Made by a program: the position numbers and the translations under genes. Under the pieces are notes generated by a model. It saw nothing but the letters and a program-made list of their open reading frames with translations, was not told the DNA's origin and did no database searches. A stretch of DNA of 64,000 nt from Micromonospora rhizosphaerae (lineage in GTDB: Bacteria; Actinomycetota; Actinomycetes; Mycobacteriales; Micromonosporaceae): contig NZ_FMHV01000002.1 in the NCBI RefSeq assembly GCF_900091465.1, positions 2,914,001 to 2,978,000 of the forward strand, given 5' to 3'. Positions 1 through 64,000 of this stretch are shown piece by piece; within the stretch, counting starts at the first letter, position 1, and every line of letters starts with the position of its first letter.

Positions 1-445
1 CCGCCGTCCGCTCGCACCAGGAGGAGAGAGCGTAGCCGCCGCCGAGCTGCTCGGCCTTCCACGGCCGCAGCGGCTCGAGGCTGTGCGCGGTCACCACGTG
101 CGGCACCCCGTACAGCAGCTTCGCGGTGTGCCCGGCGAGGTTGGCGTACCAGGTGTGGCTGTGCACCACGTCGGTGCCGGCGCACCCGGCGGCCATTTCC
201 AGGTCCACGCCCATCGTGCGCAGCGCGGGGTTCGCGCCGGCCAGCTCGACCGGTTCGGCGTACGCGGTGACGCCCGGCTCGGTGCGCGGCGCGCCGAAGC
301 AGTGCACCCGTACGTCGGCGAGTCGGCGCAGCTCGCGCGCCAGGTACTCGACGTGCACCCCGGCGCCGCCGTACACCTCCGGGGGGTACTCCCGGGTGAG
401 CAGATCGACGCGCAGCTGCCGGGTGGCCGGGGAGGAGTCGGTCAT
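1..445 (-). CDS. glgA: Glycogen synthase, GT4/GT5 type, N-terminal part (truncated by window edge)
   Basis: Reading from an ATG at 445 to the window edge gives about 148 residues of the N-terminal Rossmann half of a glycogen synthase/glycosyltransferase. It opens with a beta-strand followed by REYPPEVYGGAGVHVEYL, the nucleotide-sugar-enzyme glycine loop seen in actinobacterial GlgA. DVVHSHTWYANLAG and HVVTAHSLEPLRPWK follow, and both are hallmark family segments. In this family the enzyme transfers glucose from ADP-glucose (or makes maltose-1-phosphate in the mycobacterial GlgM variant) in the cytoplasm. It is transcribed divergently from glgC with only 70 bases between the starts, the usual actinobacterial arrangement, so the two probably share a control region. 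The C-terminal half lies outside the window, so GlgA and GlgM activities cannot be told apart here. Confidence 0.93.
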   Translation of the reverse strand, partial: MTDSSPATRQLRVDLLTREYPPEVYGGAGVHVEYLARELRRLADVRVHCFGAPRTEPGVTAYAEPVELAGANPALRTMGVDLEMAAGCAGTDVVHSHTWYANLAGHTAKLLYGVPHVVTAHSLEPLRPWKAEQLGGGYALSSWCERTA

Positions 446-515
446 CCCCGCACCATAGTGCAGAAGTGTGCGCGTACAAGTGGTGAAGTACGACGGGGAT
501 GGATAGCGTCGGGAC

Positions 516-1748
516 ATGGCTGACAAGGTGCTCGCGATCGTCCTGGCCGGCGGAGAGGGCAAGCGCCTGATGCCGCTCACCACGGACCGCGCCAAGCCGG
601 CCGTCCCCTTCGGCGGGATGTACCGGATGGTGGATTTTGTCCTCTCCAACCTGGCGAACGCCGGCTATCTCAAGATCGTCGTGCTGACCCAGTACAAGTC
701 CCACTCGCTGGACCGGCACATCACCCAGACCTGGCGGATGTCGACCATGCTCGGCAACTACGTCACCCCGGTGCCGGCCCAGCAGCGGCGCGGTCCGTGG
801 TGGTTCGCCGGCTCCGCCGACGCCATCTACCAGAGCTTCAACCTGATCTATGACGAGCAGCCGGACCACGTGATCGTCTTCGGCGCCGACCACATCTACC
901 GGATGGACCCGCGCCAGATGGTGGAGGACCACATCGCCTCGGGTGCCGGGGTGACCGTGGCCGGCATCCGGCAGCCGCTGTCGATGGCCGACCAGTTCGG
1001 CGTGATCGAGGTCGGCGAGGACGGCCGGCGGATCCGGGCGTTCCGCGAGAAGCCCACCGACGCCGTCGGGCTGCCCGACGCGCCGGACCAGATCTATGCC
1101 TCGATGGGTAACTACGTCTTCACCACCAAGGCGCTCTTGGACGCGGTCGAGCGTGACGCGGAGGACAAGACCAGCAAGCACGACATGGGCGGGAGCATCA
1201 TCCCGATGCTGGTCGAGCGGGGCGAGGCCAACGTCTACGACTTCAAGGACAACGAGGTGCCGGGCAGCACGGACCGGGACCGCGGCTACTGGCGCGACGT
1301 GGGGACGCTGGACTCCTTCTACGACGCGCACATGGACCTGATCAACGTGCACCCGGTGTTCAACCTCTACAACTTCGACTGGCCGATCTACAGCCAGCAG
1401 CCGCCGTACCCGCCGGCGAAGTTCGTCCACCAGTGGGGGGAGCGGGTCGGCCGGGCGGTCGGGTCGATGGTCTCGCCCGGCGCGGTGATCTCCGGCTCCC
1501 TGGTGGAGAATTCGGTCGTCTCGCCGAAGGTGAAGGTCCACTCCTGGGCGCATGTGGACGGCGCGGTGCTCATGGAGGGCGTCGAGATCGGCCGCCACGC
1601 GGTGGTCCGCCGGGCCATCCTGGACAAGAACGTGTTCGTCCCGGAGGGCTGCGAGATCGGCGTCGACCTGGAGAAGGACCGGCAGCGCTACACCGTCTCC
1701 GACAACGGCATCGTGGTGATCGGCAAGGGCCAGCGCGTGGAGCCGTGA
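516..1748 (+). CDS. glgC: Glucose-1-phosphate adenylyltransferase (ADP-glucose pyrophosphorylase)
   Basis: The 410-residue product matches the family's normal length of about 405-430. It makes ADP-glucose and pyrophosphate from ATP and glucose-1-phosphate, the committed step of glycogen synthesis. The nucleotide-binding signature [12 protein letters not shown] lies at residues 11-22, followed by [11 protein letters not shown]. The sugar-phosphate region [10 protein letters not shown] is present, and the C-terminal left-handed beta-helix is visible as repeated short hydrophobic turns ([18 protein letters not shown] onward). The ATG at 516 is the only start that keeps the N-terminal strand intact. 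It is divergent from glgA and is followed 74 bases later by pgm on the same strand, so pgm could feed its substrate. Allosteric control by glycolytic intermediates is expected from the family, not shown by the sequence. Confidence 0.97.
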
Positions 1749-1822
1749 GCCGCCGCCACGCATGACCCCGGCCGACACCGGGAAAAGAGTCAGGTCCGCC
1801 CCGCGAAGAGGAGGTTCCCGCA

Positions 1823-3466
<1,644 letters not shown>

Positions 3467-3472
3467 GCGGGG

Positions 3473-4402
3473 TCAGCGTGGTGGCGGCAGCGCCCGCCGC
3501 TTCAGCTGCTCGCGCAGCTCGTCCGGGAGCAGTTCCCGCAGCTGGTCCGGCAGCAGCGGCAGGTCCAGCAGGCTCAGCTTCAGCTGGTTGCGCTCCTGAA
3601 GGCGGCGCGGGTCGAACCGGACCACCTGACCGGCGTCCCGGCGGTAGCGGATGACCACCGTGCCCTCGGTCGCCGCATCCCGGATCACCACCCCGTCCAT
3701 CTCCACCGTCACCGCCGCGGAGCCCGGGCGCAGCTCCAGGTGGATGGTTTCGTCGGGGGAGAGCACCACGGACCGGGAGATGCCGGCCATCGGCGCCGAC
3801 GGCGTGACCACCACGGCCTGGGTGGCCGGCGAGATCAGCGGCCCGCCGGCGGCGTAGCTGTACGCCGTGGAGCCGGTCGGCGTGCTGACCACCAGCGCGT
3901 CGCAGCGGTAGTAGCCGTACCGCTGCCCGTCCACCCCGAGGGTGGCGTTGACGAAGCCGGAACCGGGCCGGCGGACCAGCGCGAAGTCGTTGAAGGCCAC
4001 CACGTCGTCCCCGCACACGTCGCAGACCAGGCAGGCGTGCGCCTCGATGGTGAAGTCGTGGGCGGCCATCCGGTCCAGCGCGGCCGGCAGGTCCGGCGGC
4101 TCGACCTCCACGAGGAAGCCGAGCACGCCCAGATGCACGCCGAGCACGGGCTTCGGATCGCGGGCCGCGGACCGCAGCGCGCCCAGCATGGTGCCGTCGC
4201 CGCCGATGCTGATCAGGGCGTCCGCGCGGTCGGCCAGTTCGTCGGCGGGGACCGGCTCGACCGTGGGCGGCACCCGGTGCCGGTCCTCCGCCCGCACGAG
4301 CAGCGTCTTGCGGTGAAGCGCCGCCCACCGTTCGACGATCCCGACCACCTCGGAGACGTCCCGCGTGGGGTGCAGCACCAGACCCAGCCGGTATCCCGCC
4401 AC
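3473..4402 (-). CDS. NAD kinase-like protein (ATP-NAD kinase superfamily)
   Basis: The product has 309 residues, and NAD kinases convert NAD to NADP with ATP or polyphosphate. The family's GGDGT motif is at residues 67-71. The second conserved acidic pair appears as ND (residues 138-139) rather than the commoner NE. The diagnostic TPTGSTAY is at 174-181, with the all-beta C-terminal domain following. The loop after GGDGT reads GVHLGVLGFL where most family members have GxNxGxLGFL, so this is a diverged member. Actinobacteria often carry two NAD kinases, and this may be the second copy. The C-terminal 40 residues are Leu/Arg-rich and atypical. Start ATG at 4402. It is convergent with pgm and sits 3' of the polysaccharide dehydratase gene behind a strong hairpin, so it probably has its own promoter or depends on readthrough. 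Confidence 0.85.
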   Translation of the reverse strand: MAGYRLGLVLHPTRDVSEVVGIVERWAALHRKTLLVRAEDRHRVPPTVEPVPADELADRADALISIGGDGTMLGALRSAARDPKPVLGVHLGVLGFLVEVEPPDLPAALDRMAAHDFTIEAHACLVCDVCGDDVVAFNDFALVRRPGSGFVNATLGVDGQRYGYYRCDALVVSTPTGSTAYSYAAGGPLISPATQAVVVTPSAPMAGISRSVVLSPDETIHLELRPGSAAVTVEMDGVVIRDAATEGTVVIRYRRDAGQVVRFDPRRLQERNQLKLSLLDLPLLPDQLRELLPDELREQLKRRALPPPR

Positions 4403-4449
4403 CCGTACAGCTCACCATATCGGCGGGGTGCCCGGCGGTCGTACGGGCA

Positions 4450-4483
4450 GGTGCGCCGGCGGTGGATTCACCGCCGGCGCACC
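4450..4483. terminator. Strong hairpin, likely terminator of the dehydratase gene
   Basis: A perfect 15-bp inverted repeat (GGTGCGCCGGCGGTG at 4450-4464 and its complement at 4469-4483) encloses a 4-base GATT loop. It begins just past the stop of the minus-strand gene at 4490-6355. There is no U-run, as is usual for high-GC terminators. Confidence 0.75.
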
Positions 4484-4489
4484 CGGGCA

Positions 4490-6355
4490 CTAGTTGGCGA
4501 GCGCGGCATTCAGGGCGACACCGGCAGCCCGACCTGCTGACTGCCCACAGAGCCAGGCGAGTTGTTCGATGATCTTCTCCGGGTCGTCGAACGGGTCGAG
4601 CGCCGTGACCTCGGTGGGGTCGAGCGGTGGAACCGGTACGTGCGAGATGAGCGGGTGCAGGGGGCGTAGGTCCGGCTCGTCCCTGCCGAACAGATCCTCG
4701 TGCAGCTTCTCGCCAGGACGCAGCCCGGTGTAGACGATGCGGGTGGGCCCGGGCGCCTGGGCGGCGAGTTGGCGGGCGAGGTAGTCGATCCCTACGGGTT
4801 CGCCCATGTCGAGGACCAGCGCCTCGCCGTCCCGGCCGATCGCCGCCGCTTGCAGCACCAGGTGCACCGCTTCCTGAACGGTCATCAGGTACCGGGTGAC
4901 GTCGGGATGCGTCACTGTGATCGGCAGCCCCGCGTCGATCTGGGCGCGGAACGCGGTCACCACGGAACCGCGGCTGCAGAGTACGTTGCCGAAGCGCACG
5001 CTGAGAAAGGTGCCCGGGTAGGTCTGCGCGGCGTGCGCGGTCAGCCGCTCGGTGATCCGTTTGGAGTAGCCGAGCACACTCACCGGATCCGCGGCCTTGT
5101 CGGTGGAGATGTTGACGAACTTGGCCACGTCCCGGCACGCGTCGAGGACCGCCAGCGTTCCGAAGACGTTGGTCTTGACCGCCTCACCCGGGTGCCTCTG
5201 CAGGAGGGTGAGGTGCTTGAGCGCGGCGGCGTGGAAGATGATGTCGGGCTGCCGCTGGTGGATGACGCGCCGGATGGCCTCGTGGTCGCGGAGGTCGGCG
5301 AGGATCAACTCGGAGCCGTCCAGCAGGGCCCGGCCGGAGAGCGAGAGCTGCAGGCTGTGTAGGGCCGACTCGTCCCGGTCGAGCATCATCAGCTCACCTG
5401 GGTTGGCCCGCATGATCTGCCGGCAGAGTTCCGAGCCGATCGACCCGCCGGCCCCGGTGACCAGGATCCGTCGACCGGCCAGTGCGCTCTCGTTGGTGAC
5501 CGGGTCGGTCACCACCTGCCGTCGACCTAGCAGATCCGAGATGTTGGGGCTGCGTACGTCGGTCACGCTGATCCGGTGATCCACCAGTTCGCGAACCGGG
5601 GGCAGTACCTTGAACTCGGCACCGGCGGTCAGGGTCAACGCGCGGATCTCCCGGACCAGCTCCGCGTCGGCGTTGGCGACGGAGAAGATCAGCGTTCTGG
5701 CGCCGGTCCGCTGGACGGCGTCGGCGATCTCGCCGCGACCGCCGAGTACCGGTACGTCCTCGATGCGGAGGTGCATTTTCTCCGGGTCGTCGTCAAGGAG
5801 CCCGACTGGGAGGTACCGGCCACGCGGGTCGCTGAGCAACGCCCGCAGCAGCGCCTGCCCGGCCGAGCCCAGCCCGAACAGCAGTACGGCGGTCGCGGAG
5901 CGCGCGTCCGGCCGTAGTGCGCGGTCGGTGCGGCGGCGGTACACCAAGCGGGTCACCAGCATGCAGAGCAGCGCGATCGCGCCCCCGACCAGTGGCGAAC
6001 TGGCCGGCACCGGCCGGTCCATGACCACGGTGACGGTGACCAGCAACGCGAGGCCGGTGCAGGCGGTCGTCACGGCCAGGGCCTGCGCCTCCGCTGCGCT
6101 GCCCAGCGGGTATCGCCCCCGGTACTTTCGCTGCGCCCGCGAGATGCCGAGATGCAACACGGCGGCGGCCAGACCCGCGGTGATCGCCGCGGTCAGCTCC
6201 CGGGCGGTGACATCGAACTCGTATCGGCTCCACACCGCCGCGATCAGGCCGCCCACCCAGGCCCCGCAGTCGGCGGCGAAGAGCGCCGGCAGTGGTAGGC
6301 GCGGCCCCTTCCGGCGCGGTTCCGAAGCGTGCTGAGACGCGGTGATGGGCAGCAT
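4490..6355 (-). CDS. Membrane nucleotide-sugar 4,6-dehydratase (CapD/EpsC/PglF/WbpM family)
   Basis: This 621-residue protein matches the long membrane-anchored dehydratases that turn UDP-GlcNAc into a UDP-4-keto-6-deoxy sugar for surface glycans. Residues 25-140 hold about four hydrophobic segments. A first Rossmann domain begins near 155 (FGLGSAGQALL). The catalytic SDR domain starts with VTGAGGSIGSE near 299, has HAAALKH at 375-381 and ISTDKAADP near 416. In the YxxxK position the sequence is LGYSK (428-432): Leu occupies the place filled by Tyr in ordinary SDRs and by Met in characterised family members. Together with the DegT aminotransferase at 18913, a GNAT at 15482 and the phosphoglycosyltransferase at 17244 it fits an amino-deoxy-sugar (bacillosamine-like) initiating pathway. 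Start ATG at 6355. The exact product sugar is not determinable. Confidence 0.92.
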   Translation of the reverse strand: MLPITASQHASEPRRKGPRLPLPALFAADCGAWVGGLIAAVWSRYEFDVTARELTAAITAGLAAAVLHLGISRAQRKYRGRYPLGSAAEAQALAVTTACTGLALLVTVTVVMDRPVPASSPLVGGAIALLCMLVTRLVYRRRTDRALRPDARSATAVLLFGLGSAGQALLRALLSDPRGRYLPVGLLDDDPEKMHLRIEDVPVLGGRGEIADAVQRTGARTLIFSVANADAELVREIRALTLTAGAEFKVLPPVRELVDHRISVTDVRSPNISDLLGRRQVVTDPVTNESALAGRRILVTGAGGSIGSELCRQIMRANPGELMMLDRDESALHSLQLSLSGRALLDGSELILADLRDHEAIRRVIHQRQPDIIFHAAALKHLTLLQRHPGEAVKTNVFGTLAVLDACRDVAKFVNISTDKAADPVSVLGYSKRITERLTAHAAQTYPGTFLSVRFGNVLCSRGSVVTAFRAQIDAGLPITVTHPDVTRYLMTVQEAVHLVLQAAAIGRDGEALVLDMGEPVGIDYLARQLAAQAPGPTRIVYTGLRPGEKLHEDLFGRDEPDLRPLHPLISHVPVPPLDPTEVTALDPFDDPEKIIEQLAWLCGQSAGRAAGVALNAALAN

Positions 6356-6788
6356 GAATGCTCCTGTACGTACTCGAGGTTCGGGGCCACGGCCAGTGCA
6401 AACCGCAGGAGGGGCTGCTATCCGTCACGACGCACAGTAATGGGATCAATGCGGACAGTCCGCGTGAATGACCCTTCAGCCCACAAAGCCACCCAGAAGG
6501 GTGTCGCCGCCGCTTTCTCCTGCATGACGCCCGACTCGACTCAAGGTGCTTATGTCGCCATTGTTCCGCTTGCGGGCCTAAACCAGTGATCTGCGCGGCT
6601 TGAGCGGGTTAGGCTCGTTGGGCGGGCGATGAAGGGCGTCGCGCGACGAGTGGAGGGGCGATGCCCGCCAACCACTCCCCGCTACCGGTCGGACCGCGCG
6701 GTGTGCGCCCACTTCCGACTTCACCCCGTGGACGGGCCGAGCCCAGCCGCTCGCTGAGCGGGCGGTGGCTCCGGACGGAAGGATTGAA
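6356..6788. promoter_or_regulatory. Divergent intergenic region between dehydratase and polymerase genes
   Basis: These 433 bases separate two divergent polysaccharide genes and must hold promoters for both directions. The stretch 6430-6600 is visibly less GC-rich than its surroundings. Open frames here look random in composition. I see no clear operator palindrome or RNA element. Confidence 0.5.
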
Positions 6789-8135
6789 GTGATGATGGCG
6801 CGTGGCGACGGCTGGTCGCCGGGGATCGAGAACTCCGTCCACTCCTCCCCTACGGCGGACTCGGCCGCGGCGCCGGGGCGGCGCTCCGGGATCGTGTCCA
6901 CGACCATCCGAGCGACCCCGGTCCTGCTGTTGCTGTACTTCGACCTGTTTCCGCGCCTGGTCGGCAGGAGTTTCCTGATGATCGGGGCGGTGCTGGTGGT
7001 GCTGCTGGGCTTCCACGAACTCCTCCGTCCGACCTCCCGGGCGCGGGTGGTCGTCTTCTGGGTCCTGCTGACCTTCGGGATCCTCGCCGCGCCCGGGGTC
7101 CTGCGCCCCCCGGAGACCGAGTACGGTCAGGAGAAGTTGCTTTTCCTGGTCACGCTGACCCTGCTGTCCGCCGCGGCGGTCGCGCTGATCCGGGGGCGGC
7201 GGGACGTGGAGATGTTCGCGGCGATGTTCGTCGTCTGCGGTGTCGTGCTGGCGCTCGCGGCGTTGGCCGCTGGCTCGCCGGACGGCCGGTCGCAGGGATT
7301 CGGGGCCAATCCGATCTGGCTGGGGCGCGCCACCGGGGCTGCCGTCGTGGCCGTCGCCTGGCTGTACTACCGGAAGCGCCTGTCCGGGTGGTGGGCGGCC
7401 GCGCTGGCGCTGATCCTCGCCCTGGGACTGTTCGCCACCGGGTCCCGTGGGCCGATGGTGGCGACCGTCGTCGCCCTCCTCGTCCTCGCGCTCGCCGGGC
7501 TCCGTCAGAAGGTCGGGCGTGGACGGCGCGAGTGGATAGGGGTCGGCCTGATGGCCGGCCTGGCCGCCACCTTCGTGGCCTTTCCCTCGCTGCTTCCGCC
7601 CAGGATGTACGCCCTCCTCGTCGACCCGTCCGACGAGTTGGAACTCAGCGTCCGGCCGGAGATGCAGAAGGCCACCCTGCCGATCATCGCCGAACACCCG
7701 GCCGGGGTGGGGTTCGGGAACTGGGCCCACTACTCCGGGATGCTCAAGCACGACTATCCGCACAACCTCTGGCTCGAACTCACCGCCGAGGCTGGCTGGC
7801 TGGTGGGCGGGGCGCTCATCCTGGCGGTCACGGTCGTGGCGGTGGGGCTCTGGCGTGCGGCCAGGGTCGACGCGGTGGCTGGCTTCGCCCTCGCCCTGCT
7901 GGCGTTCAACGTGGTCGCCGTGTCGACATCCGGGGACATCAACGGCAATCGCGCTCTCTTCAGTTCGCTGGCCCTCGGCCTGCTCGTGCTGACCGGCGCG
8001 ACCCTGGACCGGGGCGGGGACCGGCGTGGCCGGGTTCCGGACGATCATCGCCGTCTGCCTGTTGGTGGCGTACTGCGGGAGTCGGGCTGGGCGGGAACGG
8101 CCCGAGGAGTCGGGGGGGAGTACACCCGCCGGTGA
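6789..8135 (+). CDS. O-antigen ligase/polymerase (Wzy-like) membrane protein
   Basis: About 448 residues with roughly ten to twelve hydrophobic segments, typical of the O-antigen ligase/Wzy fold that polymerises lipid-linked repeat units at the outer face of the membrane. The large extracytoplasmic loop carries GFGNWAHYSGM and the family-typical YPHNLWLELTAEAG near the C-terminal third. In Wzy/WaaL proteins an equivalent His-containing segment is functionally important. The start is chosen among GTG 6789, ATG 6792 and ATG 6795 because a GGAAGGA ribosome site lies just upstream; a GTG at 6765 is also in frame. The stop overlaps the flippase start by 4 bases (GTGA), so the two are translationally coupled. 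Polymerase is preferred over ligase because of the flippase and glycosyltransferase neighbours. Confidence 0.85.
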   Translation: MMMARGDGWSPGIENSVHSSPTADSAAAPGRRSGIVSTTIRATPVLLLLYFDLFPRLVGRSFLMIGAVLVVLLGFHELLRPTSRARVVVFWVLLTFGILAAPGVLRPPETEYGQEKLLFLVTLTLLSAAAVALIRGRRDVEMFAAMFVVCGVVLALAALAAGSPDGRSQGFGANPIWLGRATGAAVVAVAWLYYRKRLSGWWAAALALILALGLFATGSRGPMVATVVALLVLALAGLRQKVGRGRREWIGVGLMAGLAATFVAFPSLLPPRMYALLVDPSDELELSVRPEMQKATLPIIAEHPAGVGFGNWAHYSGMLKHDYPHNLWLELTAEAGWLVGGALILAVTVVAVGLWRAARVDAVAGFALALLAFNVVAVSTSGDINGNRALFSSLALGLLVLTGATLDRGGDRRGRVPDDHRRLPVGGVLRESGWAGTARGVGGEYTRR

Positions 8136-9460
8136 GCTGGCTGCGCGCTGCTCGAATGTCGGGAAGCCGGCGAGGCGTGGTCGCCATCGTCGCCGGGTCA
8201 GCCGGCGGCCAGCTGCTCGCCCTGGCGGCTGCCCCGCTGCTGTCCAGGATCTACGGTCCGGCCGACTTCGGGGTCCTGGCCGTCGTCGCGGCGCTGGCGA
8301 CGACGATCGGAACGGTGGCCGCCTTCCGCTTCGACCTGGCCATTCCGCTTCCCGAGCGGGAGCGCGACGCCCAGGCGCTGGTCGCCCTCGGGCTGGCCGC
8401 CACCGGTGTCACGGCGGTGGGGGGAACGGTTGGGGTGCTGGCGGTCGGTGACGAGATCGCCCGGCTCTTCGGTCAGCCCGAGCTGGAACTCTGGCTGTGG
8501 GTGGTCTCGCCGGCGGCGGCCGCCATGGGAGTCGTCCTCGTGCTCAACCAGCTCGCCATCCGACACCGCCGCTACGGGTCGATCGGCCGGCGCAACTTCT
8601 TCCAGTCCCTGGTCTCCGTGGTCACGCAGCTCACCGCGGGTGTCACCGGGTTGCGCCCCGGCGGCATGGTCCTGGGCTTCGGTGTCGGGCCGGTCGCCGC
8701 CGCCCTCGTCCTGCTGCGGGACGCGGGCCTGCGCGGCGCGGAGGCCCGGGCGGGACGCGACCGCCGGCACCTGCGCGACATGGCCCGCCGGTACTGCCGA
8801 TTCCCGTTCCTGCTGGCGCCGTCGGGGCTGCTCAACATCCTCGGCACCCAGCTCCCGGTGCTGCTCATCGCCTACTGGTACGGCAGCTCCGTCGCCGGTT
8901 GGCTGGGACTGACCCAGCGGGTGATTGCGATGCCCGCCGCCCTGGTGGCGACGGCGGTCGCCCAGGTCTACCTGGCGGAGATCTCCCGAGCGGCGCGGGA
9001 ACACCCCCGCCACAGCCGGCTCATCTTCGTCCTGGCGAGCCGGAAGCTGACGCTGTTCGCCGGTTTTAGCGCGCTCGCCCTCGCCGTCGCCGCGCCGCCG
9101 CTGTTCTCGGTCATCTTCGGTCCGGAGTGGGCGATCAGCGGCGTGTATGCGCAGGCGTTGGCGGTTTACACGGGCGTCCAACTCGTCGCCTCGCCGCTGT
9201 CGCAGACGCTCGTCGTCTTCGAGCGTCAGGGCCTCCAACTGGCCTGGGACGTGGGCCGCGTCCTGGTGGTCGCAGGTACGGTCTCCGCCGTTGCCATGGC
9301 TGGCGCGTCGCCGCTGGTTGCGGTCTGGTCCCTCAGCATCTCCGGATCCCTCGCCTACGCCGCGTCGTGGCTGATGTCGCTGCAGGCAGTGACGGCCGGC
9401 AGCCGGCAGGCGGAGCAGGTCGAGGACACCGACGAGCGCCAGCTGTCGCCAAGAAGCTGA
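8132..9460 (+). CDS. Polysaccharide flippase (Wzx-like, MOP superfamily)
   Basis: A protein of about 442 residues with some 12 predicted membrane helices and the N-terminal pattern GSAGGQLLALAAAPLLSRIYGP followed by ADFG. That pattern is characteristic of lipopolysaccharide/teichuronic-acid flippases that move undecaprenyl-linked repeat units across the membrane. The GTG at 8132 overlaps the polymerase stop; an in-frame ATG at 8156 is the alternative start. The short hydrophilic C-terminus (ending RQLSPRS) is cytoplasmic by expectation. Encoded right after the Wzy-like protein and ahead of a glycosyltransferase, it supports a Wzx/Wzy-dependent pathway for this locus. No truncation is seen. 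Confidence 0.87.
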   Translation: MSWLRAARMSGSRRGVVAIVAGSAGGQLLALAAAPLLSRIYGPADFGVLAVVAALATTIGTVAAFRFDLAIPLPERERDAQALVALGLAATGVTAVGGTVGVLAVGDEIARLFGQPELELWLWVVSPAAAAMGVVLVLNQLAIRHRRYGSIGRRNFFQSLVSVVTQLTAGVTGLRPGGMVLGFGVGPVAAALVLLRDAGLRGAEARAGRDRRHLRDMARRYCRFPFLLAPSGLLNILGTQLPVLLIAYWYGSSVAGWLGLTQRVIAMPAALVATAVAQVYLAEISRAAREHPRHSRLIFVLASRKLTLFAGFSALALAVAAPPLFSVIFGPEWAISGVYAQALAVYTGVQLVASPLSQTLVVFERQGLQLAWDVGRVLVVAGTVSAVAMAGASPLVAVWSLSISGSLAYAASWLMSLQAVTAGSRQAEQVEDTDERQLSPRS

Positions 9461-9553
9461 CGGTCCGCTGCACCTTGTGCGGGGGTATTGCGCTCCTCCG
9501 AGCGTTCTGCGTCGTTGCTCTGGTTATCCGCCGGAAAAGAGGGTATTCAGGAT

Positions 9554-10924
9554 ATGCAGAGTGATCCCGAGACGCCGCCCCGGATGCTGCTCGTCTCCTA
9601 CCACTTCCCGCCCTCCGATACGGTGGGCACGCGGAGGCCGGCGGCCCTCGCTGCCTTCGCCCTGCAACAAGGGTGGGACGTACGTGTCCTCACCGCCTTC
9701 CCGGTCGAGGAGGGCGAGGCGTCGACCAGGATCCCCGAGGAACGGGTCGTCCGGGCCCTACCGGCGCCCCCGCTTCCCCGGTTCAAAGGGACGAGCGGCG
9801 CGGGCCCGGACTCGACCGCCGCCCGGCCCGCGATGGGAACGCTCAGGCTCGCCGGCGTCCGGCGCACGGCTTTCCGTTGGATACGGAGGGCCGGTACGGA
9901 ACTCCTTGTCCCGGATACGCAGGTCAACTGGGTTCGGCCGGCCATCCGGGGGTTCCTCCGCAGGCACGACGGCTGGCGGCCGGACGTGATCGTCGCGTCC
10001 GGTCCGCCCTTCTCCGGCTTCGTGGTGGCCGCAGCGTTGGCCCGCCGGCTCGGCGCGCCCTGGGTCGCCGATTACCGGGACCCCTGGTCGGCCGACGAGT
10101 ACTGGGTGCGGTCGGCGCTGCGCCGCGCCGTCGACCGCCGGATAGAGAAACGAGTGCTCCGCTCGGTTGCCGTGTGCGTTGCCGTCTCCGAGCCGATCGC
10201 TGAGGGCCTGCGGGGCACGTTCGGGGTCGACGCCCACGTGATCATGAACGGTATCGACCGCCGGCCGGTCCACGTGACCGCTGCTTCGGTCGGTGCCCGC
10301 TCCGATTCCGACATCGCCGACCGGGCGGCGCCCACCCTGACCCTGGCATACACCGGTTACATCTACCCGCGGAAGTATGATCCCGGTCCGTTGCTGGACG
10401 CGATCGCGCTCCTCGGCCCGGACGCCGCACGTGTCCATGTCGTCTTCGCGGGTGAGGACCACGGTCTCGTTCGCGCGGCCGTCGAGCGCGCCGGCGTGGC
10501 CGAATCTGTCACCATCCTCGGACCGGTCTCCGTCGAGAAGTCCTGGCGGATTCAGGCCGACGCGGACGCGCTCGTTCTGTTGCTGTGGAACGACCCGAGG
10601 GACGTCGGAACGATGACCGGCAAGATCTACGACTACCTCCTGGCGCGACGTCCGATCCTGCTGCTCGGGTACGAAGGGGGGGTGGCGGCGAAGCTGCTCC
10701 ACGAACGAGGTGCGGGGCTCGTCTGCAACGACCCGCAGGCGATCGCGGCCCACCTCCGCGAGTGGCTGGCCGTCAAGGAGCGTACCGGCCGCATTCCGGC
10801 CACCCCGTCCTCTGCCCTGGACGGGCTCTTCCGGGAGGACCAGCTCGCCCGCTTCCTGGAGATCCTGCGCGGGGTCGTTGTTCGGCACGCCCCCGCCCGG
10901 CGCTCCGACAAGGACGGAGGCTGA
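9554..10924 (+). CDS. Glycosyltransferase, GT4-like
   Basis: About 456 residues with two Rossmann-like halves. The N-terminus reads PRMLLVSYHFPPSDTVGTRRP, the glycine-containing start of GT4 enzymes such as WbuB relatives. ADYRDPWSADEYW and VAVCVAVSEPIAEGL lie mid-protein, the donor half begins near LTLAYTGYIYPRKYDPGPLLDAI, and the end of the donor site is LLGYEGGVAAKLL. The protein presumably adds one sugar to the lipid-linked repeat unit at the cytoplasmic membrane; donor and acceptor cannot be read from the sequence. The ATG at 9554 is chosen because upstream in-frame residues look non-coding; an earlier in-frame start at 9488 exists. It follows the flippase by 93 bases and ends at a bidirectional hairpin. 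Confidence 0.87.
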   Translation: MQSDPETPPRMLLVSYHFPPSDTVGTRRPAALAAFALQQGWDVRVLTAFPVEEGEASTRIPEERVVRALPAPPLPRFKGTSGAGPDSTAARPAMGTLRLAGVRRTAFRWIRRAGTELLVPDTQVNWVRPAIRGFLRRHDGWRPDVIVASGPPFSGFVVAAALARRLGAPWVADYRDPWSADEYWVRSALRRAVDRRIEKRVLRSVAVCVAVSEPIAEGLRGTFGVDAHVIMNGIDRRPVHVTAASVGARSDSDIADRAAPTLTLAYTGYIYPRKYDPGPLLDAIALLGPDAARVHVVFAGEDHGLVRAAVERAGVAESVTILGPVSVEKSWRIQADADALVLLLWNDPRDVGTMTGKIYDYLLARRPILLLGYEGGVAAKLLHERGAGLVCNDPQAIAAHLREWLAVKERTGRIPATPSSALDGLFREDQLARFLEILRGVVVRHAPARRSDKDGG

Positions 10925-10943
10925 CGGCGCCCGGCTGGTTGAT

Positions 10944-10996
10944 ACGACGAAAAAGGTCCCTCAGACCGCGCACCGGTGGGAGGGACCTTTCGTCGT
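10944..10996. terminator. Bidirectional hairpin between convergent glycosyltransferase genes
   Basis: ACGACGAAAAAGGTCCCTC (10944-10962) pairs with the complementary GAGGGACCTTTCGTCGT (10980-10996), leaving only a two-base bulge and a 17-base loop. The A/T-rich base of the stem supplies U-runs in both directions, fitting an intrinsic terminator for both convergent genes. Confidence 0.85.
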
Positions 10997-11010
10997 GGGA
11001 AGGACGGTTC

Positions 11011-12333
11011 TCATCGATGCAGCACGCTGTCTTCGATGACGTCCGCCACCAGGACCGCGGTCGCGCATTCATCGAAGAGGTCCACGGCGCGTTGGCGGGC
11101 CCGCTCACCACGTGCGGCGAGCTGGCCCGCCTCGAACTCCCGGTAAGCGGTCGCGAGCGCATCGGCAAGGGCCGCCACGTCGCCTCGGGGAATGACCCAG
11201 CCGCTGCTCTCGTCCACGGTCTCCGGCAGTCCGCCGGCATCGCTGACGATGCTCGGCACGCCCATCGCGCTCGCGCCGACCGCGGCCCCGTGGCCCTCCG
11301 ACAGCGAAGGGCTGACGCTGACGTCCGCGGCGATGTAACAGGGTCGGACATCGGCCACCGTGTCCAGCCATGTCACGGTCCGGTCGTCCGTGACGCCGAA
11401 CTGGTTGATCAGGTCCCGGCGGTGGGCCTCACCGGCGGGCCCCCATCCGCCACCCACCAGCAGCAGGTGGGCCCCGGGGTGTTCGGCCCGGAAGCGCCGC
11501 CACGCTTCCAGCAGGATGTCGTGGCCCTTGATGCCCCGGCCCCGATGGACCAGACGCCTGGGCGGGTACACAAAGGCGACCATGACCGCGACGAAGGCAT
11601 CCTGGGCGATGCCCAGGTCGGCCCGCGCCTTGGCGCGACGGTCGGCTGGAGCCCCGTCATCCGTTGCGGCGGTCGAGTCAGCGGTTCGATCCGGGGCGAA
11701 GTGCTCGATGTCGATGCCGTACGTAGCCACCGGCCGTCGGTCGGCCGGGCACCCAAGGGCTCCGTACAGCGCTGACGTGTGTTCCGTGCCGCAGATGATC
11801 ACGTGGTCGAGCCGCCACATCAGCCGTTCCACCGCGTGGATCAGGGGAGACTCGAGGTAGAGCGGTCCCGCGACGCCGTGTATCCGCCGTAGCGGCAGCG
11901 CCAGGGTGCTCAGCCGCGCCGCGAGCGCTGACGCGTAGAGGTGGTACTGGACGGCGTCCGGCCGGAGCCGGCGCAGCAGCTTCCGCAGTTCCCACAGGCC
12001 GCGCAGGGTCGCCGCGGTCTTCCGGAAGGAGAAGGTGAAGGGCGAAGCGATCACCTCGAAGTCGCGTCGCTGCAGTTCCGCGGTCAGGCGTCCGGGGCCA
12101 GGCGGGATGATCAGCGTCACCTGGTGCCCTCGACGACGAAGTTCCTCTATCTGCGGAAGGACCCACAATCCTCCGCTGTTTGTCTTCAGCAGGACGACCA
12201 CCCGCAACGGACGGTGTGCCGGTTCCTCCCGGCGGGGGGTGACCCCGGGGCCGGACCGTACCCCGGCCCCCGGACGCGGGGCCTCGGCGGAGGGCTCGGG
12301 CCTGGGCGAGGGGCGACGGGCGTGGGTGGACAT
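11011..12333 (-). CDS. Glycosyltransferase, GT4-like
   Basis: About 440 residues. After an Arg/Pro-rich N-terminal tail of some 45 residues comes RVVVLLKTNSGGLWVLPQIEEL, the acceptor-side Rossmann start. The mid-region has DHVIICGTEHTSALYG, and the donor half has GIKGHDILLEAWRRF, LLLVGGGWGPA and DVSVSPSLSEGHGAAVGASAMGVPSIVSDAGGLPE. The last segment holds the ExxxxxxxE-like region of GT4 enzymes in altered form (EGHGAAVGA in place of E-x7-E), so the second Glu appears replaced. The ATG at 12333 has a GGAG ribosome site 6 bases upstream; longer in-frame starts reach 12510 but add low-complexity residues. It is transcribed away from the 13031 gene and towards the 9554 gene, so it is a single-gene unit within the locus. 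Confidence 0.85.
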   Translation of the reverse strand: MSTHARRPSPRPEPSAEAPRPGAGVRSGPGVTPRREEPAHRPLRVVVLLKTNSGGLWVLPQIEELRRRGHQVTLIIPPGPGRLTAELQRRDFEVIASPFTFSFRKTAATLRGLWELRKLLRRLRPDAVQYHLYASALAARLSTLALPLRRIHGVAGPLYLESPLIHAVERLMWRLDHVIICGTEHTSALYGALGCPADRRPVATYGIDIEHFAPDRTADSTAATDDGAPADRRAKARADLGIAQDAFVAVMVAFVYPPRRLVHRGRGIKGHDILLEAWRRFRAEHPGAHLLLVGGGWGPAGEAHRRDLINQFGVTDDRTVTWLDTVADVRPCYIAADVSVSPSLSEGHGAAVGASAMGVPSIVSDAGGLPETVDESSGWVIPRGDVAALADALATAYREFEAGQLAARGERARQRAVDLFDECATAVLVADVIEDSVLHR

Positions 12334-13030
12334 GGGGGCTCCAATCTGGATCGGGTAGGGCACCGGGCGGCCTGTTGGTGTGCCGCCCGGTGAGGCGCTC
12401 GGCCGGTGGTGAGCCGGTGTCTCGGCATCGGCGGAGTCCCAGTGGGCTGGGCGGTCAGTGGGCCGCACGCATCGCTGAGAACAACTCGAGCACCCGCTTG
12501 ACCAGGTCATGCCGGACGGCTAACCCGGCAATATCCATCAAACGTTCCTAAACCGGATGTTCCGGAGCAGAGTAAGGCTACGGCCGCCAGGCGTGGGTGT
12601 CTCCGGAATGAGCAAACCGGACGGTGCGGGACGTGGGCCGCAGGCCAGGGAGGTCTCGCGCAGGTTTTCCCCGTATGTTCCTTACATCCGTATTGCCCGG
12701 GTTAGGCTGACGAGGTATCCAGGTGGACCGGCAAGCAGTGGCAGGAGGCAGCCCCTGCCGAACGGCCCGGTCGTCTTCCTGGTCAGGGCGCTGAGCGGGT
12801 GGCTGGCGACTGTCACCGCATTGGGGGTCGTGCGGCTGGGGCGGAACGCTGTCCCCGGCCGAATGCCCTCGCGGCACGCCCCGGTCCAGGGCCGCCCGCG
12901 GCGGACCTTGTTCCATTTCCGACCACGCCTCTGATCATTCGACAAGCGTCGAGGTGGACTCCATGAATGCATACATTGCCGACCGGCGGATCCAGGGCAG
13001 GCCGTGTTCTTCTGTTGTGCGAGGCGCGCG
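12334..13030. promoter_or_regulatory. Long divergent intergenic region within the polysaccharide locus
   Basis: About 700 bases lie between two divergent glycosyltransferase genes. The part near 12500-12720 is relatively AT-rich and is a reasonable place for promoters. Apart from one short minus-strand open frame at 12455-12538, I find no gene with convincing composition here. A 125-codon plus-strand frame across 12557-12934 lacks any recognisable motif. Confidence 0.45.
12455..12538 (-). CDS. Possible 27-residue small ORF upstream of the 11011-12333 gene
   Basis: An ATG at 12538 opens a 27-residue frame ending in an amphipathic helix-like stretch (LVKRVLELFSAMRAAH) and a TGA. AGGA lies about 8 bases before the ATG. 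It sits some 120 bases upstream of, and in the same direction as, the glycosyltransferase at 11011-12333, so it could be a leader peptide, a tiny protein, or the leftover C-terminus of a lost gene. There is no homology evidence, and chance is quite possible. Confidence 0.25.
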   Translation of the reverse strand: MDIAGLAVRHDLVKRVLELFSAMRAAH

Positions 13031-14236
13031 GTGAGGGTGGTGGTGGCGTCGGAGTCGCGTTTCGCGCGCACTCCTGACGGGCGGGTGTGGACCCGGTCCG
13101 GCCCTGGCTACTCCGTATGGGCGCGCTACCTGATGGCCTTCGACGCGGTGCGGATCGTGGCGCGAGTCAGGGACGTCGCCTCGTTACCCGACGGCGCCTA
13201 CTCCGTTGATGGTCCGGACGTCGAGGTATGGCCGGTGCCCTACTACCAGGGCCCCCGCCAGTACCTGATGAAACGCAGGAGCATCCGCCGAGCCGTCACG
13301 GCCGCGGTTGGGCCTCATGACGCATACATCCTCCGCGTTCCAGGTCAAATTGCCACCGTCCTCAGTGATGAGCTACGGCGCCGTCGGCAGCCGTACGCCC
13401 TCGAGGTGATCGGCGATCCGTACGAGGAGTTCGCGCGGGGCGCGGCCGATCATCCACTCCGACCGGTTTTCCGTCGCGTCTTCACCTCACGGATGGTGGA
13501 GCAATGCCGATTCGCCGCAGCCGCTTCGTATGTGACCGAAGCATCCTTGCAGTCCAAGTACCCTGTCCGTGCCGGCGCCCCCGCCATAGCCTGCTCCGAT
13601 GTCGATCTTGCCGCGGCGGCCTATGCCCCGTCTTCGCGGCCGGCGAGCGTGTTTCAGGGCGCCCACCGGCTGGTCTCGGTAGGAATGCTGGAGCAGCAGT
13701 CCAAAGGAGTCGATGTACTCATCGCCGCGGTTGCCCGGCTCGCGGCGAGCCGCCCAGCCCTCCATCTCGTCCATGTCGGGGATGGCAGGCTCCGACCGCA
13801 GCTCGAACGCATGGCGGCGGACCTGGGGATCTCCGGTCGGATCACGTTCGCCGGCGCCCTACCCGCCGGCGATGCGGTACGAGACAAGCTTGACGCGGGC
13901 GATCTTTTCGTCATGCCGTCACGTATCGAAGGTCTGCCTCGGGCCCTCGTTGAAGCAATGGCCAGAGCCCTCCCAGCAATCGGTTCAGCGGCGGGCGGCA
14001 TACCGGAGGTCCTGCCGAGACATGCCCTGGTGCCCCCAGGCGACCCCGCCCGGTTGGCGGAATCAATCGATCGCATGTTGGCGGACCCGGAGCGGATGTC
14101 CAAGGAATCGGCACGAAATCTCGCACGGGCAGGGGACTTTTCGGCAGAGATCCTGCAGGCGAGTTGGCGCCGCTTCTACGAGGCTGTTCGCGATGTCTCC
14201 CTGCGTCCGGCGTCCACCGTCGCCAACAAGGTGTAA
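13031..14236 (+). CDS. Glycosyltransferase, GT4-like
   Basis: About 401 residues. The N-terminus reads RVVVASESRFARTPDGRVW, then GYSVWARYLMAFD; the donor half starts near RLVSVGMLEQQSKGVDVLIAAVARL and includes LVHVGDGRLRPQLERMAADLGI. The GT4 nucleotide-sugar signature follows as FVMPSRIEGLPRALVEAMARALPAIGSAAGG (cited in parts: EGLPRALVE, then GSAAGGIPE). That gives a clean E-x7-E. The GTG at 13031 is preferred, with GAGG six bases upstream, over the GTG at 13004 because it starts at the first beta strand. Base composition is slightly less GC-rich than the neighbours. It is followed 22 bases later by the KAS III-like gene in the same direction, so these two are probably co-transcribed. Confidence 0.87.
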   Translation: MRVVVASESRFARTPDGRVWTRSGPGYSVWARYLMAFDAVRIVARVRDVASLPDGAYSVDGPDVEVWPVPYYQGPRQYLMKRRSIRRAVTAAVGPHDAYILRVPGQIATVLSDELRRRRQPYALEVIGDPYEEFARGAADHPLRPVFRRVFTSRMVEQCRFAAAASYVTEASLQSKYPVRAGAPAIACSDVDLAAAAYAPSSRPASVFQGAHRLVSVGMLEQQSKGVDVLIAAVARLAASRPALHLVHVGDGRLRPQLERMAADLGISGRITFAGALPAGDAVRDKLDAGDLFVMPSRIEGLPRALVEAMARALPAIGSAAGGIPEVLPRHALVPPGDPARLAESIDRMLADPERMSKESARNLARAGDFSAEILQASWRRFYEAVRDVSLRPASTVANKV

Positions 14237-14258
14237 CACAGTGAGGACGGAGAACTGT

Positions 14259-15329
14259 ATGACCGCGGCGCGGCAGATCAGCATCATCGGGACGGGTTCG
14301 TACGTCCCAGAGCGTGCGGTGCCGAACGAGCGGATCGGTGAACTCGTCGGCGTCACCGCCGACTGGATCGAGCGCAAGACGCACATCCAGGAACGGAGGT
14401 TCGCCGCGCCGGGCCAGGCGGCGTCGGACCTGGCCGCGGCGGCGGCAGTCCGCGCCCTGTGCGACGCGGGCCTCGAGGCGAGCCGAATGGACTACCTCAT
14501 CGTCGCCACGTCCACCGGGGATTCACCTCAACCACCCACCGCCCACCTCGTGCAACGCGTCCTCGGCGCGTCGAACGCCGCCTGCCTCGACCTGAACGTG
14601 GTCTGCGCCGGTTTCGTGTACGCGCTCGACGTCGCCCGGGCCCTGGTGGCGACGCGTCCCGGCGCGCACGCGCTCGTCGTCGGTGTGGACGTCTATTCCC
14701 GGACCCTCGACTTCCGGGACCGGGCGACCGCGGTGCTCTTCGGCGACGGTGCCGGAGCGGCAGTGGTGGGCCCGGCCTCGGACGAGTACGGACTCATCGA
14801 CTTCGAGTTGACCAGCTGTGGCGACGCATGCCAGCTCATCCGGATCGAGGCCGGCGGATCGCGTCGGCCCGCATCGCCGCAGACGGTTGCCGCTGGTGAG
14901 CACTTCTTTCGCATGCAGGGTCGGGCAGTCCGGGAGTTCGTCGCCGAGCACGTCCCGCCGGCCCTTGCCACGCTGCTCGCCCGCAACGATGTGCTGCCGA
15001 GCATGGTCGAGCATTTCGTACCGCATCAGGCCAACGGCGTCATGCTCGACGAACTGGTGAAGCACGTCGGCCTCACCGAGGCGGTCGTGCACCGCACCCT
15101 CGAACGGTACGGCAACACCGGATGCGCATCGGTCGCTGTGACGCTCGACGAAGCCAGTCGATCTGGCGCGTTGCGTGCCGGCGACCTCGTGCTGCTCACC
15201 GCCTTCGGGGGCGGCATGTCGGTCGGAGCCTGCCTGCTGCGCTGGTCGGATTCAGCCAGCGCTCGTGGGTTTGCGCAACCGGCCGGACCGCTCCGGCTGG
15301 CGGACCTGTTGGGCCTGAACCCCGTGTGA
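14259..15329 (+). CDS. 3-oxoacyl-ACP synthase III-like protein (KAS III/FabH family)
   Basis: A 356-residue thiolase-fold enzyme. FabH-type enzymes condense an acyl-CoA with malonyl-ACP; relatives instead act as acyltransferases forming esters or amides. The full catalytic triad is present: Cys116 in NVVCAGF, His256 in FVPHQANG and Asn286 in YGNTGCAS. The glycine loop FGDGAGAAVV (161-170) is also present. The ATG at 14259 has a GGACGGAGA-type site; an in-frame GTG at 14241 is the alternative. The setting is odd: it lies between a glycosyltransferase and polysaccharide-modification genes with no ACP, KAS II or reductase nearby. It therefore probably does not serve bulk fatty-acid synthesis and could supply or transfer an acyl group that decorates the glycan; this is inference. 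Confidence 0.88.
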   Translation: MTAARQISIIGTGSYVPERAVPNERIGELVGVTADWIERKTHIQERRFAAPGQAASDLAAAAAVRALCDAGLEASRMDYLIVATSTGDSPQPPTAHLVQRVLGASNAACLDLNVVCAGFVYALDVARALVATRPGAHALVVGVDVYSRTLDFRDRATAVLFGDGAGAAVVGPASDEYGLIDFELTSCGDACQLIRIEAGGSRRPASPQTVAAGEHFFRMQGRAVREFVAEHVPPALATLLARNDVLPSMVEHFVPHQANGVMLDELVKHVGLTEAVVHRTLERYGNTGCASVAVTLDEASRSGALRAGDLVLLTAFGGGMSVGACLLRWSDSASARGFAQPAGPLRLADLLGLNPV

Positions 15330-15426
15330 CGGTCACCGCCGACGGCTGAGCCGGCAAGGCGGCGCGGGACACCGGTTCGAACGCCCGCGAGCCGCTCGTC
15401 AGCTCGCGTACGTCACTCCAGAGAAA

Positions 15427-15463
15427 GCGGGGCGGCCGACCTTCCCAGGTTCGGCCGCCCCGC
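15427..15463. terminator. Bidirectional hairpin between KAS III and GNAT genes
   Basis: A perfect 13-bp inverted repeat (GCGGGGCGGCCGA at 15427-15439 with its complement at 15451-15463) with an 11-base loop lies between the convergent stops at 15329 and 15482. Confidence 0.75.
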
Positions 15464-15481
15464 CGCCGGCGTCCCGGCCGC

Positions 15482-16117
15482 TTACGCACGGGCCACTGCC
15501 TCCGCGGCCTGCCACTGGTTCACCAGAGGCGCGGGGGAGGAACGCATCTGCGTGCCGCAGACCCGTTCCACGTACTCCTCCGCGTCCGGTAGGGCGTCGA
15601 AGTCGGACCGGAGCGCCGCGACCCGGATCAGGTCGTGCCACTCACCGCGGCGGAAGATGGACTCGCGCTCCCGTCCCTCCTCCCGCCAGCCGCAGCGGCG
15701 GAGGTACAAGCCCAAGCTCGCCGCGTTGAGGTCCAGTATGCTGCCATGCACCCGGTGCAGGCCCACCTCGTAGAAGGCCCACGCCATCACGAGCATGATC
15801 GTGTCGGTGCCGGCGCCCTTCGGCGCCAGCCCTGGCATTATCTTGATGGGAGCAATGGCGGAGCGGTTGTGCCAGTCGAACTCCCAGAGGCCGGCCAGCC
15901 CGATTGGCTTTCCGGTGGCCAGATCGGTCACCGTCAGCCGGTGGTTCTTCGGGTCGCGGATCGCCTTGTCCAGCCACTCCCGCTGCCCGTCCGGCGCGAC
16001 CGGCCAGTCCCACCCCACCACGTTCGCGCGTACGGACGTGGTGTTGGCCAGCGTGGCCAGGAAGCCCAGGTCCTCAGCGATCATGGGTCGGAGCTCGACG
16101 AGTCTCCCGTTCAACAT
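15482..16117 (-). CDS. GNAT-family N-acetyltransferase (RimJ/RimL/PseH-like)
   Basis: About 211 residues. The N-terminus LNGRLVELRPMIAEDLGFLATLAN is the beta1-alpha1 of GNAT enzymes. A central KIMPGLAPKGAGTDTIMLVMAWAF covers the acetyl-CoA pyrophosphate-binding loop in an altered form (KGAGT where Q/RxxGxG/A is usual). NAASLGLYLRRCGWREEGRERESIF is the classical C-terminal region of the RimJ/RimL subgroup. By context it could acetylate the amino group that the DegT enzyme puts on a sugar, as PglD or PseH do in other pathways; this is inference. The ATG at 16117 has a strong GGAAGGAG ribosome site. It overlaps the stop of the aminotransferase-like gene by 7 bases and is the last gene of the minus-strand set starting at 20040. 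Confidence 0.85.
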   Translation of the reverse strand: MLNGRLVELRPMIAEDLGFLATLANTTSVRANVVGWDWPVAPDGQREWLDKAIRDPKNHRLTVTDLATGKPIGLAGLWEFDWHNRSAIAPIKIMPGLAPKGAGTDTIMLVMAWAFYEVGLHRVHGSILDLNAASLGLYLRRCGWREEGRERESIFRRGEWHDLIRVAALRSDFDALPDAEEYVERVCGTQMRSSPAPLVNQWQAAEAVARA

Positions 16118-17247
16118 GCCACTCCTTCCGGGCCCGCCGTCGCGGCCCTTGTCGGTGCCGGCCTGCGCATCCCCGGCAGGCCGGGGTCCACGGCACGGAT
16201 GTCGTCCACCACCGTGTCCCGTGTTCCGATCAGCTGTGCACGAACAACAGCCGCCACACGTTTCATGTCCCTCGACCGCCAGCGGAAGTCGCTGTGCAGC
16301 AGCAGCATCCGCTCCGAGTACGCGTGGAGCCGCTCCGGAGCGTCCTGTCCGTCCATCGGCCACAGCACCGCCGGGTAGATGCGCTCCGTGATCAGTCCGC
16401 TCTTGACCTCCGCACGGCGTCGAGCGGACTCGACGACCAGGACCACCCCGTACGGGTACCGTCTCACCTCGACGCCCGGAAGCTCACCCAGGGCATCCGC
16501 CAGCGTCCTCGCATTCCGCTGGCGCCGCCGCCGCAGGTCGTGGACCGGCAGCAGCCTCAGCAGGTGCCGGGTGTAGTCGGACGCCCCGCTGATCCCCGGG
16601 TCGCCCAGACCCTCCTCGCCAGAGGCATAAGCAGCGAGATAGCGCTCCTTCTCGGCGTCGTCGCCGACGCCGGCGAGGTAGCTGGCCTTCATCGCCATCG
16701 CGGACAGGATTCTCGCGACGGTGGCGAGATGCGTGCGGGTCAGTGCGGCTTTCGGCGGCAGGCTGTGCCCCTGCGGGGACCAGACGGCACCGCCGTCCGG
16801 CAAGGGGAGGGTCTTGCGCAACCCGGCGACGACGTAGTCCGGACGGAGCTCTGTCAGCCACGGTGCCAGCGGGTCGTGAGTGGCGTCGACGATGAGGCCG
16901 GCACCGGGCTGGACGGGCGTCACCGGCGATCCGCCGAAGTAGGACACCGAAAGCACCACCTCGGTCGGCCCGGGGTCGGGCCGCACGGCGGGTGATTCCG
17001 GGCCCGTGTCGTACCGGGACACTGGCAGGATCTCCGACACTGCCCGGGCCACCGGGGGGCAGTAGTAGGCCGGGAGATGGACCCGCGTCCATCCGTACGT
17101 TCGCTCGCCGAAGCGGAGCAGTGCGGCGAGTGCCTGCCGGCCCGAGCCGTACAGTCGCAGCGGTTGGGGGGCGTCCACCCATCCTGATCCGTTGCCCGAC
17201 CAGAGCGGGAAGGACGAGCCAACCTCCCAGCGTGCCGTGCGGCTCAT
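16111..17247 (-). CDS. PLP-dependent aminotransferase-like protein (fold type I, distant DegT relative)
   Basis: 378 residues. LYGSGRQALAALLRF near 33-47 matches the cofactor-phosphate-binding SGRxAL start of fold-type I PLP enzymes. LIVDATHDP near 118-126 supplies the Asp (121) that contacts the pyridine nitrogen, and LRKTLPLPDGGAV places the Schiff-base Lys at 145. The C-terminal small domain is shorter and more divergent than in classical DegT proteins. It is thus probably an active PLP enzyme, or a related binding protein, acting on a sugar or amino acid. The substrate is unknown. The ATG at 17247 overlaps the phosphoglycosyltransferase stop by 4 bases, and its own end overlaps the GNAT start. 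Two PLP genes in one overlapping set suggest two different amino-sugar or amino-acyl steps. Confidence 0.7.
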   Translation of the reverse strand: MSRTARWEVGSSFPLWSGNGSGWVDAPQPLRLYGSGRQALAALLRFGERTYGWTRVHLPAYYCPPVARAVSEILPVSRYDTGPESPAVRPDPGPTEVVLSVSYFGGSPVTPVQPGAGLIVDATHDPLAPWLTELRPDYVVAGLRKTLPLPDGGAVWSPQGHSLPPKAALTRTHLATVARILSAMAMKASYLAGVGDDAEKERYLAAYASGEEGLGDPGISGASDYTRHLLRLLPVHDLRRRRQRNARTLADALGELPGVEVRRYPYGVVLVVESARRRAEVKSGLITERIYPAVLWPMDGQDAPERLHAYSERMLLLHSDFRWRSRDMKRVAAVVRAQLIGTRDTVVDDIRAVDPGLPGMRRPAPTRAATAGPEGVAC

Positions 17248-17879
17248 TCGCTCCGCTCCAGCGTCGGCACGAGCAGGCCGACATCGTCGACCTCTGTCAG
17301 CGACTGCCCGCGGATCTCGCCTCGACGGAACGGTTCACCGAGGGTGCGGACGAGGATCCGCAGATCCAGGCGCAGCGACCAGTTGTCGATGTAGTCGATG
17401 TCCAGGTCGAGCCGCTGGCCGAGGGTCAGCGAGCGTCGCCCGCTCACCTGGGCCAGACCGGTGATGCCGGGCTTCATCACGTGCCGCCGCGCATGCCGCG
17501 CGTTGTAGCGGGGCAGGTACTCCATCAGCAGCGGTCGGGGGCCAACCAGGCTCATCCTCCCGGTGACCACCTGGACGAGCTCGGGCAGTTCGTCCAGACT
17601 GGTCCGCCGGAGGAATCGGCCGATCCTGGTGGACCGGACATCGTCGGTGGTCCATCGCTGCTCGCCAGGCAGTGGGGCGCGCATGGTCCGGAACTTGCAG
17701 AGCAGAAATGGTCTGCCGTGTAGACCGGGACGGAGTTGCCGGAAGAGGATCGGTCGTCCCGAGGTGACGAAGATGGTCAGGGCGACGGCCGCAATGACCG
17801 GGCTGAGCAGCAGCAACAGGATGCTTGCCAGCGAAATGTCCAGGACCCGTTTGATCGCCTGCGCGGTCGGTGTGGTCAT
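17244..17879 (-). CDS. Initiating sugar-1-phosphate transferase (bacterial sugar transferase, PglC/EpsL-like)
   Basis: About 211 residues, the short monotopic phosphoglycosyltransferase size. It attaches a sugar-1-phosphate to undecaprenyl phosphate, the first membrane step of repeat-unit assembly. The N-terminal KRVLDISLASILLLLLSPVIA is the re-entrant membrane helix. FRQLRPGLHGRPFLLCKFRTM, TRIGRFLRRTSLDELPEL with the catalytic Asp-Glu, and MSLVGPRPLL are the family's signature blocks. The C-terminal GLAQVSGR and LDIDYIDNWSL are also present. The ATG at 17879 is preferred over one at 17891 because it overlaps the preceding stop as ATGA. Its end overlaps the next gene by 4 bases, giving tight translational coupling. 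The sugar is unknown; the dehydratase and aminotransferase in the locus make a diamino-deoxy sugar plausible. Confidence 0.94.
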   Translation of the reverse strand: MTTPTAQAIKRVLDISLASILLLLLSPVIAAVALTIFVTSGRPILFRQLRPGLHGRPFLLCKFRTMRAPLPGEQRWTTDDVRSTRIGRFLRRTSLDELPELVQVVTGRMSLVGPRPLLMEYLPRYNARHARRHVMKPGITGLAQVSGRRSLTLGQRLDLDIDYIDNWSLRLDLRILVRTLGEPFRRGEIRGQSLTEVDDVGLLVPTLERSE

Positions 17880-18916
17880 CCGACCTCCCACCGGTAGGCC
17901 GGGAAGAATCCCGAGTCGAGCAGTTCGGTTGGCGGCCGATCAAGCCGCGCAGCGTGCTGAGCCACCAGGGCGTCGTACCGGGCCTTGTCGAGGACGAGCG
18001 ATCCCGTCCAGAACTCCGTTCGAGCGCCGCCGAAGGAGCGCTTGAACTGGAACAGGCTGTCGTCCGCCCGTACGCCTCCGCCCAGGTGTACCCATGCGTA
18101 GCCGCAGTTCGCCGCCCACTCGAAGACGGTCCAGAGCAGCAGGTTGTTGGCGCCGCTCCGTGCTGCCGCGGTGTCCGAGCCGGCGAGGTGGTAATGCACC
18201 CGATCCGCGTGCTGCATCAGGAGGGTCGAGGCCACCACCATGCCGTCGCGGTCGCGAACCTCTCCGATCAAGAGTGCCTTGCCGAGCCCGTCGAGCAGCA
18301 TTCGGTAGTAGCGGTCGGGAAAGATGTAGCTGGGCGAGCTACCGACCCGCGTCATGGTCCGCTCGTAGAGCCGCCGGAATGTCGAGCCGGCCGTCAGGTC
18401 GGCCTCCTCCACCGGCCGTACCGACGCCTCCATCCCGACCCGCCGGGCCTTGCGTATCGCCGTGCGGCACCTTCCCGCCAGGCGATCCCAGGTCGTGCCG
18501 GAGCCCTGGGAGACCGCCACTGTCACGGTGTCGGCTCGTCGCGTCATCGGAACCAGGCCGAGCGTACGCATGACCTCGACCGACCCTGGTTCCAGCGGAG
18601 AGAAGCGCAGAAAGACGGTCACGAGGCCGCTGTCCCGCCAATGCTCGAGGAGCAGCGACCAGACGCGGTTCACCTCGCTCCTGGGGATATCGGGGTTGAT
18701 GTGAACGCCGGAGTAACCGTAGGGGCTCGCCGCGTCACTGATCCCGTCGGCGACCGGTCGGACGAGGTACGGGACCATCATGCGGTCCGAGGCGTGTGCG
18801 AGGTGCCAGGTGGCGCCCTCGGCAGATGCCACCGCCGCCCCGTATCCCGGCGTGAAGTAGACGTCCGGGTAGGACGACGGGGCGGCGTCGGTGCGGAGGT
18901 CGAAGCTGACGCTCAT
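17876..18916 (-). CDS. FemAB-like/GNAT-fold acyltransferase
   Basis: 346 residues. The protein resembles FemAB-like (BioF2-type acetyltransferase) proteins found in capsule and exopolysaccharide loci. The segment TWDRLAGRCRTAIRKARRVGMEASVRP is the typical N...RR.IRKA..G region, followed by FRRLYERTMTRVG and a substrate/CoA-domain stretch with HYHLAGSDTAAARSGANNLLLW. Near the end comes the LGGGVRADDSLFQFKRSFG block, highly typical of this family. Relatives use aminoacyl-tRNA or acyl-CoA donors to put amino acids or acyl groups on glycans or peptidoglycan. Both ends overlap neighbouring genes by 4 bases. Its place between the DegT aminotransferase and the initiating transferase suggests it modifies the amino group of the initiating sugar. 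Donor identity is not visible. Confidence 0.82.
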   Translation of the reverse strand: MSVSFDLRTDAAPSSYPDVYFTPGYGAAVASAEGATWHLAHASDRMMVPYLVRPVADGISDAASPYGYSGVHINPDIPRSEVNRVWSLLLEHWRDSGLVTVFLRFSPLEPGSVEVMRTLGLVPMTRRADTVTVAVSQGSGTTWDRLAGRCRTAIRKARRVGMEASVRPVEEADLTAGSTFRRLYERTMTRVGSSPSYIFPDRYYRMLLDGLGKALLIGEVRDRDGMVVASTLLMQHADRVHYHLAGSDTAAARSGANNLLLWTVFEWAANCGYAWVHLGGGVRADDSLFQFKRSFGGARTEFWTGSLVLDKARYDALVAQHAARLDRPPTELLDSGFFPAYRWEVG

Positions 18917-20040
18917 CGGAGGTCCACAAACTGCTCGATCGCATCGAGGACGCGGACGACCTGGTCCTCGGTCATACCGTAGCCGCTCGGTAGGACGAGG
19001 CCGTCCGCGAAGAGGCGCTCGGCCGTGCCGGTGAGCAGCGCCTCCGCGCCGGCGAAGACCGGCTGCAGGTGCATCGGCTTCCATACCGGTCGGGTTTCGA
19101 TGTGCTGCGCGCTGAGGTGGGCGGCGAATTCCCTGGCCCGCCACCCGGCAACCAGCGGATCGACCACGATGGTGGTGAGCCAGCAGTTGGCCCCGTGGTC
19201 CTCCTCGGCGAGCAGTCGCACGCCGGGAACCGCGGCAAAGAGCTTGGAGTAGCGCTCCCGCAATCGTCGGCGCCGCGTCACGATGTCGTCCAACCGGTGT
19301 AGTTGGGCTCTGCCGAGCGCGGCGAGCAGGTTGCTCAACCGGTAGTTGTAGCCCACCTCGGTGTGCTCGTAGTGCGGGACCGGCTGACGGGCCTGGGTCG
19401 ACAGGTACCGGCAGCGAGCGACGAGATCGCCGTCGTCGGACAGGAGCATCCCCCCACCGGACGTGGTGATAATCTTGTTGCCGTTGAACGAGAAGACCCC
19501 GGCTCGGCCGAAGGATCCAGCGGCCCGCCCCCGATGGGTCGACCCCAGCGCCTCGGCGGCATCCTCCACGACGGGAACCTCGGCCTCCGCGCAGAGCGGA
19601 AGAATTCGGGTGTAGTCGGCGCACGCCCCGAACATGTCCACGGGCATCACGGCCCCGACCCGGCGGCCCTTGTCTCGTAGGTCGCGGAGCAGTTCCTGCA
19701 GGAGGCCGGGATCAAGGTTGCCCGTCGCCGGCTCACAGTCGATGAAAACGGGTTCCGCGCCCGTGTAGACGACCGCGTTGGCCGTGGCGGCGAACGTGAG
19801 TGTGGGTACCACGACCGTGTCCCCGGGCCCCACGCCGAGCGCGAGTAGGGCCAGGTGCAGGCCCGCGGTACCCGATGCCAACGCGACGGCGTGCCCGCAG
19901 CCCACCCGCTGGGCGACCTCGCGCTCGAATGCCGCCAGGTCAGGACCTGCCGGTGCCACCCACCCCGAGCGGAGTGCGTTCAGGACGTATGACTCCTCGA
20001 GGGGGCCGACGTCGGCAGGTGAGAGGAGGATCCGATCCAT
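18913..20040 (-). CDS. DegT/DnrJ/EryC1/StrS aminotransferase (PglE/EpsN-like)
   Basis: About 375 residues. It would transfer an amino group, normally from glutamate, to a UDP-4-keto-6-deoxy sugar. ALASGTAGLHLALLALGVG and VVVPTLTFAATANAVVYTGA are the family's N-terminal blocks. VPVVEDAAEALGS holds the pyridine-binding Asp, GVFSFNGNKIITTSGGGML holds the Schiff-base Lys (about residue 189), and VGYNYRLSNLLAALGRAQL closes the core. The pattern is closer to PglE and EpsN than to antibiotic-sugar enzymes. The ATG at 20040 is preferred; a GTG directly before it at 20043 is possible. It is the first gene of the minus-strand set 20040-15482, all of whose junctions overlap by 4-7 bases, so one promoter in 20041-20276 probably drives five genes. 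Confidence 0.94.
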   Translation of the reverse strand: MDRILLSPADVGPLEESYVLNALRSGWVAPAGPDLAAFEREVAQRVGCGHAVALASGTAGLHLALLALGVGPGDTVVVPTLTFAATANAVVYTGAEPVFIDCEPATGNLDPGLLQELLRDLRDKGRRVGAVMPVDMFGACADYTRILPLCAEAEVPVVEDAAEALGSTHRGRAAGSFGRAGVFSFNGNKIITTSGGGMLLSDDGDLVARCRYLSTQARQPVPHYEHTEVGYNYRLSNLLAALGRAQLHRLDDIVTRRRRLRERYSKLFAAVPGVRLLAEEDHGANCWLTTIVVDPLVAGWRAREFAAHLSAQHIETRPVWKPMHLQPVFAGAEALLTGTAERLFADGLVLPSGYGMTEDQVVRVLDAIEQFVDLR

Positions 20041-20276
20041 CACCGAAGAGGTGCTTTGCGGTAGGCGACCGTCGGTCGACCGGGTGTCCGGACAGGAACA
20101 GCCATGAAGGTCCTCCCACGCTCGTGGTACGCCCTGGGAATATTAGGACCGTTCTGTACCAGTAGGTGGGGAAACGTCCATATCTCCGAGCGAGAACGGG
20201 GACCCGTACTGCCGCCGAGGGTCGAGTAGGGTGGTCCGGCCACGAATGCTTACCAACCGGCTGGTTGGGGGACCCA

Positions 20277-21302
20277 ATGCTGCACCTGAGGATCATCGCT
20301 CCCGCCGATCAGTCGGCGGCGGTGGCCGACCTGCTGGCCGCGGATCCCGGGGTCACCCACCTGGCCGTGCTCAGCGGAGCCGCCCGCCAGCCCGCTGGTG
20401 ACCTGATCCTCTGCGACGTCGTGCGGGAGAGCGCGGACGGCGTGCTGCACGGACTCCGCGAACTGGGGGTCGAGGCGCACGGTGGGATCGCCGCCGACGA
20501 CGTGGAGTTGACCCTGTCGGGGGCGGCCGTCCGGGCCGCCCGGGACGCTCCGGGCAGCGGGGCCGACGCGCTGGTCTGGGACGAGATCGCCGCGAAGACC
20601 GGTGAGCAGACGGAACTGTCCGGGACGTTCCTCGCCCTGATCGTGGTCGCCACCATGATCGCCGGCGTTGGCGTCCTCCTCGACCAGCCCATCCTCATCA
20701 TCGGCGCGATGGTGGTCGGACCCGAGTTCGGCCCGCTCGCGGCCCTCTGTGTCGCCCTGCTGCGCCGCAATGCGAAGATCATCGGACGCTCGGTCCAGGC
20801 ATTGGTGGTGGGCTTCCTGGTCGCCATGGTCGCCACCGTGCTGAGCACCTGGGCGCTCACGGCCGCCGGTCTGGTCAACCGGGACATGCTGCTGGCCGAC
20901 CGGCCGCTCACCGACTTCATCTGGCGGCCGGACGCGCTCTCCTGGGTGGTCGGCCTGCTGGCCGGGGTCGCCGGCATGCTCTCACTGACGTCGAAGAAGT
21001 CTGGTTCCCTGGTCGGTGTGCTGATCTCGGTCACCACCGTGCCGGCCGCCGCGAACGTCGGGGTCGCGGCGGCCTACGGGGTCTGGCCCGAGGCCGCCGG
21101 GTCGGCGCTTCAGTTGCTGATCAACATGTGCGCGATCGTGCTCGCCGGCCTGCTGACCCTGGCCGTGCAGCATCTCTGGTGGTGGAACGTGGCCCGCCGT
21201 ACCACCGGGCCGATCACCCGAAGGCGCCCTCGGGGTCCAGCCGCCGATTCGGCGGCGTCCGCACCGGGACAGAGTCGCCATCCCGACCGCCCGCTCAGAT
21301 GA
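20277..21302 (+). CDS. DUF389 family membrane protein
   Basis: 341 residues with a soluble N-terminal domain of about 120 residues and then six or so hydrophobic helices. The segment FLALIVVATMIAGVGVLLDQ, then PILIIGAMVVGPEFGPLAAL and CVALLRRNAKIIGRSVQAL, is the diagnostic DUF389 core. Function of the family is not established. The C-terminus after the last helix is Arg/Pro-rich and presumably cytoplasmic. The ATG at 20277 starts at the first beta strand (LHLRIIAP); in-frame codons upstream to 20166 look non-coding. It lies divergent from the aminotransferase gene and 122 bases ahead of the LCP gene. It is not obviously part of the polysaccharide pathway and may be a bystander. Confidence 0.85.
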   Translation: MLHLRIIAPADQSAAVADLLAADPGVTHLAVLSGAARQPAGDLILCDVVRESADGVLHGLRELGVEAHGGIAADDVELTLSGAAVRAARDAPGSGADALVWDEIAAKTGEQTELSGTFLALIVVATMIAGVGVLLDQPILIIGAMVVGPEFGPLAALCVALLRRNAKIIGRSVQALVVGFLVAMVATVLSTWALTAAGLVNRDMLLADRPLTDFIWRPDALSWVVGLLAGVAGMLSLTSKKSGSLVGVLISVTTVPAAANVGVAAAYGVWPEAAGSALQLLINMCAIVLAGLLTLAVQHLWWWNVARRTTGPITRRRPRGPAADSAASAPGQSRHPDRPLR

Positions 21303-21424
21303 CAAACGGCGGCGGTTGCGGCCGCGGCGCCGAACAGTCCCGCCCGCACGCCGGCCGGGACGGTCCCAGGTAGCTCCGCGCGGGCATTCCTCGATTCGAC
21401 CGCCCGCGCCGTTTTTAGCCGCTA

Positions 21425-22528
21425 ATGTCACGATTCATGGTGGAGCAGCTTCCTGGCGCAATAGGGCGGTCGTCCCGACCGCCATGGAATCCGCGGGACG
21501 ACCACCCCGGTCGACGGCGACGTCGACGGTGGGTGCCGAGGAGTCGGTGGGCCCGGCTGACGATCCTCGTCGCTGCCCTCGTGCTCCTGCTGGTGATCGG
21601 CGGCGGTGGGGTCGGCGGGTGGCTCTACGTGCGGTCACTGGAAAAGCAGGTCCAGAAGGTTGAGGCCTTCAACGGGCTGCAGGAGGCGCAGCGACCGGTC
21701 CGGGCCGCGGACTCGGCGCTGAACTTCCTCGTCGTGGGCAAGGACCAGCTGGAGCCGGGCGAGGCCACCTCGCGTACCGACACGATCATGCTCGTCCACG
21801 TGCCGCACAGTCGGAACCAGGCCCAGGTCATCTCGATACCGAGGGACACCTGGACCACCATCCCCGAATCTCCTCCGGAGGTCGGAGGGGGACCGAGGAT
21901 GGCCAAGATCAACGCGGCGTACGCCTGGGGTGGCACCCCGCTGCTGGTCCGGACGGTCGAGGAGTTCACCGGAGTCCGCATCGACCACGTCGTCCTGGTG
22001 GACTTCGTCGGCTTCGCGAAGGTGATCGACGCGCTGGGCGGGGTGGACGTCACCGTCGACCGTCCGTTCACCTCCGACGCGGCGGGCGGCCAGGTCTACC
22101 AGCCCGGCGTGCATCGCATGAACAGCGCGGTCGCCCTGGAGTACGCCCGGGAGCGCCATCAATTCATCGACGGTGACTACAGCCGGATGCGTCACCAGCA
22201 GGCCATCGTGGCCGCCGTGATGCAGGAGGTGCGGCGCAGGGGCATCCTGGCCAACCCGGCGCAGCTCGACGACTTCCTCCGGGCCACCGCCGGTGCCGTG
22301 CAGGTGGACCGGGAGCTGCCGCTCTTCGACACCATCTGGAGCCTGCGCGGGCTCGGCGTCCAGGACCTGACCATGCTGACCACTCCCACAACCGGCACCG
22401 GGATGGTCGGCGACCAGAGTGTGATCTTCCCCGACACGCCAGCCTCGGCGAAGCTCTTCGCGGCGGTGCGCGACGACACCATGGAGCAGTGGCTGGCCGA
22501 GAACCCCACGGCCCTCCACCCGAACTGA
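21425..22528 (+). CDS. LytR-CpsA-Psr (LCP) family glycopolymer transferase
   Basis: 367 residues. An Arg-rich cytoplasmic head (residues 30-42) is followed by one membrane anchor (about 45-68) and the extracytoplasmic LCP domain. Family marks are NFLVVGKDQ, SRTDTIMLVHV with the conserved Asp, ISIPRDTW, KINAAYAWGG and VDVPHVVLVDF-like (here RIDHVVLVDFVGFAKVIDAL). Also present are LGGVDVTVDRPF, EYARERH and the SRMRHQQAIV segment with paired Arg residues that contact the pyrophosphate of the lipid carrier. LCP enzymes move undecaprenyl-linked polymers onto peptidoglycan. Beside the Wzx/Wzy locus it probably anchors that polysaccharide. Start ATG at 21425; ATG 21437 is possible. It ends at a strong hairpin facing tex. 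Confidence 0.92.
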   Translation: MSRFMVEQLPGAIGRSSRPPWNPRDDHPGRRRRRRWVPRSRWARLTILVAALVLLLVIGGGGVGGWLYVRSLEKQVQKVEAFNGLQEAQRPVRAADSALNFLVVGKDQLEPGEATSRTDTIMLVHVPHSRNQAQVISIPRDTWTTIPESPPEVGGGPRMAKINAAYAWGGTPLLVRTVEEFTGVRIDHVVLVDFVGFAKVIDALGGVDVTVDRPFTSDAAGGQVYQPGVHRMNSAVALEYARERHQFIDGDYSRMRHQQAIVAAVMQEVRRRGILANPAQLDDFLRATAGAVQVDRELPLFDTIWSLRGLGVQDLTMLTTPTTGTGMVGDQSVIFPDTPASAKLFAAVRDDTMEQWLAENPTALHPN

Positions 22529-22532
22529 CCGC

Positions 22533-22577
22533 GGCAGCGGCCCGGGGCCACCACGTCGGTGGCACCGGGCCGCTGCC
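22533..22577. terminator. Bidirectional hairpin between LCP gene and tex
   Basis: Twenty-base arms at 22533-22552 and 22558-22577 pair with a single mismatch around a 5-base loop (ACGTC). The arms lie between the convergent stops at 22528 and 22581. Confidence 0.82.
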
Positions 22578-22580
22578 CGG

Positions 22581-25028
22581 TCAGGCCAGTCCGGCCCGGC
22601 GGAGCGCGTCGGCCATGGCGCTGTTGGCCGGCGGTGCGGCAGCCCCGCCCCGGCCCTGCCGCTGCTGCGGCCCGCCCTGGGACCCGCCCCGGCCCTGCCG
22701 CTGCTGCGGCCCGCCCTGGGACCCGCCCCGGTCGCCGCGCGATCCGCCCTGGCCGCCACGCGAGCCGCCCCGGTCGCCGCGTCCGGCGCCCTGGTCGCCG
22801 CGCTCGCGTCGGCCGGCGTCGCTCTGCGGGCGACCGGCCGACGTCTCGTCGTCCAGCCGAAGGGTGAGCGAGATCCGCTTGCGGGGCACGTCCACGTCGA
22901 GCACCTTGACCCGGACCACGTCACCGGACTTCACCACGTCCCGGGGGTCCTTGACGAACGTGTTCGACATGGCGGACACGTGCACCAGGCCGTCCTGGTG
23001 CACCCCCACGTCGACGAACGCCCCGAAGGCCGCGACGTTGGTGACCACGCCCTCCAGCAGCATGCCGGGGACCAGGTCGCTGATCTTCTCCACGCCCTCC
23101 GCGAAGGAGGCCGTCCGGAACGCCGGCCGCGGGTCCCGTCCCGGCTTCTCCAGCTCGCGCAGGATGTCGGTGACGGTGGGCAGGCCGAAGGTCTCGTCGA
23201 CGAAGTCAGTCGCCTTCAGTCCGCGCAGGATCGCGCTCTGCCCGATCAGCGAGCGGAGGTCCCGCCCGGTGCCGGCCAGGATCCGCCGCACCACCGGGTA
23301 CGCCTCCGGGTGCACGCTGGAGGAGTCCAGCGGGTCGTCGCCACCGGGGATGCGCAGGAAGCCGGCGCACTGCTCGAACGCCTTCGGGCCGAGCCGGGGC
23401 ACCTTCTTCAACTCCGCGCGGGACCGGAACGGCCCGTTGGCGTCCCGGTGCAGCACGATGTTCTCCGCCAGCCCGGCACCGATGCCGGAGACCCGGGTGA
23501 GCAGCGGCGCGGAGGCGGTGTTCACGTCCACCCCGACCCCGTTGACGCAGTCCTCGACCACCGCGTCCAGCGAGCGGGACAGCTTCACCTCGGACAGGTC
23601 GTGCTGGTACTGCCCCACGCCGATCGAGCGCGGGTCGATCTTGACCAGCTCCGCGAGCGGGTCCTGGAGGCGGCGGGCGATGGAGACCGCGCCGCGCAAC
23701 GACACGTCCAACCCGGGCAGCTCCTGCGAGGCGTACGCGGAGGCGGAGTAGACCGACGCGCCGGCCTCGGAGACCACCACCTTGGTCAGCGTCAGCTCCG
23801 GGTGCCGCCTGATCAGGTCGCCGGCCAGCTTGTCGGTCTCCCGGCTGGCCGTGCCGTTGCCGATGGCGATCAGCTCCACCCCGTGCGCGCCGGCGAGCCG
23901 GGCCAGGGTCTCGACCGAGGCGTCCCACTGCCGGCGCGGCTCGTGCGGGTAGATGGTGTCGGTCGCGACCACCTTGCCGGTGGCGTCCACCACCGCCACC
24001 TTCACACCGGTGCGCAGGCCCGGGTCCAGCCCCATCGTGGGGCGGGTGCCCGCGGGCGCGGCGAGCAGCAGGTCGCGCAGGTTGGTGGCGAAGACCCGGA
24101 CGGCCTCCTCCTCGGCCGCCTGCCAGAGCCGCATCCGCAGGTCCGCCCCGAGGTGGATGAGGATCCGGGTACGCCAGGCCCAGCGCACGGTGTCGGCCAG
24201 CCACCGGTCGGCCGGGCGGCCCTGGTCGCTGATGCCGAACCGGCCGGCGATCGCCGCCTCGTACCGGCTCGGGCCGGCCGGCACGGCGTCGGAGTCGCCC
24301 TCGGTCTCCGGGTCCATGGTCAGGTCGAGCACCTTCTCCTTCTCGCCCCGGAACATGGCGAGGATCCGGTGCGAGGGGAGCCTGGTGTACGGCTCGGCGA
24401 AGTCGAAGTAGTCGGCGAACTTGGCCCCGGCGGCCTCCTGGCCGTCGCGTACCCGGGAGACCAGCCGGCCCCGCGACCACATCTGCTCGCGCAGCGTGCC
24501 GATCAGGTCGGCGTCCTCGGCGAACCGCTCGATGAGGATGGCCCGGGCGCCCTCCAGTGCGGCGGCCGGATCGGCGACGCCCCGCTCGGCGTCGACGAAC
24601 CCGGCGGCCGTCTCCCGAGGGTCCTGCGACGGGTCGGCCAGCAGCGCGTCGGCGAGGGGCTCCAGCCCGGCCTCGCGGGCGATCTGTGCCCGGGTCCGCC
24701 GCTTCGGCTTGTACGGCAGGTAGATGTCCTCCAGCCGGGACTTGGAGTCGGCCGCCATGATCTGCGCTTCGAGGGCCTCGTCCAGCTTGCCCTGGCTCCG
24801 GATCGACTCCAGCACCGCGGCGCGCCGCTCGTCCAGCTCGCGCAGGTAGCGCAGCCGCTCCTCGAGGGTGCGCAGCTGCGCGTCGTCGAGCAGGCCGGTG
24901 GCCTCCTTCCGGTAGCGGGCGATGAACGGCACGGTGGCGCCGCCGTCGAGCAGCTCCACGGCCGCGCGTACCTGCCGTTCGGTGACGCCGAGCTCGTCGG
25001 CGATCCGCTGGTGCACAGACTGGGTCAC
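22581..25028 (-). CDS. tex: Tex-like RNA-binding transcription accessory protein
   Basis: About 815 residues. Order of domains: N-terminal helical Tex region ([31 protein letters not shown] cited in parts, ending with [15 protein letters not shown]); YqgF/RuvX-like nuclease fold around [18 protein letters not shown]; helix-hairpin-helix segment [15 protein letters not shown] and [18 protein letters not shown]1 RNA-binding domain [20 protein letters not shown] onward. The C-terminal tail is rich in Gly, Arg, Gln and Asp and contains an exact internal repeat. Tex proteins bind RNA/DNA and affect transcription and gene expression. The GTG at 25028 gives the usual N-terminus ([14 protein letters not shown]); longer frames upstream are non-coding-like and would run into the divergent dGTPase gene. 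The S1 core is normal; the tail is an RGG-like extension common in GC-rich actinobacteria. Confidence 0.94.
22645..22722. repeat. Two exact 39-bp tandem repeats in the tex C-terminal tail
   Basis: The 39-base unit at 22645-22683 is repeated without change at 22684-22722. It encodes [13 protein letters not shown] twice in the Tex tail. Exact identity at silent positions indicates recent duplication or slippage. Confidence 0.9.
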
Positions 25029-25125
25029 GATCTGATCCGCCTTCTCGGGTTGGTTCCGCAGTGCATTGTGCCGGTCCGTCCGGACGACTGCCGTCGGCCC
25101 CGGCCGCTGCGCTAGCGTTGCGATC

Positions 25126-26637
25126 ATGGAACCACCTGCCGATCCCCGGGCCCGGCGGCTCTTCGGCGGCAGCGCCCGGGCCCTCGGCGACCTGGCCGCG
25201 AGCCCGTTCCGGGCCGACCGGGACCGGATCGTGGCCTCGCCCTTCTTCGCCCGGCTGGGCGGGGTGACCCAGGTGGTCAGCCCGGGCGGCTCGGGCCTGC
25301 TGGTGCACAACCGGCTCACCCACAGCCTCAAGGTGGCCCAGGTGGCCCGGGCGGTGGCCGAGCGGCTGACCGCCGACGAGCAGCACCGCGCCCTGCTGGA
25401 GAAGCTCGGCGGTTGTGACCCGGACGTGGTGGAGGCCGCCGCGCTCGCTCACGACCTGGGCCATCCGCCCTTCGGGCACCTGGGGGAGCGGGTGCTGGAC
25501 CGGCTGGCCCGGCAGCGCCTCGGCCTGGCCGACGGCTTCGAGGGCAACGCGCAGTCGTACCGGATCGTCACCAGCACCGAGATCCGGGGCGCGGCGACCA
25601 CCGGGCTGGACCTCACCGCCGCCGTGCGGGCCGCGATGCTGAAGTACCCGTGGACCCGGCTGGACCACCCGGACCCGCATCCCCGGCACCTCGATCCGGC
25701 GCCGCGCGGGGCCACCCCGCCGCCCGACGAACCGGAGAGCGGCTCGTCGAAGTTCGGCGCGTACCGGACCGAGCTGCACGACCTGCGGCAGGCCCGGGAG
25801 CCGTTCGTCGGCCGGATTCCGGACTGGCAGCAGACCGTCGAGGCGTCCATCATGGACACCGCCGACGACATCGCGTACGCCATCCACGACGTGGAGGACT
25901 TCTACCGGGTCGGGGTGCTCCAGCAGGGCGCGGTGGCCGCCGAGCTGATGGCCTGGCAGCGGGAGAGCGGGCACTTCCGGGCGATCACCGAGCCGGCGTT
26001 GGCCACCGCGGCCCGCCGGCCGGGCGCGGCCATCGAGCGGCTGCGCCGGCAGTTGCACCGAAAGGACGACTGGATCGCCGACGACAACGCGTTCGCCGCC
26101 GCGGTCGAGCACGTCCGCGAGGAACTGGTCGAGGGGCTGCTCGCCCAGCCCTTCGACGGCTCGATCGAGGCGGAGCAGTACGTCGCCCGGTTCTCCGCCC
26201 GCTGGTCCACCCGGTTCGTGGAGGCGATCAGGGTGGTTCCGGAGCCGACCCCGCGCTCCGGGTACGTGCTGCTGGCCAAGGCTCAGTGGCACGAGGTGCA
26301 GGTGCTGAAATTCGTGCACCACCGGTTCGTGCTGGCCCGGCCCGACCTGGCCCTGCACCAGCGGGGTCAGGCCCGGCTGCTCGGCACGCTGGTGGAGGCG
26401 CTCTGGGAGTGGCTGCTCGACCCGGAGGAGGAGTCCCGGCTGCCCCGCCGGCTGCACGACCTGGTCGAGCTGGCCGAGGCCGAGCTGCACCCGCGCACCC
26501 CGGATCGGGTCGGCAAGGCCCGGGGCCGGGCCATCGTCGACTTCGTCGCGCAGCTCACCGACGGCCAGGCGGTGGCGATGCTGGACGCCCTGTCAGGCCG
26601 CTCCGGCGCGCTCTGGACCGACGCCTTCGTGCTCTGA
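25126..26637 (+). CDS. dgt: Deoxyguanosinetriphosphate triphosphohydrolase-like protein (HD domain)
   Basis: About 503 residues. The dGTPase family hydrolyses dNTPs to deoxynucleosides and triphosphate. HD-domain metal ligands appear as [14 protein letters not shown] (His near 66), [17 protein letters not shown] (His-Asp at 109-110) and [18 protein letters not shown]. The latter two blocks are nearly invariant in the family. The N-terminus [28 protein letters not shown] is also typical, with [15 protein letters not shown] following. The ATG at 25126 is preferred over 25066, whose extra 20 residues lack similarity. It is divergent from tex with about 97 bases between starts. It ends 24 bases before the convergent MBL-fold gene. 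No truncation is seen. Confidence 0.93.
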
Positions 26638-26661
26638 GCGGCCCGGCCGGGACCAGCCGGC

Positions 26662-27804
26662 TCAGGCGACCGCCTCCCACCAGCCGTCCACCGGCGGCGG
26701 GTCGTCCACCACGACCCGCTCGCCCGGTCGCGGCACCGCCAGGCGTACGTCCCGGGCCTTGGCCTCCGCCCAGAGCCGGTTCACCGGCTCGGCCCAGTCG
26801 TGCAGGGCGAGGTTGAATGTCGCCCAGTGCACTGGGATGAACAGCCCGCCGCGCAGGTCGAGATGGGCGCTCACCGCCTCCTCAGGAAACATGTGGATGC
26901 TCGGCCAGGCCCGGTCGTACGCGCCGATCTGCATCAGCGTGACGTCGAACGGCCCGTGCGCGGCACCGATTCCCGGGTAGCCGTCGAAGTAGCCCGAGTC
27001 CCCGGTGTAGAAGGCCCTGCGGTGCGCCCCGGCGACCACCCAGGAGCTCCAGAGGGTGCCGTCGCGGCGCAGCCCCCGGCCGGAGAAGTGCTGGGCCTCG
27101 GTGCAGGTGATCGTCAGCCCACCCACCCGGTGGCTCTCCGACCAGTCCAGCTCGACGATCCGCTCCTCCGGCACGCCCCACCGGTCCAGGTGGGCGCCGA
27201 CGCCGAGCGGCACCAGGAACGGTGCGGACTGGCTGGTCAGCAGGCCGCGGACGGTCTCCAAATCCAGGTGGTCGTAGTGGTCGTGCGAGATCAGGATGGC
27301 GTCCACCGGCGGCAGTTCGTCGAGGCGTACCGGGGGCTCGTGGATCCGGAGCGGGCCGATCAGGGAGGACGGGGAGCAGCGGTCGCTCCACACCGGGTCC
27401 ACCAGCACCCGGCGCCCCTCGATCTCGATCAGCACCGAGGCGTGGCCGTACCAGACGACGTTGAGCTGGCGCGCGGTGTCGGACGGGGTGTCGGCGGACG
27501 GTCGCAGCAGCGGGACGGGGCTGGTCGGCCGCCGCTTCTGCTTGCCGAAGATCAGCTCCTTGACCAGGTTCCGGCCCGGGTCGGCGACCATCGCCCGGGT
27601 GTTCGTCCGGTTGCGGAAGGTGCCGTCGCGGAACTGCGGCGACCGGGCCGCCCGCTCCAACCGGGCCCCGGTCAGCCGACCGCCGAGCTGAGCCGGCACG
27701 TCCCGGCCCACCCAGGCCACGCCCGCCAGCGCCGCCACCCCGGCCATCCGCCACAGCCGGCCCGCGAGTGCCCGCTCTACCGCCCGCTCCGCTGGTGCGC
27801 TCAT
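26662..27804 (-). CDS. MBL-fold metallo-hydrolase (NAPE-PLD/RomA-like)
   Basis: 380 residues. A short hydrophobic N-terminal segment (MAGVAALAGVAWVG) may anchor or export it. The metallo-beta-lactamase fold starts at NVVWYGHASVLIEIEGRRVLVDPVWSDRCSP (shown as WYGHAS and DPVWSDRCSP). The zinc-binding HDHYDH is at 174-179, followed by TEAQHFSGRG, FYTGDSGYFDGYPGIG and FIPVHWATFNLALHDW. These blocks match the NAPE-hydrolysing phospholipase D-like branch of MBL proteins, which includes bacterial RomA-like proteins of uncertain substrate. Start ATG at 27804. Just upstream lies a short SDR-like fragment downstream of an alcohol dehydrogenase gene, suggesting the region between them has been rearranged. 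Metal ligands look complete, so the enzyme is probably functional. Confidence 0.88.
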   Translation of the reverse strand: MSAPAERAVERALAGRLWRMAGVAALAGVAWVGRDVPAQLGGRLTGARLERAARSPQFRDGTFRNRTNTRAMVADPGRNLVKELIFGKQKRRPTSPVPLLRPSADTPSDTARQLNVVWYGHASVLIEIEGRRVLVDPVWSDRCSPSSLIGPLRIHEPPVRLDELPPVDAILISHDHYDHLDLETVRGLLTSQSAPFLVPLGVGAHLDRWGVPEERIVELDWSESHRVGGLTITCTEAQHFSGRGLRRDGTLWSSWVVAGAHRRAFYTGDSGYFDGYPGIGAAHGPFDVTLMQIGAYDRAWPSIHMFPEEAVSAHLDLRGGLFIPVHWATFNLALHDWAEPVNRLWAEAKARDVRLAVPRPGERVVVDDPPPVDGWWEAVA

Positions 27805-27844
27805 CGTCGTCCCCTCCGCCGCGTCCCGGAGTACACCGTAGCCA

Positions 27845-27892
27845 CCCCGACGCCCGGCCGGTCCCGTTGGTCGCGCCGGTGATCACCACCAT
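27845..27892 (-). pseudogene. Apparent N-terminal remnant of a short-chain dehydrogenase (SDR) gene
   Basis: Five bases after the alcohol dehydrogenase stop, an ATG at 27892 starts MVVITGATNGTGRASG. This is the beta1 strand plus TGxxxGxG cofactor loop of an SDR. The similarity then stops abruptly: the frame runs on into low-complexity residues and through the MBL-fold gene in a shadow frame. This looks like the first 16 or so codons of an SDR gene that once followed the dehydrogenase, cut off by a deletion whose right side is now the MBL gene. A chance match is possible because the fragment is short. Confidence 0.45.
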
Positions 27893-27897
27893 GCGGC

Positions 27898-29082
27898 TCA
27901 CGGCGCGAGGACGACCTTGATGCAGCCGTCCTGCTTCTTCTGGAACATCTCGTACGCCTGCGGCGCCTGCTCCAGCGGCAGCCGGTGGGTCCGCAGGTCC
28001 TCGACGCCCAGCGGGTCGTCGTCGCCGGAGAGCAGCCGCATGATCTCGTCGGTCCAGCGGCGCACGTGGCACTGGCCCATCCGCAGCTGGATGCCCCGGT
28101 CGAACATCTCCATCATCGGCATGGGATCCAGCTCGCCGCCGTAGACGCCGGCGACGGAGACGGTGCCGCCGCGCCGGACCGCCTTGAGGGCGGCGTGCAG
28201 CACGGCCATCCGGTCCACGCCGGCCTTGTCCGCCATAGTCTGCGCCAGCTTGTCCGGCAGCAGCCCGGTGGCGGTCTGGGCCAGCTTGCCCAGCGGGGCG
28301 CCGTGGGCCTCCATGCCGACCGCGTCGATCACCGCGTCCGGCCCGCGCCCGTCGACGAGGTCGATCAGCGCTCCGGGCACGTCGTCCAGTTCCGAGACGT
28401 CGAGCACCTCGATGCCGTGCCGGCGGGCCAGTTCCAGCCGTTCCGGCACCAGGTCCAGCCCGATCACCCGGCCGGCGCCGAGGTGCCGGCCGATCCGGGC
28501 GCTGAGCTGCCCCACTGGCCCGAGTCCGAAGACGGCGAGGGTGCCGCCGGGCGGGGTGTCCGCGTACTTCACCGCCTGCCACGCGGTGGGGAGGATGTCG
28601 GAGAGGTAGAGCCACCGCTCGTCCGGGCCGGTCTCCGGGATCGTGATCGGCCCGAAGTGGGCCTGCGGGACGCGCAGGTACTCTGCCTGCCCGCCCGGGA
28701 CCGAGCCGTAGAGCGACGTGTAGCCGAACAGTGCGGCTCCCTTGCCCTCGGAGGTGACCTGGGTGGTCTCGCACTGGGCGTAGAGCTGGCGCTGGCACAT
28801 CCAGCAGGTGCCGCAGGAGATGTTGAACGGGACCACCACCCGGTCGCCCGGCGCGAGCCGGCTCACCCCCGGGCCGACCTCCTCGACCATGCCCATCGAC
28901 TCGTGACCCAGGACGTCGCCCGGCTTCAGGTACGGCCCGAGCACCTCGTACAGGTGCAGGTCGGATCCGCAGATAGCGGTCGAGGTGATCCGGAGGATCG
29001 CGTCGGTGGGCTCCTCGATGCGGGGGTCCGGTACCTCCTCGACCCGGACGTCACGCTTGCCCTGCCAGGTCAGTGCCTTCAT
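27898..29082 (-). CDS. Zinc-dependent alcohol dehydrogenase (formaldehyde-dehydrogenase-like MDR family)
   Basis: 394 residues. The catalytic zinc site is indicated by STAICGSDLHLYE (Cys), GHESMGMVEEVGPGV (His-Glu) and the structural zinc site by NISCGTCWMCQRQLYAQCE with four spaced Cys residues. The NAD-binding loop is FGLGPVGQLSARIGRHLGAG. The sequence pattern GPYLKPGDVLGHE and GGQAEYLRVPQA is typical of the glutathione-independent formaldehyde-dehydrogenase-like branch widespread in actinobacteria; actual substrate unknown. The ATG at 29082 begins MKALTWQGKRDVRVEEVPDP, the usual start, with a GAGAGGGGA stretch about 10 bases upstream. Downstream lies the SDR-like remnant; upstream lies a 750-base repeat-rich gap that must hold its promoter. 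Confidence 0.92.
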   Translation of the reverse strand: MKALTWQGKRDVRVEEVPDPRIEEPTDAILRITSTAICGSDLHLYEVLGPYLKPGDVLGHESMGMVEEVGPGVSRLAPGDRVVVPFNISCGTCWMCQRQLYAQCETTQVTSEGKGAALFGYTSLYGSVPGGQAEYLRVPQAHFGPITIPETGPDERWLYLSDILPTAWQAVKYADTPPGGTLAVFGLGPVGQLSARIGRHLGAGRVIGLDLVPERLELARRHGIEVLDVSELDDVPGALIDLVDGRGPDAVIDAVGMEAHGAPLGKLAQTATGLLPDKLAQTMADKAGVDRMAVLHAALKAVRRGGTVSVAGVYGGELDPMPMMEMFDRGIQLRMGQCHVRRWTDEIMRLLSGDDDPLGVEDLRTHRLPLEQAPQAYEMFQKKQDGCIKVVLAP

Positions 29083-29228
29083 GCCTGAATGTCCCCTCTC
29101 CGGCGCCGTCCAGAGATCTGCTACCCGCGCTCGGGGACTTGAACCGGCGGTCCGTCGGCACCCTGGACCGGTCCGGCCTCCCCCGGCGGACCGCCCAGCT
29201 GGCGGCCGGCGGATCGTCCGAGAGCTCC

Positions 29229-29592
29229 TTTGGAGCTGCCCGCACAAACGGGGCAGGGGACGCGTGCCGGGCTGGCAGCTGTGTCGGCTGGATGGCGCGG
29301 GGTGTACGTGTCGAGGCTGGGGGCTGGTCGGCGTGGGTGGGTGACGTGCGTGTTGGGGGCTGGGGCTGTGTCGGCGTGGGTGGGCGGCGTTCGTGTTGGG
29401 GGCTGGGTTGTGTCGGCGTGCGTGGGTGGGCGGTGTGCGTGTCGGGGCTGGGGCTGTGTCGGCGTGGGTGGGGCGGGCGGTCCTCACCGGGCTGGCCAGC
29501 CGCATCGACGGCAGGGCCTACACGCAGTCCGATCACGCTCGCTGTCCGGTCCGATTGGGGAACTCCGGGCGCATGGACGGGGCAGCTCCAAA
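29229..29592. other. Segment bounded by 13-bp inverted repeats, containing degenerate tandem repeats
   Basis: TTTGGAGCTGCCC at 29229-29241 and its exact complement at 29580-29592 face each other across 338 bases. The enclosed DNA is mostly the GT-rich repeat block at 29281-29485 and has no convincing gene. It could be a small non-autonomous mobile element (MITE-like) or a coincidence. I see no clear target-site duplication beside the repeats. This fills most of the 750-base gap 29083-29831. Confidence 0.35.
29281..29485. repeat. Degenerate GT-rich tandem repeat, unit about 42-46 bp
   Basis: The phrase TCGGCGTG recurs at 29328, 29371, 29413 and 29459, spaced 43, 42 and 46 bases apart, each followed by G/T-rich sequence with GTGCGTGT..GGGCTGGG. 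A weaker copy precedes them. The strand is strongly G+T biased on the plus strand. No frame through it looks like a real protein. Confidence 0.75.
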
Positions 29593-29769
29593 CGCTTTTT
29601 ATGGGTCACCTGTAGCCCGGCCGCGAGGGCGAGCCGCCGGTGTCGTGAGCGCCGGGGCCGGAAGCCGGCGCCAGCTGGTAGCCGGGCCGCAGGCTGGCAG
29701 TCGGTCCGCAGGCTGGCAGTCTGGCAGGTTGGCCACCGGCGGCAGGTCGGCGGCCGGGCCGGAAACGGG

Positions 29770-29805
29770 CCGACCGCCGTACCCCTATCGGGGCACGGCG
29801 GTCGG
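29770..29805. terminator. Hairpin terminator of the sdh operon
   Basis: Sixteen-base arms at 29770-29785 and 29790-29805 pair with one mismatch around a TATC loop. They lie 26 bases past the sdhB stop on the minus strand. Confidence 0.78.
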
Positions 29806-29831
29806 TGACGGCGCTGACGTGACTGCAGGGC

Positions 29832-30589
29832 TCAGGAGCCCGCGGTGTCGCCGCGCTTGGCGGTCGCCGCGAGGTAGTCGCGGTTGAGTCGGCCGATGGT
29901 GTTCAGCGGGATGCCCTTCGGGCAGACCACCGTGCACTCTCCGGCGTTCGTGCAGCCACCGAAGCCGGCCTCGTCGTGCGCGTCGACCATGCCGATCACC
30001 CGGGTGTACCGCTCGGGCTGGCCCTGCGGCAGCAGCGAGAGCTGGGTGACCTTGGCGGCGGTGAAGAGCATGCCGGAGCCGTTGGGGCAGGCCGCCACGC
30101 AGGCGCCGCAGCCGATGCAGGCGGCCGACTCGAAGGCGGCGTCCGCGTCGGCCTTCGCCACCGGCGTGGCGTGCGCCTCGGGCGCGCTGCCGGTCGGCGC
30201 GGTGATGTAGCCGCCGGCGGCGATGATCTTGTCGAAGGCGTTCCGGTTGACCACCAGGTCCTTGATGACCGGGAAGGCCCGGGCCCGCCACGGCTCGATG
30301 TCGATCGTGTCGCCGTCGGAGAACTGCCGCATGTGCAGCTGGCAGGCCGTGGTGCCGCGCTGCGGACCGTGCGCGTTGCCGTTGATCATGAGGCCGCACA
30401 TGCCGCAGATGCCCTCGCGGCAGTCGTGGTCGAACGCGATCGGCTCCTCGCCCTGGAGGATCAGCCGCTCGTTGAGCACGTCGAGCATCTCCAGGAACGA
30501 CATGTCCGGGGACACGTCGTCGACCTGGTAGGTCACCATCCGACCCTTGTCCTCAGGGCCCTTCTGGCGCCAGATGCGCAGGGTCAGAT

Positions 30590-30593
<4 letters not shown>
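29832..30593 (-). CDS. sdhB: Succinate dehydrogenase/fumarate reductase iron-sulfur subunit
   Basis: 253 residues. It carries electrons from the flavoprotein to quinone. The 2Fe-2S ligands lie in [18 protein letters not shown] and the later TTACQLHM. The C-terminal cluster motifs are [18 protein letters not shown] and [16 protein letters not shown], giving Cys ligands for the 4Fe-4S and 3Fe-4S clusters. The length and the ACIGCGAC spacing match the actinobacterial/type-B enzyme group in which a single membrane cytochrome b subunit is used. The start overlaps the sdhA stop by 4 bases (30590-30593). It is the last gene of a three-gene operon ended by a clear hairpin. All cluster ligands appear intact. 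Confidence 0.96.
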
Positions 30594-32527
<1,934 letters not shown>

Positions 32528-32528
32528 G

Positions 32529-33218
32529 TCAGGACACCAATCCGGTGAGTACGGCGAACGGGACCACCAGGAAGCCGGCGCTGAGCGCGACGGCGAAGAC
32601 CAGGGCGGCGGTGCGCGCCCGGCGCTCACCCTTCGGGGTCTGCTGCCCCAGGCTGCGGAACGCGCTGAACGCGCCGTGCCGCAGGTGGAAGCCGAGCGCG
32701 ACGATCGCCAGGGTGTAGAAGAGCGTGACGTACCAGCGCTCCGGCGCGAAGTCGGCGACGACGTTGGCGTACGGCTTGGTCTGGTCGCCGACCGGGTTCA
32801 GGTGACCGGAGGTCAAATCCAGCAGGTGGTAGATCACGAAGAGCAGGATGATCACCCCACCCCAGCGCATCGTGCGGGCCGCGTAGCTGCCCTGGACCTT
32901 CGGGCGGTGTGCGTACCGGACCGGGCGGGCGGCGCGGGAGCGCCGGGCCAGCGCGGTGGCGGCGGCGATGTGCCCCAGGACGGCGACGCTCAGCACGGCG
33001 CGCTGGATCCAGAGGTACCAGACGCCCGGCAGCAGCGGCTTGCCGATGTCGCGCAGCCAGTGCGCGTAGTGGTCGAACGAGGTCTCCCCCGTGAACACCT
33101 TCAGGTTGCCGAGCATGTGCGCGATGAGGAACAGCACCAGGATGATGCCCGTCACCGCCATGACGGCCTTGAGGCCGACATTCGAGCGGATGGGCGACCG
33201 GGTTCTCGTGACTACCAC
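32529..33218 (-). CDS. sdhC: Succinate dehydrogenase cytochrome b subunit (single-subunit, type B)
   Basis: About 229 residues with five hydrophobic segments, the single large membrane subunit that binds two hemes and quinone in type-B enzymes. [31 protein letters not shown] (cited in parts: [21 protein letters not shown]) opens the first helix with a likely heme-ligand His. Further His residues lie in [19 protein letters not shown] and [16 protein letters not shown]. The GTG at 33218 is chosen since relatives begin about 10-15 residues before VGLKAVMA; an ATG at 33260 in the same frame would push the start closer to the regulatory palindrome. First gene of sdhCAB, divergent from the LysR gene, which may regulate it. 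Confidence 0.9.
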
Positions 33219-33276
33219 ACGACCGACGCTAGGAGCACTTCGATCAGGCGTCCAATGCATCGAATTCGCAGTCTTG

Positions 33277-33291
33277 ATAGCCGTAGGCTAT
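33277..33291. promoter_or_regulatory. LysR-type operator (T-N11-A palindrome) between sdhC and lysR
   Basis: ATAGCCGTAGGCTAT is a perfect 6-bp dyad with 3-base centre and fits the T-N11-A consensus bound by LysR-type regulators. It ends 4 bases before the LysR start codon and about 58 bases before the sdhC start, so it is well placed for autoregulation and for control of sdh. Confidence 0.7.
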
Positions 33292-33295
33292 GTAG

Positions 33296-34228
33296 ATGCA
33301 GCTGCATCAGCTCCGGTACTTCGTCGCGGTCGCAGAACTACGACATTTCACCCAAGCCGCCGAACTGGTGGGCATCACCCAGCCCTCGCTGAGTAAGCAA
33401 ATTCACGCCCTGGAGACCGACCTCGGGGCCCCGCTGTTCGAACGGGTAAGGGGCAACATCGCCCTCACCGCGGCCGGCGAGGTGCTGCTGCCCTTGGCCA
33501 AGCGCATCCTCGCCGACGTGGACACGGCGACCCGGGAGGTGCAGGAGCTGGTGGGGCTGCGTCGCGGCCGGGTCCGGCTCGGCGCCACCCCCAGCCTGGC
33601 CACCTCGCTGGCCCCGCCGGTGCTGCGCCGGTTCCGCGACGCCCACCCCACCGTCGACCTGCAGGTGGTGGAGGGCGGCTCCCAGGACCTGGTCCGGGAC
33701 CTGCTGCGCGGCGACCTCGACCTGGCCCTGATCATCATGCCCGGGCAGGGCGCCGACTCGGGTCTGCGCGCCGACCCGATCCTGCGGGAGAGTCTGGTGG
33801 TCGCCTCGGTGGACCCGCTGCCGGCCACCTCCGCCACCGGCGAGCTGCGCATCACCGACCTGCGCGACCAGCCCCTGGTCATGTTCCGGGAGGGCTACGA
33901 CCTGCGCGACGCCACCCTGCAGGCGTGCCGGGAGGCCGGCTTCGAGCCGACCCTCTCGGTCGACGGCGGGGAGATGGATGCGGTGCTCAGCTTCGTCGAG
34001 GCCGGGCTCGGCGTCGCCCTGCTGCCCGGCATCGTGGTCAACCGCCGGCCCGGCATCCGGGTCACCCGGCTCGCCCCGCCGGGCGTACGGCGGACCATCG
34101 CGGTAGCCCGCCGCCGCGACGTGGTGCCCACCCACGCCGGCCGCGAGCTGCGCCGCATCCTGCTCGAGTACGTGCACGACGCCACCACGAACCACCAGCT
34201 GCCGCCGGGCGTCGAGCCGCTGACCTGA
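33296..34228 (+). CDS. LysR-family transcriptional regulator
   Basis: 310 residues. The N-terminal winged helix-turn-helix is textbook: MQLHQLRYFVAVAELRHFTQAAELVGITQ then PSLSKQIHALETDLGAPLFERV. The effector domain starts around residue 90 with RLGATPSLATSLAPPVL and contains the usual periplasmic-binding-like pattern (VDLQVVEGGSQDLVRDLLRGDLDLAL, cited as VVEGGSQDLVRDLL). It is transcribed away from sdhCAB across 77 bases that contain a perfect LysR-type dyad. Divergent transcription is the classical arrangement for LysR regulators and their targets, so control of succinate dehydrogenase is a reasonable inference. The effector is unknown. The ATG at 33296 lies only 4 bases from the dyad, so a leaderless or very short leader transcript is likely. 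Confidence 0.94.
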   Translation: MQLHQLRYFVAVAELRHFTQAAELVGITQPSLSKQIHALETDLGAPLFERVRGNIALTAAGEVLLPLAKRILADVDTATREVQELVGLRRGRVRLGATPSLATSLAPPVLRRFRDAHPTVDLQVVEGGSQDLVRDLLRGDLDLALIIMPGQGADSGLRADPILRESLVVASVDPLPATSATGELRITDLRDQPLVMFREGYDLRDATLQACREAGFEPTLSVDGGEMDAVLSFVEAGLGVALLPGIVVNRRPGIRVTRLAPPGVRRTIAVARRRDVVPTHAGRELRRILLEYVHDATTNHQLPPGVEPLT

Positions 34229-34236
34229 CCGGAGCG

Positions 34237-34305
34237 CTTTGCTCTGCTGCAGCAGACGCGACAAAGGGAGCGCTTCGGTGTTGCCTGGACTGCAGCAGAG
34301 CAAAG
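34237..34305. repeat. Long palindromic intergenic element, probably also a bidirectional terminator
   Basis: CTTTGCTCTGCTGCAG (34237-34252) and its exact complement at 34290-34305 form a 16-bp stem around 37 bases. GGAGCGCTT occurs twice nearby (34231 and 34268). It fills the gap between the convergent LysR and hrpA genes. The structured loop and length are more elaborate than a simple terminator, and its style suggests a dispersed repeat, though no second copy is seen in this window. Confidence 0.65.
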
Positions 34306-34330
34306 GGGCCGGCAGGCGGGTGAGGCGCCG

Positions 34331-37300
34331 TCAGCGCCCCTCGGCCTCGTCCATGGCGCGGTAGATGCGTTGCTCGGAGACCGGGTAGGGGGTGCCCAGG
34401 GCCTGGGCGAAGATGTTCACCCGGAGTTCCTCGATCATCCACCGGATCTGCCGGACGGCCGGGTCCTGGCGGCGCGCCGGCGGGAGCGCGGCGAGCATGT
34501 CCGCGTACTCCTTCTGCACCACGGCGATCCGGTCCTGCTGGTGGCGGTCCCGCTGCGGGTTGCCGGGCAGCCGGTCCAGCCGGCGCTCGATCGCGGTGAG
34601 GTAGCGCAGCACGTCGGGCAGGCGGGCGTACCCGGTCTCGGTGATGAAGCCCTTGTGCACCAGGCCGGAGAGCTGGGCGCGGAGGTCCGCCAGGGCGGCC
34701 ACCACGGCGAGGTTCTGGGTCCTGCCGAGCCGCTGCTCCACCGCGTACGCGGCGGCGAGCACCCTGCGCACCCGGTCCATCACCTCGACCACGGTGTCCA
34801 CCAGGTCGGCGCGGACCTTGTCGCGCAGCGCGGCGAAGCCCTCGGCGTCCCAGGCCGGGGCGCCCGCGTCGGCCATCAGTTTGTCGATCGCCGCCCCGGT
34901 CGCGTCCTCGATCAGCTCCTGCACCCCGCCGTGCGGGTTGCGGCTCAGCGCCAGCTTCGCCTCGTTGGAGAGGCGCCCCTGGAGGAACTTCGCCGGCGAC
35001 GGCACGGTCAGCCGGAGCAGGCGTCGGGTGCCCGCCCAGTGCGCGGCGGCCTGCTCCGCCTCGGAGTCGAAGACCCGTACCCCGACCGTGCTGCCCTCGT
35101 CGACCAGGGCCGGGTACGCGGTCACCGCGTACCCGGCGCGGACCTGCTCGATGGTGCGCGGCAGGGCGCCGATGCTCCACTCCGTCAGGCCGGTCCGGGC
35201 CACGTCCGGCGCGGCGGCGGCGACGACCTGGCGTACCTCCTGGCGGAGCTGGCGTTGCAGGGCCGGCAGGTCCTTGCCCTCGGCGACCGGCGCGTCGTCC
35301 TCGCCGAGCACCCGGAACGTCACCCGCAGGTGCGGCGGCAGCTTCGTCAGATCCCAGGCGTCCCGCGGCACGGTGACCCCGGTCATCCGGCGCAGCTGCC
35401 GGGTGAGCGCGTCGAGCAGCGGCTCTTCGCCCGCCGGCATCGAGGCGAGCGCGGCCCGGGCGTAGTCCGGCACCGGGACGAAGTTGCGGCGGAGCGCCTT
35501 GGGCAGCGACCGGATCAGCCCGACCACCAGCTCCTCGCGCAGCCCGGGCACCTGCCAGTCGAAGCTCTCCGCCGGCACCTGGTTGAGCATCGGCAGCGGG
35601 ATGTCCACGGTCACCCCGTCGGTGGGGGTGCCGGGCTCGAACCGGTAGGTCAGCGGCAGCGCCACCCCGTCGGCCTGCCACTCGTCCGGGTAGTCGGCCT
35701 CGTCCACGCCGCCGCGACCGGTGTTGATCAGCAGCTCGCGGGTGAAGGTGAGCAGGTCGGGGCGTTCCCGGCGGGTCTTCTTCCACCAGGCGTCGAAGTG
35801 CCGGCCGGAAACCACGTCGGCGGGGATCCGCTCGTCGTAGAACTGGAAGATCGTCTCGTCGTCGACCAGGATGTCGCGGCGCCGCGCCCGGTGCTCCAAC
35901 TCCTCGATCTCGGTCAGCAGCCGCTGGTTGTCCCGCCAGAACTGGTGGTGGGTCTGCCAGTCGCCCTCGACCAGGGCGTGCCGGAGGAACAGCTCGCGCG
36001 ACAGCGCGGGGTCGATCCGACCGAAATTGACCTTGCGGGAGGTGACCAGCGGGATGCCGTAGAGGGTGACCCGCTCGTAGGCCATCACCGCGGCCTGCTT
36101 CTTCTCCCAGTGCGGCTCGCTGTAGCTGCGCTTGACCAGGTGCTGGGCGAGGGGTTCGACCCATTCGGGCTCGATCCGGCCGTTCACCCGGCCCCAGAGC
36201 CGGGAGGTCTCCACCAGTTCGGCGGCCATCACCCAGCGCGGCGGCTTCCTGAACAGCGCCGAGCCGGGGAAGAGCGCGAACTTCGCCCCCCGAGCGCCCA
36301 GGTATTCGTTCTTCTGCGCGTCCTTGAGCCCGATGTGCGACAGCAGGCCGGGCAGGAGCGACTGGTGCACCTTCGGGGTGTCGATCTCCTCCGGCAGGTC
36401 CGCGCCGGCCGCCCGCCGTCCGCCGTCCGCCCCCTTCGCGCTTCGCCCGCCCCCGCCGGCCTGTTCGGGGGTACGCAGCACCTGGCGCAGCTGGCTGACG
36501 ATGTCCTGCCACTCGCGGACCCGCAGGTAGTTCAGGTACTCCGCCTTGCACATCCGGCGGAACGCGCTCGACGACAGCGCCCGCTGCTGCTCCCGCAGGT
36601 AGCGCCAGAGGTTGAGGAACGCGACGAAGTCCGACTCCCGGTCGGCGAACCGGGCGTGCGCCTGGTCGGCCTGGGCCTGCTTCTCCGCCGGCCGCTCCCG
36701 CGGGTCCTGGATGGAGAGCGCGGCGGCGATCACCATCACCTCGGTGGCGGCGCCGTTGCGCTCGCCCTCCACGACCATCCGGGCCAGCCGCGGGTCGACC
36801 GGGAGCTGGGCCAGCCGCCGGCCCAGCGGGGTGAGTCGCTTCGCCGGGTCGGTCTCGGCCGGGTTCAACGCGCCCAGTTCGTGCAGCAGGTTGACGCCGT
36901 CGGTGATGTTGCGCCGGTCCGGCGGGTCGATGAACGGGAAGGCGCCGATGTCGCCGAGCCCGATCGAGGTCATCTGGAGGATGACCGAGGCGAGGTTGGT
37001 CCGCAGGATCTCCGGGTCGGTGAACTCCGGCCGGGCGAGGAAGTCCTGCTCGTCGTAGAGGCGGATGCAGATGCCGTCCGAGGTACGCCCGCAGCGCCCC
37101 TTGCGCTGGTTGGCCGAGGCCTGGGAGATCGGCTCGATCGGCAGCCGCTGCACCTTGAGCCGGCTCGAGTAGCGGGAGATCCGGGCGGTGCCCGGGTCCA
37201 CCACGTACTTGATCCCGGGCACCGTCAGCGAGGTCTCGGCGACGTTGGTGGCGAGCACCACCCGGCGTCCGGCGTGCGGGGCGAAGACGCGGTGCTGCTC

Positions 37301-38374
37301 GGCGGTGGAGAGGCGGGCGTACAGCGGCAGGATCTCCGTGCCGCGCAGCGCGGCCTTCTTCTGCACCAGCTTGCCGAGCGCGTCGGCGGTGTCCCGGATC
37401 TCCCGCTCGCCGCTGAGGAAGACCAGGATGTCGCCCGGCCCCTCGGCGGCCAGCTCCTCGACCGCGTCGCCGATGGCCTGGATCTGATCGCGGACGTTCT
37501 CCTCGTCCCCGTCGTCCTCCTCCTCGGCCTCGGTCACCTCGATCAGCGGCCGGTAGCGCACCTCGACCGGATAGGTCCGCCCGGACACCTCGATGATCGG
37601 CGCCGGCTTCTCCTCCCCGCCGTCAGCCGCCGGCGCCGCGAAGTGCCGGGCGAAGCGCTCGGTCTCGATGGTCGCCGAGGTGATGATCACCTTGAGATCG
37701 GGGCGGCGGGGGAGGAGCTGCTTGAGGTAGCCGAGGATGAAGTCGATGTTGAGGCTGCGCTCGTGCGCCTCGTCGATGATCAGCGTGTCGTACTGGCGCA
37801 GCATCCGGTCGGTCTGCAGCTCGGCCAGGAGGATGCCGTCGGTCATCAGCTTGACCAGGCTGCGGTCGCTGACCTGGTCGGTGAAGCGCACCTTGTAGCC
37901 GACCACGTCGCCCAGCTCGGTGCCGAGCTCCTCGGCGATCCGGTCCGCCACCGTCCGGGCGGCCAGCCGGCGCGGCTGGGTGTGCCCGATCAGCCCGTGC
38001 ACCCCGCGCCCCAGCTCCAGACAGATCTTGGGGATCTGGGTGGTCTTGCCGGAGCCGGTCTCGCCGGCCACGATCACCACCTGGTGGTCGCGGATCGCGG
38101 CGGCGATGTCGTCCTTGCGCTCGCTGACCGGCAGCTGGGCCGGGTAGGTGATCACCGGCACCGCGGCCCGCCGGCTCTCCAGCCGCGCCTCGGCCTGCGC
38201 CACGTCCGCCGCGATCTCGGCGAGCGCGCCGTCCCGCCGCTGCGGGTCCCGCAGCTTCCGTACGCCGTCCAGCCGCCGCTGCAGGCGGCGCTGGTCGCGG
38301 AACATCAGCGAGGAGAGGCGGCGGTGCAGCTCGCGGACGGTGACGGATTCGGCGGGTGCGGCTGGATTCTGCAT
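34331..38374 (-). CDS. hrpA: ATP-dependent RNA helicase HrpA (DEAH box)
   Basis: 1347 residues, the full HrpA length. P-loop GETGSGKT at 104-111, DEAH at 201-204 and SAT at 233-235 mark the first RecA domain. The second holds the LATNVAETSLTVPGIKYVVDPG and QRKGRCGRTSDG motifs. Winged-helix, ratchet and OB-like regions and the long HrpA-specific C-terminal part (DUF3418-like) follow. The acidic insertion EVTEAEEEDDGDEENV near residue 280 is a charged linker. HrpA proteins remodel RNA and rescue stalled ribosomes on mRNA in E. coli; the actinobacterial role is assumed similar. Start ATG at 38374 (MQNPAAPAESVTVREL). Single-gene unit, convergent with the LysR gene. Confidence 0.95.
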   Translation of the reverse strand: MQNPAAPAESVTVRELHRRLSSLMFRDQRRLQRRLDGVRKLRDPQRRDGALAEIAADVAQAEARLESRRAAVPVITYPAQLPVSERKDDIAAAIRDHQVVIVAGETGSGKTTQIPKICLELGRGVHGLIGHTQPRRLAARTVADRIAEELGTELGDVVGYKVRFTDQVSDRSLVKLMTDGILLAELQTDRMLRQYDTLIIDEAHERSLNIDFILGYLKQLLPRRPDLKVIITSATIETERFARHFAAPAADGGEEKPAPIIEVSGRTYPVEVRYRPLIEVTEAEEEDDGDEENVRDQIQAIGDAVEELAAEGPGDILVFLSGEREIRDTADALGKLVQKKAALRGTEILPLYARLSTAEQHRVFAPHAGRRVVLATNVAETSLTVPGIKYVVDPGTARISRYSSRLKVQRLPIEPISQASANQRKGRCGRTSDGICIRLYDEQDFLARPEFTDPEILRTNLASVILQMTSIGLGDIGAFPFIDPPDRRNITDGVNLLHELGALNPAETDPAKRLTPLGRRLAQLPVDPRLARMVVEGERNGAATEVMVIAAALSIQDPRERPAEKQAQADQAHARFADRESDFVAFLNLWRYLREQQRALSSSAFRRMCKAEYLNYLRVREWQDIVSQLRQVLRTPEQAGGGGRSAKGADGGRRAAGADLPEEIDTPKVHQSLLPGLLSHIGLKDAQKNEYLGARGAKFALFPGSALFRKPPRWVMAAELVETSRLWGRVNGRIEPEWVEPLAQHLVKRSYSEPHWEKKQAAVMAYERVTLYGIPLVTSRKVNFGRIDPALSRELFLRHALVEGDWQTHHQFWRDNQRLLTEIEELEHRARRRDILVDDETIFQFYDERIPADVVSGRHFDAWWKKTRRERPDLLTFTRELLINTGRGGVDEADYPDEWQADGVALPLTYRFEPGTPTDGVTVDIPLPMLNQVPAESFDWQVPGLREELVVGLIRSLPKALRRNFVPVPDYARAALASMPAGEEPLLDALTRQLRRMTGVTVPRDAWDLTKLPPHLRVTFRVLGEDDAPVAEGKDLPALQRQLRQEVRQVVAAAAPDVARTGLTEWSIGALPRTIEQVRAGYAVTAYPALVDEGSTVGVRVFDSEAEQAAAHWAGTRRLLRLTVPSPAKFLQGRLSNEAKLALSRNPHGGVQELIEDATGAAIDKLMADAGAPAWDAEGFAALRDKVRADLVDTVVEVMDRVRRVLAAAYAVEQRLGRTQNLAVVAALADLRAQLSGLVHKGFITETGYARLPDVLRYLTAIERRLDRLPGNPQRDRHQQDRIAVVQKEYADMLAALPPARRQDPAVRQIRWMIEELRVNIFAQALGTPYPVSEQRIYRAMDEAEGR

Positions 38375-38659
38375 GTCGTCGCCAAGGATAGGCAGCCGGG
38401 CCGCGTGCCGCCCCCGGGTTACCGCCCGCCGAGCAGGCTCACCCGGCCGCGGTCCTGCCCGGCGGGCTCGCCTGCCCGATCGGCGGCCGCAGCCCGCGCG
38501 TCGTCCGGCGTGTGCACGGACCGGATCCGGCGGGTGAACATCGGCGCCGCGGACAGGACGAGGCCCGCAGAGCCGGTCGGGCTAGCGGTGGCGTCGGGCC
38601 GGGCACCTTCGGCGACCGGATTAGAGTGGCCGCCGACCGACGTCGAGCACGGGGACGAG

Positions 38660-39115
38660 ATGATCATGCGGGACACCGACCGGGCGCTGGTGCAGGCCGC
38701 CACGGCCGTCGCCAAGCTGCGCTGCCGCAGCGACAACCACACCGTCGCCGCCGCGGCGCGGACCGCCGACGGACGGGTCTTCACCGGCGTGAACGTCTAC
38801 CACTTCACCGGGGGCCCGTGCGCCGAGGTGGTCGCCATCGGCGCGGCCGCCACCCAGGGCGCGGGCGAGCTGGAGACCATCGTCGCGGTGGGGGACCGGG
38901 GGCGGGGCGTGCTCCCGCCCTGCGGCCGGTGCCGCCAGGTGCTGCTGGACTACTTCCCGTCGATCCGGGTCATCGTGGGACCGATGGACGCGCTGCGCGC
39001 GGTCCCGGTCGCCGATCTGCTGCCGGAGACCTACGTCTGGGCCGAACAGCAGGTCGAGGCGCCGGCCGGGCCGGGGCCGATGGTGCCCGGCACTCGCCCG
39101 GCCGTCGAGGACTAG
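38660..39115 (+). CDS. Cytidine deaminase-like protein (blasticidin-S-deaminase/CDA group)
   Basis: About 151 residues. The zinc deaminase signature is complete: PCAEVVAI with Cys54 and catalytic Glu56, and PPCGRCRQVL with Cys88 and Cys91. The N-terminal HTVAAAARTADGRVFTGVNV matches the substrate-side strand of cytidine deaminases. The protein is longer at its C-terminus than tetrameric CDA and resembles the group that includes blasticidin-S deaminases, so the substrate could be cytidine or a nucleoside antibiotic. The ATG at 38660 is preferred; a second ATG at 38666 has better ribosome-site spacing from GGGGACGA. It stands alone, divergent from hrpA (285 bases between starts) and convergent with a YciI-like gene 5 bases after its stop. 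Confidence 0.82.
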   Translation: MIMRDTDRALVQAATAVAKLRCRSDNHTVAAAARTADGRVFTGVNVYHFTGGPCAEVVAIGAAATQGAGELETIVAVGDRGRGVLPPCGRCRQVLLDYFPSIRVIVGPMDALRAVPVADLLPETYVWAEQQVEAPAGPGPMVPGTRPAVED

Positions 39116-39120
39116 CCGAG

Positions 39121-39480
39121 TCAGTCGCCGGACGCCGCCTCGAGCATCGAGCGGGGGACCGGCACCGTCTCGAACCGCACGTTGCCCTCCGGCACCATCC
39201 AGCTCATCACCTGCACGGCCAGCCGTCCGGCCCGCACCGCCGGGTCGTTGGCGTAGAGCTCGCGGGCCATCTCCGGGTCGACGGAGAGCACGACGAAGCC
39301 TCGCAGCCGCTCGTCGTCGGCGCCGAGGAACGGCCCGGCGGCGAGGACGGCGCCCTGCTCCACCAGCCCGGCCTGGTGGGCCAGGTGGGCGTCCTGCAGC
39401 CGGTCGGCCGCGTCCCGTGGCAGCTCGGGTGCGTCCGTCGGGCGGACCAGGAGCACGACCGTGTGCTGGTCGAATCGCAT
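39121..39480 (-). CDS. YciI-like protein (YCII-related domain)
   Basis: 119 residues. The alpha/beta YCII fold is suggested by QHTVVLLVRPTDAP, HLAHQAGLVEQGAVLAAGPFLG and the downstream LRGFVVLSVDPEMARELYANDPAVRAGRLAVQVMSW (cited as GFVVLSVDP and YANDPAVRAG). The His in HLAHQ and the ANDP block are the usual conserved positions. The biochemical role of most YciI proteins is not known. Start ATG at 39480. It is divergent from the iron transporter operon; the iron box at 39566 lies 86 bases upstream and could conceivably affect it as well. Confidence 0.8.
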   Translation of the reverse strand: MRFDQHTVVLLVRPTDAPELPRDAADRLQDAHLAHQAGLVEQGAVLAAGPFLGADDERLRGFVVLSVDPEMARELYANDPAVRAGRLAVQVMSWMVPEGNVRFETVPVPRSMLEAASGD

Positions 39481-39540
39481 GCGTCCAGGGTATGGCCGCG
39501 ACCGGATCAGGTCTCCCGGTAACTGGATCGACGGTGGCGA

Positions 39541-39556
39541 GTTAGGGATCCCTAAC
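39541..39556. promoter_or_regulatory. Perfect 16-bp palindrome upstream of the iron transporter
   Basis: GTTAGGGATCCCTAAC reads the same on both strands. Its TTAGG/CCTAA half-sites match those of the iron box that follows 10 bases later but with a shorter 4-base centre. It may be a second regulator site or a degenerate iron-box half pair. Confidence 0.5.
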
Positions 39557-39565
39557 CCCTTCCGT

Positions 39566-39584
39566 TAAGGTAAGGCGAACCTAA
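39566..39584. promoter_or_regulatory. IdeR/DtxR-type iron box
   Basis: TAAGGTAAGGCGAACCTAA agrees with the published DtxR/IdeR consensus TTAGGTTAGGCTAACCTAA at 16 of 19 positions by my hand alignment. It ends 22 bases before the GTG start of the first siderophore permease. The expected behaviour is repression when iron is plentiful. Confidence 0.85.
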
Positions 39585-39605
39585 GCTGAGAGGTGCGAGG
39601 GACTC

Positions 39606-40652
39606 GTGACCACCGTCGCCGCCAGGCCCGCCCGGGCCGGCACCCCGACCCGTCGGCGCGGGGGCCGCCGGGTGGCGGTCGCCGTCGCGGCGGCCCTGCT
39701 GCTGGCCGTCGCACTCCTCGCCAGCCTCGCTCTCGGCAGCCGGCCGCTCGCCGTCGACCAGGTGTGGCACGCGCTCACCGCGCCGGACGCCGGGGAGGCC
39801 AGCACGATCGTCCGGGAGTTGCGGCTGCCGCGTACCGCCCTCGGGCTCGCCGTCGGGATCGCGCTCGCGGTGGCCGGGGTGCTGTTCCAGGCGCTCACCC
39901 GCAACCCCCTCGCGGAGCCGCGGATCCTCGGCATCAGCGCCGGCGCCTCGTTCGGCGTGGTGCTGGCCATCTCCGTCTTTGGCGTGGGCACCCTCGCCGG
40001 GTACGTCTGGTTCGGTATCGCCGGCGCGTTCCTCGCCGGCCTGCTGGTCTTCGCCGTCGCCGCCCGCGCCCGCGAGGGCGCCAGCCCGGTCACCCTCGCG
40101 CTGGTCGGCGCGGCCCTCGACGCCAGCCTCGCCTCCGTGGTGTACGCGCTGCTCAGTATCGACGCCCGGACCTTCGAGGAGTACCGGTTCTGGGTGGTCG
40201 GCGGGTTGACCGGCCGGGACCTCACCGTCGCCGCGCAGCTGCTGCCGTTCGTGCTCGCCGGGCTCGCGCTGGCCGCCATGGTCGCCCGGGGCCTGGACGC
40301 GCTCGCCCTCGGCGACGATGTCGCCCGCGGCCTCGGCCACCGCATCGGCCTGGTACGCCTCGGCGGCGGCACCGCCGCAGTGCTGCTGACCGGGGCAGCG
40401 GTCGCCGCGGCCGGCCCGATCGCGTTCGTCGGCCTTGCCGTTCCGCACCTGGCCCGGGCCCTGGTCGGCGCCGACCACCGCTGGACCCTCGCGGTCTCCG
40501 CGCTGCTCGGCCCGGCGCTGCTGCTCGCCGCCGATGTGATCGGGCGGCTCGTCGACCCGCCCGGAGAGGTGCCGGCCGGCATCGTCACCGCGCTGATCGG
40601 CGCCCCGCTCCTCGCCTACCTGGTCCGCCGCGCCCGGGTGGTGACCGCGTGA
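39606..40652 (+). CDS. Iron-siderophore ABC transporter permease (FecCD family)
   Basis: 348 residues with about nine to ten hydrophobic helices. The segments LRLPRTALGLAVGIALAVAGVLFQALTRNPLAEPRILGISAGASFG (cited as LRLPRTALGL, QALTRNPLAEPRILGISAGAS) are the hallmark FecCD N-terminal block. The C-terminal VAAAGPIAFVGLAVPHLARAL followed by PGEVPAGIVTALIGAPLLAYL contacts the ATPase. The GTG at 39606 follows a GCGAGGG ribosome site. Its stop overlaps the second permease's GTG by 4 bases. The two permeases form the heterodimeric membrane channel of an importer for ferric siderophores. Iron control is indicated by the iron box just upstream. The siderophore is not identifiable; no biosynthesis genes are in the window. 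Confidence 0.95.
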   Translation: MTTVAARPARAGTPTRRRGGRRVAVAVAAALLLAVALLASLALGSRPLAVDQVWHALTAPDAGEASTIVRELRLPRTALGLAVGIALAVAGVLFQALTRNPLAEPRILGISAGASFGVVLAISVFGVGTLAGYVWFGIAGAFLAGLLVFAVAARAREGASPVTLALVGAALDASLASVVYALLSIDARTFEEYRFWVVGGLTGRDLTVAAQLLPFVLAGLALAAMVARGLDALALGDDVARGLGHRIGLVRLGGGTAAVLLTGAAVAAAGPIAFVGLAVPHLARALVGADHRWTLAVSALLGPALLLAADVIGRLVDPPGEVPAGIVTALIGAPLLAYLVRRARVVTA

Positions 40653-41770
40653 TCGCCCCCTCCCGCCCAGTCGCTCCCCACCCGCGCGTGCCTGGCGACC
40701 TCCCGGCCGACCCGGGGGTTCGGACCGGGGCCGGTCCGGCCGGGCTCCCCGGTCGGTCGCTGCTGCGGCTCGGTCCGGTGAGCGTGCAGATCCGCCGCCG
40801 CTCGGTGCTGGTCGCGGTCGCTCTGACCGGGCTGCTGGCGGTGGCCGGCATGCTCAGCCTCTCCCTCGGCACGCCGTACGTCGCACCGGCCGACGTGCTG
40901 CGTGCGCTCTCCGGCGCCGACACCCCGTACCACCTGGTGGTCTTCGACCTGCGGCTGCCGCGCATCGTGCTCGCGGCGGTGGCCGGGGCGGCGTTCGGCG
41001 TCGCCGGCACGCTGATCCAGAGCGTGGCCCGCAACCCCCTCGCCAGCCCGGACGTCATCGGCATCACCCAGGGCGCCGGCTTCGCCGCCACGGTGGCCCT
41101 GACCAGCGGCGTCGCCGCCGTCCTCGTCGCGCCCGCCGCGCTGGTCGGCGGGCTGGCCGCCGCCGTGCTGCTGCTCGCCCTCGGTGCCCGCCACGGTCTC
41201 GCCGCGCAGCGCTTCGTGCTCGCCGGGGTGGCGGTGGCGTTCGCGCTGCGGGCACTGACCGAGGTGGTCATGCTCACCGCCGACCCGATCGACGGCCTGC
41301 GGGCGCAGATCTGGCTGATCGGCACGCTCGCCGGCAAGGGCTGGACCGAGACCGTCTGGATCACGCTGACCCTGGCCGCGCTCCTGCCGGTGCTGGCCTG
41401 GGCAGGTTGGGCGTTGAACAGCAGCGCGCTGGACGACGACACGGCCCGCGGCATCGGCCTGCGCCCGACGGCCCGCCGGATCGGCCTCGCCGGCACCGGG
41501 GTCCTCGTCGCCGCGATGGTCACCGCCCAGGTCGGCGCGGTCGACTTCGTCGCCCTGGTCGCGCCGCAGGTGGCTCGGCGGCTGGTCCGCGCGGAACGGC
41601 CGCCGCTGCTCTGCGCCGCGTTGCTCGGGGCGCTGCTGCTGGTGCTGGCCGACCTCGCCGGCCGGCGGCTGTTCGCGCCGACCCAGCTGCCCGCCGGCGT
41701 GCTGACCGCCGCGATCGGCGGTCCGTACCTGATGTTCCTGCTGCTCCGCGGCCGCCGGAGGCCCTCGTGA
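40649..41770 (+). CDS. Iron-siderophore ABC transporter permease (FecCD family), second subunit
   Basis: About 373 residues. After a Pro-rich N-terminal tail of some 45 residues, the FecCD block LRLPRIVLAAVAGAAFGVAG then TLIQSVARNPLASPDVIGITQGAGF appears, and MVTAQVGAVDFVALVAPQVAR and QLPAGVLTAAIGGPYLMFLLLRGR close the protein. The GTG at 40649 overlaps the previous stop (GTGA). The Pro-rich head is unusual; an internal start nearer IRRRSVLVAVALTG is conceivable but no ATG is present. The final RGRRRPS is the cytoplasmic tail. It pairs with the permease at 39606 and the ATPase 25 bases downstream. Confidence 0.94.
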   Translation: MIAPSRPVAPHPRVPGDLPADPGVRTGAGPAGLPGRSLLRLGPVSVQIRRRSVLVAVALTGLLAVAGMLSLSLGTPYVAPADVLRALSGADTPYHLVVFDLRLPRIVLAAVAGAAFGVAGTLIQSVARNPLASPDVIGITQGAGFAATVALTSGVAAVLVAPAALVGGLAAAVLLLALGARHGLAAQRFVLAGVAVAFALRALTEVVMLTADPIDGLRAQIWLIGTLAGKGWTETVWITLTLAALLPVLAWAGWALNSSALDDDTARGIGLRPTARRIGLAGTGVLVAAMVTAQVGAVDFVALVAPQVARRLVRAERPPLLCAALLGALLLVLADLAGRRLFAPTQLPAGVLTAAIGGPYLMFLLLRGRRRPS

Positions 41771-41795
41771 CGTCCACCCCTGTCAAGGAGGCGTG

Positions 41796-42638
41796 ATGCT
41801 CTCCACCCGAGATCTGGTCGCCGGTTACGACGAGCGGACCGTGCTCGACGGGCTCGACCTGGACCTGCCGGCCGACGCGTTCACGGTGATCGTCGGGCCG
41901 AACGCCTGCGGCAAGTCCACCCTGCTGCGCACCATGGCCCGCCTGCTCACGCCGCGACGCGGCACGGTGCTGCTCGACGGCGCCGCCATCCGGGACCTGC
42001 CGACCCGCGAGGTCGCCCGCCGGCTGGCGGTGCTGCCGCAGAGCCCGTTGGTGCCCGAGGGCGTCACCGTCGCCGACCTGGTCGGCCGCGGCCGGCAGCC
42101 GTACCAGCGGTGGTGGCGGCAGTGGTCCGAGCAGGACAGCGCCGCGGTCGACCGGGCGATGGCCCTCGCCGACGTCGCCGGGCTCGCCGACCGGCCGGTG
42201 GACACCCTCTCCGGCGGGCAGCGGCAGCGGGTCTGGATCGCGATGACCCTCGCCCAGGACACCGAGGCGCTGCTGCTCGACGAGCCCACCACCTTCCTCG
42301 ATCTGGCCCACCAGGTGGAGGTGCTGGACCTGCTGCACCGGCTGCGCGCCGAGCGCGGCCGGACCGTCGTCGCCGTGCTGCACGATCTCAACCAGGCCGC
42401 CCGGTACGCCGACCACCTGATCGCCATGCGGGCCGGCGCGGTGGTCGCCGCCGGGCCGCCGCGCGAGATCCTCACCGCCGATCTCGTCCGCGAGGTCTTC
42501 GGGCTCGACTGCGTCGTCGTGCCCTGCCCGGTGACCGGGGCGCCGCTCGTGGTGCCCGCCCTCACCTCTCCCACCCTGGCCGCCGTGCCGGCACCTGCCG
42601 CCCCGGCTGCTGTCGTTGAATCCTCGAAAGGAATCTGA
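41796..42638 (+). CDS. Iron-siderophore ABC transporter ATP-binding protein (FecE/FepC-like)
   Basis: 280 residues. Walker A is GPNACGKST, the ABC signature is LSGGQRQRVWIAMTLAQDT, Walker B LLLDEPTTFLDLAHQVEVL and the switch His lies in VVAVLHDLNQAARYADHLI. This is the FecE/FepC branch by its VAVLPQSPLVPEGVTVADLVGRGR Q-loop (cited as LPQSPLVPEGVTV). The ATG at 41796 has AAGGAGG at 41785-41791. A GTG at 41793 is in frame but too close to that site. Its TGA shares bases with the ATG of the binding-protein gene. A Pro/Ala-rich tail (VPAPAAPAAVVESSKGI) extends the C-terminus. It drives uptake by ATP hydrolysis on the cytoplasmic face. Confidence 0.96.
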   Translation: MLSTRDLVAGYDERTVLDGLDLDLPADAFTVIVGPNACGKSTLLRTMARLLTPRRGTVLLDGAAIRDLPTREVARRLAVLPQSPLVPEGVTVADLVGRGRQPYQRWWRQWSEQDSAAVDRAMALADVAGLADRPVDTLSGGQRQRVWIAMTLAQDTEALLLDEPTTFLDLAHQVEVLDLLHRLRAERGRTVVAVLHDLNQAARYADHLIAMRAGAVVAAGPPREILTADLVREVFGLDCVVVPCPVTGAPLVVPALTSPTLAAVPAPAAPAAVVESSKGI

Positions 42639-43585
42639 TGCGTCGTCTCGCCGCCGTCCTCACCGCGGCCCTCGCCCTCGGCGTCGGACTCACCGCCTGC
42701 GGTGAGAGCGACCCGGTAACCGGCACCGCCACCGGGGAGACCCGGGAGATCACCCACGCCATGGGCACCACCAAGGTGCCGGCGGACCCGAAGCGGGTCG
42801 TCGTCCTCGACACCGACAAGATCGACACCGCGCTCTCGCTCGGCGTGACGCCGGTCGGCGCCGCCACCGCCGGTCAGGCCAAGAGCTGGCCCACGTACTT
42901 CGGCGAAGAGAAGCTCGCCGGCATCAAGGAGGTCGGGGTGCTCACCGAGCCCGACCTGGAGGCGATCACCGCGCTGAAGCCCGACCTGATCCTCGGCAGC
43001 AAGTTCCGCCAGGAGAAGTTCTACGACGAGCTGTCCGCCATCGCGCCGACCGTCTTCACCGAGAAGGTGGGCATCACCTGGAAGGAGAACTTCCTCCTCG
43101 ACGGCAAGGCCCTGGGCAAGGAGCAGCAGGCTCGCGATCTTCTCGCTGCCTACGAGAAGCGGGCCAAGGAGTTCGGCGCGAAGCTCGGCGACGCCGCGTC
43201 CCGGAAGATCTCCATCGTGCGCTTCATGCCCGGCAACATCCGGGTGTACGGCCCGGACTCGTTCTCCGGCATCGTCATCGGCGACACCGGCCTGGGCCGC
43301 CCCGAGCGGCAGCGCCTCGACGGCAAGGAGGACAAGCGCTTCGACCAGGTCAGCCCCGAGCGGGTCAACGAGGTCGACGGCGACGTCATCTTCGTGACCG
43401 CGTACGGCGAGAAGGCCGCCGCCGAGCAGGCCAAGGTCACCGCGGGCAGCCTCTGGCAGGGCCTCTCCGCGGTCAAGGCGGGCAAGGCCCACGTCGTCGC
43501 CGACGAGACCTGGATGACCGGCATCGGCGTCACCGCCGCCAACAAGATCCTCGACGACCTCCAGCATTACCTCACCACCGCCTGA
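42638..43585 (+). CDS. Ferric-siderophore-binding lipoprotein (FepB/FecB-like)
   Basis: 315 residues. A lipoprotein signal peptide ends in LTAC with the lipidated Cys at 21. The mature part has the helical-backbone binding-protein fold, with PKRVVVLDTDKIDTALSLGVTPVG (cited as RVVVLDTDKIDTAL) and LEAITALKPDLILGSKFR as the family's first-lobe blocks, and VNEVDGDVIFVTAYGEK then LWQGLSAVKAGKAHVV in the second lobe. It presents the ferric-siderophore complex to the FecCD permease pair. The start overlaps the ATPase stop by one base (TGATG). Last gene of the iron operon; a palindromic element follows. Confidence 0.95.
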   Translation: MRRLAAVLTAALALGVGLTACGESDPVTGTATGETREITHAMGTTKVPADPKRVVVLDTDKIDTALSLGVTPVGAATAGQAKSWPTYFGEEKLAGIKEVGVLTEPDLEAITALKPDLILGSKFRQEKFYDELSAIAPTVFTEKVGITWKENFLLDGKALGKEQQARDLLAAYEKRAKEFGAKLGDAASRKISIVRFMPGNIRVYGPDSFSGIVIGDTGLGRPERQRLDGKEDKRFDQVSPERVNEVDGDVIFVTAYGEKAAAEQAKVTAGSLWQGLSAVKAGKAHVVADETWMTGIGVTAANKILDDLQHYLTTA

Positions 43586-43610
43586 CCCGCGCGGGCCGCG
43601 CGGGCCGCGC

Positions 43611-43692
43611 CCAAGATCCGCGCAACTTCACCGAAGGTGCTGCCTCGCTCCGTCTGGAGCCGGCATGTCCTCGGAAGTTGCGCGGATCTTGG
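43611..43692. repeat. Palindromic element, copy 1 (also possible terminator)
   Basis: CCAAGATCCGCGCAACTTC at 43611-43629 and its exact complement at 43674-43692 form a perfect 19-bp stem round 44 bases. It lies between the convergent iron operon and the DUF559-type gene. A related, less perfect element lies at 44672-44751 in opposite orientation. Confidence 0.8.
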
Positions 43693-43704
43693 TGTGCGTG
43701 CGCG

Positions 43705-44598
43705 TCAGCGGGCACGGGAGCGGAGGGCTTGGCGGACCTCGATGAGGAAGCCGGGGAAGTCTTCCTTGAAGCGCTTCGCCGTCAGGTGAAGGACGATCCA
43801 GTCGTTGCCGATCAGGCGGTTCAGTCGATGGCGGTCGCGGTGAAACTGTTCCGGGTCGTCGTGCCAGAGGCCGTCGTACTCGACCCCGACCCGCAGCTCG
43901 GGCCAGGCGAGGTCGAGTCGGGCGATGAAACAGCCGTCGCGTTCCACCACGAACTGGGTGACCGGCGTCGGAAGTCCAGCCAACACCAGCCCGACCCGCA
44001 GCCGGGATTCCTGCGGTGACTCCGCTCCTCCGTCCGCCAGGCCGGCGACGCGGAGCATGCGTTTCCACCCTCGCGCCCCGAGCCGCGCGTGCGCGAGATC
44101 CCGGAGTTCACCAGCGCTGACCAGCCGCCGCCGGAGAAGCCCGTCGACCACCGTGACGGCTTCCTCGGTGCTCAGCCACTGCGCCAGGTCCCAACTGGTG
44201 CGGGATGGCGTGGTGATCGGAGTCCCTGAGCGCGTCAGCACGTCTGTCTCCGCCACCTCCCCGGTGTGCACGACGAGGCCCGTGACCGGCCCGAAGCGCC
44301 GGTTGACCGGGACCAGGACGTCGATGGGCTCGCTGGTGCCGACCGTGCAAGCGCCGAAGAGGGCCGCCGCGCTCCGGCCGGCGATCGCGGCGCCGGGTGG
44401 GAGCAGCCAACGGGCTGCAGCGGTGCATCGGGTCCGGTGCGAGATCGTCAGTCGGGCGTCGGCGTAGACATCCTTGAACAGGGGACGCCACGCGCTGCTG
44501 CGTAGCTCGGTGCGGGTCAGCAGCCCCCGAGCCACCACGTCCGAGCCCCGGAAGACGCGCCCCTGTAGCTCGGCCGGCCGTCGAGGAGAAACGGGCAT
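43705..44598 (-). CDS. DUF559-domain protein with AbiEi-like N-terminus
   Basis: About 297 residues. The N-terminal half (GLLTRTELRSSAWRPLFKDVYADA) resembles the winged-helix start of AbiEi-type proteins, with AAARWLLPPGAAIAGRSAAALFG following. The C-terminal 100 residues carry a Vsr-like, PD-(D/E)XK-type DUF559 region: FIARLDLAWPELRVGVEYDG, WHDDPEQFHRDRHRLNRL and DWIVLHLTAKRF. Asp, Glu and the basic residues expected for a nuclease-like fold are present, but no activity is established for these proteins; they are frequent in actinobacteria in many copies. The ATG at 44598 is chosen; further in-frame starts reach 44691. No partner toxin gene is beside it. It is flanked on both sides by related palindromes in inverted orientation. 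Confidence 0.75.
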   Translation of the reverse strand: MPVSPRRPAELQGRVFRGSDVVARGLLTRTELRSSAWRPLFKDVYADARLTISHRTRCTAAARWLLPPGAAIAGRSAAALFGACTVGTSEPIDVLVPVNRRFGPVTGLVVHTGEVAETDVLTRSGTPITTPSRTSWDLAQWLSTEEAVTVVDGLLRRRLVSAGELRDLAHARLGARGWKRMLRVAGLADGGAESPQESRLRVGLVLAGLPTPVTQFVVERDGCFIARLDLAWPELRVGVEYDGLWHDDPEQFHRDRHRLNRLIGNDWIVLHLTAKRFKEDFPGFLIEVRQALRSRAR

Positions 44599-44671
44599 GA
44601 GCCCACCCTGGCCGACCGCCACACCCCCCACCACCCCCTGTGGATAACCCCGGTTCGGCCGCCAGGCAAAG

Positions 44672-44751
44672 CTAGATCCGCGGAACTGCACGGCAACTGC
44701 TGTCTCGTCCCCGGTTGAGGCAGCAGCTTCCCCGAAGTTGCCCGGATCTTG
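44672..44751. repeat. Palindromic element, copy 2 (inverted relative to copy 1)
   Basis: The right arm GAAGTTGCCCGGATCTTG (44734-44751) pairs imperfectly with the left arm at 44672-44690. Read on the minus strand, the element aligns with copy 1 at 43611-43692, sharing CAAGATCCG, GCAACTTC and TGCTGCCTC in order and a nearly equal length. It is less symmetrical than copy 1, consistent with decay. Confidence 0.7.
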
Positions 44752-44756
44752 CGCCG

Positions 44757-44784
44757 CGCGCCCCGCCGTGACAGGCGGGGCGCG
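44757..44784. terminator. Hairpin, probable terminator of the gene at 44821-45465
   Basis: CGCGCCCCGCC (44757-44767) and GGCGGGGCGCG (44774-44784) form a perfect 11-bp stem with a 6-base loop. It is 37 bases past the stop of the minus-strand gene at 44821. Confidence 0.75.
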
Positions 44785-44820
44785 GGGGGCGTGGGGGCTT
44801 GGGGGGGGTGGGGGGGTGGG
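44774..44820 (+). other. G-run cluster with G-quadruplex potential
   Basis: The plus strand carries at least six runs of three to eight consecutive G within 47 bases (for example 44784-44789, 44793-44797, 44801-44808, 44810-44816). The transcript of the minus-strand gene would be C-rich here, so any quadruplex would be in DNA on the plus strand. Confidence 0.55.
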
Positions 44821-45465
44821 TCAGGCGGCGGTGGACCAGATGGCGCGGAAGGCGGCGGCCTCGCCGGCCAGCCACTGCTCGACCTGGTCCGGCTTCGCCG
44901 AGTCGGGCATGTGGTGGGCCTCGCCGCGGCGGACGTCGACCAGGACGGGCTCGGCGTGCGGCAGGACGGCGTCCATGTGCCGGGCCATCAGGTGCAGGGT
45001 GGCGAGGATGGCCTCCTCGCTCGGCGGGGCCTCGTCGAAGTGCAGTCGGACCGCCTCGGCGCGGCCGTCGGCGTACCGGACGCCGAAGTGGGGGTTGATC
45101 TTGACGGGCAGGTCGCCGAGCATGGCCAGCGCGTCGCGGGTCTGGGCCAGGTCGACGGCGGTCGGCTCGCTGAGCGACTGGAGCCAGGCCGTAGCGCCGG
45201 GGACGAGCGCCTGGTAGAGCGGGCGCCAGCGGGGCTTGACCAGGTCGGCCACCTGTGCCAGGTGGGTGCCGCCGGTGTGGAAGGCGATGTCGGCCTTGAG
45301 CGCCTTGACGAACTGGCCGTGCGGGTTGAAGCCGGAGCGGCTGGCCCGCTGCTTCCGCAGGCCCCCGACGAAGGTGGCCTTGGTGGGCCCGGTGCGGTCG
45401 ACGTACCGGGTGAAACCGAGGAGGGTGGCGTACGGCGTGAGGGGGGTGGAGGTAGGCGCGGTCAC
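44821..45465 (-). CDS. Protein of unknown function, 214 residues
   Basis: I do not recognise a domain. The composition and codon pattern look genuinely coding, and the GTG at 45465 has a GGGAGGA ribosome site 6 bases upstream. The sequence starts TPYATLLGFTRYVDRTGPTKATFVGG, continues with FNPHGQFVKALKADIAFHTGG, has PVKINPHFGVRYADGRAEAVRLHFDEAP near the middle and ends with an acidic/helical part (DQVEQWLAGEAAAFRAIW). No signal peptide, membrane helix, P-loop or clear metal site is seen. It appears as a single-gene unit with a hairpin after it and an AT-rich dyad overlapping a -10-like TAGAAT in front of it, so it may be a regulated gene. Confidence 0.7.
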   Translation of the reverse strand: MTAPTSTPLTPYATLLGFTRYVDRTGPTKATFVGGLRKQRASRSGFNPHGQFVKALKADIAFHTGGTHLAQVADLVKPRWRPLYQALVPGATAWLQSLSEPTAVDLAQTRDALAMLGDLPVKINPHFGVRYADGRAEAVRLHFDEAPPSEEAILATLHLMARHMDAVLPHAEPVLVDVRRGEAHHMPDSAKPDQVEQWLAGEAAAFRAIWSTAA

Positions 45466-45765
45466 GAGCGTCCTCCCAGGTCAGGAACTCGATTAGTACA
45501 CATATTCTAATCGACGGAGGCCGCTTCGCCCAGCCAAAGTGGGGTCGTCCCGGGCCCGGCGGACGGCTGCTGATGCGCAGGCGCGGGAGATGTTCGCGAA
45601 GATTGGTCGCATTCATATTGAGAACGCCTGAAAAATAACCGATCGAGCGATCCCTCCGAACCGGACTCCGGGCTACCGTCGGCGGGTAACGGTCATTCCG
45701 TTGGCGGGGCGTCTCTCCCGCCCCCTCGATCGGACCCGTCGTCGTCAGCGGAACGGAGTACGACC
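45466..45765. promoter_or_regulatory. Divergent promoter region between the 44821 gene and the beta-helix gene
   Basis: These 300 bases hold an AT-rich dyad near 45491-45512 and a second AT-rich patch near 45610-45650. No further gene is apparent. Confidence 0.5.
45491..45512 (-). promoter_or_regulatory. AT-rich dyad overlapping a putative -10 region
   Basis: GATTAG at 45491-45496 and CTAATC at 45507-45512 form an inverted repeat with partial symmetry in between. Read towards the 44821-45465 gene, TAGAAT inside it resembles a -10 hexamer, so a repressor bound to the dyad would block transcription. Confidence 0.5.
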
Positions 45766-48570
45766 TTGTCTCGAGTCTCGGGGCTCGCGCGCCCGCCCGC
45801 TGATGGTCCCGGCCGGCATCCGACGCCCGCGGTTGACGCGGGTCGCAGGCGGCTCACCCCCTCCGCCACGCACGCTCACCCTCGGGTACGCCGGTCCCGG
45901 ATCGCGACCGGAGCACGCCGCGCCGGGATCGTCGTGGCCGTCCAACTGCTCGCGGCGGTGGTTTTCGCCGCGCCGGCACGCGCAGCGGACGTGCTGACCG
46001 TGACCGTGACCACTGCCGACGACGATTCCACGTCCTGTACGCCGACCTCCTGCACCTTGCGCGGCGCCATCACGGCGGCGAACGCGTCCGCGGGCGGCGC
46101 GGTGATCACCTTCAACATCGCCCCGTCGGGCCCGAAGACGATCGCGGTCGGCGCCGGCGGGAACAATCCCCTGCCCCCGATCACCGGTAGCGACGTCGTT
46201 CTCGACGCGTCCACCCAGCCCGGCGGCGGGGCTGTCGGCGTCCGCCTCGACGACCCGGACACCGGCGACCGGGAGAACGGCCTCGTCGTGCAGGGCCAGC
46301 GCGTCACCGTGCGGGGCCTCTCGATCACCCGCTTCGGTGGCTTCGGCATCTGGTTGACCTCCACCTCACGGGACAGCGTCATCGCCGGCAACCGGATCGG
46401 CACCGCGGACGGCGTCACTCCACTCGGGATCACGGATGACGGGATGCGGGTGCAGGGCGGCGGGCACCGGATCGGCGGAACGGACCCGGCCGACCGCAAC
46501 CTGGTGGCGGGCGGAGCCAACGACGGAATCCAGATCACCAACTCCTCGGACAACGTCGTCGTCGGCAACTACGTCGGCATGACCGCCGACGGCCTGTCCC
46601 GCCTGCCGAACTCCGACAGTGGCATCCAGATCACCGGCGCGTCGCTGCGCAACCGAGTGGGCGGCACGACCGCCGCGGAGCGGAACGTCGTGTCCGGGAA
46701 CAACGGCATCGGCATCCAGCTCCTCGGCACGATGCGTACGGACGGGACGTGCGCCAGCCCGGAGCAGAACCTGGTGCAGGGCAACTATGCCGGCTTGGAC
46801 GTCAACGGGCGGAAGCCGTCACCGTACGGAAACCAGGGCGCCGGAATCGAGCTCGGCGTCTGCGCCCGTAACAACACCATCGGCGGATCCTCGGCGGGCG
46901 CGGGCAACGTTGCGTCCGGCAATCACGACGACGGCATCCAGCTCGACGGCAGAGACGGGCCGGGCGGCACGGGCGCGGTCTGTGGAAACTCCATCGAGGG
47001 GAACATCGCGGGCCTCGATCCCACCGGTTCCGCCGCCCGGAGCAACATCGACGACGGCATCGACCTCGATCGAGGGGCGTGCAACAACACGGTCACCCGT
47101 AACGTCGTCGCGGGAAACAGCAGCGACGGCATCGATCTCCACGAGCGCAACGCCAACGGTGCGAAGACGAGCGGGAATCAGATCACCGCCAACACCGTGG
47201 GCCTCGCCGCGGACGGCCTGACGAGTCAGCCGAACCAGCAACATGGCGTGCACATCCGCTTCGCGTCAACCGACAACACCGTCGACGGAAACACCATCGC
47301 CGCCAACGGCATGAGTGGGGTGGCCATCGAGACCTCCCTGGCCATGCGGAACGTGGTTCGGAACAACCTCATCGGGCTTGCCCGCGACGGCTCGACGCAA
47401 CGGGGAAACCGGGGACACGGCGTGTTGGTCGCGGGGGGAACCGTCGGCAACACGATCGCGACGAACATCGTGGCCGGCAACAGTCTCGCCGGCGTCGCGG
47501 TCGATCCGCAGGGTGCGGCGACCGCCACCGACGGCAACCGGATCAGCCGCAACGAGATCCGGAACAACGGTCGGCTCGGCATCGACCTGCTTCCCGTGGC
47601 CGGTGTCAACGTCAACGACGGCGCCACCTCGGCGACGGTCGGCAACCTTGGGCTGGACTTTCCGGTCATCCAGGCCGCGACCGAGACCTCGGTGCGGGGA
47701 ACGGCACCGGCAGGCTCGGCCGTGGAGGTCTTCCTCGCCCAGCCCGGCACAGGCGAGACGAACGGAGAGGGAGCGGCGTTTCTCGCCAGCGTCACCGCCG
47801 ACGACAGCGGAGCCTGGTGCGTCGGCGGCCTCTCGGTGACCGGAGGCGTGACCGCCACCGCCACCGACGACCGGGGCAACACCTCGGAGTTCTCCGCCAA
47901 CGTGCCTCCGGCAGGTACGGACCTCCTCTGCGCCGCGCCGACGGTGTTCGTCTCCGACACCTTCTCGCGGTCTGTGACCAACGGCTGGGGGTCGATCGAC
48001 GGGTTCACCTGGTCCGGCACGGGGCCCTCAGCCGACTACTCGGTGAACGGGGCCGCCGGGGTCATCCAACAGTCCACCACCGGTGCTCGCATTTCCACCG
48101 TCCCCATCGGCCAGCAGAACGTCACCGTCAGGACCCGGTTCCGCTTCACGGCCGTCCCGTCGTCCAGTTGGATCGGCTTCTACGAACTCGGCCGAGTGAA
48201 CGGCTCGGGGGACTGGTACGGCCTGCGGGTGCGATCCGTCGCGGGCGGGACCGACGACGTGGAGATCAACCGGAGCACGAGCGCCGGTGGCATCGTCAAG
48301 GTGGGCGCCGGCGCTGCCGTCCCCGAGTTCTCCGGCGGCGGGTGGTACTGGCTGCAGCTGGAGGTGCGGGGTGACGGGACCACGACGACCGTTCGCGGGA
48401 AGGTGTGGCGGGACGGAACGACCGAACCCGCCGGATGGGCCGTGACGGCGTCGGACACCACGCCGTCGCTGCAGGGACAAGGAGGGGTGGGCGTACGCCT
48501 CCTCTCCAACAGCGCCGCCGGTCCGGCGGGGGTCGAGGTGGACGACTTCACCGCCTCCGCGCCCGGGTAG
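45766..48570 (+). CDS. Secreted parallel beta-helix protein with CSLREA-like N-terminus and lectin-like C-terminus
   Basis: 934 residues from a TTG at 45766 that follows GGAG by about 7 bases; no ATG lies nearer the start in frame. After a basic head of about 50 residues comes a hydrophobic stretch ending AAPARA|ADV (cleavage near 73). Residues 76-112 match the CSLREA-type motif (TTADDDSTSCTPTSCTLRGA then ITAANA). Residues 130-610 are right-handed beta-helix repeats of N-V-V-x-G-N and DGI(Q/D)I(T/D) type with VGGTTAAERNVVSGNNGIGI-like units. A short Ig-like segment follows, and residues 720-934 look like a concanavalin-type beta-sandwich (DTFSRSVTNGWGSID onward). It is likely an extracellular glycan-binding or glycan-cleaving protein; catalytic residues are not identifiable. 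It lies next to a polysaccharide operon. Confidence 0.88.
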   Translation: MSRVSGLARPPADGPGRHPTPAVDAGRRRLTPSATHAHPRVRRSRIATGARRAGIVVAVQLLAAVVFAAPARAADVLTVTVTTADDDSTSCTPTSCTLRGAITAANASAGGAVITFNIAPSGPKTIAVGAGGNNPLPPITGSDVVLDASTQPGGGAVGVRLDDPDTGDRENGLVVQGQRVTVRGLSITRFGGFGIWLTSTSRDSVIAGNRIGTADGVTPLGITDDGMRVQGGGHRIGGTDPADRNLVAGGANDGIQITNSSDNVVVGNYVGMTADGLSRLPNSDSGIQITGASLRNRVGGTTAAERNVVSGNNGIGIQLLGTMRTDGTCASPEQNLVQGNYAGLDVNGRKPSPYGNQGAGIELGVCARNNTIGGSSAGAGNVASGNHDDGIQLDGRDGPGGTGAVCGNSIEGNIAGLDPTGSAARSNIDDGIDLDRGACNNTVTRNVVAGNSSDGIDLHERNANGAKTSGNQITANTVGLAADGLTSQPNQQHGVHIRFASTDNTVDGNTIAANGMSGVAIETSLAMRNVVRNNLIGLARDGSTQRGNRGHGVLVAGGTVGNTIATNIVAGNSLAGVAVDPQGAATATDGNRISRNEIRNNGRLGIDLLPVAGVNVNDGATSATVGNLGLDFPVIQAATETSVRGTAPAGSAVEVFLAQPGTGETNGEGAAFLASVTADDSGAWCVGGLSVTGGVTATATDDRGNTSEFSANVPPAGTDLLCAAPTVFVSDTFSRSVTNGWGSIDGFTWSGTGPSADYSVNGAAGVIQQSTTGARISTVPIGQQNVTVRTRFRFTAVPSSSWIGFYELGRVNGSGDWYGLRVRSVAGGTDDVEINRSTSAGGIVKVGAGAAVPEFSGGGWYWLQLEVRGDGTTTTVRGKVWRDGTTEPAGWAVTASDTTPSLQGQGGVGVRLLSNSAAGPAGVEVDDFTASAPG

Positions 48571-48619
48571 TCAACCGTCCAGGTCCGGCTGGGCGGCGAA
48601 CGAAGACCCACCGGCGGCA

Positions 48620-48889
48620 CTAGTCGAAACCGGTGCACACCTCCACCGTGTACGGTCCGAGGGTCCCCGTGCCGCCGTACTCGAAGTCGTGCTGGTCGGC
48701 GGTGGCGCCGAGGGCCGCGAGCACCCGGCGGACAGCGTCAACGCGAACCTGCTCCTCGGGGCCGGCGCCGAACAACACTCCGATCCGACCGCCGTCCGAG
48801 TGGACGGTGACGAGATGGTCGGGTAGCTCGGGAATGCCGTCGAGGAACCCGGCGATACGCCGCAGGGCGTCACTGGTGCCGCTCACCAC
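48620..48889 (-). CDS. Small protein of unknown function, 89 residues
   Basis: Reading from a GTG at 48889 (or the adjacent GTG at 48886) gives 89 residues. GGGAGGGG lies about 9-11 bases upstream, a good ribosome site. The pattern looks like an alpha/beta domain: RRIAGFLDGIPELPDHLVTVHSDGGRIGVLFG, then QVRVDAVRRVLAALGATADQ and a C-terminal strand GPYTVEVCTGFD (cited in parts). I recognise no family. Coding character is reasonable in this frame. It lies between the beta-helix gene (convergent, 49 bases apart) and the last gene of the polysaccharide operon, with 104 bases to that operon's end, so its link to either is uncertain. Confidence 0.6.
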   Translation of the reverse strand: MVSGTSDALRRIAGFLDGIPELPDHLVTVHSDGGRIGVLFGAGPEEQVRVDAVRRVLAALGATADQHDFEYGGTGTLGPYTVEVCTGFD

Positions 48890-48993
48890 TCGATCGTTTC
48901 CCCTCCCCTGATCCACAGCGCACCGGTCGGGATCTTGGCGCCTGCCGTTCCTCACTCTCAACGACGAGACCAGGTAATCATGACGCCTCGGGC

Positions 48994-50151
48994 TCAACTG
49001 GCTCTGATCGCCGCCGTGTACTGGTCGATCGACGCGTACCCGTTGCACGAGCAGTACGCCTCCGGTGCCCGCACCCAGAGGAAGGCCGTCATCTCCCACC
49101 GCCTGGCCTGAGTCACCGCCCTCCTCATCGCCTCCGGACCGTCCCGCCCACTGTTCTCGCCGATGACCGGCAGGCGGCGGCTCCGCGCCAGGGTGGCGAG
49201 CCGATGGACGGCATCCGCGTTGTCCACCCAGGTCGCCCCGACCGCGACCCCGCTGTCCGGCAGGGCCGATATCTGCGCCGCGTGGTCGTAGCCGCGCTGA
49301 AGGTCACCGCTGCGCTGCGCGGCCGTGTTCCCGCAGAGGTCGTCCTTGACGGCCGCCTCGATGTCCCGGCTACTGATTCCCCACGACGGGTAGAGGACCG
49401 CGATCGTGCCTGGGTACCAGCGCCGTACGGAGTCGATCTGCCAGCGTTGGAAGGCCAGCAACGACGCCAGGTACCAATCCAGGAACCGTCGGGCCTCGTC
49501 ATGACGGCTCGGGGTACACGGGCGCCACCGCGGCACCGGGTTGCCGGGGACCGCCAGCCGGCCGAAGGCCCAGTAGTCGTTGCTGCTGCGGCCCTGCCGG
49601 CGCGCCGGTGCCGGGTAGCTCAGCTCCCCGTTCGGCCCGCCCCCGACGCGCACGGCGTAGAACTCGGTACCCAACTCCGCGAACACCCGCGCGGTGTACC
49701 GTTCGGCCAGCGGGCGCAGCCCCAGCCCGAAGACCAGGTCGGCCACGTCATGGCCGACGTACTGGCTCCCGTGCTGGTTGGTGAAGCGCGCACCCGGCCT
49801 GGCCAGGATCCACGTCGGAGCGTGCTGCAGCCCGAAGTTGAGCACCACCTTGAAGCCTGCTGCCCGGAGCCGGTCGCCCCGGGCGCGCATCGCCGACAGG
49901 TACCTCTCGTCGAACCGGCCGTCGGCGGGCTCCGCGGCCGCCCACGACATCTCCAGCAGGACGACGTCGATGCCGCGGTCGCGCAGCGTCCGCAGATCGA
50001 CCCCGTCGTACGGGCCGATGAGGCCCCACAACGGGGTCGTGCCGTTGTCGGACCCGCCCCGGCCGCACCCCACCACGCCGAGCAGTGCCGTCACCACGAG
50101 CAGTGCGATGAGGGCGCGGTGCCGGCCGCGCCGGGACCGAGGACGCGTCAC
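48994..50151 (-). CDS. Lipoprotein with glycoside-hydrolase-like TIM barrel
   Basis: About 385 residues from a GTG at 50151. Residues 1-29 form a lipoprotein signal (basic head, ALIALLVVTALLGVVGC). The mature protein begins LWGLIGPYDGVDLRTLRDRGIDVVLLEMSW, then AEPADGRFDERYLSAMRARGDRL, the opening of a clan-A (beta-galactosidase-like) barrel in which a strand-helix repeat is entered by WxxxEP-like elements. FKVVLNFGLQHAPTWI and VLYPSWGISSRDIEAAV follow. A catalytic Glu pair cannot be assigned with confidence; GPNGEL and VIGENSG are candidates. It probably trims or edits the polysaccharide made by this operon at the outer membrane face. The start overlaps the kinase stop by 4 bases. Last gene of the operon. 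Confidence 0.78.
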   Translation of the reverse strand: MTRPRSRRGRHRALIALLVVTALLGVVGCGRGGSDNGTTPLWGLIGPYDGVDLRTLRDRGIDVVLLEMSWAAAEPADGRFDERYLSAMRARGDRLRAAGFKVVLNFGLQHAPTWILARPGARFTNQHGSQYVGHDVADLVFGLGLRPLAERYTARVFAELGTEFYAVRVGGGPNGELSYPAPARRQGRSSNDYWAFGRLAVPGNPVPRWRPCTPSRHDEARRFLDWYLASLLAFQRWQIDSVRRWYPGTIAVLYPSWGISSRDIEAAVKDDLCGNTAAQRSGDLQRGYDHAAQISALPDSGVAVGATWVDNADAVHRLATLARSRRLPVIGENSGRDGPEAMRRAVTQARRWEMTAFLWVRAPEAYCSCNGYASIDQYTAAIRAS

Positions 50152-50990
50152 GTCTCGCCCGACCGCGGGACGTCGTCGCCCGAACCGGGTTGGCCACCGG
50201 CGCCCGAGAGGTCCCGCGGCTCCCACCCGGGGACCGTCGCCGGCTCCCGGTGCGGCGCAGCGTGCCGTACCCCCGACAGCACCGTGCGCCGCAGGTCGAC
50301 AGCGATCGAGCCGGGTGTCCGGGCCGCCGTGTCGGTCACCAGGACCCGGTTGCCGAGAGCGTCGGCCAGGCATGCCCAGCGCCGGTACAACAGTCGCCAG
50401 TGCTCAAGTTCCTCCGGCGTGTGTTCGCCGTCCCGTCGTGCCAACAGCTCCGCCGGCGCGTCCAGGAGCACGAGGATGTCGTACCTGGAGGTGAGCCGCA
50501 GATAGCGCCGGGCCAGCGACGAGCCGGGTGGCGGATCGTGCTTGGCCAGCCCGTCGAGCGGACCGCGGTCGGTCATCACCACCGCCGACCTCGTCAGCCG
50601 TGCCGTGCAACGCAGCGCGGCGAGCCGGACCGCGAGCTCCGCGGCGTCGATGTGTCCGTGCAGGCGACGAGCGAGCCGCAGCAGACGCCCGCGCCACGTC
50701 GGGGGCTCGGTGGTCGAGGAGAGCCGATCAGCGGCCCGGCCGTTCGACACGGCCCCGGCGGCGGCCCCCGCGATCCCGGACGGCTGATCAAACCGCCGAC
50801 AGAGCAGGCAGCCGTATCCGTAACCGCGGCGCACGGCGAAGCCGCTCTCGGCGAGATTCCCCCACAGCTCACGTACGAGGCTGCTCTTGCCGGCCCCGTC
50901 CGGGCCGCAGAAGCCGATGACGATCCGCCGGCCACCTACCGGCCGCGCCGGGCGAGGCGTTCGGGGCGTCAGGCGAGCGCGAGCCGGCAT
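50148..50990 (-). CDS. P-loop kinase-like protein (thymidylate-kinase-like fold)
   Basis: About 280 residues. Walker A is GPDGAGKSSL (residues 29-38), preceded by RRIVIGFC. The body has SAVVMTDRGPLDGLAKHDPPPG, where DRGPLD fits the DR-x motif region of nucleotide kinases. RYDILVLLDAPAELLARRDGEHTPEELEHW is the lid region with paired Arg residues (LARRDGEHTPEE). It thus looks like a small-molecule or nucleotide kinase rather than a protein kinase. The substrate is unknown. Thymidylate-kinase-like proteins occur in other exopolysaccharide operons next to nucleotidyltransferase-like proteins, as here. The ATG at 50990 lies inside the 3' end of the previous gene (22-base overlap). The ribosome site is weak, so coupling to upstream translation is likely. 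Confidence 0.78.
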   Translation of the reverse strand: MPARARLTPRTPRPARPVGGRRIVIGFCGPDGAGKSSLVRELWGNLAESGFAVRRGYGYGCLLCRRFDQPSGIAGAAAGAVSNGRAADRLSSTTEPPTWRGRLLRLARRLHGHIDAAELAVRLAALRCTARLTRSAVVMTDRGPLDGLAKHDPPPGSSLARRYLRLTSRYDILVLLDAPAELLARRDGEHTPEELEHWRLLYRRWACLADALGNRVLVTDTAARTPGSIAVDLRRTVLSGVRHAAPHREPATVPGWEPRDLSGAGGQPGSGDDVPRSGET

Positions 50991-51877
50991 CGTTTCACCA
51001 TGGTCAACGGCCCGCGCAGCACGACCTCGCGTCTCGCGGCCGCGCCCTGCCCGGTACGCGCGAGGTGACGGACGTGTTCCCGGGCCACCGCGATCGACGC
51101 GGACGCCGGGAGCGGTACCGGGAGGGGCAGCGGGTCCCCGTCGTCGAGGCGGCGGATCGCCTGGCGGGCGGTTCGCAGTGCGGCGGTGAAGGCTCCTCGC
51201 CAGCCCTCGCGCTGCGCCTCCTCCTCGGCCTCGGCGACCGTCTCCGGTCGGAGCAGTGAGCGGATCGCCATCAGCTCGGACAGGTCGAAGGCGAGGTTCT
51301 GGAACACCGCGTGCGCGAGCCAGATGCGCAGCTGGTCGTCCGGGCTGGGCACCAGCCACCCCGCGGCGGCCTCCCCGGCGTCCGCGACCAGCCGATCGGC
51401 GGCGACGACGGGGATGCCGAACCAGGAGACCGTCCGGTGCAGATGCGCCGCCGGTCCGCGGGCCGGATGGAGCAGCAGCTTGTCCGGTTCGAGGGAGTGG
51501 GCGCTGGTGCGGACGTACCAACCCGCCAGTGCGTCGCGGGCGGCCTCCCACTGGTCGCCGACCACGAGGTCGAAGTTCGTGTAGACGTAGTCGCCGTCCG
51601 GATCGGCCTTGATCAGTACGGGTCGGACCCCGGCGTCGCGCAGCCGGGCGGTTGCCACCGCGAGGTTGTACCGGAACTGCCCGGTCGCTTCCTCCACGGA
51701 CCGCAGCAGACCGGACAACCGATCGGGGCAGGCCCGCGCCAGCAGGCCCTGCACCTGGTTCCGTTCCGCCTCGCGCAGGGCCAGCGCCAGCAGGTCGTCG
51801 CCGATGCGCCCGCCCTCGCCCCGCCAGACGGCCGCCGTCACGGCGGCCGTCGCCAATCGCCGTCTCCTGGCGTTCAC
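50969..51877 (-). CDS. Nucleotidyltransferase-fold-like protein of unknown substrate
   Basis: 302 residues. RLRDAGVRPVLIKADPDGDYVYTNFDLVVGDQWEAA (cited as VRPVLIKADPDGDY, NFDLVV) resembles the LKG...DIDLLV core of the NTP_transf_5-type nucleotidyltransferase-like family. The usual Asp pair is shifted to N-F-D, and no clear GS motif is present, so it could be inactive or use a changed site. The flanking alpha-helical regions (RNQVQGLLARACPDRL and RTVSWFGIPVVAADRLV) also resemble that family. The GTG at 51877 overlaps the previous stop by 4 bases, and its own end overlaps the kinase start by 22. Pairing with the kinase in one operon suggests the two act on the same molecule; this is inference. 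Confidence 0.55.
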   Translation of the reverse strand: MNARRRRLATAAVTAAVWRGEGGRIGDDLLALALREAERNQVQGLLARACPDRLSGLLRSVEEATGQFRYNLAVATARLRDAGVRPVLIKADPDGDYVYTNFDLVVGDQWEAARDALAGWYVRTSAHSLEPDKLLLHPARGPAAHLHRTVSWFGIPVVAADRLVADAGEAAAGWLVPSPDDQLRIWLAHAVFQNLAFDLSELMAIRSLLRPETVAEAEEEAQREGWRGAFTAALRTARQAIRRLDDGDPLPLPVPLPASASIAVAREHVRHLARTGQGAAARREVVLRGPLTMVKRCRLALA

Positions 51878-53076
51878 CGTCGCTCACCTCTCTCGAACAC
51901 GACCATCGGTTCCCGGCCGGGCGCCGACCGCCCGACCGGCGGTGACCCCGCGCCGGCGCGCGGGGCGCCGCCGGGGCCACGATCCAGCAGTTCGCGGTAG
52001 ACCTCGCGGTAGCGGCGGGCCACGGCCGCCTCGCTGAACTTCCGCTCGACGAGCTGGCGGCCGGCGAGTGCGCGATGCCGCCAGACGCCGTCGTCGGTCA
52101 GGATCTCGTCGATCGCACGGGCGGTGGCACCGGCCTCGGGCCGGACCCGGGCGACGGCCGGGTCCAGCACCGCCAGGGAGGGCAGGTCGGAGGCGACGAC
52201 GGGTCGGCCCGCCGCCATCGCCTCCAGCAACACCAGCGGGATGTCCGCCTTGCCGGCGAGGGTGGCCGCCGGGAGGACGACCACCGTGGCGGACCGGACG
52301 AGCGCCGGCATGTCGGCGACGTGCCCCCGTACGTCGATGCGGTCGACGCCCAGGGACTCCGCGTGCCGGCGCAACCGCTCGGCGAGCTTCGCCTCGTCCT
52401 GGCCGGGCCGGCTCCGCATGGCCAGGACCAGGCGCCCTCGGTCACGCATCGCGGAGGCAGCGAAGGCTGCCACGGCGATCTCCGCGCCGCCACCGTTGTC
52501 GTAATGGCCGGCGAAGAGCACGACGGGCTCACCTGTGGGCCGCGGCGCCACCCGCCACCGGTGCAGAGGCAGGCTGGGGGGCACGACCCGGACGTCCGGG
52601 AACCCGGCGGCCCGCAGTGCCCGGGCCGACTGCTGGGAGAGCACGACCGTGGTGCCCAGGTGTGGCACCGGGCCCGGACCGGCCGACAGGCCCGACGGGT
52701 CGACCACCCCGGGCGCGGTGTGCAGGACCGGTCGGCCGAGACGCGCCGCGGCCGAGCCGAGACACCGGGCGAGCAGGGGAAAGCCCGAGCCGATCGTGAC
52801 CACGGCGTGCACCAGGTCGACGAGGGGGAGCGCCCCCAGGGCGAACGCGGCGACCTGGGCGCTCACCAGCGGTCCGGGCCGGCCCGTCCGGGACAGCACG
52901 GGAACCTGGCGGCCGGGAACGTCCCGGTTCGCGCCGACCCGGCGTACCGAGAGGAACCGGTACTCCGGCAGCATGCGCGCCACCACCTCGGCGAGATGCT
53001 TGTCGGCGCTGTCCCACGGCGCCGACAGCGGATGGCTGGTGACCAGGGCCACCCGCGGAACTGGCCGGTTCATCAT
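51874..53076 (-). CDS. Glycosyltransferase, GT4-like
   Basis: About 400 residues. The N-terminus RVALVTSHPLSAPWDSADKHL and the mid-region LVHAVVTIGSGFPLLARCLGSAAARLG (shown as VVTIGSGFPLLAR) form the acceptor half. The donor half has VVLFAGHYDNGGGAEIAVAAF, DRIDVRGHVADMPALVRSATVVVLP, and a donor-site block with ADIPLVLLEAMAAGRPVVASDLPSL. In the last block LEAMAAGRPVVASD is normal for GT4, whereas the first Glu of E-x7-E appears as Asp (KADIPLVLLE). The ATG at 53076 is preferred; ATG 53073 and a GTG-type extension to 53100 are alternatives. The end overlaps the following gene by 4 bases. It adds a sugar to the operon's repeat unit; specificity unknown. Confidence 0.86.
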   Translation of the reverse strand: MMNRPVPRVALVTSHPLSAPWDSADKHLAEVVARMLPEYRFLSVRRVGANRDVPGRQVPVLSRTGRPGPLVSAQVAAFALGALPLVDLVHAVVTIGSGFPLLARCLGSAAARLGRPVLHTAPGVVDPSGLSAGPGPVPHLGTTVVLSQQSARALRAAGFPDVRVVPPSLPLHRWRVAPRPTGEPVVLFAGHYDNGGGAEIAVAAFAASAMRDRGRLVLAMRSRPGQDEAKLAERLRRHAESLGVDRIDVRGHVADMPALVRSATVVVLPAATLAGKADIPLVLLEAMAAGRPVVASDLPSLAVLDPAVARVRPEAGATARAIDEILTDDGVWRHRALAGRQLVERKFSEAAVARRYREVYRELLDRGPGGAPRAGAGSPPVGRSAPGREPMVVFERGERR

Positions 53077-53083
53077 CGCCGCG

Positions 53084-53752
53084 TCACCGCCCGCCCACAC
53101 GGGTTCCGGGCGTCGCGCGCCCGGGCCCGGCCAACACCTGGTTCAAGGCCCTCAGCGCGTCCCACTGGCCGGCGCTCAGGTGCCGCTTGTCCGCCGCCGG
53201 CAGCGTGCCCGTCACGGCGTCCAGCGACTCACCCCGCAGCATCAGCAGCATCAGGCCGGTCGTGACGGCCCGTCCGCCGCCGACGTCGTCGTGCACGAGG
53301 ACGACGGCCGAGCCGTTTTCGTAGCGCCGGACGAAGCTGGCGAGCGTCGCCAGATCCGCGGTCGTCGGAGCCTCCCCGACAGCCAGCGGAAGTCCGAGAA
53401 AGTCCAGACCGAAGCTGGCCGCGATGTCCGACTCGGCGCCGGACGCGTGGCGCAGGTTGACGATCGCCCGTACGTGGTAGGAGTCGCGAAGCAGTCGCAG
53501 CTGGAAGTCGTCCGGTTGGCCGCCGCGCAGGACATGCGGCGTGACGCGCGCGACGCCGGGCAGCGGCGGCAGCGGCTCCCGCTCGCCCCGTCCGGCGGCC
53601 TTGAGCCCTAGCGCCCCGCCGGCCAGCACCGCAAAGGTGACCAGCACCAGCAGGCGGGCAGCGAGCGCTCGGCCCCGGACGAGGTGCCCGGGCCCGACAG
53701 CCGCGGGAAGCGGGGGGCGAAACCAGGTGGCGAGCTGAGTCGGCCAGTTCAC
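53084..53752 (-). CDS. Membrane-anchored tyrosine-phosphatase-like protein with Asp in place of catalytic Cys
   Basis: 222 residues. One membrane segment lies near 33-50. The remainder has the dual-specificity-phosphatase layout: VTPHVLRGGQPDDFQLRLLRDSYHVRAIVNLR (cited as RGGQPDDFQL and VRAIVNLRHASG), then the P-loop position at 154-161 as HDDVGGGRA. In active enzymes this is H-C-x5-R: here Cys is Asp (155), while His and Arg161 are kept and no thiol remains. It cannot use the usual cysteine mechanism and is best read as a pseudophosphatase that binds a phosphorylated ligand, or an enzyme with another chemistry. The GTG at 53752 overlaps the upstream glycosyltransferase stop by 4 bases; its stop lies 7 bases before the next start. 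Confidence 0.78.
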   Translation of the reverse strand: MNWPTQLATWFRPPLPAAVGPGHLVRGRALAARLLVLVTFAVLAGGALGLKAAGRGEREPLPPLPGVARVTPHVLRGGQPDDFQLRLLRDSYHVRAIVNLRHASGAESDIAASFGLDFLGLPLAVGEAPTTADLATLASFVRRYENGSAVVLVHDDVGGGRAVTTGLMLLMLRGESLDAVTGTLPAADKRHLSAGQWDALRALNQVLAGPGRATPGTRVGGR

Positions 53753-54888
53753 GCCATAACCTCCTCGACCGCGTGGCCGGCCACTCTTCTGAGCAGGTTC
53801 AGCGTGGCCATGGACGAGGTCTGCCAGGAGGTCCGGTCCGCCGCGGCGCGCCCCGCCCGGCGCAGCCGGTCGGCGAGCGAGGGGTCCGCCAGGACCCGCT
53901 CCATCGCCTCGCACCAGGCCACCGGGTTCCCCGCTGGCGCGATCAGCGCGGCACCGCCGCCCGCCTCGACGACCGCGGGGGCGTCGCTTGCCACCACCGG
54001 CACGCCCGCCGCCATCGCCTCCAGCACGGGTAGCCCGAAGCCTTCGATGAGACTCGGGAACGCGAAGAGGTCGGCGTGGCGGTACAACTGGACCAGGCGT
54101 TGCTCGCTCACCCGGGGCAACCACAACAGCCTCCGCTGGAGGCCCAGCCGGGACGCCAGTTCCGGGACGGGATCTGGGAACCGTTTGTCGGACTCTCCGA
54201 CGAGGACCAACGTCACGTCCGCGCACCGCTGGCTCAGCAGGTGGAACGCCCGCAGCAGGGTCGCGTGGTCCTTGTGCGGGCGCCGCACGCCGACGTGCAG
54301 GATGTACCGCGACGGGAGGTTCGCCGGCCGCGGCGTCCGGTCGTCCGCACCGATGCGGAACTGGTCACCCACGGCGTGCGGCATGACGTTCTCCTCGTCG
54401 ATCGCGAGGCCGTAGTGGCGCCGCAGGTCCCGGCGGCTGGCGTGGGAAATCGTCGCGACGGCGTCTGCCCTGGCCAGCGCCATCCGGGTGGCCAGCCGGT
54501 ACAACTGGCGCATCCGCAGGCTCGGTGCGAATGCCGGCTCGGTCTCGAAGATGCAGTCGTGTACGACGGTGACGACCGGCACCCGCCCGTGCAGCCAGGG
54601 GACCGCGAGGTGGTAGGGCGCGAACACGACGTCGGGACGCCACTGCCGGAGCAGCCGCACCCACCAGGCCTGTCCCGACAGGGACACCACGGGCGCGCCC
54701 ACCGGGACCAGCCAGACGTCCGGGCGTGCACCCAGTTCCCACGCGGTGAGGCGCCCGGGCGGCTCGGCCGCCAGGACCACCAGCTCCACGTCGGTGGAGA
54801 CCGGTAGCGCCCGGAACAGTTCGAGGGTGTGCCGTCCGATGCCGTGATAGCGGTCCGCGATGACGCGTCCGTCCACCAGAACTCTCAT
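53749..54888 (-). CDS. Glycosyltransferase, GT4-like (mannosyltransferase-type)
   Basis: 379 residues. The N-terminus MRVLVDGRVIADRYHGIGRHTLELFRALP (cited as VLVDGRVIADRYHGIGRHT) is the usual GT4 glycine-rich opening. VVTVVHDCIFETEPAFAPS and DAVATISHASRRDL are acceptor-side blocks. The donor half contains SRYILHVGVRRPHKDHATLLRAF, and FPSLIEGFGLPVLEAMAAG gives an intact E-x7-E (EGFGLPVLE). It matches mannosyl- or fucosyltransferases of many exopolysaccharide loci. The ATG at 54888 overlaps the fusion protein's stop as ATGA, and its own stop overlaps the pseudophosphatase start. Both junctions imply translational coupling. The transferred sugar is not determinable. Confidence 0.92.
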   Translation of the reverse strand: MRVLVDGRVIADRYHGIGRHTLELFRALPVSTDVELVVLAAEPPGRLTAWELGARPDVWLVPVGAPVVSLSGQAWWVRLLRQWRPDVVFAPYHLAVPWLHGRVPVVTVVHDCIFETEPAFAPSLRMRQLYRLATRMALARADAVATISHASRRDLRRHYGLAIDEENVMPHAVGDQFRIGADDRTPRPANLPSRYILHVGVRRPHKDHATLLRAFHLLSQRCADVTLVLVGESDKRFPDPVPELASRLGLQRRLLWLPRVSEQRLVQLYRHADLFAFPSLIEGFGLPVLEAMAAGVPVVASDAPAVVEAGGGAALIAPAGNPVAWCEAMERVLADPSLADRLRRAGRAAADRTSWQTSSMATLNLLRRVAGHAVEEVMA

Positions 54889-57800
54889 GACGCCGGTCCT
54901 TTCGATGTGTCAGGCGTCCACACGGAGGCGGGAGAGGGGCGTACGGTTCTGCGGGGCAGCCGCCGCGGGCGGGCCAGGACCGCGCTCACCGCGAGATGGG
55001 CCAGGAGTAGTCCGGCGAGTGACGTGATCAGGGGCGCCACCGTGCTGGGCAGCCGGGCCTGTGGCGCAGCCGGCAGGGGCGGAGGGGCCTGCGGCTGAGC
55101 GGCTGATGCCGGCACGACGTGCCGGGCCTCGTCCAGTGCCCGGCCGACCGGTGCCAGCCGCACCACGTCGGCAGCGACGGCCGGCCGCTCGAAGATCACC
55201 GCCGAGAACGCCTGCCGGACGGCCCCGTCCGGCATGGTGGTGGCGGGGCCCAACGGCGATCCCAGGTGGTCCAGAGCGCGTGCCACATCGGAGTCCGTCG
55301 CCTCCGCCAGCGGCACGCCGAGATACGCGCGGGCGATCCGTACGTCGTTCAGGTGCCCCAGCACCTGACTCGTCGGAGGTCGCGCCGTGTCCGGGTAGCG
55401 GATCGGGGGCAGCTGGTACCGCCGGTACGTGGCGGGGTGTTGGGTGGCGAGACCCGCCACTGCGGGAACGGAACGGACGGCCGGTAGTCGTCCGGGTGCC
55501 CGCGGCGAGCTCTCCATGAGCACGCCGTTGAACGCCTGATACGCCCGATCACCCTGCCGCCAGGGACGGCTGATCGGCGCGCCGACGACGCTCTTGCCAC
55601 CGAGGGCCCCGAACTCGCGGAGGAACAGGCCGTCCGCGTCGTCCTTGACCGAGAAGCCCCCGCAGCGGGAACCCACGGTGTGCACGAACACGCCACCGTG
55701 GATCGGCTCGAGGTCGGCGGATTGCTCGTACTGGTCGGGTTTCACCTCCCACAGCTGGACACCGTGGTGGGTGTTGCTGGCGTAGGTGGCCACCGGATGG
55801 CCGTTGCTGCGGATCCAGTCCGCCAGGTCAGGGGACATCCGCCCGTAGCCGGAAATCGCGTCCTTGGGATTGAGGAAGAAGAAGTGGACGCCGTGGGCGA
55901 GCGCTCCCGGCCCGCTGCCGAACCGCGTGACCGTCTGGCCTTGCAGGGAGTAGACGTACTTCTGGACGTCGCCGCTGGTGTTGAAGGTGGCACAGGCCGG
56001 GAAGTGCGTGTCGACGAAGCCGGACATCTGTTCGATGCCGTTGTTGTGGCTGCGGGCGTACTGGGATCCCCAGCTGAGGAGCGCGGTGACCGGCAGCAGG
56101 GCGGCGAGTCCGACGGCGAGGCCGCCGGCCAGCAGCGTGCCCATCGCCGGCAGGAAGCTCGTGCGGGCTCGGGACAGCAGCGCGGTGAGCAGCGCGTCGA
56201 GTCCCAGGAGGGCGCCGATGATCGCCGCCGGCACGATGTACACGAAGAACTGCTCGTTCAGCGTGCCCTGGACCAGGATGTACGCCGCGAACGTGTAGCT
56301 GCAGCCGAGGAACGCCAGGAGGTAGGTGGCGGCCTCGTTGTTGCGTCGGAGGAACAACCAGACCAGGGCGACCGCGCCCAGCGCGAGGAGCAGATAGGTG
56401 CTCAGATACTGCGGGGCGGAACGGGTCACGGCCGCGGTGAACGAGACGCCGGGGCGGTTCCACCCGGTGACCTGGAGCAGACCGAGCAGGCGCTGCAGCG
56501 TGAAGAGCTTGACCTCCCAGAACCGGCCCGACGCGCCGAGCAGGGCGGCCCACAGCGGGAACGCCAGCCAGAAGGTGCAACCGATGGCCAGGGAGCCGGC
56601 GGCTCGCCTCAGGTAGCGTCGCTCGGACGCGAGGGCTCCGAAGACGACCGGGGACAGCAGCAGGAAGACCGAGATCTCCTTGACGAGCAGCGTCATGCCG
56701 GTCAGGAGTCCGACCACGAGGAGGTGGCGGCGGGTACTCCAGTGGCGGGCACGCCACGAGACGAGAATCGTGACCAGACAACCCAGCAGCGCCAGCGGCT
56801 CGATCATCGCCAGCCTGCTGTAGCGCAGCAGGACCGGGTCGGTCGCGGCCACGACCACCACCGCGGCGACGAGCAGCAGGCGCCGGCCCCGCCGCACGGT
56901 CGGAGTCACCGCGAGACAGAGCAGTCCGAGCAGGACGACGTCCACGGCGCCCGCGGTGGCCGTGATCAGCCGAGCGGCGTGGATGGCGTCGAACAGCGGG
57001 GCGTCGCCGAGGCCGAGCAGTTTCAGCCAGGCCGACTGCAGGAGGAAGTACAGCGGTGGGTGTACGAACACCGGCTCGGTGGACCAGGTGAGCTCCCCGG
57101 TCGTTGCCACCTGCTGCGCTGCGCGGGTGTAGACCACCTCGTCGTACTGGGTGTCCGGACTGGTCGTGATGTTGGCCGTGAACAGCAATCCGGTCAGCGC
57201 GAGCAGGGCCAGCATGAGCGCTGCCGGAAGACGGGCTCTTCGCCACCCGTACCTGCCCCACCCGGTGCGAAGCGCTCGGACGGTGGCGGTGGCGATGGGC
57301 GGCATGGCCCCGACCGGAAGCAGCCGGGCCTTATCCGCCAGGCCCCGCAGCCGCGAGACGTCCGCCGACGTGATCAGGTTGAGCGACCGGGCCACCCCGA
57401 GGTACGCCAGGCCGGCCACCGTGACGAGTCCGAGGGTCAGGACCGCCGGCGCCTGCGGTGTCACGGCCAGGCCGCCGAGCAGCGCCAGCAGCGCGGCGGC
57501 GTAGCGGGCCGCCCGGTCTCTCCCGGGCAATCCGATCCGCTGATGCCGGTGGTATGTCAGCGCGAGCAGCAGCGCTCCGGTCCAGCCGGCGAGGGCGAAC
57601 GCGATCGCCGCTCCCATGGCCGCCAGCCGGGGCACCAGGACCGCCAGGACCGTGAATTCGACGACCAGCACGGCCGGCATCACCGTCGCGACCGCTCCGC
57701 GCCGTCCCAGCGCCTGCAGACTCTTTCCGTAGATCCCGCAGCCGATCATCCCTAGTGCGCCCAGCGACACCACCTGGATGAGCGGGAGCACCGCCTGGTA

Positions 57801-58796
57801 CGCCGCCGGAAAGAACAACTGCAGGAACGGTTGCGGCCGTACCACCAGGACCAGTTCGATGGGGACGACCGCGAGGAAGATCCACCGGGCCGCGGCGCTG
57901 AACCACCGGTGGGAGGACTCCGGTGAGTCGTGCCTCCGGGCGATGAACGGGAAGACCGCGTCGACGAGGGCGTCGGCGACGAAGTACGGGGCCCGGCCGA
58001 GCAGGACCGCGACCTGGTACATCGCCACCGTGGTGGCGGTGAGGCCGGAGGCGTACCCGATACTGTGCAGTCCGAGCACGTCGGCGGTGGCGAACAGGGC
58101 GAAACCCGCGCTCCCGACGAACATCGGGAGGGTGCTGCGGTAGGTGCTGATCCCGGCCAGACGTCCGCCGCGCAGCGGCAGGTCGTCGCGTAGTCGCCAG
58201 GCGCCCAGTACGGCCGCGACCAGGCTGCCGGCCAGGAAGGCGCAGGCCACGGCGGCGGCGCCGAGGTTGAGCGCAACGACCAGGACCACCGCGACCAGAC
58301 ATTTGACGAGCACTTCCGCGACCTGGACGAGCCCGAAGGCGCTGAAGCGACGCCGGCCGTGCAGCGCCCCCTTGAACACGGCGTTGACCGCGAAGATCGG
58401 GAAGGAGGCGGCCACCATCGCCACCATCAGCAGTGATTCCGGCGGTAGCAGTCGGACGCCGGCCGCCTGGAGAAAGACGAAGCCGAAAGCGAGCGCCAGG
58501 CCGAAGGCGGTGTTGCCGAGCAGGGAACTTCGGAAGACCGCCCCGGCGTAGCCGGGATCGATGCGCCCCCGCCGGGCCTCGGTCGTGGCCACGATCCACG
58601 GGAATCCGGAATTGACCGTGTAGGCCGCGAGAAGCAGCGCGGCCTGCACGGTGCTGACCTGGCCGTACTCCTCGTCGGACAGCAGCCAGGCGAGGACGAT
58701 GCCCAGGGCGTAGTTCAGCAGGGCGATGACCGCGAAACGGGCCACCAGCAGCACCCCGCCCTTGGCGGCCGTCTCATCACGTGTGGCGACCGACAC
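54885..58796 (-). CDS. Flippase / GT39-like glycosyltransferase fusion with exported C-terminal domain
   Basis: 1303 residues in one uninterrupted frame. Residues 10-475 are a Wzx/MOP-type flippase (RFAVIALLNYALGIVLAWLLS then DEEYGQVSTVQAAL; about 12-14 helices). Residues 523-905 form a second polytopic part resembling ArnT/PMT-type (GT39/GT83-like) transferases: after the first helix comes YDEVVYTRAAQQV (551-563), with the acidic pair expected for catalysis, then VHPPLYFLLQSAWLKLLG and RYSRLAMIEPLAL. Residues 910-1245 are soluble and probably exported, with two related LGFP-like units (LREFGALGGKSVVGAPIS...AYQAFNGVLMES, and ALDHLGSPLGPA...RQAFSAVIFE). A last helix is at 1251-1275. The GTG at 58796 directly follows the upstream TAG. 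Its frame has no stop or composition break at the joins, so it is not a sequencing artefact on the face of it. Confidence 0.88.
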   Translation of the reverse strand: MSVATRDETAAKGGVLLVARFAVIALLNYALGIVLAWLLSDEEYGQVSTVQAALLLAAYTVNSGFPWIVATTEARRGRIDPGYAGAVFRSSLLGNTAFGLALAFGFVFLQAAGVRLLPPESLLMVAMVAASFPIFAVNAVFKGALHGRRRFSAFGLVQVAEVLVKCLVAVVLVVALNLGAAAVACAFLAGSLVAAVLGAWRLRDDLPLRGGRLAGISTYRSTLPMFVGSAGFALFATADVLGLHSIGYASGLTATTVAMYQVAVLLGRAPYFVADALVDAVFPFIARRHDSPESSHRWFSAAARWIFLAVVPIELVLVVRPQPFLQLFFPAAYQAVLPLIQVVSLGALGMIGCGIYGKSLQALGRRGAVATVMPAVLVVEFTVLAVLVPRLAAMGAAIAFALAGWTGALLLALTYHRHQRIGLPGRDRAARYAAALLALLGGLAVTPQAPAVLTLGLVTVAGLAYLGVARSLNLITSADVSRLRGLADKARLLPVGAMPPIATATVRALRTGWGRYGWRRARLPAALMLALLALTGLLFTANITTSPDTQYDEVVYTRAAQQVATTGELTWSTEPVFVHPPLYFLLQSAWLKLLGLGDAPLFDAIHAARLITATAGAVDVVLLGLLCLAVTPTVRRGRRLLLVAAVVVVAATDPVLLRYSRLAMIEPLALLGCLVTILVSWRARHWSTRRHLLVVGLLTGMTLLVKEISVFLLLSPVVFGALASERRYLRRAAGSLAIGCTFWLAFPLWAALLGASGRFWEVKLFTLQRLLGLLQVTGWNRPGVSFTAAVTRSAPQYLSTYLLLALGAVALVWLFLRRNNEAATYLLAFLGCSYTFAAYILVQGTLNEQFFVYIVPAAIIGALLGLDALLTALLSRARTSFLPAMGTLLAGGLAVGLAALLPVTALLSWGSQYARSHNNGIEQMSGFVDTHFPACATFNTSGDVQKYVYSLQGQTVTRFGSGPGALAHGVHFFFLNPKDAISGYGRMSPDLADWIRSNGHPVATYASNTHHGVQLWEVKPDQYEQSADLEPIHGGVFVHTVGSRCGGFSVKDDADGLFLREFGALGGKSVVGAPISRPWRQGDRAYQAFNGVLMESSPRAPGRLPAVRSVPAVAGLATQHPATYRRYQLPPIRYPDTARPPTSQVLGHLNDVRIARAYLGVPLAEATDSDVARALDHLGSPLGPATTMPDGAVRQAFSAVIFERPAVAADVVRLAPVGRALDEARHVVPASAAQPQAPPPLPAAPQARLPSTVAPLITSLAGLLLAHLAVSAVLARPRRLPRRTVRPSPASVWTPDTSKGPAS

Positions 58797-60323
58797 CTAG
58801 TGCCCCGTGGGGTCGGACGCCACCTCGCGGGAGTGACTGCTCGTGTCGGCGAGTTCCCCCCGCCGATCCGAGGACAACAGCCCGACCAGTCGTTCCAGGT
58901 CGTACGGGGTGAAGGCCCTTTCCTCGGTGCTGGCCAACGACAAGTTCAGCACCCCGGTCATGCCGGCGCGACACGAGAACGGGACGGACATCGCGCTGCC
59001 GATGCCGGCGAGCGTCATCAAGTCCGTGAGGTCGGAGTCCGAAGTGGTCGGATCGAGCAACTGGGGGCGACCCGCGGTCCAGGTGCGCTGCGCGAGCCGG
59101 CGCTCCGGCAACGTCGCCGATCCCCACGCGACGGCGACCCGAGGCACGTGTCCCCGGCGGAACAGGAGCAGCGACGCGGAGCTCGCCTTGAAGTCCTCTA
59201 CCAGGCCGGTCAGCGTGAGCCGCCCGCTGGCCCACGGCGTCGGCAGCGCTCTTGGCTGCCTTGCCTGCCAGGCTTCGACCGTTTTGACGAACGCCTGCTC
59301 GTAGCGCTCCACCACCCGGCTCCAGCCCATCCGGCGCGCCGCCTCCTGTGAGACCTGTTGGAGGTGGTGCAGGCGAGCGGGATCGGCGGAGAGGGACAGC
59401 AAGGCTCGGCGGAGGGCGTGCGGGTCGCGTGGGGGGACCACGAAGCCCGTGGGGGAGGCGACGTCCCGCACCCCGGGAAGGTCGGACGCGACGGGGACGC
59501 AGCCGGCCGCCATTCCCTCGAGCAGCACCAGACCGAAGGCCTCGGCCCTGGTCGTCGACGGCAGGACGACGACATCGTGGGCGCGGTAATGAGCCTGCAG
59601 CTCCTCGTCGCTGACCCGGCCGGTGAAGGTCGCGTTGGTTGCGCCCGCCGCGCGAGCCCGGGCGCGGTACTGGTCGAGGAGGGGGCCCGACCCGACGAGG
59701 GTCACGCTGAGCGCCGGCTGCCCGGCCACGGCCCTGAGCAGGGTGTCGACTCCCTTGTACGGACGCATCTGGCCGACGAAGAGGACCTTCAGCGGCCCGG
59801 TCTTCGGGAGTGGACGCGGGAGGGAACTGTCCGCGCCGTCGACCCCCCACGGCACCACCTCCACGGTGGGCCCGAGCGGTCTGGCAAGAAGGTCCCGGTA
59901 CGCGCGGGAGGTGACGATGATGCGGTCCGCCGTGCGAGCCAGCCCCTCGTGCACCCGGTTGTAGACGGCGCACGCCGCCCGCACGCCGCTGATCTCGATG
60001 GCGCTGTGGTGCGTGTAGACGATCTGCGGCCGCCGCCTTCCCGGGGACAGGCGGTTGAGCAGCAGGAAGACGTCGCTCATGGTGGGCGCCGGCCCGTGCA
60101 GGTTGACGATGTCGTACTGGGACAGTCGTCGGGCGATCCGGGGCCAGAACAGCCCGAAGGAGCTGATCCGGATCTCGCCCAGCACCATGCGCGGGATGTC
60201 CATGGCCGAGATGACGTCGACCAGGTGCCCACGCGACTGCAGGCCCTGGGTGAGCCGGTCGATGCAGCGGGAGATGCCCGAAACGATGGGTGGCGCTTCT
60301 GACACCAGGATGAGGATGCGCAC
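58797..60323 (-). CDS. GT4 glycosyltransferase fused to a C-terminal GAF-like domain
   Basis: 508 residues. Residues 1-355 are a complete GT4 enzyme: RILILVSEAPPIVSGISRC at the N-terminus, NLHGPAPTMSD, TADRIIVTSRAYRDLL, LKVLFVGQMRPYKGVDTLL (179 onward) and an intact EAFGLVLLE at 261-269. Residues 365-485 are unlike a glycosyltransferase and match a GAF domain: LTLTGLVEDFKASSASLLLF, AWGSATLPERRLAQRTWTAGRPQLLDPTT (cited as RRLAQRTWTAGRP), GSAMSVPFSCRAGMTGVLNLS and FTPYDLERLVGLLS. GAF domains bind small molecules or other proteins, so activity may be ligand-controlled. The GTG at 60323 has AGAGG 7-8 bases upstream. First gene of an operon running to 48994; the next gene starts immediately after its TAG. 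Confidence 0.86.
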   Translation of the reverse strand: MRILILVSEAPPIVSGISRCIDRLTQGLQSRGHLVDVISAMDIPRMVLGEIRISSFGLFWPRIARRLSQYDIVNLHGPAPTMSDVFLLLNRLSPGRRRPQIVYTHHSAIEISGVRAACAVYNRVHEGLARTADRIIVTSRAYRDLLARPLGPTVEVVPWGVDGADSSLPRPLPKTGPLKVLFVGQMRPYKGVDTLLRAVAGQPALSVTLVGSGPLLDQYRARARAAGATNATFTGRVSDEELQAHYRAHDVVVLPSTTRAEAFGLVLLEGMAAGCVPVASDLPGVRDVASPTGFVVPPRDPHALRRALLSLSADPARLHHLQQVSQEAARRMGWSRVVERYEQAFVKTVEAWQARQPRALPTPWASGRLTLTGLVEDFKASSASLLLFRRGHVPRVAVAWGSATLPERRLAQRTWTAGRPQLLDPTTSDSDLTDLMTLAGIGSAMSVPFSCRAGMTGVLNLSLASTEERAFTPYDLERLVGLLSSDRRGELADTSSHSREVASDPTGH

Positions 60324-60879
60324 AGGTACCTCTACAAACTCTCGCGGTCGGAGTGCCGGGGCGCTGGCGAACGGTCGTGCGGACAAAGCACGGGGAGGCT
60401 GCGCGGCGCAGGTCACGCAGGGCGCAGCGCCACCGTCCGCGGATGCGATGAGAAGGAGTGCGACCCTGCCGGCTGGTCGACGCGCGGCCGACCGGGCGGG
60501 CGTGCGGAGCGGGGGAGGAGATTGGACTACGTCCGCCGCTCGGCCTGTCCGGGGCTCGGCGAACCGGGCGCGCCTCGTGGAGCGCGGCGACCGCCGCGGT
60601 CCGTGTCCGACTCAGGTGGACGAGCGCTCGGGGTTGCCCGATACATCACGATTAGACCTCGACGTTCACTCGATCACTGGATGCTTTCGCTTGCCAGCGC
60701 GCCACCTGGGTCCGTGGACCGGGCCATGCGAAGAGTCATGGCGGCGGTGCGTACAGTGAACGAGAGTAGCGAGGGAAAACCCCCTAATGAGGGCGAACCG
60801 GGAAAACCGAATCCCGTGTCGGGCGTGTCCGGCGGGCGGGTGCGGTTGCGCCGCTCACCCGCCCGGCGGTGACGCCCGG
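60324..60879. promoter_or_regulatory. Upstream region of the second polysaccharide operon
   Basis: About 556 bases lie between the operon's first gene and the 3' end of the helicase gene. It must hold the operon promoter; the stretch 60640-60690 and 60745-60810 is less GC-rich. Several open frames cross it, but none has a recognisable motif. A hairpin near its left end serves the helicase gene. Confidence 0.5.
60833..60865. terminator. Hairpin downstream of the DUF3516 helicase gene
   Basis: CGGGCGGGTG (60833-60842) and CACCCGCCCG (60856-60865) form a perfect 10-bp stem with a 13-base loop, 15 bases past the stop of the minus-strand helicase gene. Confidence 0.65.
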
Positions 60880-63399
60880 TCAGGGCTGAAGCTGACCGAC
60901 CTCGGTAACGCGGACCACCGCCGCACCGGCCTCATCGGAGGCGGCGAGGTCGACCTCGGCGCTGATGCCCCAGTCGTGGTCGCCCTCGGGGTCGTCGAGG
61001 ATCTGCCGGACCAGCCAGCGCTCCCGGCCCTGCTCGATCATCAGCAGCGCCGGCCCGCGCGCGTCCGGCCCGACCCCGATCGAGTCGTAGGAATCGAAGT
61101 ACGGCTCCAGCGCGTCCGCCCACGCGTCCGCGTTCCAGCCGTTCTCCGCATCCAGTTCCCCGAGGAGGTCCCACCGCCGCAGGGCGGCCAGCTCGACCCG
61201 GCGGAACAGCGCGTTCCGCACCAGCACCCGGAACGCCCGGGCGTTGCGGGTGACCGCCGGCGGCCGGTCGTCCAGGGAGGCGTGCGCCTCGGCCGCCTCG
61301 GCCACGTCGGACGGGTTGCGCAGCCGCTCCCACTCGTCGATCAGGCTGGAGTCGACCTGGCGGACCAGTTCGCCGAGCCATTCGATGAGGTCGACCAGCT
61401 CCTCGGTCCTGGCGTCCTCGGGGACGGTCTGCCGCAGCGCCTTGTACGCGTCGGCGAGGTAGCGCAGGACGAGGCCCTCGGACCGGGACAGCCCGTAGAA
61501 CTGCACGTACTCGGTGAAGGTCATCGCCCGCTCGTACATGTCGCGGACGACGGACTTGGGGGAGAGCTGGTGGTCGGCGACCCACGGGTGGCCCTGCCGG
61601 TACATCTCGTACGCCGACTCCAGCAGCTCCGCGAGGGGCTTGGGCCAGGTGACCTCGTCGAGAAGTTCGAGGCGGGCCTCGTACTCGATGCCCTCGGCCT
61701 TCATCGCGGCGACCGCCTCGCCGCGGGCCTTGAACTGCTGCGCGGAGAGCACCTGGCGCGGGTCGTCGAGGATCGACTCGATGACGGAGAGCACGTCGAG
61801 GGCGTACGACGGGGACTCCATGTCCAGCAGCTCGACGGCGGCCAGCGCCAGCGGGGACAGCGGCTGGTTGAGCGCGAAGTCGAGCTGGAGGTCGACGGTG
61901 AGGCGGACCCGCCGGCCGGTCTCGTCCGGCTCGTCGAGCTCCTCCACGACACCCCCGGCCCGCAGCGCCCGGTAGATGGCGATGGCCCGCCGGATGTGCC
62001 TGCGCTGGGCGGCCCGGTCCTCGTGGTTGTCGGTCAGCAGGTGCCGCATCGAGGCGAACGCGTCGCCGGGGCGGCCGATGACGTTGAGCAGCATCGAGTG
62101 GCTGACCTGGAAGCTGGAGGTGAGCGGCTCCGGCTCGGCCTCGACCAGCCGTTCGAAGGTGGGCTTGCCCCACCCGACGGACCCCTCCGGCGGCTTCTTC
62201 TTGACCACCTTGCGCCGCTTCTTCGGGTCGTCGCCCGCCTTGGCCAGGGCCTTCTCGTTCTCGATGACGTGCTCGGGGGCCTGCACGACGACCCGGCCGA
62301 GGGTGTCGAAGCCGGCCCGCCCGGCCCGGCCGGCGATCTGGTGGAACTCGCGGGCCTTGAGCAGCCGGGTACGCGTCCCGTCGTACTTGGACAGGCCGGT
62401 GAAGAGCACCGTGCGGATCGGCACGTTGATGCCCACGCCGAGGGTGTCGGTGCCGCAGATGACCTTGAGCAGCCCGGCCTGGGCCAGCGTCTCCACCAGC
62501 CGGCGGTACTTGGGCAGCATGCCGGCGTGGTGCACGCCGATGCCGTGCCGGACCAGCCTCGACAGCGTCTTACCGAAGCCCGAGGTGAACCGGAACCCGC
62601 CGATCGCCTGGGCGATCATGTCCTTCTCGGCCCGGGTGCAGACATTGACGCTCATCAGCGCCTGGGCGCGTTCCAACGCGGCGGCCTGGGTGAAGTGCAC
62701 CACGTAGACCGGGGCCTGCCTGGTCTCCAGCAGCTCTTCCAGCGTCTCGTGCAGCGGGGTCATCGCGTACGAGAAGAGGAGCGGGACCGGCCGCTCGGCC
62801 GAGCGGACGACGGCGGTCGGCCGCCCGGTGCGCCGGGTCAGGTCGTCGACGAAGCGGGTGGTGTCGCCGAGCGTGGCGGACATCAGGATGAACTGCGCCT
62901 GCGGCAGCTCGATCAGCGGCACCTGCCAGGCCCAGCCCCGGTCCGGCTCGGCGTAGAAGTGGAACTCGTCCATGATCACCTGGCCGACGTCGGCCCGGGT
63001 GCCCTCGCGCAGCGCGAGGTTGGCCAGGATCTCCGCGGTGCAGCAGATGATCGGCGCGTCGGCGTTGACGCTGGCGTCGCCGGTGAGCATGCCGACGTTC
63101 TCCGCGCCGAACACCTCGCAGAGGGCGAAGAACTTCTCCGAGACCAGGGCCTTGATCGGCGCGGTGTAGAAGGTGGTGCGGTCGTCGGCCAGGGCGGCGA
63201 AGTGCGCGGCGATCGCGACCAGGCTCTTGCCGGAGCCGGTCGGCGTATTCATGATCACGTTCGCCCCGGAGACGATCTCGATGACCGCCTCCTCCTGGTG
63301 GGGGTAGAGGTCGAGGCCGCGCTCCTTCGCCCAGCCGGCAAACGTGTCGTAAAGGGTGTCGGGGTCGGCGCTTCTCGGCAGCGCGGCGGTGAGCGTCAT
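60880..63399 (-). CDS. DEAD/DEAH-box helicase with DUF3516 domain (Mtr4/Ski2-like superfamily 2)
   Basis: 839 residues. The Q/P-loop region YPHQEEAVIEIVSGANVIMNTPTGSGKSLVA puts Walker A at 51-59 (NTPTGSGKS). Motif Ia TAPIKALVSEKF, motif II DEFH at 144-147 and motif III SATLG follow. Helicase domain 2 has VCTRAEKDMI, GIGVHHAGMLPKYRRLVE, DTLGVGINVPIRTVLFTGL and HQIAGRAGRAGFDTLG. A basic linker (KKRRKVVKKKPPEG) leads to the DUF3516-type C-terminal half. Such proteins are actinobacterial relatives of Ski2/Mtr4 RNA helicases, and their precise role is not known. The ATG at 63399 is supported by the family-typical N-terminus. Encoded 97 bases downstream of trmB in the same direction. Confidence 0.92.
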   Translation of the reverse strand: MTLTAALPRSADPDTLYDTFAGWAKERGLDLYPHQEEAVIEIVSGANVIMNTPTGSGKSLVAIAAHFAALADDRTTFYTAPIKALVSEKFFALCEVFGAENVGMLTGDASVNADAPIICCTAEILANLALREGTRADVGQVIMDEFHFYAEPDRGWAWQVPLIELPQAQFILMSATLGDTTRFVDDLTRRTGRPTAVVRSAERPVPLLFSYAMTPLHETLEELLETRQAPVYVVHFTQAAALERAQALMSVNVCTRAEKDMIAQAIGGFRFTSGFGKTLSRLVRHGIGVHHAGMLPKYRRLVETLAQAGLLKVICGTDTLGVGINVPIRTVLFTGLSKYDGTRTRLLKAREFHQIAGRAGRAGFDTLGRVVVQAPEHVIENEKALAKAGDDPKKRRKVVKKKPPEGSVGWGKPTFERLVEAEPEPLTSSFQVSHSMLLNVIGRPGDAFASMRHLLTDNHEDRAAQRRHIRRAIAIYRALRAGGVVEELDEPDETGRRVRLTVDLQLDFALNQPLSPLALAAVELLDMESPSYALDVLSVIESILDDPRQVLSAQQFKARGEAVAAMKAEGIEYEARLELLDEVTWPKPLAELLESAYEMYRQGHPWVADHQLSPKSVVRDMYERAMTFTEYVQFYGLSRSEGLVLRYLADAYKALRQTVPEDARTEELVDLIEWLGELVRQVDSSLIDEWERLRNPSDVAEAAEAHASLDDRPPAVTRNARAFRVLVRNALFRRVELAALRRWDLLGELDAENGWNADAWADALEPYFDSYDSIGVGPDARGPALLMIEQGRERWLVRQILDDPEGDHDWGISAEVDLAASDEAGAAVVRVTEVGQLQP

Positions 63400-63495
63400 A
63401 GCCGTTCTATCGTGCCTGGATCATGGTCCGCCGCGCCAACCGGGTCGTCCGGCCCTGCTCCGCCGGGAGCGAAACCGCGTCGGCCGGGCGGCGCC

Positions 63496-64000
63496 TCAGC
63501 GCCGGTGGTGGACGAGGTCGAAGATCGAGCGGCCGGCGGTGAGGGCGCGGCGCTCGAACCTGGTGACCGGCCGGTGCCCCGGGCGCGGCGCGAACCCGTC
63601 GTGGGCGTCGACCAGGCCCGGGTCGGCGGCCAGGGTCTCCCGCATCGACTCGGCGTACTCGGCCCAGTCGGTGGCGCAGTGCAGCGTCCCGCCGGGGACC
63701 AGCCGGGAGCGCAGCAGCGCGACGTGCGTCGGCTGGATCAGCCGCCGCTTGTGGTGCCGGGCCTTCGGCCACGGGTCCGGAAAGAAGACGTGCACCGCTT
63801 CCAGCGAGCCCTCCGGCATCGCCCGGACCAGGTCCAACGCGTCACCCCGGGCCACCCGGACGTTGCTCAGCCCGTGCCGCTCGACCAACTCGAGCAGGTT
63901 GGCGATTCCGGGCGTGTGCACCTCAACCGCCAGATAGTGTCGGTCCGGGTCGGCCGCCGCCATCGCGGCGGTGGCGTCACCCATGCCGGAGCCGATCTCC
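63496..64000 (-). CDS. trmB: tRNA (guanine-N7)-methyltransferase, partial (5' end beyond window)
   Basis: The C-terminal 168 or so residues are visible. The SAM-binding motif I appears at the window edge as EIGSGMGDATAAMAAADPDR. YLAVEVHTPGIANLLELVERHGLSNVRVARGDA (cited as LAVEVHTPGIANLL) and the diagnostic FFPDPWPKARHHKRRLIQP follow; the latter defines TrmB. The enzyme methylates G46 in the variable loop of tRNAs using S-adenosylmethionine. The C-terminus ends SIFDLVHHRR. The real start lies upstream of 64000; an ATG-like codon at 63984 is internal to motif I and should not be used. Confidence 0.95.
   Translation of the reverse strand, partial: EIGSGMGDATAAMAAADPDRHYLAVEVHTPGIANLLELVERHGLSNVRVARGDALDLVRAMPEGSLEAVHVFFPDPWPKARHHKRRLIQPTHVALLRSRLVPGGTLHCATDWAEYAESMRETLAADPGLVDAHDGFAPRPGHRPVTRFERRALTAGRSIFDLVHHRR

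Follow-up and report, generated by a model that had tools for sequence, protein, structure and literature searches.

A flippase-like and a GT-C transferase-like membrane domain joined in one protein of Micromonospora rhizosphaerae, with fused and split relatives

Results

The window analysed here is a 64,000-nucleotide stretch of Micromonospora rhizosphaerae, whose genome assembly comprises 7.18 Mb in 3 contigs, and on its minus strand one gene (54885..58796) runs from a GTG start at 58796 to a TGA stop ending at 54885 and encodes 1303 amino acids. The coordinates are exactly those of the single 1303-codon frame claimed by the original prediction, and the frame is open from the GTG; the strand had been left unstated, and the plus-strand reading of 54885-58796 was rejected, as it contains stops. 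The gene lies tightly between two GT4 glycosyltransferase genes of the same strand: the TAG stop (58799-58797) of the upstream one (58797..60416) directly abuts its GTG, and its 3′ end overlaps the start of the downstream one (53749..54888) by 4 nt (ATGA). GC3 of the fusion gene is 88.8% overall and 84.8-91.1% across the three parts tested, which is a coding pattern throughout, compared with 97% in a small control, two helicase genes from the same window of which one adjoins the cluster and the other lies about 11 kb past its opposite end. The DUF3516 helicase near the fusion has 94% identity to its counterpart in Micromonospora sp. WMMD712.

The N-terminal half of the protein, residues ~9-483 (57348..58772, minus strand), is a Wzx/MurJ-like member of the MOP superfamily. 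The predicted models of both halves were confident (pLDDT 86.9 and 91.2) with strong structural matches, and the MOP fold extends over the full flippase domain, in agreement with the MOP-type flippase that had been predicted at about residues 10-475; a manual count of the helices in the model is consistent with about 14 transmembrane segments. When searched in isolation against Pfam, this half matched PF13440 at 38.0 bits (cutoff 23) and PF01943 at 34.6 bits (cutoff 28.2). The sole NCBIfam match was to an O-glycosylation flippase over residues 8-91 (E 7.9e-4), with 18.5 bits where the cutoff is 720. The whole protein matched no Pfam family at E<=0.1, and neither it nor alignment A1 matched any solved structure by sequence at E<=1. 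The six presenilin sequences that alone were matched by alignment A4 among solved structures at E<=10 (E 0.41-0.99) were taken as chance. The protein has MOP superfamily membership in common with the Wzx (WzxE) and MurJ flippases, at ~12-16% identity to their structures among the matches listed, but differs from them in bearing a second membrane enzyme at the C-terminus.

A variable basic linker, residues 476-519 (57240..57371, minus strand; 8 K+R and 2 D+E), joins the two halves and is partly of low model confidence, with a mean pLDDT of 37-49 in blocks 491-520, and at a pTM of 0.57 the relative placement of the halves is not fixed. Across 33 fusions the segment that separates positions 475 and 531 measures 22 to 129 residues, and mean conservation is 0.32 in the linker versus 0.63-0.64 in both halves. 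It also contains a possible internal start, an ATG at residue 498 (position 57305) with a weak G-run upstream. Both ends of a Wzx/MurJ flippase are cytosolic, as is the N-terminus of a GT-C enzyme, and the linker is probably cytosolic too. The cytosolic ends and the basic linker therefore give a coherent topology, in which the two halves would lie in one membrane with the active site and the C-terminal region outside.

The second half, residues ~513-920 (56037..57260, minus strand), was assigned as a GT-C transferase by structure matches and conserved residues. An ArnT/PMT-like transferase had been predicted at about residues 523-905, and the GT-C fold, on which that prediction had been made to depend, is present in the confident model. 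The Asp-Glu pair expected at 552-553 lies in the first outer loop, where an acidic pair is catalytic in the GT-C family, and Asp552-Glu553 is identical in 41/41 aligned rows, as are His579, Asp653, Arg658, Arg661, Asn847 and Glu848. Numerous GT-C structural matches stop near model residue 516, which is protein residue 1020, and so a small alpha/beta domain at residues ~932-1021 (55734..56003, minus strand), probably outside, is part of the transferase.

Oligosaccharyltransferase, ALG12, ArnT and PMT form the closest structural group of this half; the structural matches listed for model 1 include no ArnT row, which excludes nothing. The label 'GT39-like' given by the original prediction is fair by the structural matches, but as a tentative placement within GT-C, as Pfam PMT_2 matched 18/41 aligned rows at E<=0.01 and missed the fusion protein itself; the isolated GT-C piece gave nothing useful against Pfam (DUF6107 at E 1.6, GT87 at E 9.6). 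The fold, in which a small soluble domain follows the membrane portion, and the acidic pair in the first loop are shared with AglB/STT3/PglB, ALG12, ArnT and PMT, whereas the flippase fused on and an extra region of ~230 residues before the closing helix set the window protein apart from them. On these matches the GT-C half could also be read as an oligosaccharyltransferase-like ligase, which would move the whole flipped glycan en bloc from its carrier to a wall polymer or a protein, with the fused flippase supplying the donor. However, the Z differences are small, ALG12, a monosaccharide transferase, reaches 24.3, and the Pfam family of those 18 rows is PMT_2, so that en bloc transfer appears rather doubtful to us.

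The remainder consists of a soluble region, residues ~1022-1248 (55053..55733, minus strand), weakly LGFP-like and probably outside, and of the closing helix that had been predicted, which was located in the model at residues ~1254-1275 (54972..55037, minus strand). The two LGFP-like units claimed for this region are weakly supported: weak Pfam matches in other rows and a Foldseek match speak for them, but the protein's own two C-terminal pieces gave nothing useful against Pfam, with no LGFP match at E<=10. The Pfam LGFP matches comprised 1/41 rows at E 0.0038, and P0038 at E 0.011, whose 16.5 bits fall short of the cutoff of 22. The Foldseek match was to the mycoloyltransferase A C-terminal domain (6swz; E 0.0099, probability 0.98), with a poor superposition (TM 0.10/0.30, rmsd 17.7 over 251 columns), and a sequence search of the C-terminal part against solved structures returned nothing at E<=10. 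A crude dot-plot of the outer region gave no convincing internal repeat, the LGFP-like pair (1071 and 1178) scoring 11 and unrelated pairs scoring 13. Relative to the LGFP domain of MytA, there is a weak Foldseek likeness and a sequence match below the Pfam cutoff, and MytA has five LGFP units versus about two suspected here. The MytA units interact with peptidoglycan-arabinogalactan (PMC11299179), and a weak analogy through the LGFP resemblance suggests that the C-terminal part might hold product or peptidoglycan. A fused relative in Actinoplanes sp. TFC3 (L007) is without most of this region, its matches reaching no further than residue 88 of the C-terminal query, and distant GT-C relatives have no match past about residue 1030; therefore, the outer region lies outside the core of the protein. 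Additionally, Cys935 and Cys1045 are identical in 41/41 rows and could pair outside the cell.

Among the best 8000 candidates scored, 59 proteins, the window protein included, reached E<=1e-5, namely 31 other fusions (P0003-P0033; 1233-1543 aa, 39-74% identity), which all carry both halves in alignment A1 with homologues covering the whole chain, and 27 proteins of 727-1026 aa with the GT-C and outer part alone. The search for the same domain order elsewhere thus yielded these 31 and 6 further fusions outside alignment A1 (P0061-P0066, 76-95% of the query covered), the last of which appears to end in another frame; P0067, apparently a shortened relative of 876 aa, is in no fusion count. Automatic annotation already gives a double name to 3/31 of the other fusions (P0005, P0006 and P0013). 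Two metagenome proteins carry other regions: P0010, a relative of the fusion, has helix-hairpin-helix matches (Pfam HHH_3), and in P0068 a region resembling a nucleotidyltransferase (Pfam NTP_transf_5, with a non-significant E of 0.084) apparently follows the flippase in the same chain.

In named genomes, a search with two peptide patterns picked out 20 stretches matching one or the other, of which 10 were confirmed, a set that is not a census. The pair is fused in L007 (1078 aa), occurs as separate adjacent genes in 8/10 loci, of Pseudonocardia, Actinoplanes and Paractinoplanes (L008-L015), and in Actinomycetospora (L016) lies in one cluster with the halves ~3.6 kb apart. When the GT-C start is taken as the one closest to the flippase stop, the split genes overlap by 4 nt in L009, L010, L013 and L014 and by 8 nt in L008, L011 and L015, and are 2 nt apart in L012. 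An assembly or annotation artefact, for which nothing was found in favour, is so improbable as to be negligible, given the continuous frame with coding GC3 all along, the 31 other fusion representatives, some of them with many members (29 for P0025), and the fusion in a named genome; the stop, frameshift or misjoin that had been a concern is excluded in practice, since fusions recur elsewhere.

A tree built from 33 fused and 32 split rows (65 in all) by a quick method without bootstrap, in which seven long branches including L007 and L016 were flagged, required 7 state changes, at least 5 of them forced by starred branches, versus a mean of 22 with shuffled labels, and one well-supported clade contains 15 fused rows. 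The label 'split' follows protein length for most metagenome rows and gene context in the named loci. From this tree, the fused and split states apparently changed repeatedly. The fusion is not required, because splitting is tolerated and common, and the pair very probably works together, because relatives often have both as neighbouring genes. It might nevertheless be a fusion by convenience, in which small deletions or frameshifts merged two genes adjacent in an operon, whose products would still perform separate steps of one pathway with no direct handover; the overlaps of gene ends make fusion easy, the tree alternates fused and split forms, and the linker is variable in length and poorly conserved beside the halves. 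On the other hand, repetition of the fusion in one order and lasting fused clades suggest a benefit, and we consider convenience an unlikely explanation that still deserves some weight.

The divergence of the two halves correlates with r 0.949 over 42 taxa, a value as high being found in 0/1000 permutations, and with 0.845 among 9 split loci; shared ancestry contributes to this correlation, which would be raised by nothing more than common descent and a common operon. In L016 the nearest relatives differ by half, the flippase being closest to that of L011 and the GT-C half to that of P0017.

The flippase, the GT-C enzyme and a GH42-like protein each occur in 10/10 named loci (E<=1e-8). In the window, the probably exported GH42-like protein (48994..50142, minus strand; Pfam 21.1 bits against 21, borderline; start uncertain) lies in the same cluster as a P-loop kinase-like protein (50148..51053, minus strand; weak AAA_28 match below cutoff; start uncertain) and a further GT4 glycosyltransferase (51874..53100, minus strand); in L007 the GH42-like gene is upstream, not downstream. 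The upstream GT4 enzyme matches GAF weakly at its C-terminus (GAF_2 at E 6.6e-4, under the cutoff), a region in which relatives from L019 and L020 align too. Its relatives (>=49% identity over >=346 residues) are near the pair in 8/10 named loci, the exceptions being L011 with fragments and L015 with none at that level, and the downstream GT4 enzyme has relatives at >=40% identity in 5/10. Both GT4 neighbours are on the opposite strand in L009, L010, L013 and L014, and therefore the operon is not kept everywhere. The argument from co-inheritance is slightly weakened by L016 and by these strand changes.

Between the GT4 genes, 53084..53752 (minus strand; start set by eye) encodes a protein in which a hydrophobic N-terminal stretch precedes a DSP/PTP-like domain that scores below the Pfam cutoff, with relatives in 9/10 named loci at E<=1e-8 and 10/10 at E<=1e-4. 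The catalytic residue of PTP enzymes is the loop Cys, and the loop here reads HD instead of HC, in the window as in 10/10 loci (L007-L016); since Asp replaces the Cys, the domain is probably a pseudo-enzyme. A PTP-like domain also forms the C-terminus of the GT-C protein in 8/67 proteins scanned, all 8 without the flippase half; by phmmer at E<=0.01 these were only P0042, P0044, P0045, P0050, P0053, P0055, P0059 and P0060. Similar tails seen by eye in P0022 and P0027 were not recovered at that threshold.

At E<=0.001, a match of any kind was found in 0/60 sampled congeners, in 2/60 other genomes of the family, one of them by a flippase-like match only, and in 8/60 other genomes of the order, and none of these overlapping samples gave a match in which a single frame carries both halves. 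The cluster was likely gained horizontally; the window contains no tRNA gene as a mobile-element boundary.

Discussion

We propose, as the reading that we hold to be fairly probable from sequence comparison and structure models, that the fusion protein may act as a flip-and-transfer unit serving an accessory surface-glycan pathway. First, the cytosolic GT4 enzymes of the operon would assemble a short polyprenyl-linked glycan, and the N-terminal Wzx/MurJ-type half, by its predicted fold, would flip this glycan to the outer leaflet. Then, the GT-C half, tethered by the short basic linker, could use the flipped lipid-linked glycan at the outer side of the membrane, where this glycan might receive one further sugar from a polyprenyl-phosphate donor or might itself serve as the donor for an acceptor in the envelope, and the outer soluble C-terminal region might, as a weaker part of the proposal, help to hold a wall polymer. 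The flipped lipid-linked glycan is the putative substrate of the GT-C half on the most economical reading. The joining of two translationally coupled neighbours would keep the pair stoichiometric and close, and repeated fusion and fission, overlapping genes and correlated divergence give indirect support to a coupling of flipping and transfer. A bolder version, in which the protein would be a natural flippase-oligosaccharyltransferase chimera, handing its cargo from the flippase cavity to its own GT-C active site for transfer onto a wall polymer that the outer C-terminal domain grips, so that export and ligation become one step, strikes us as improbable.

In MprF, in MviN/Rv3910 and in the Lnt-Ppm fusion, a single chain combines lipid transport or lipid modification with another step. 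To our knowledge, none of these combines a Wzx/MurJ flippase with a GT-C transferase. The flippase and GT-C families are well known, and their recurrent fusion, with its split relatives, would be a new variation on them. Direct cargo handover by Wzx-type flippases is hard to test, because the contact may be transient, and the covalent joining by evolution, apparently more than once, offers matched fused and split pairs for direct tests of coupling, as well as a defined partner for the GT-C enzyme in Micromonospora, Actinoplanes and Pseudonocardia. In open-access PubMed Central, no title or abstract among the matches listed concerned such a fusion, and the phrase 'flippase fused' occurs once in PMC3412221.

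The reverse order, a GT-C gene followed by a flippase gene, occurs in three more distant relatives (G061, G088 and G172), and in G061 and G088 the flippase itself is fused to a GT4 domain. In these two, with a GT-C gene alongside, the flippase is likewise joined to a glycosyltransferase, but the partner is a GT4 domain and not the outer-face GT-C enzyme. This MOP flippase-GT4 fusion of ~846 aa begins one base after the GT-C gene (L018 1456-3996; L026 289-2826).
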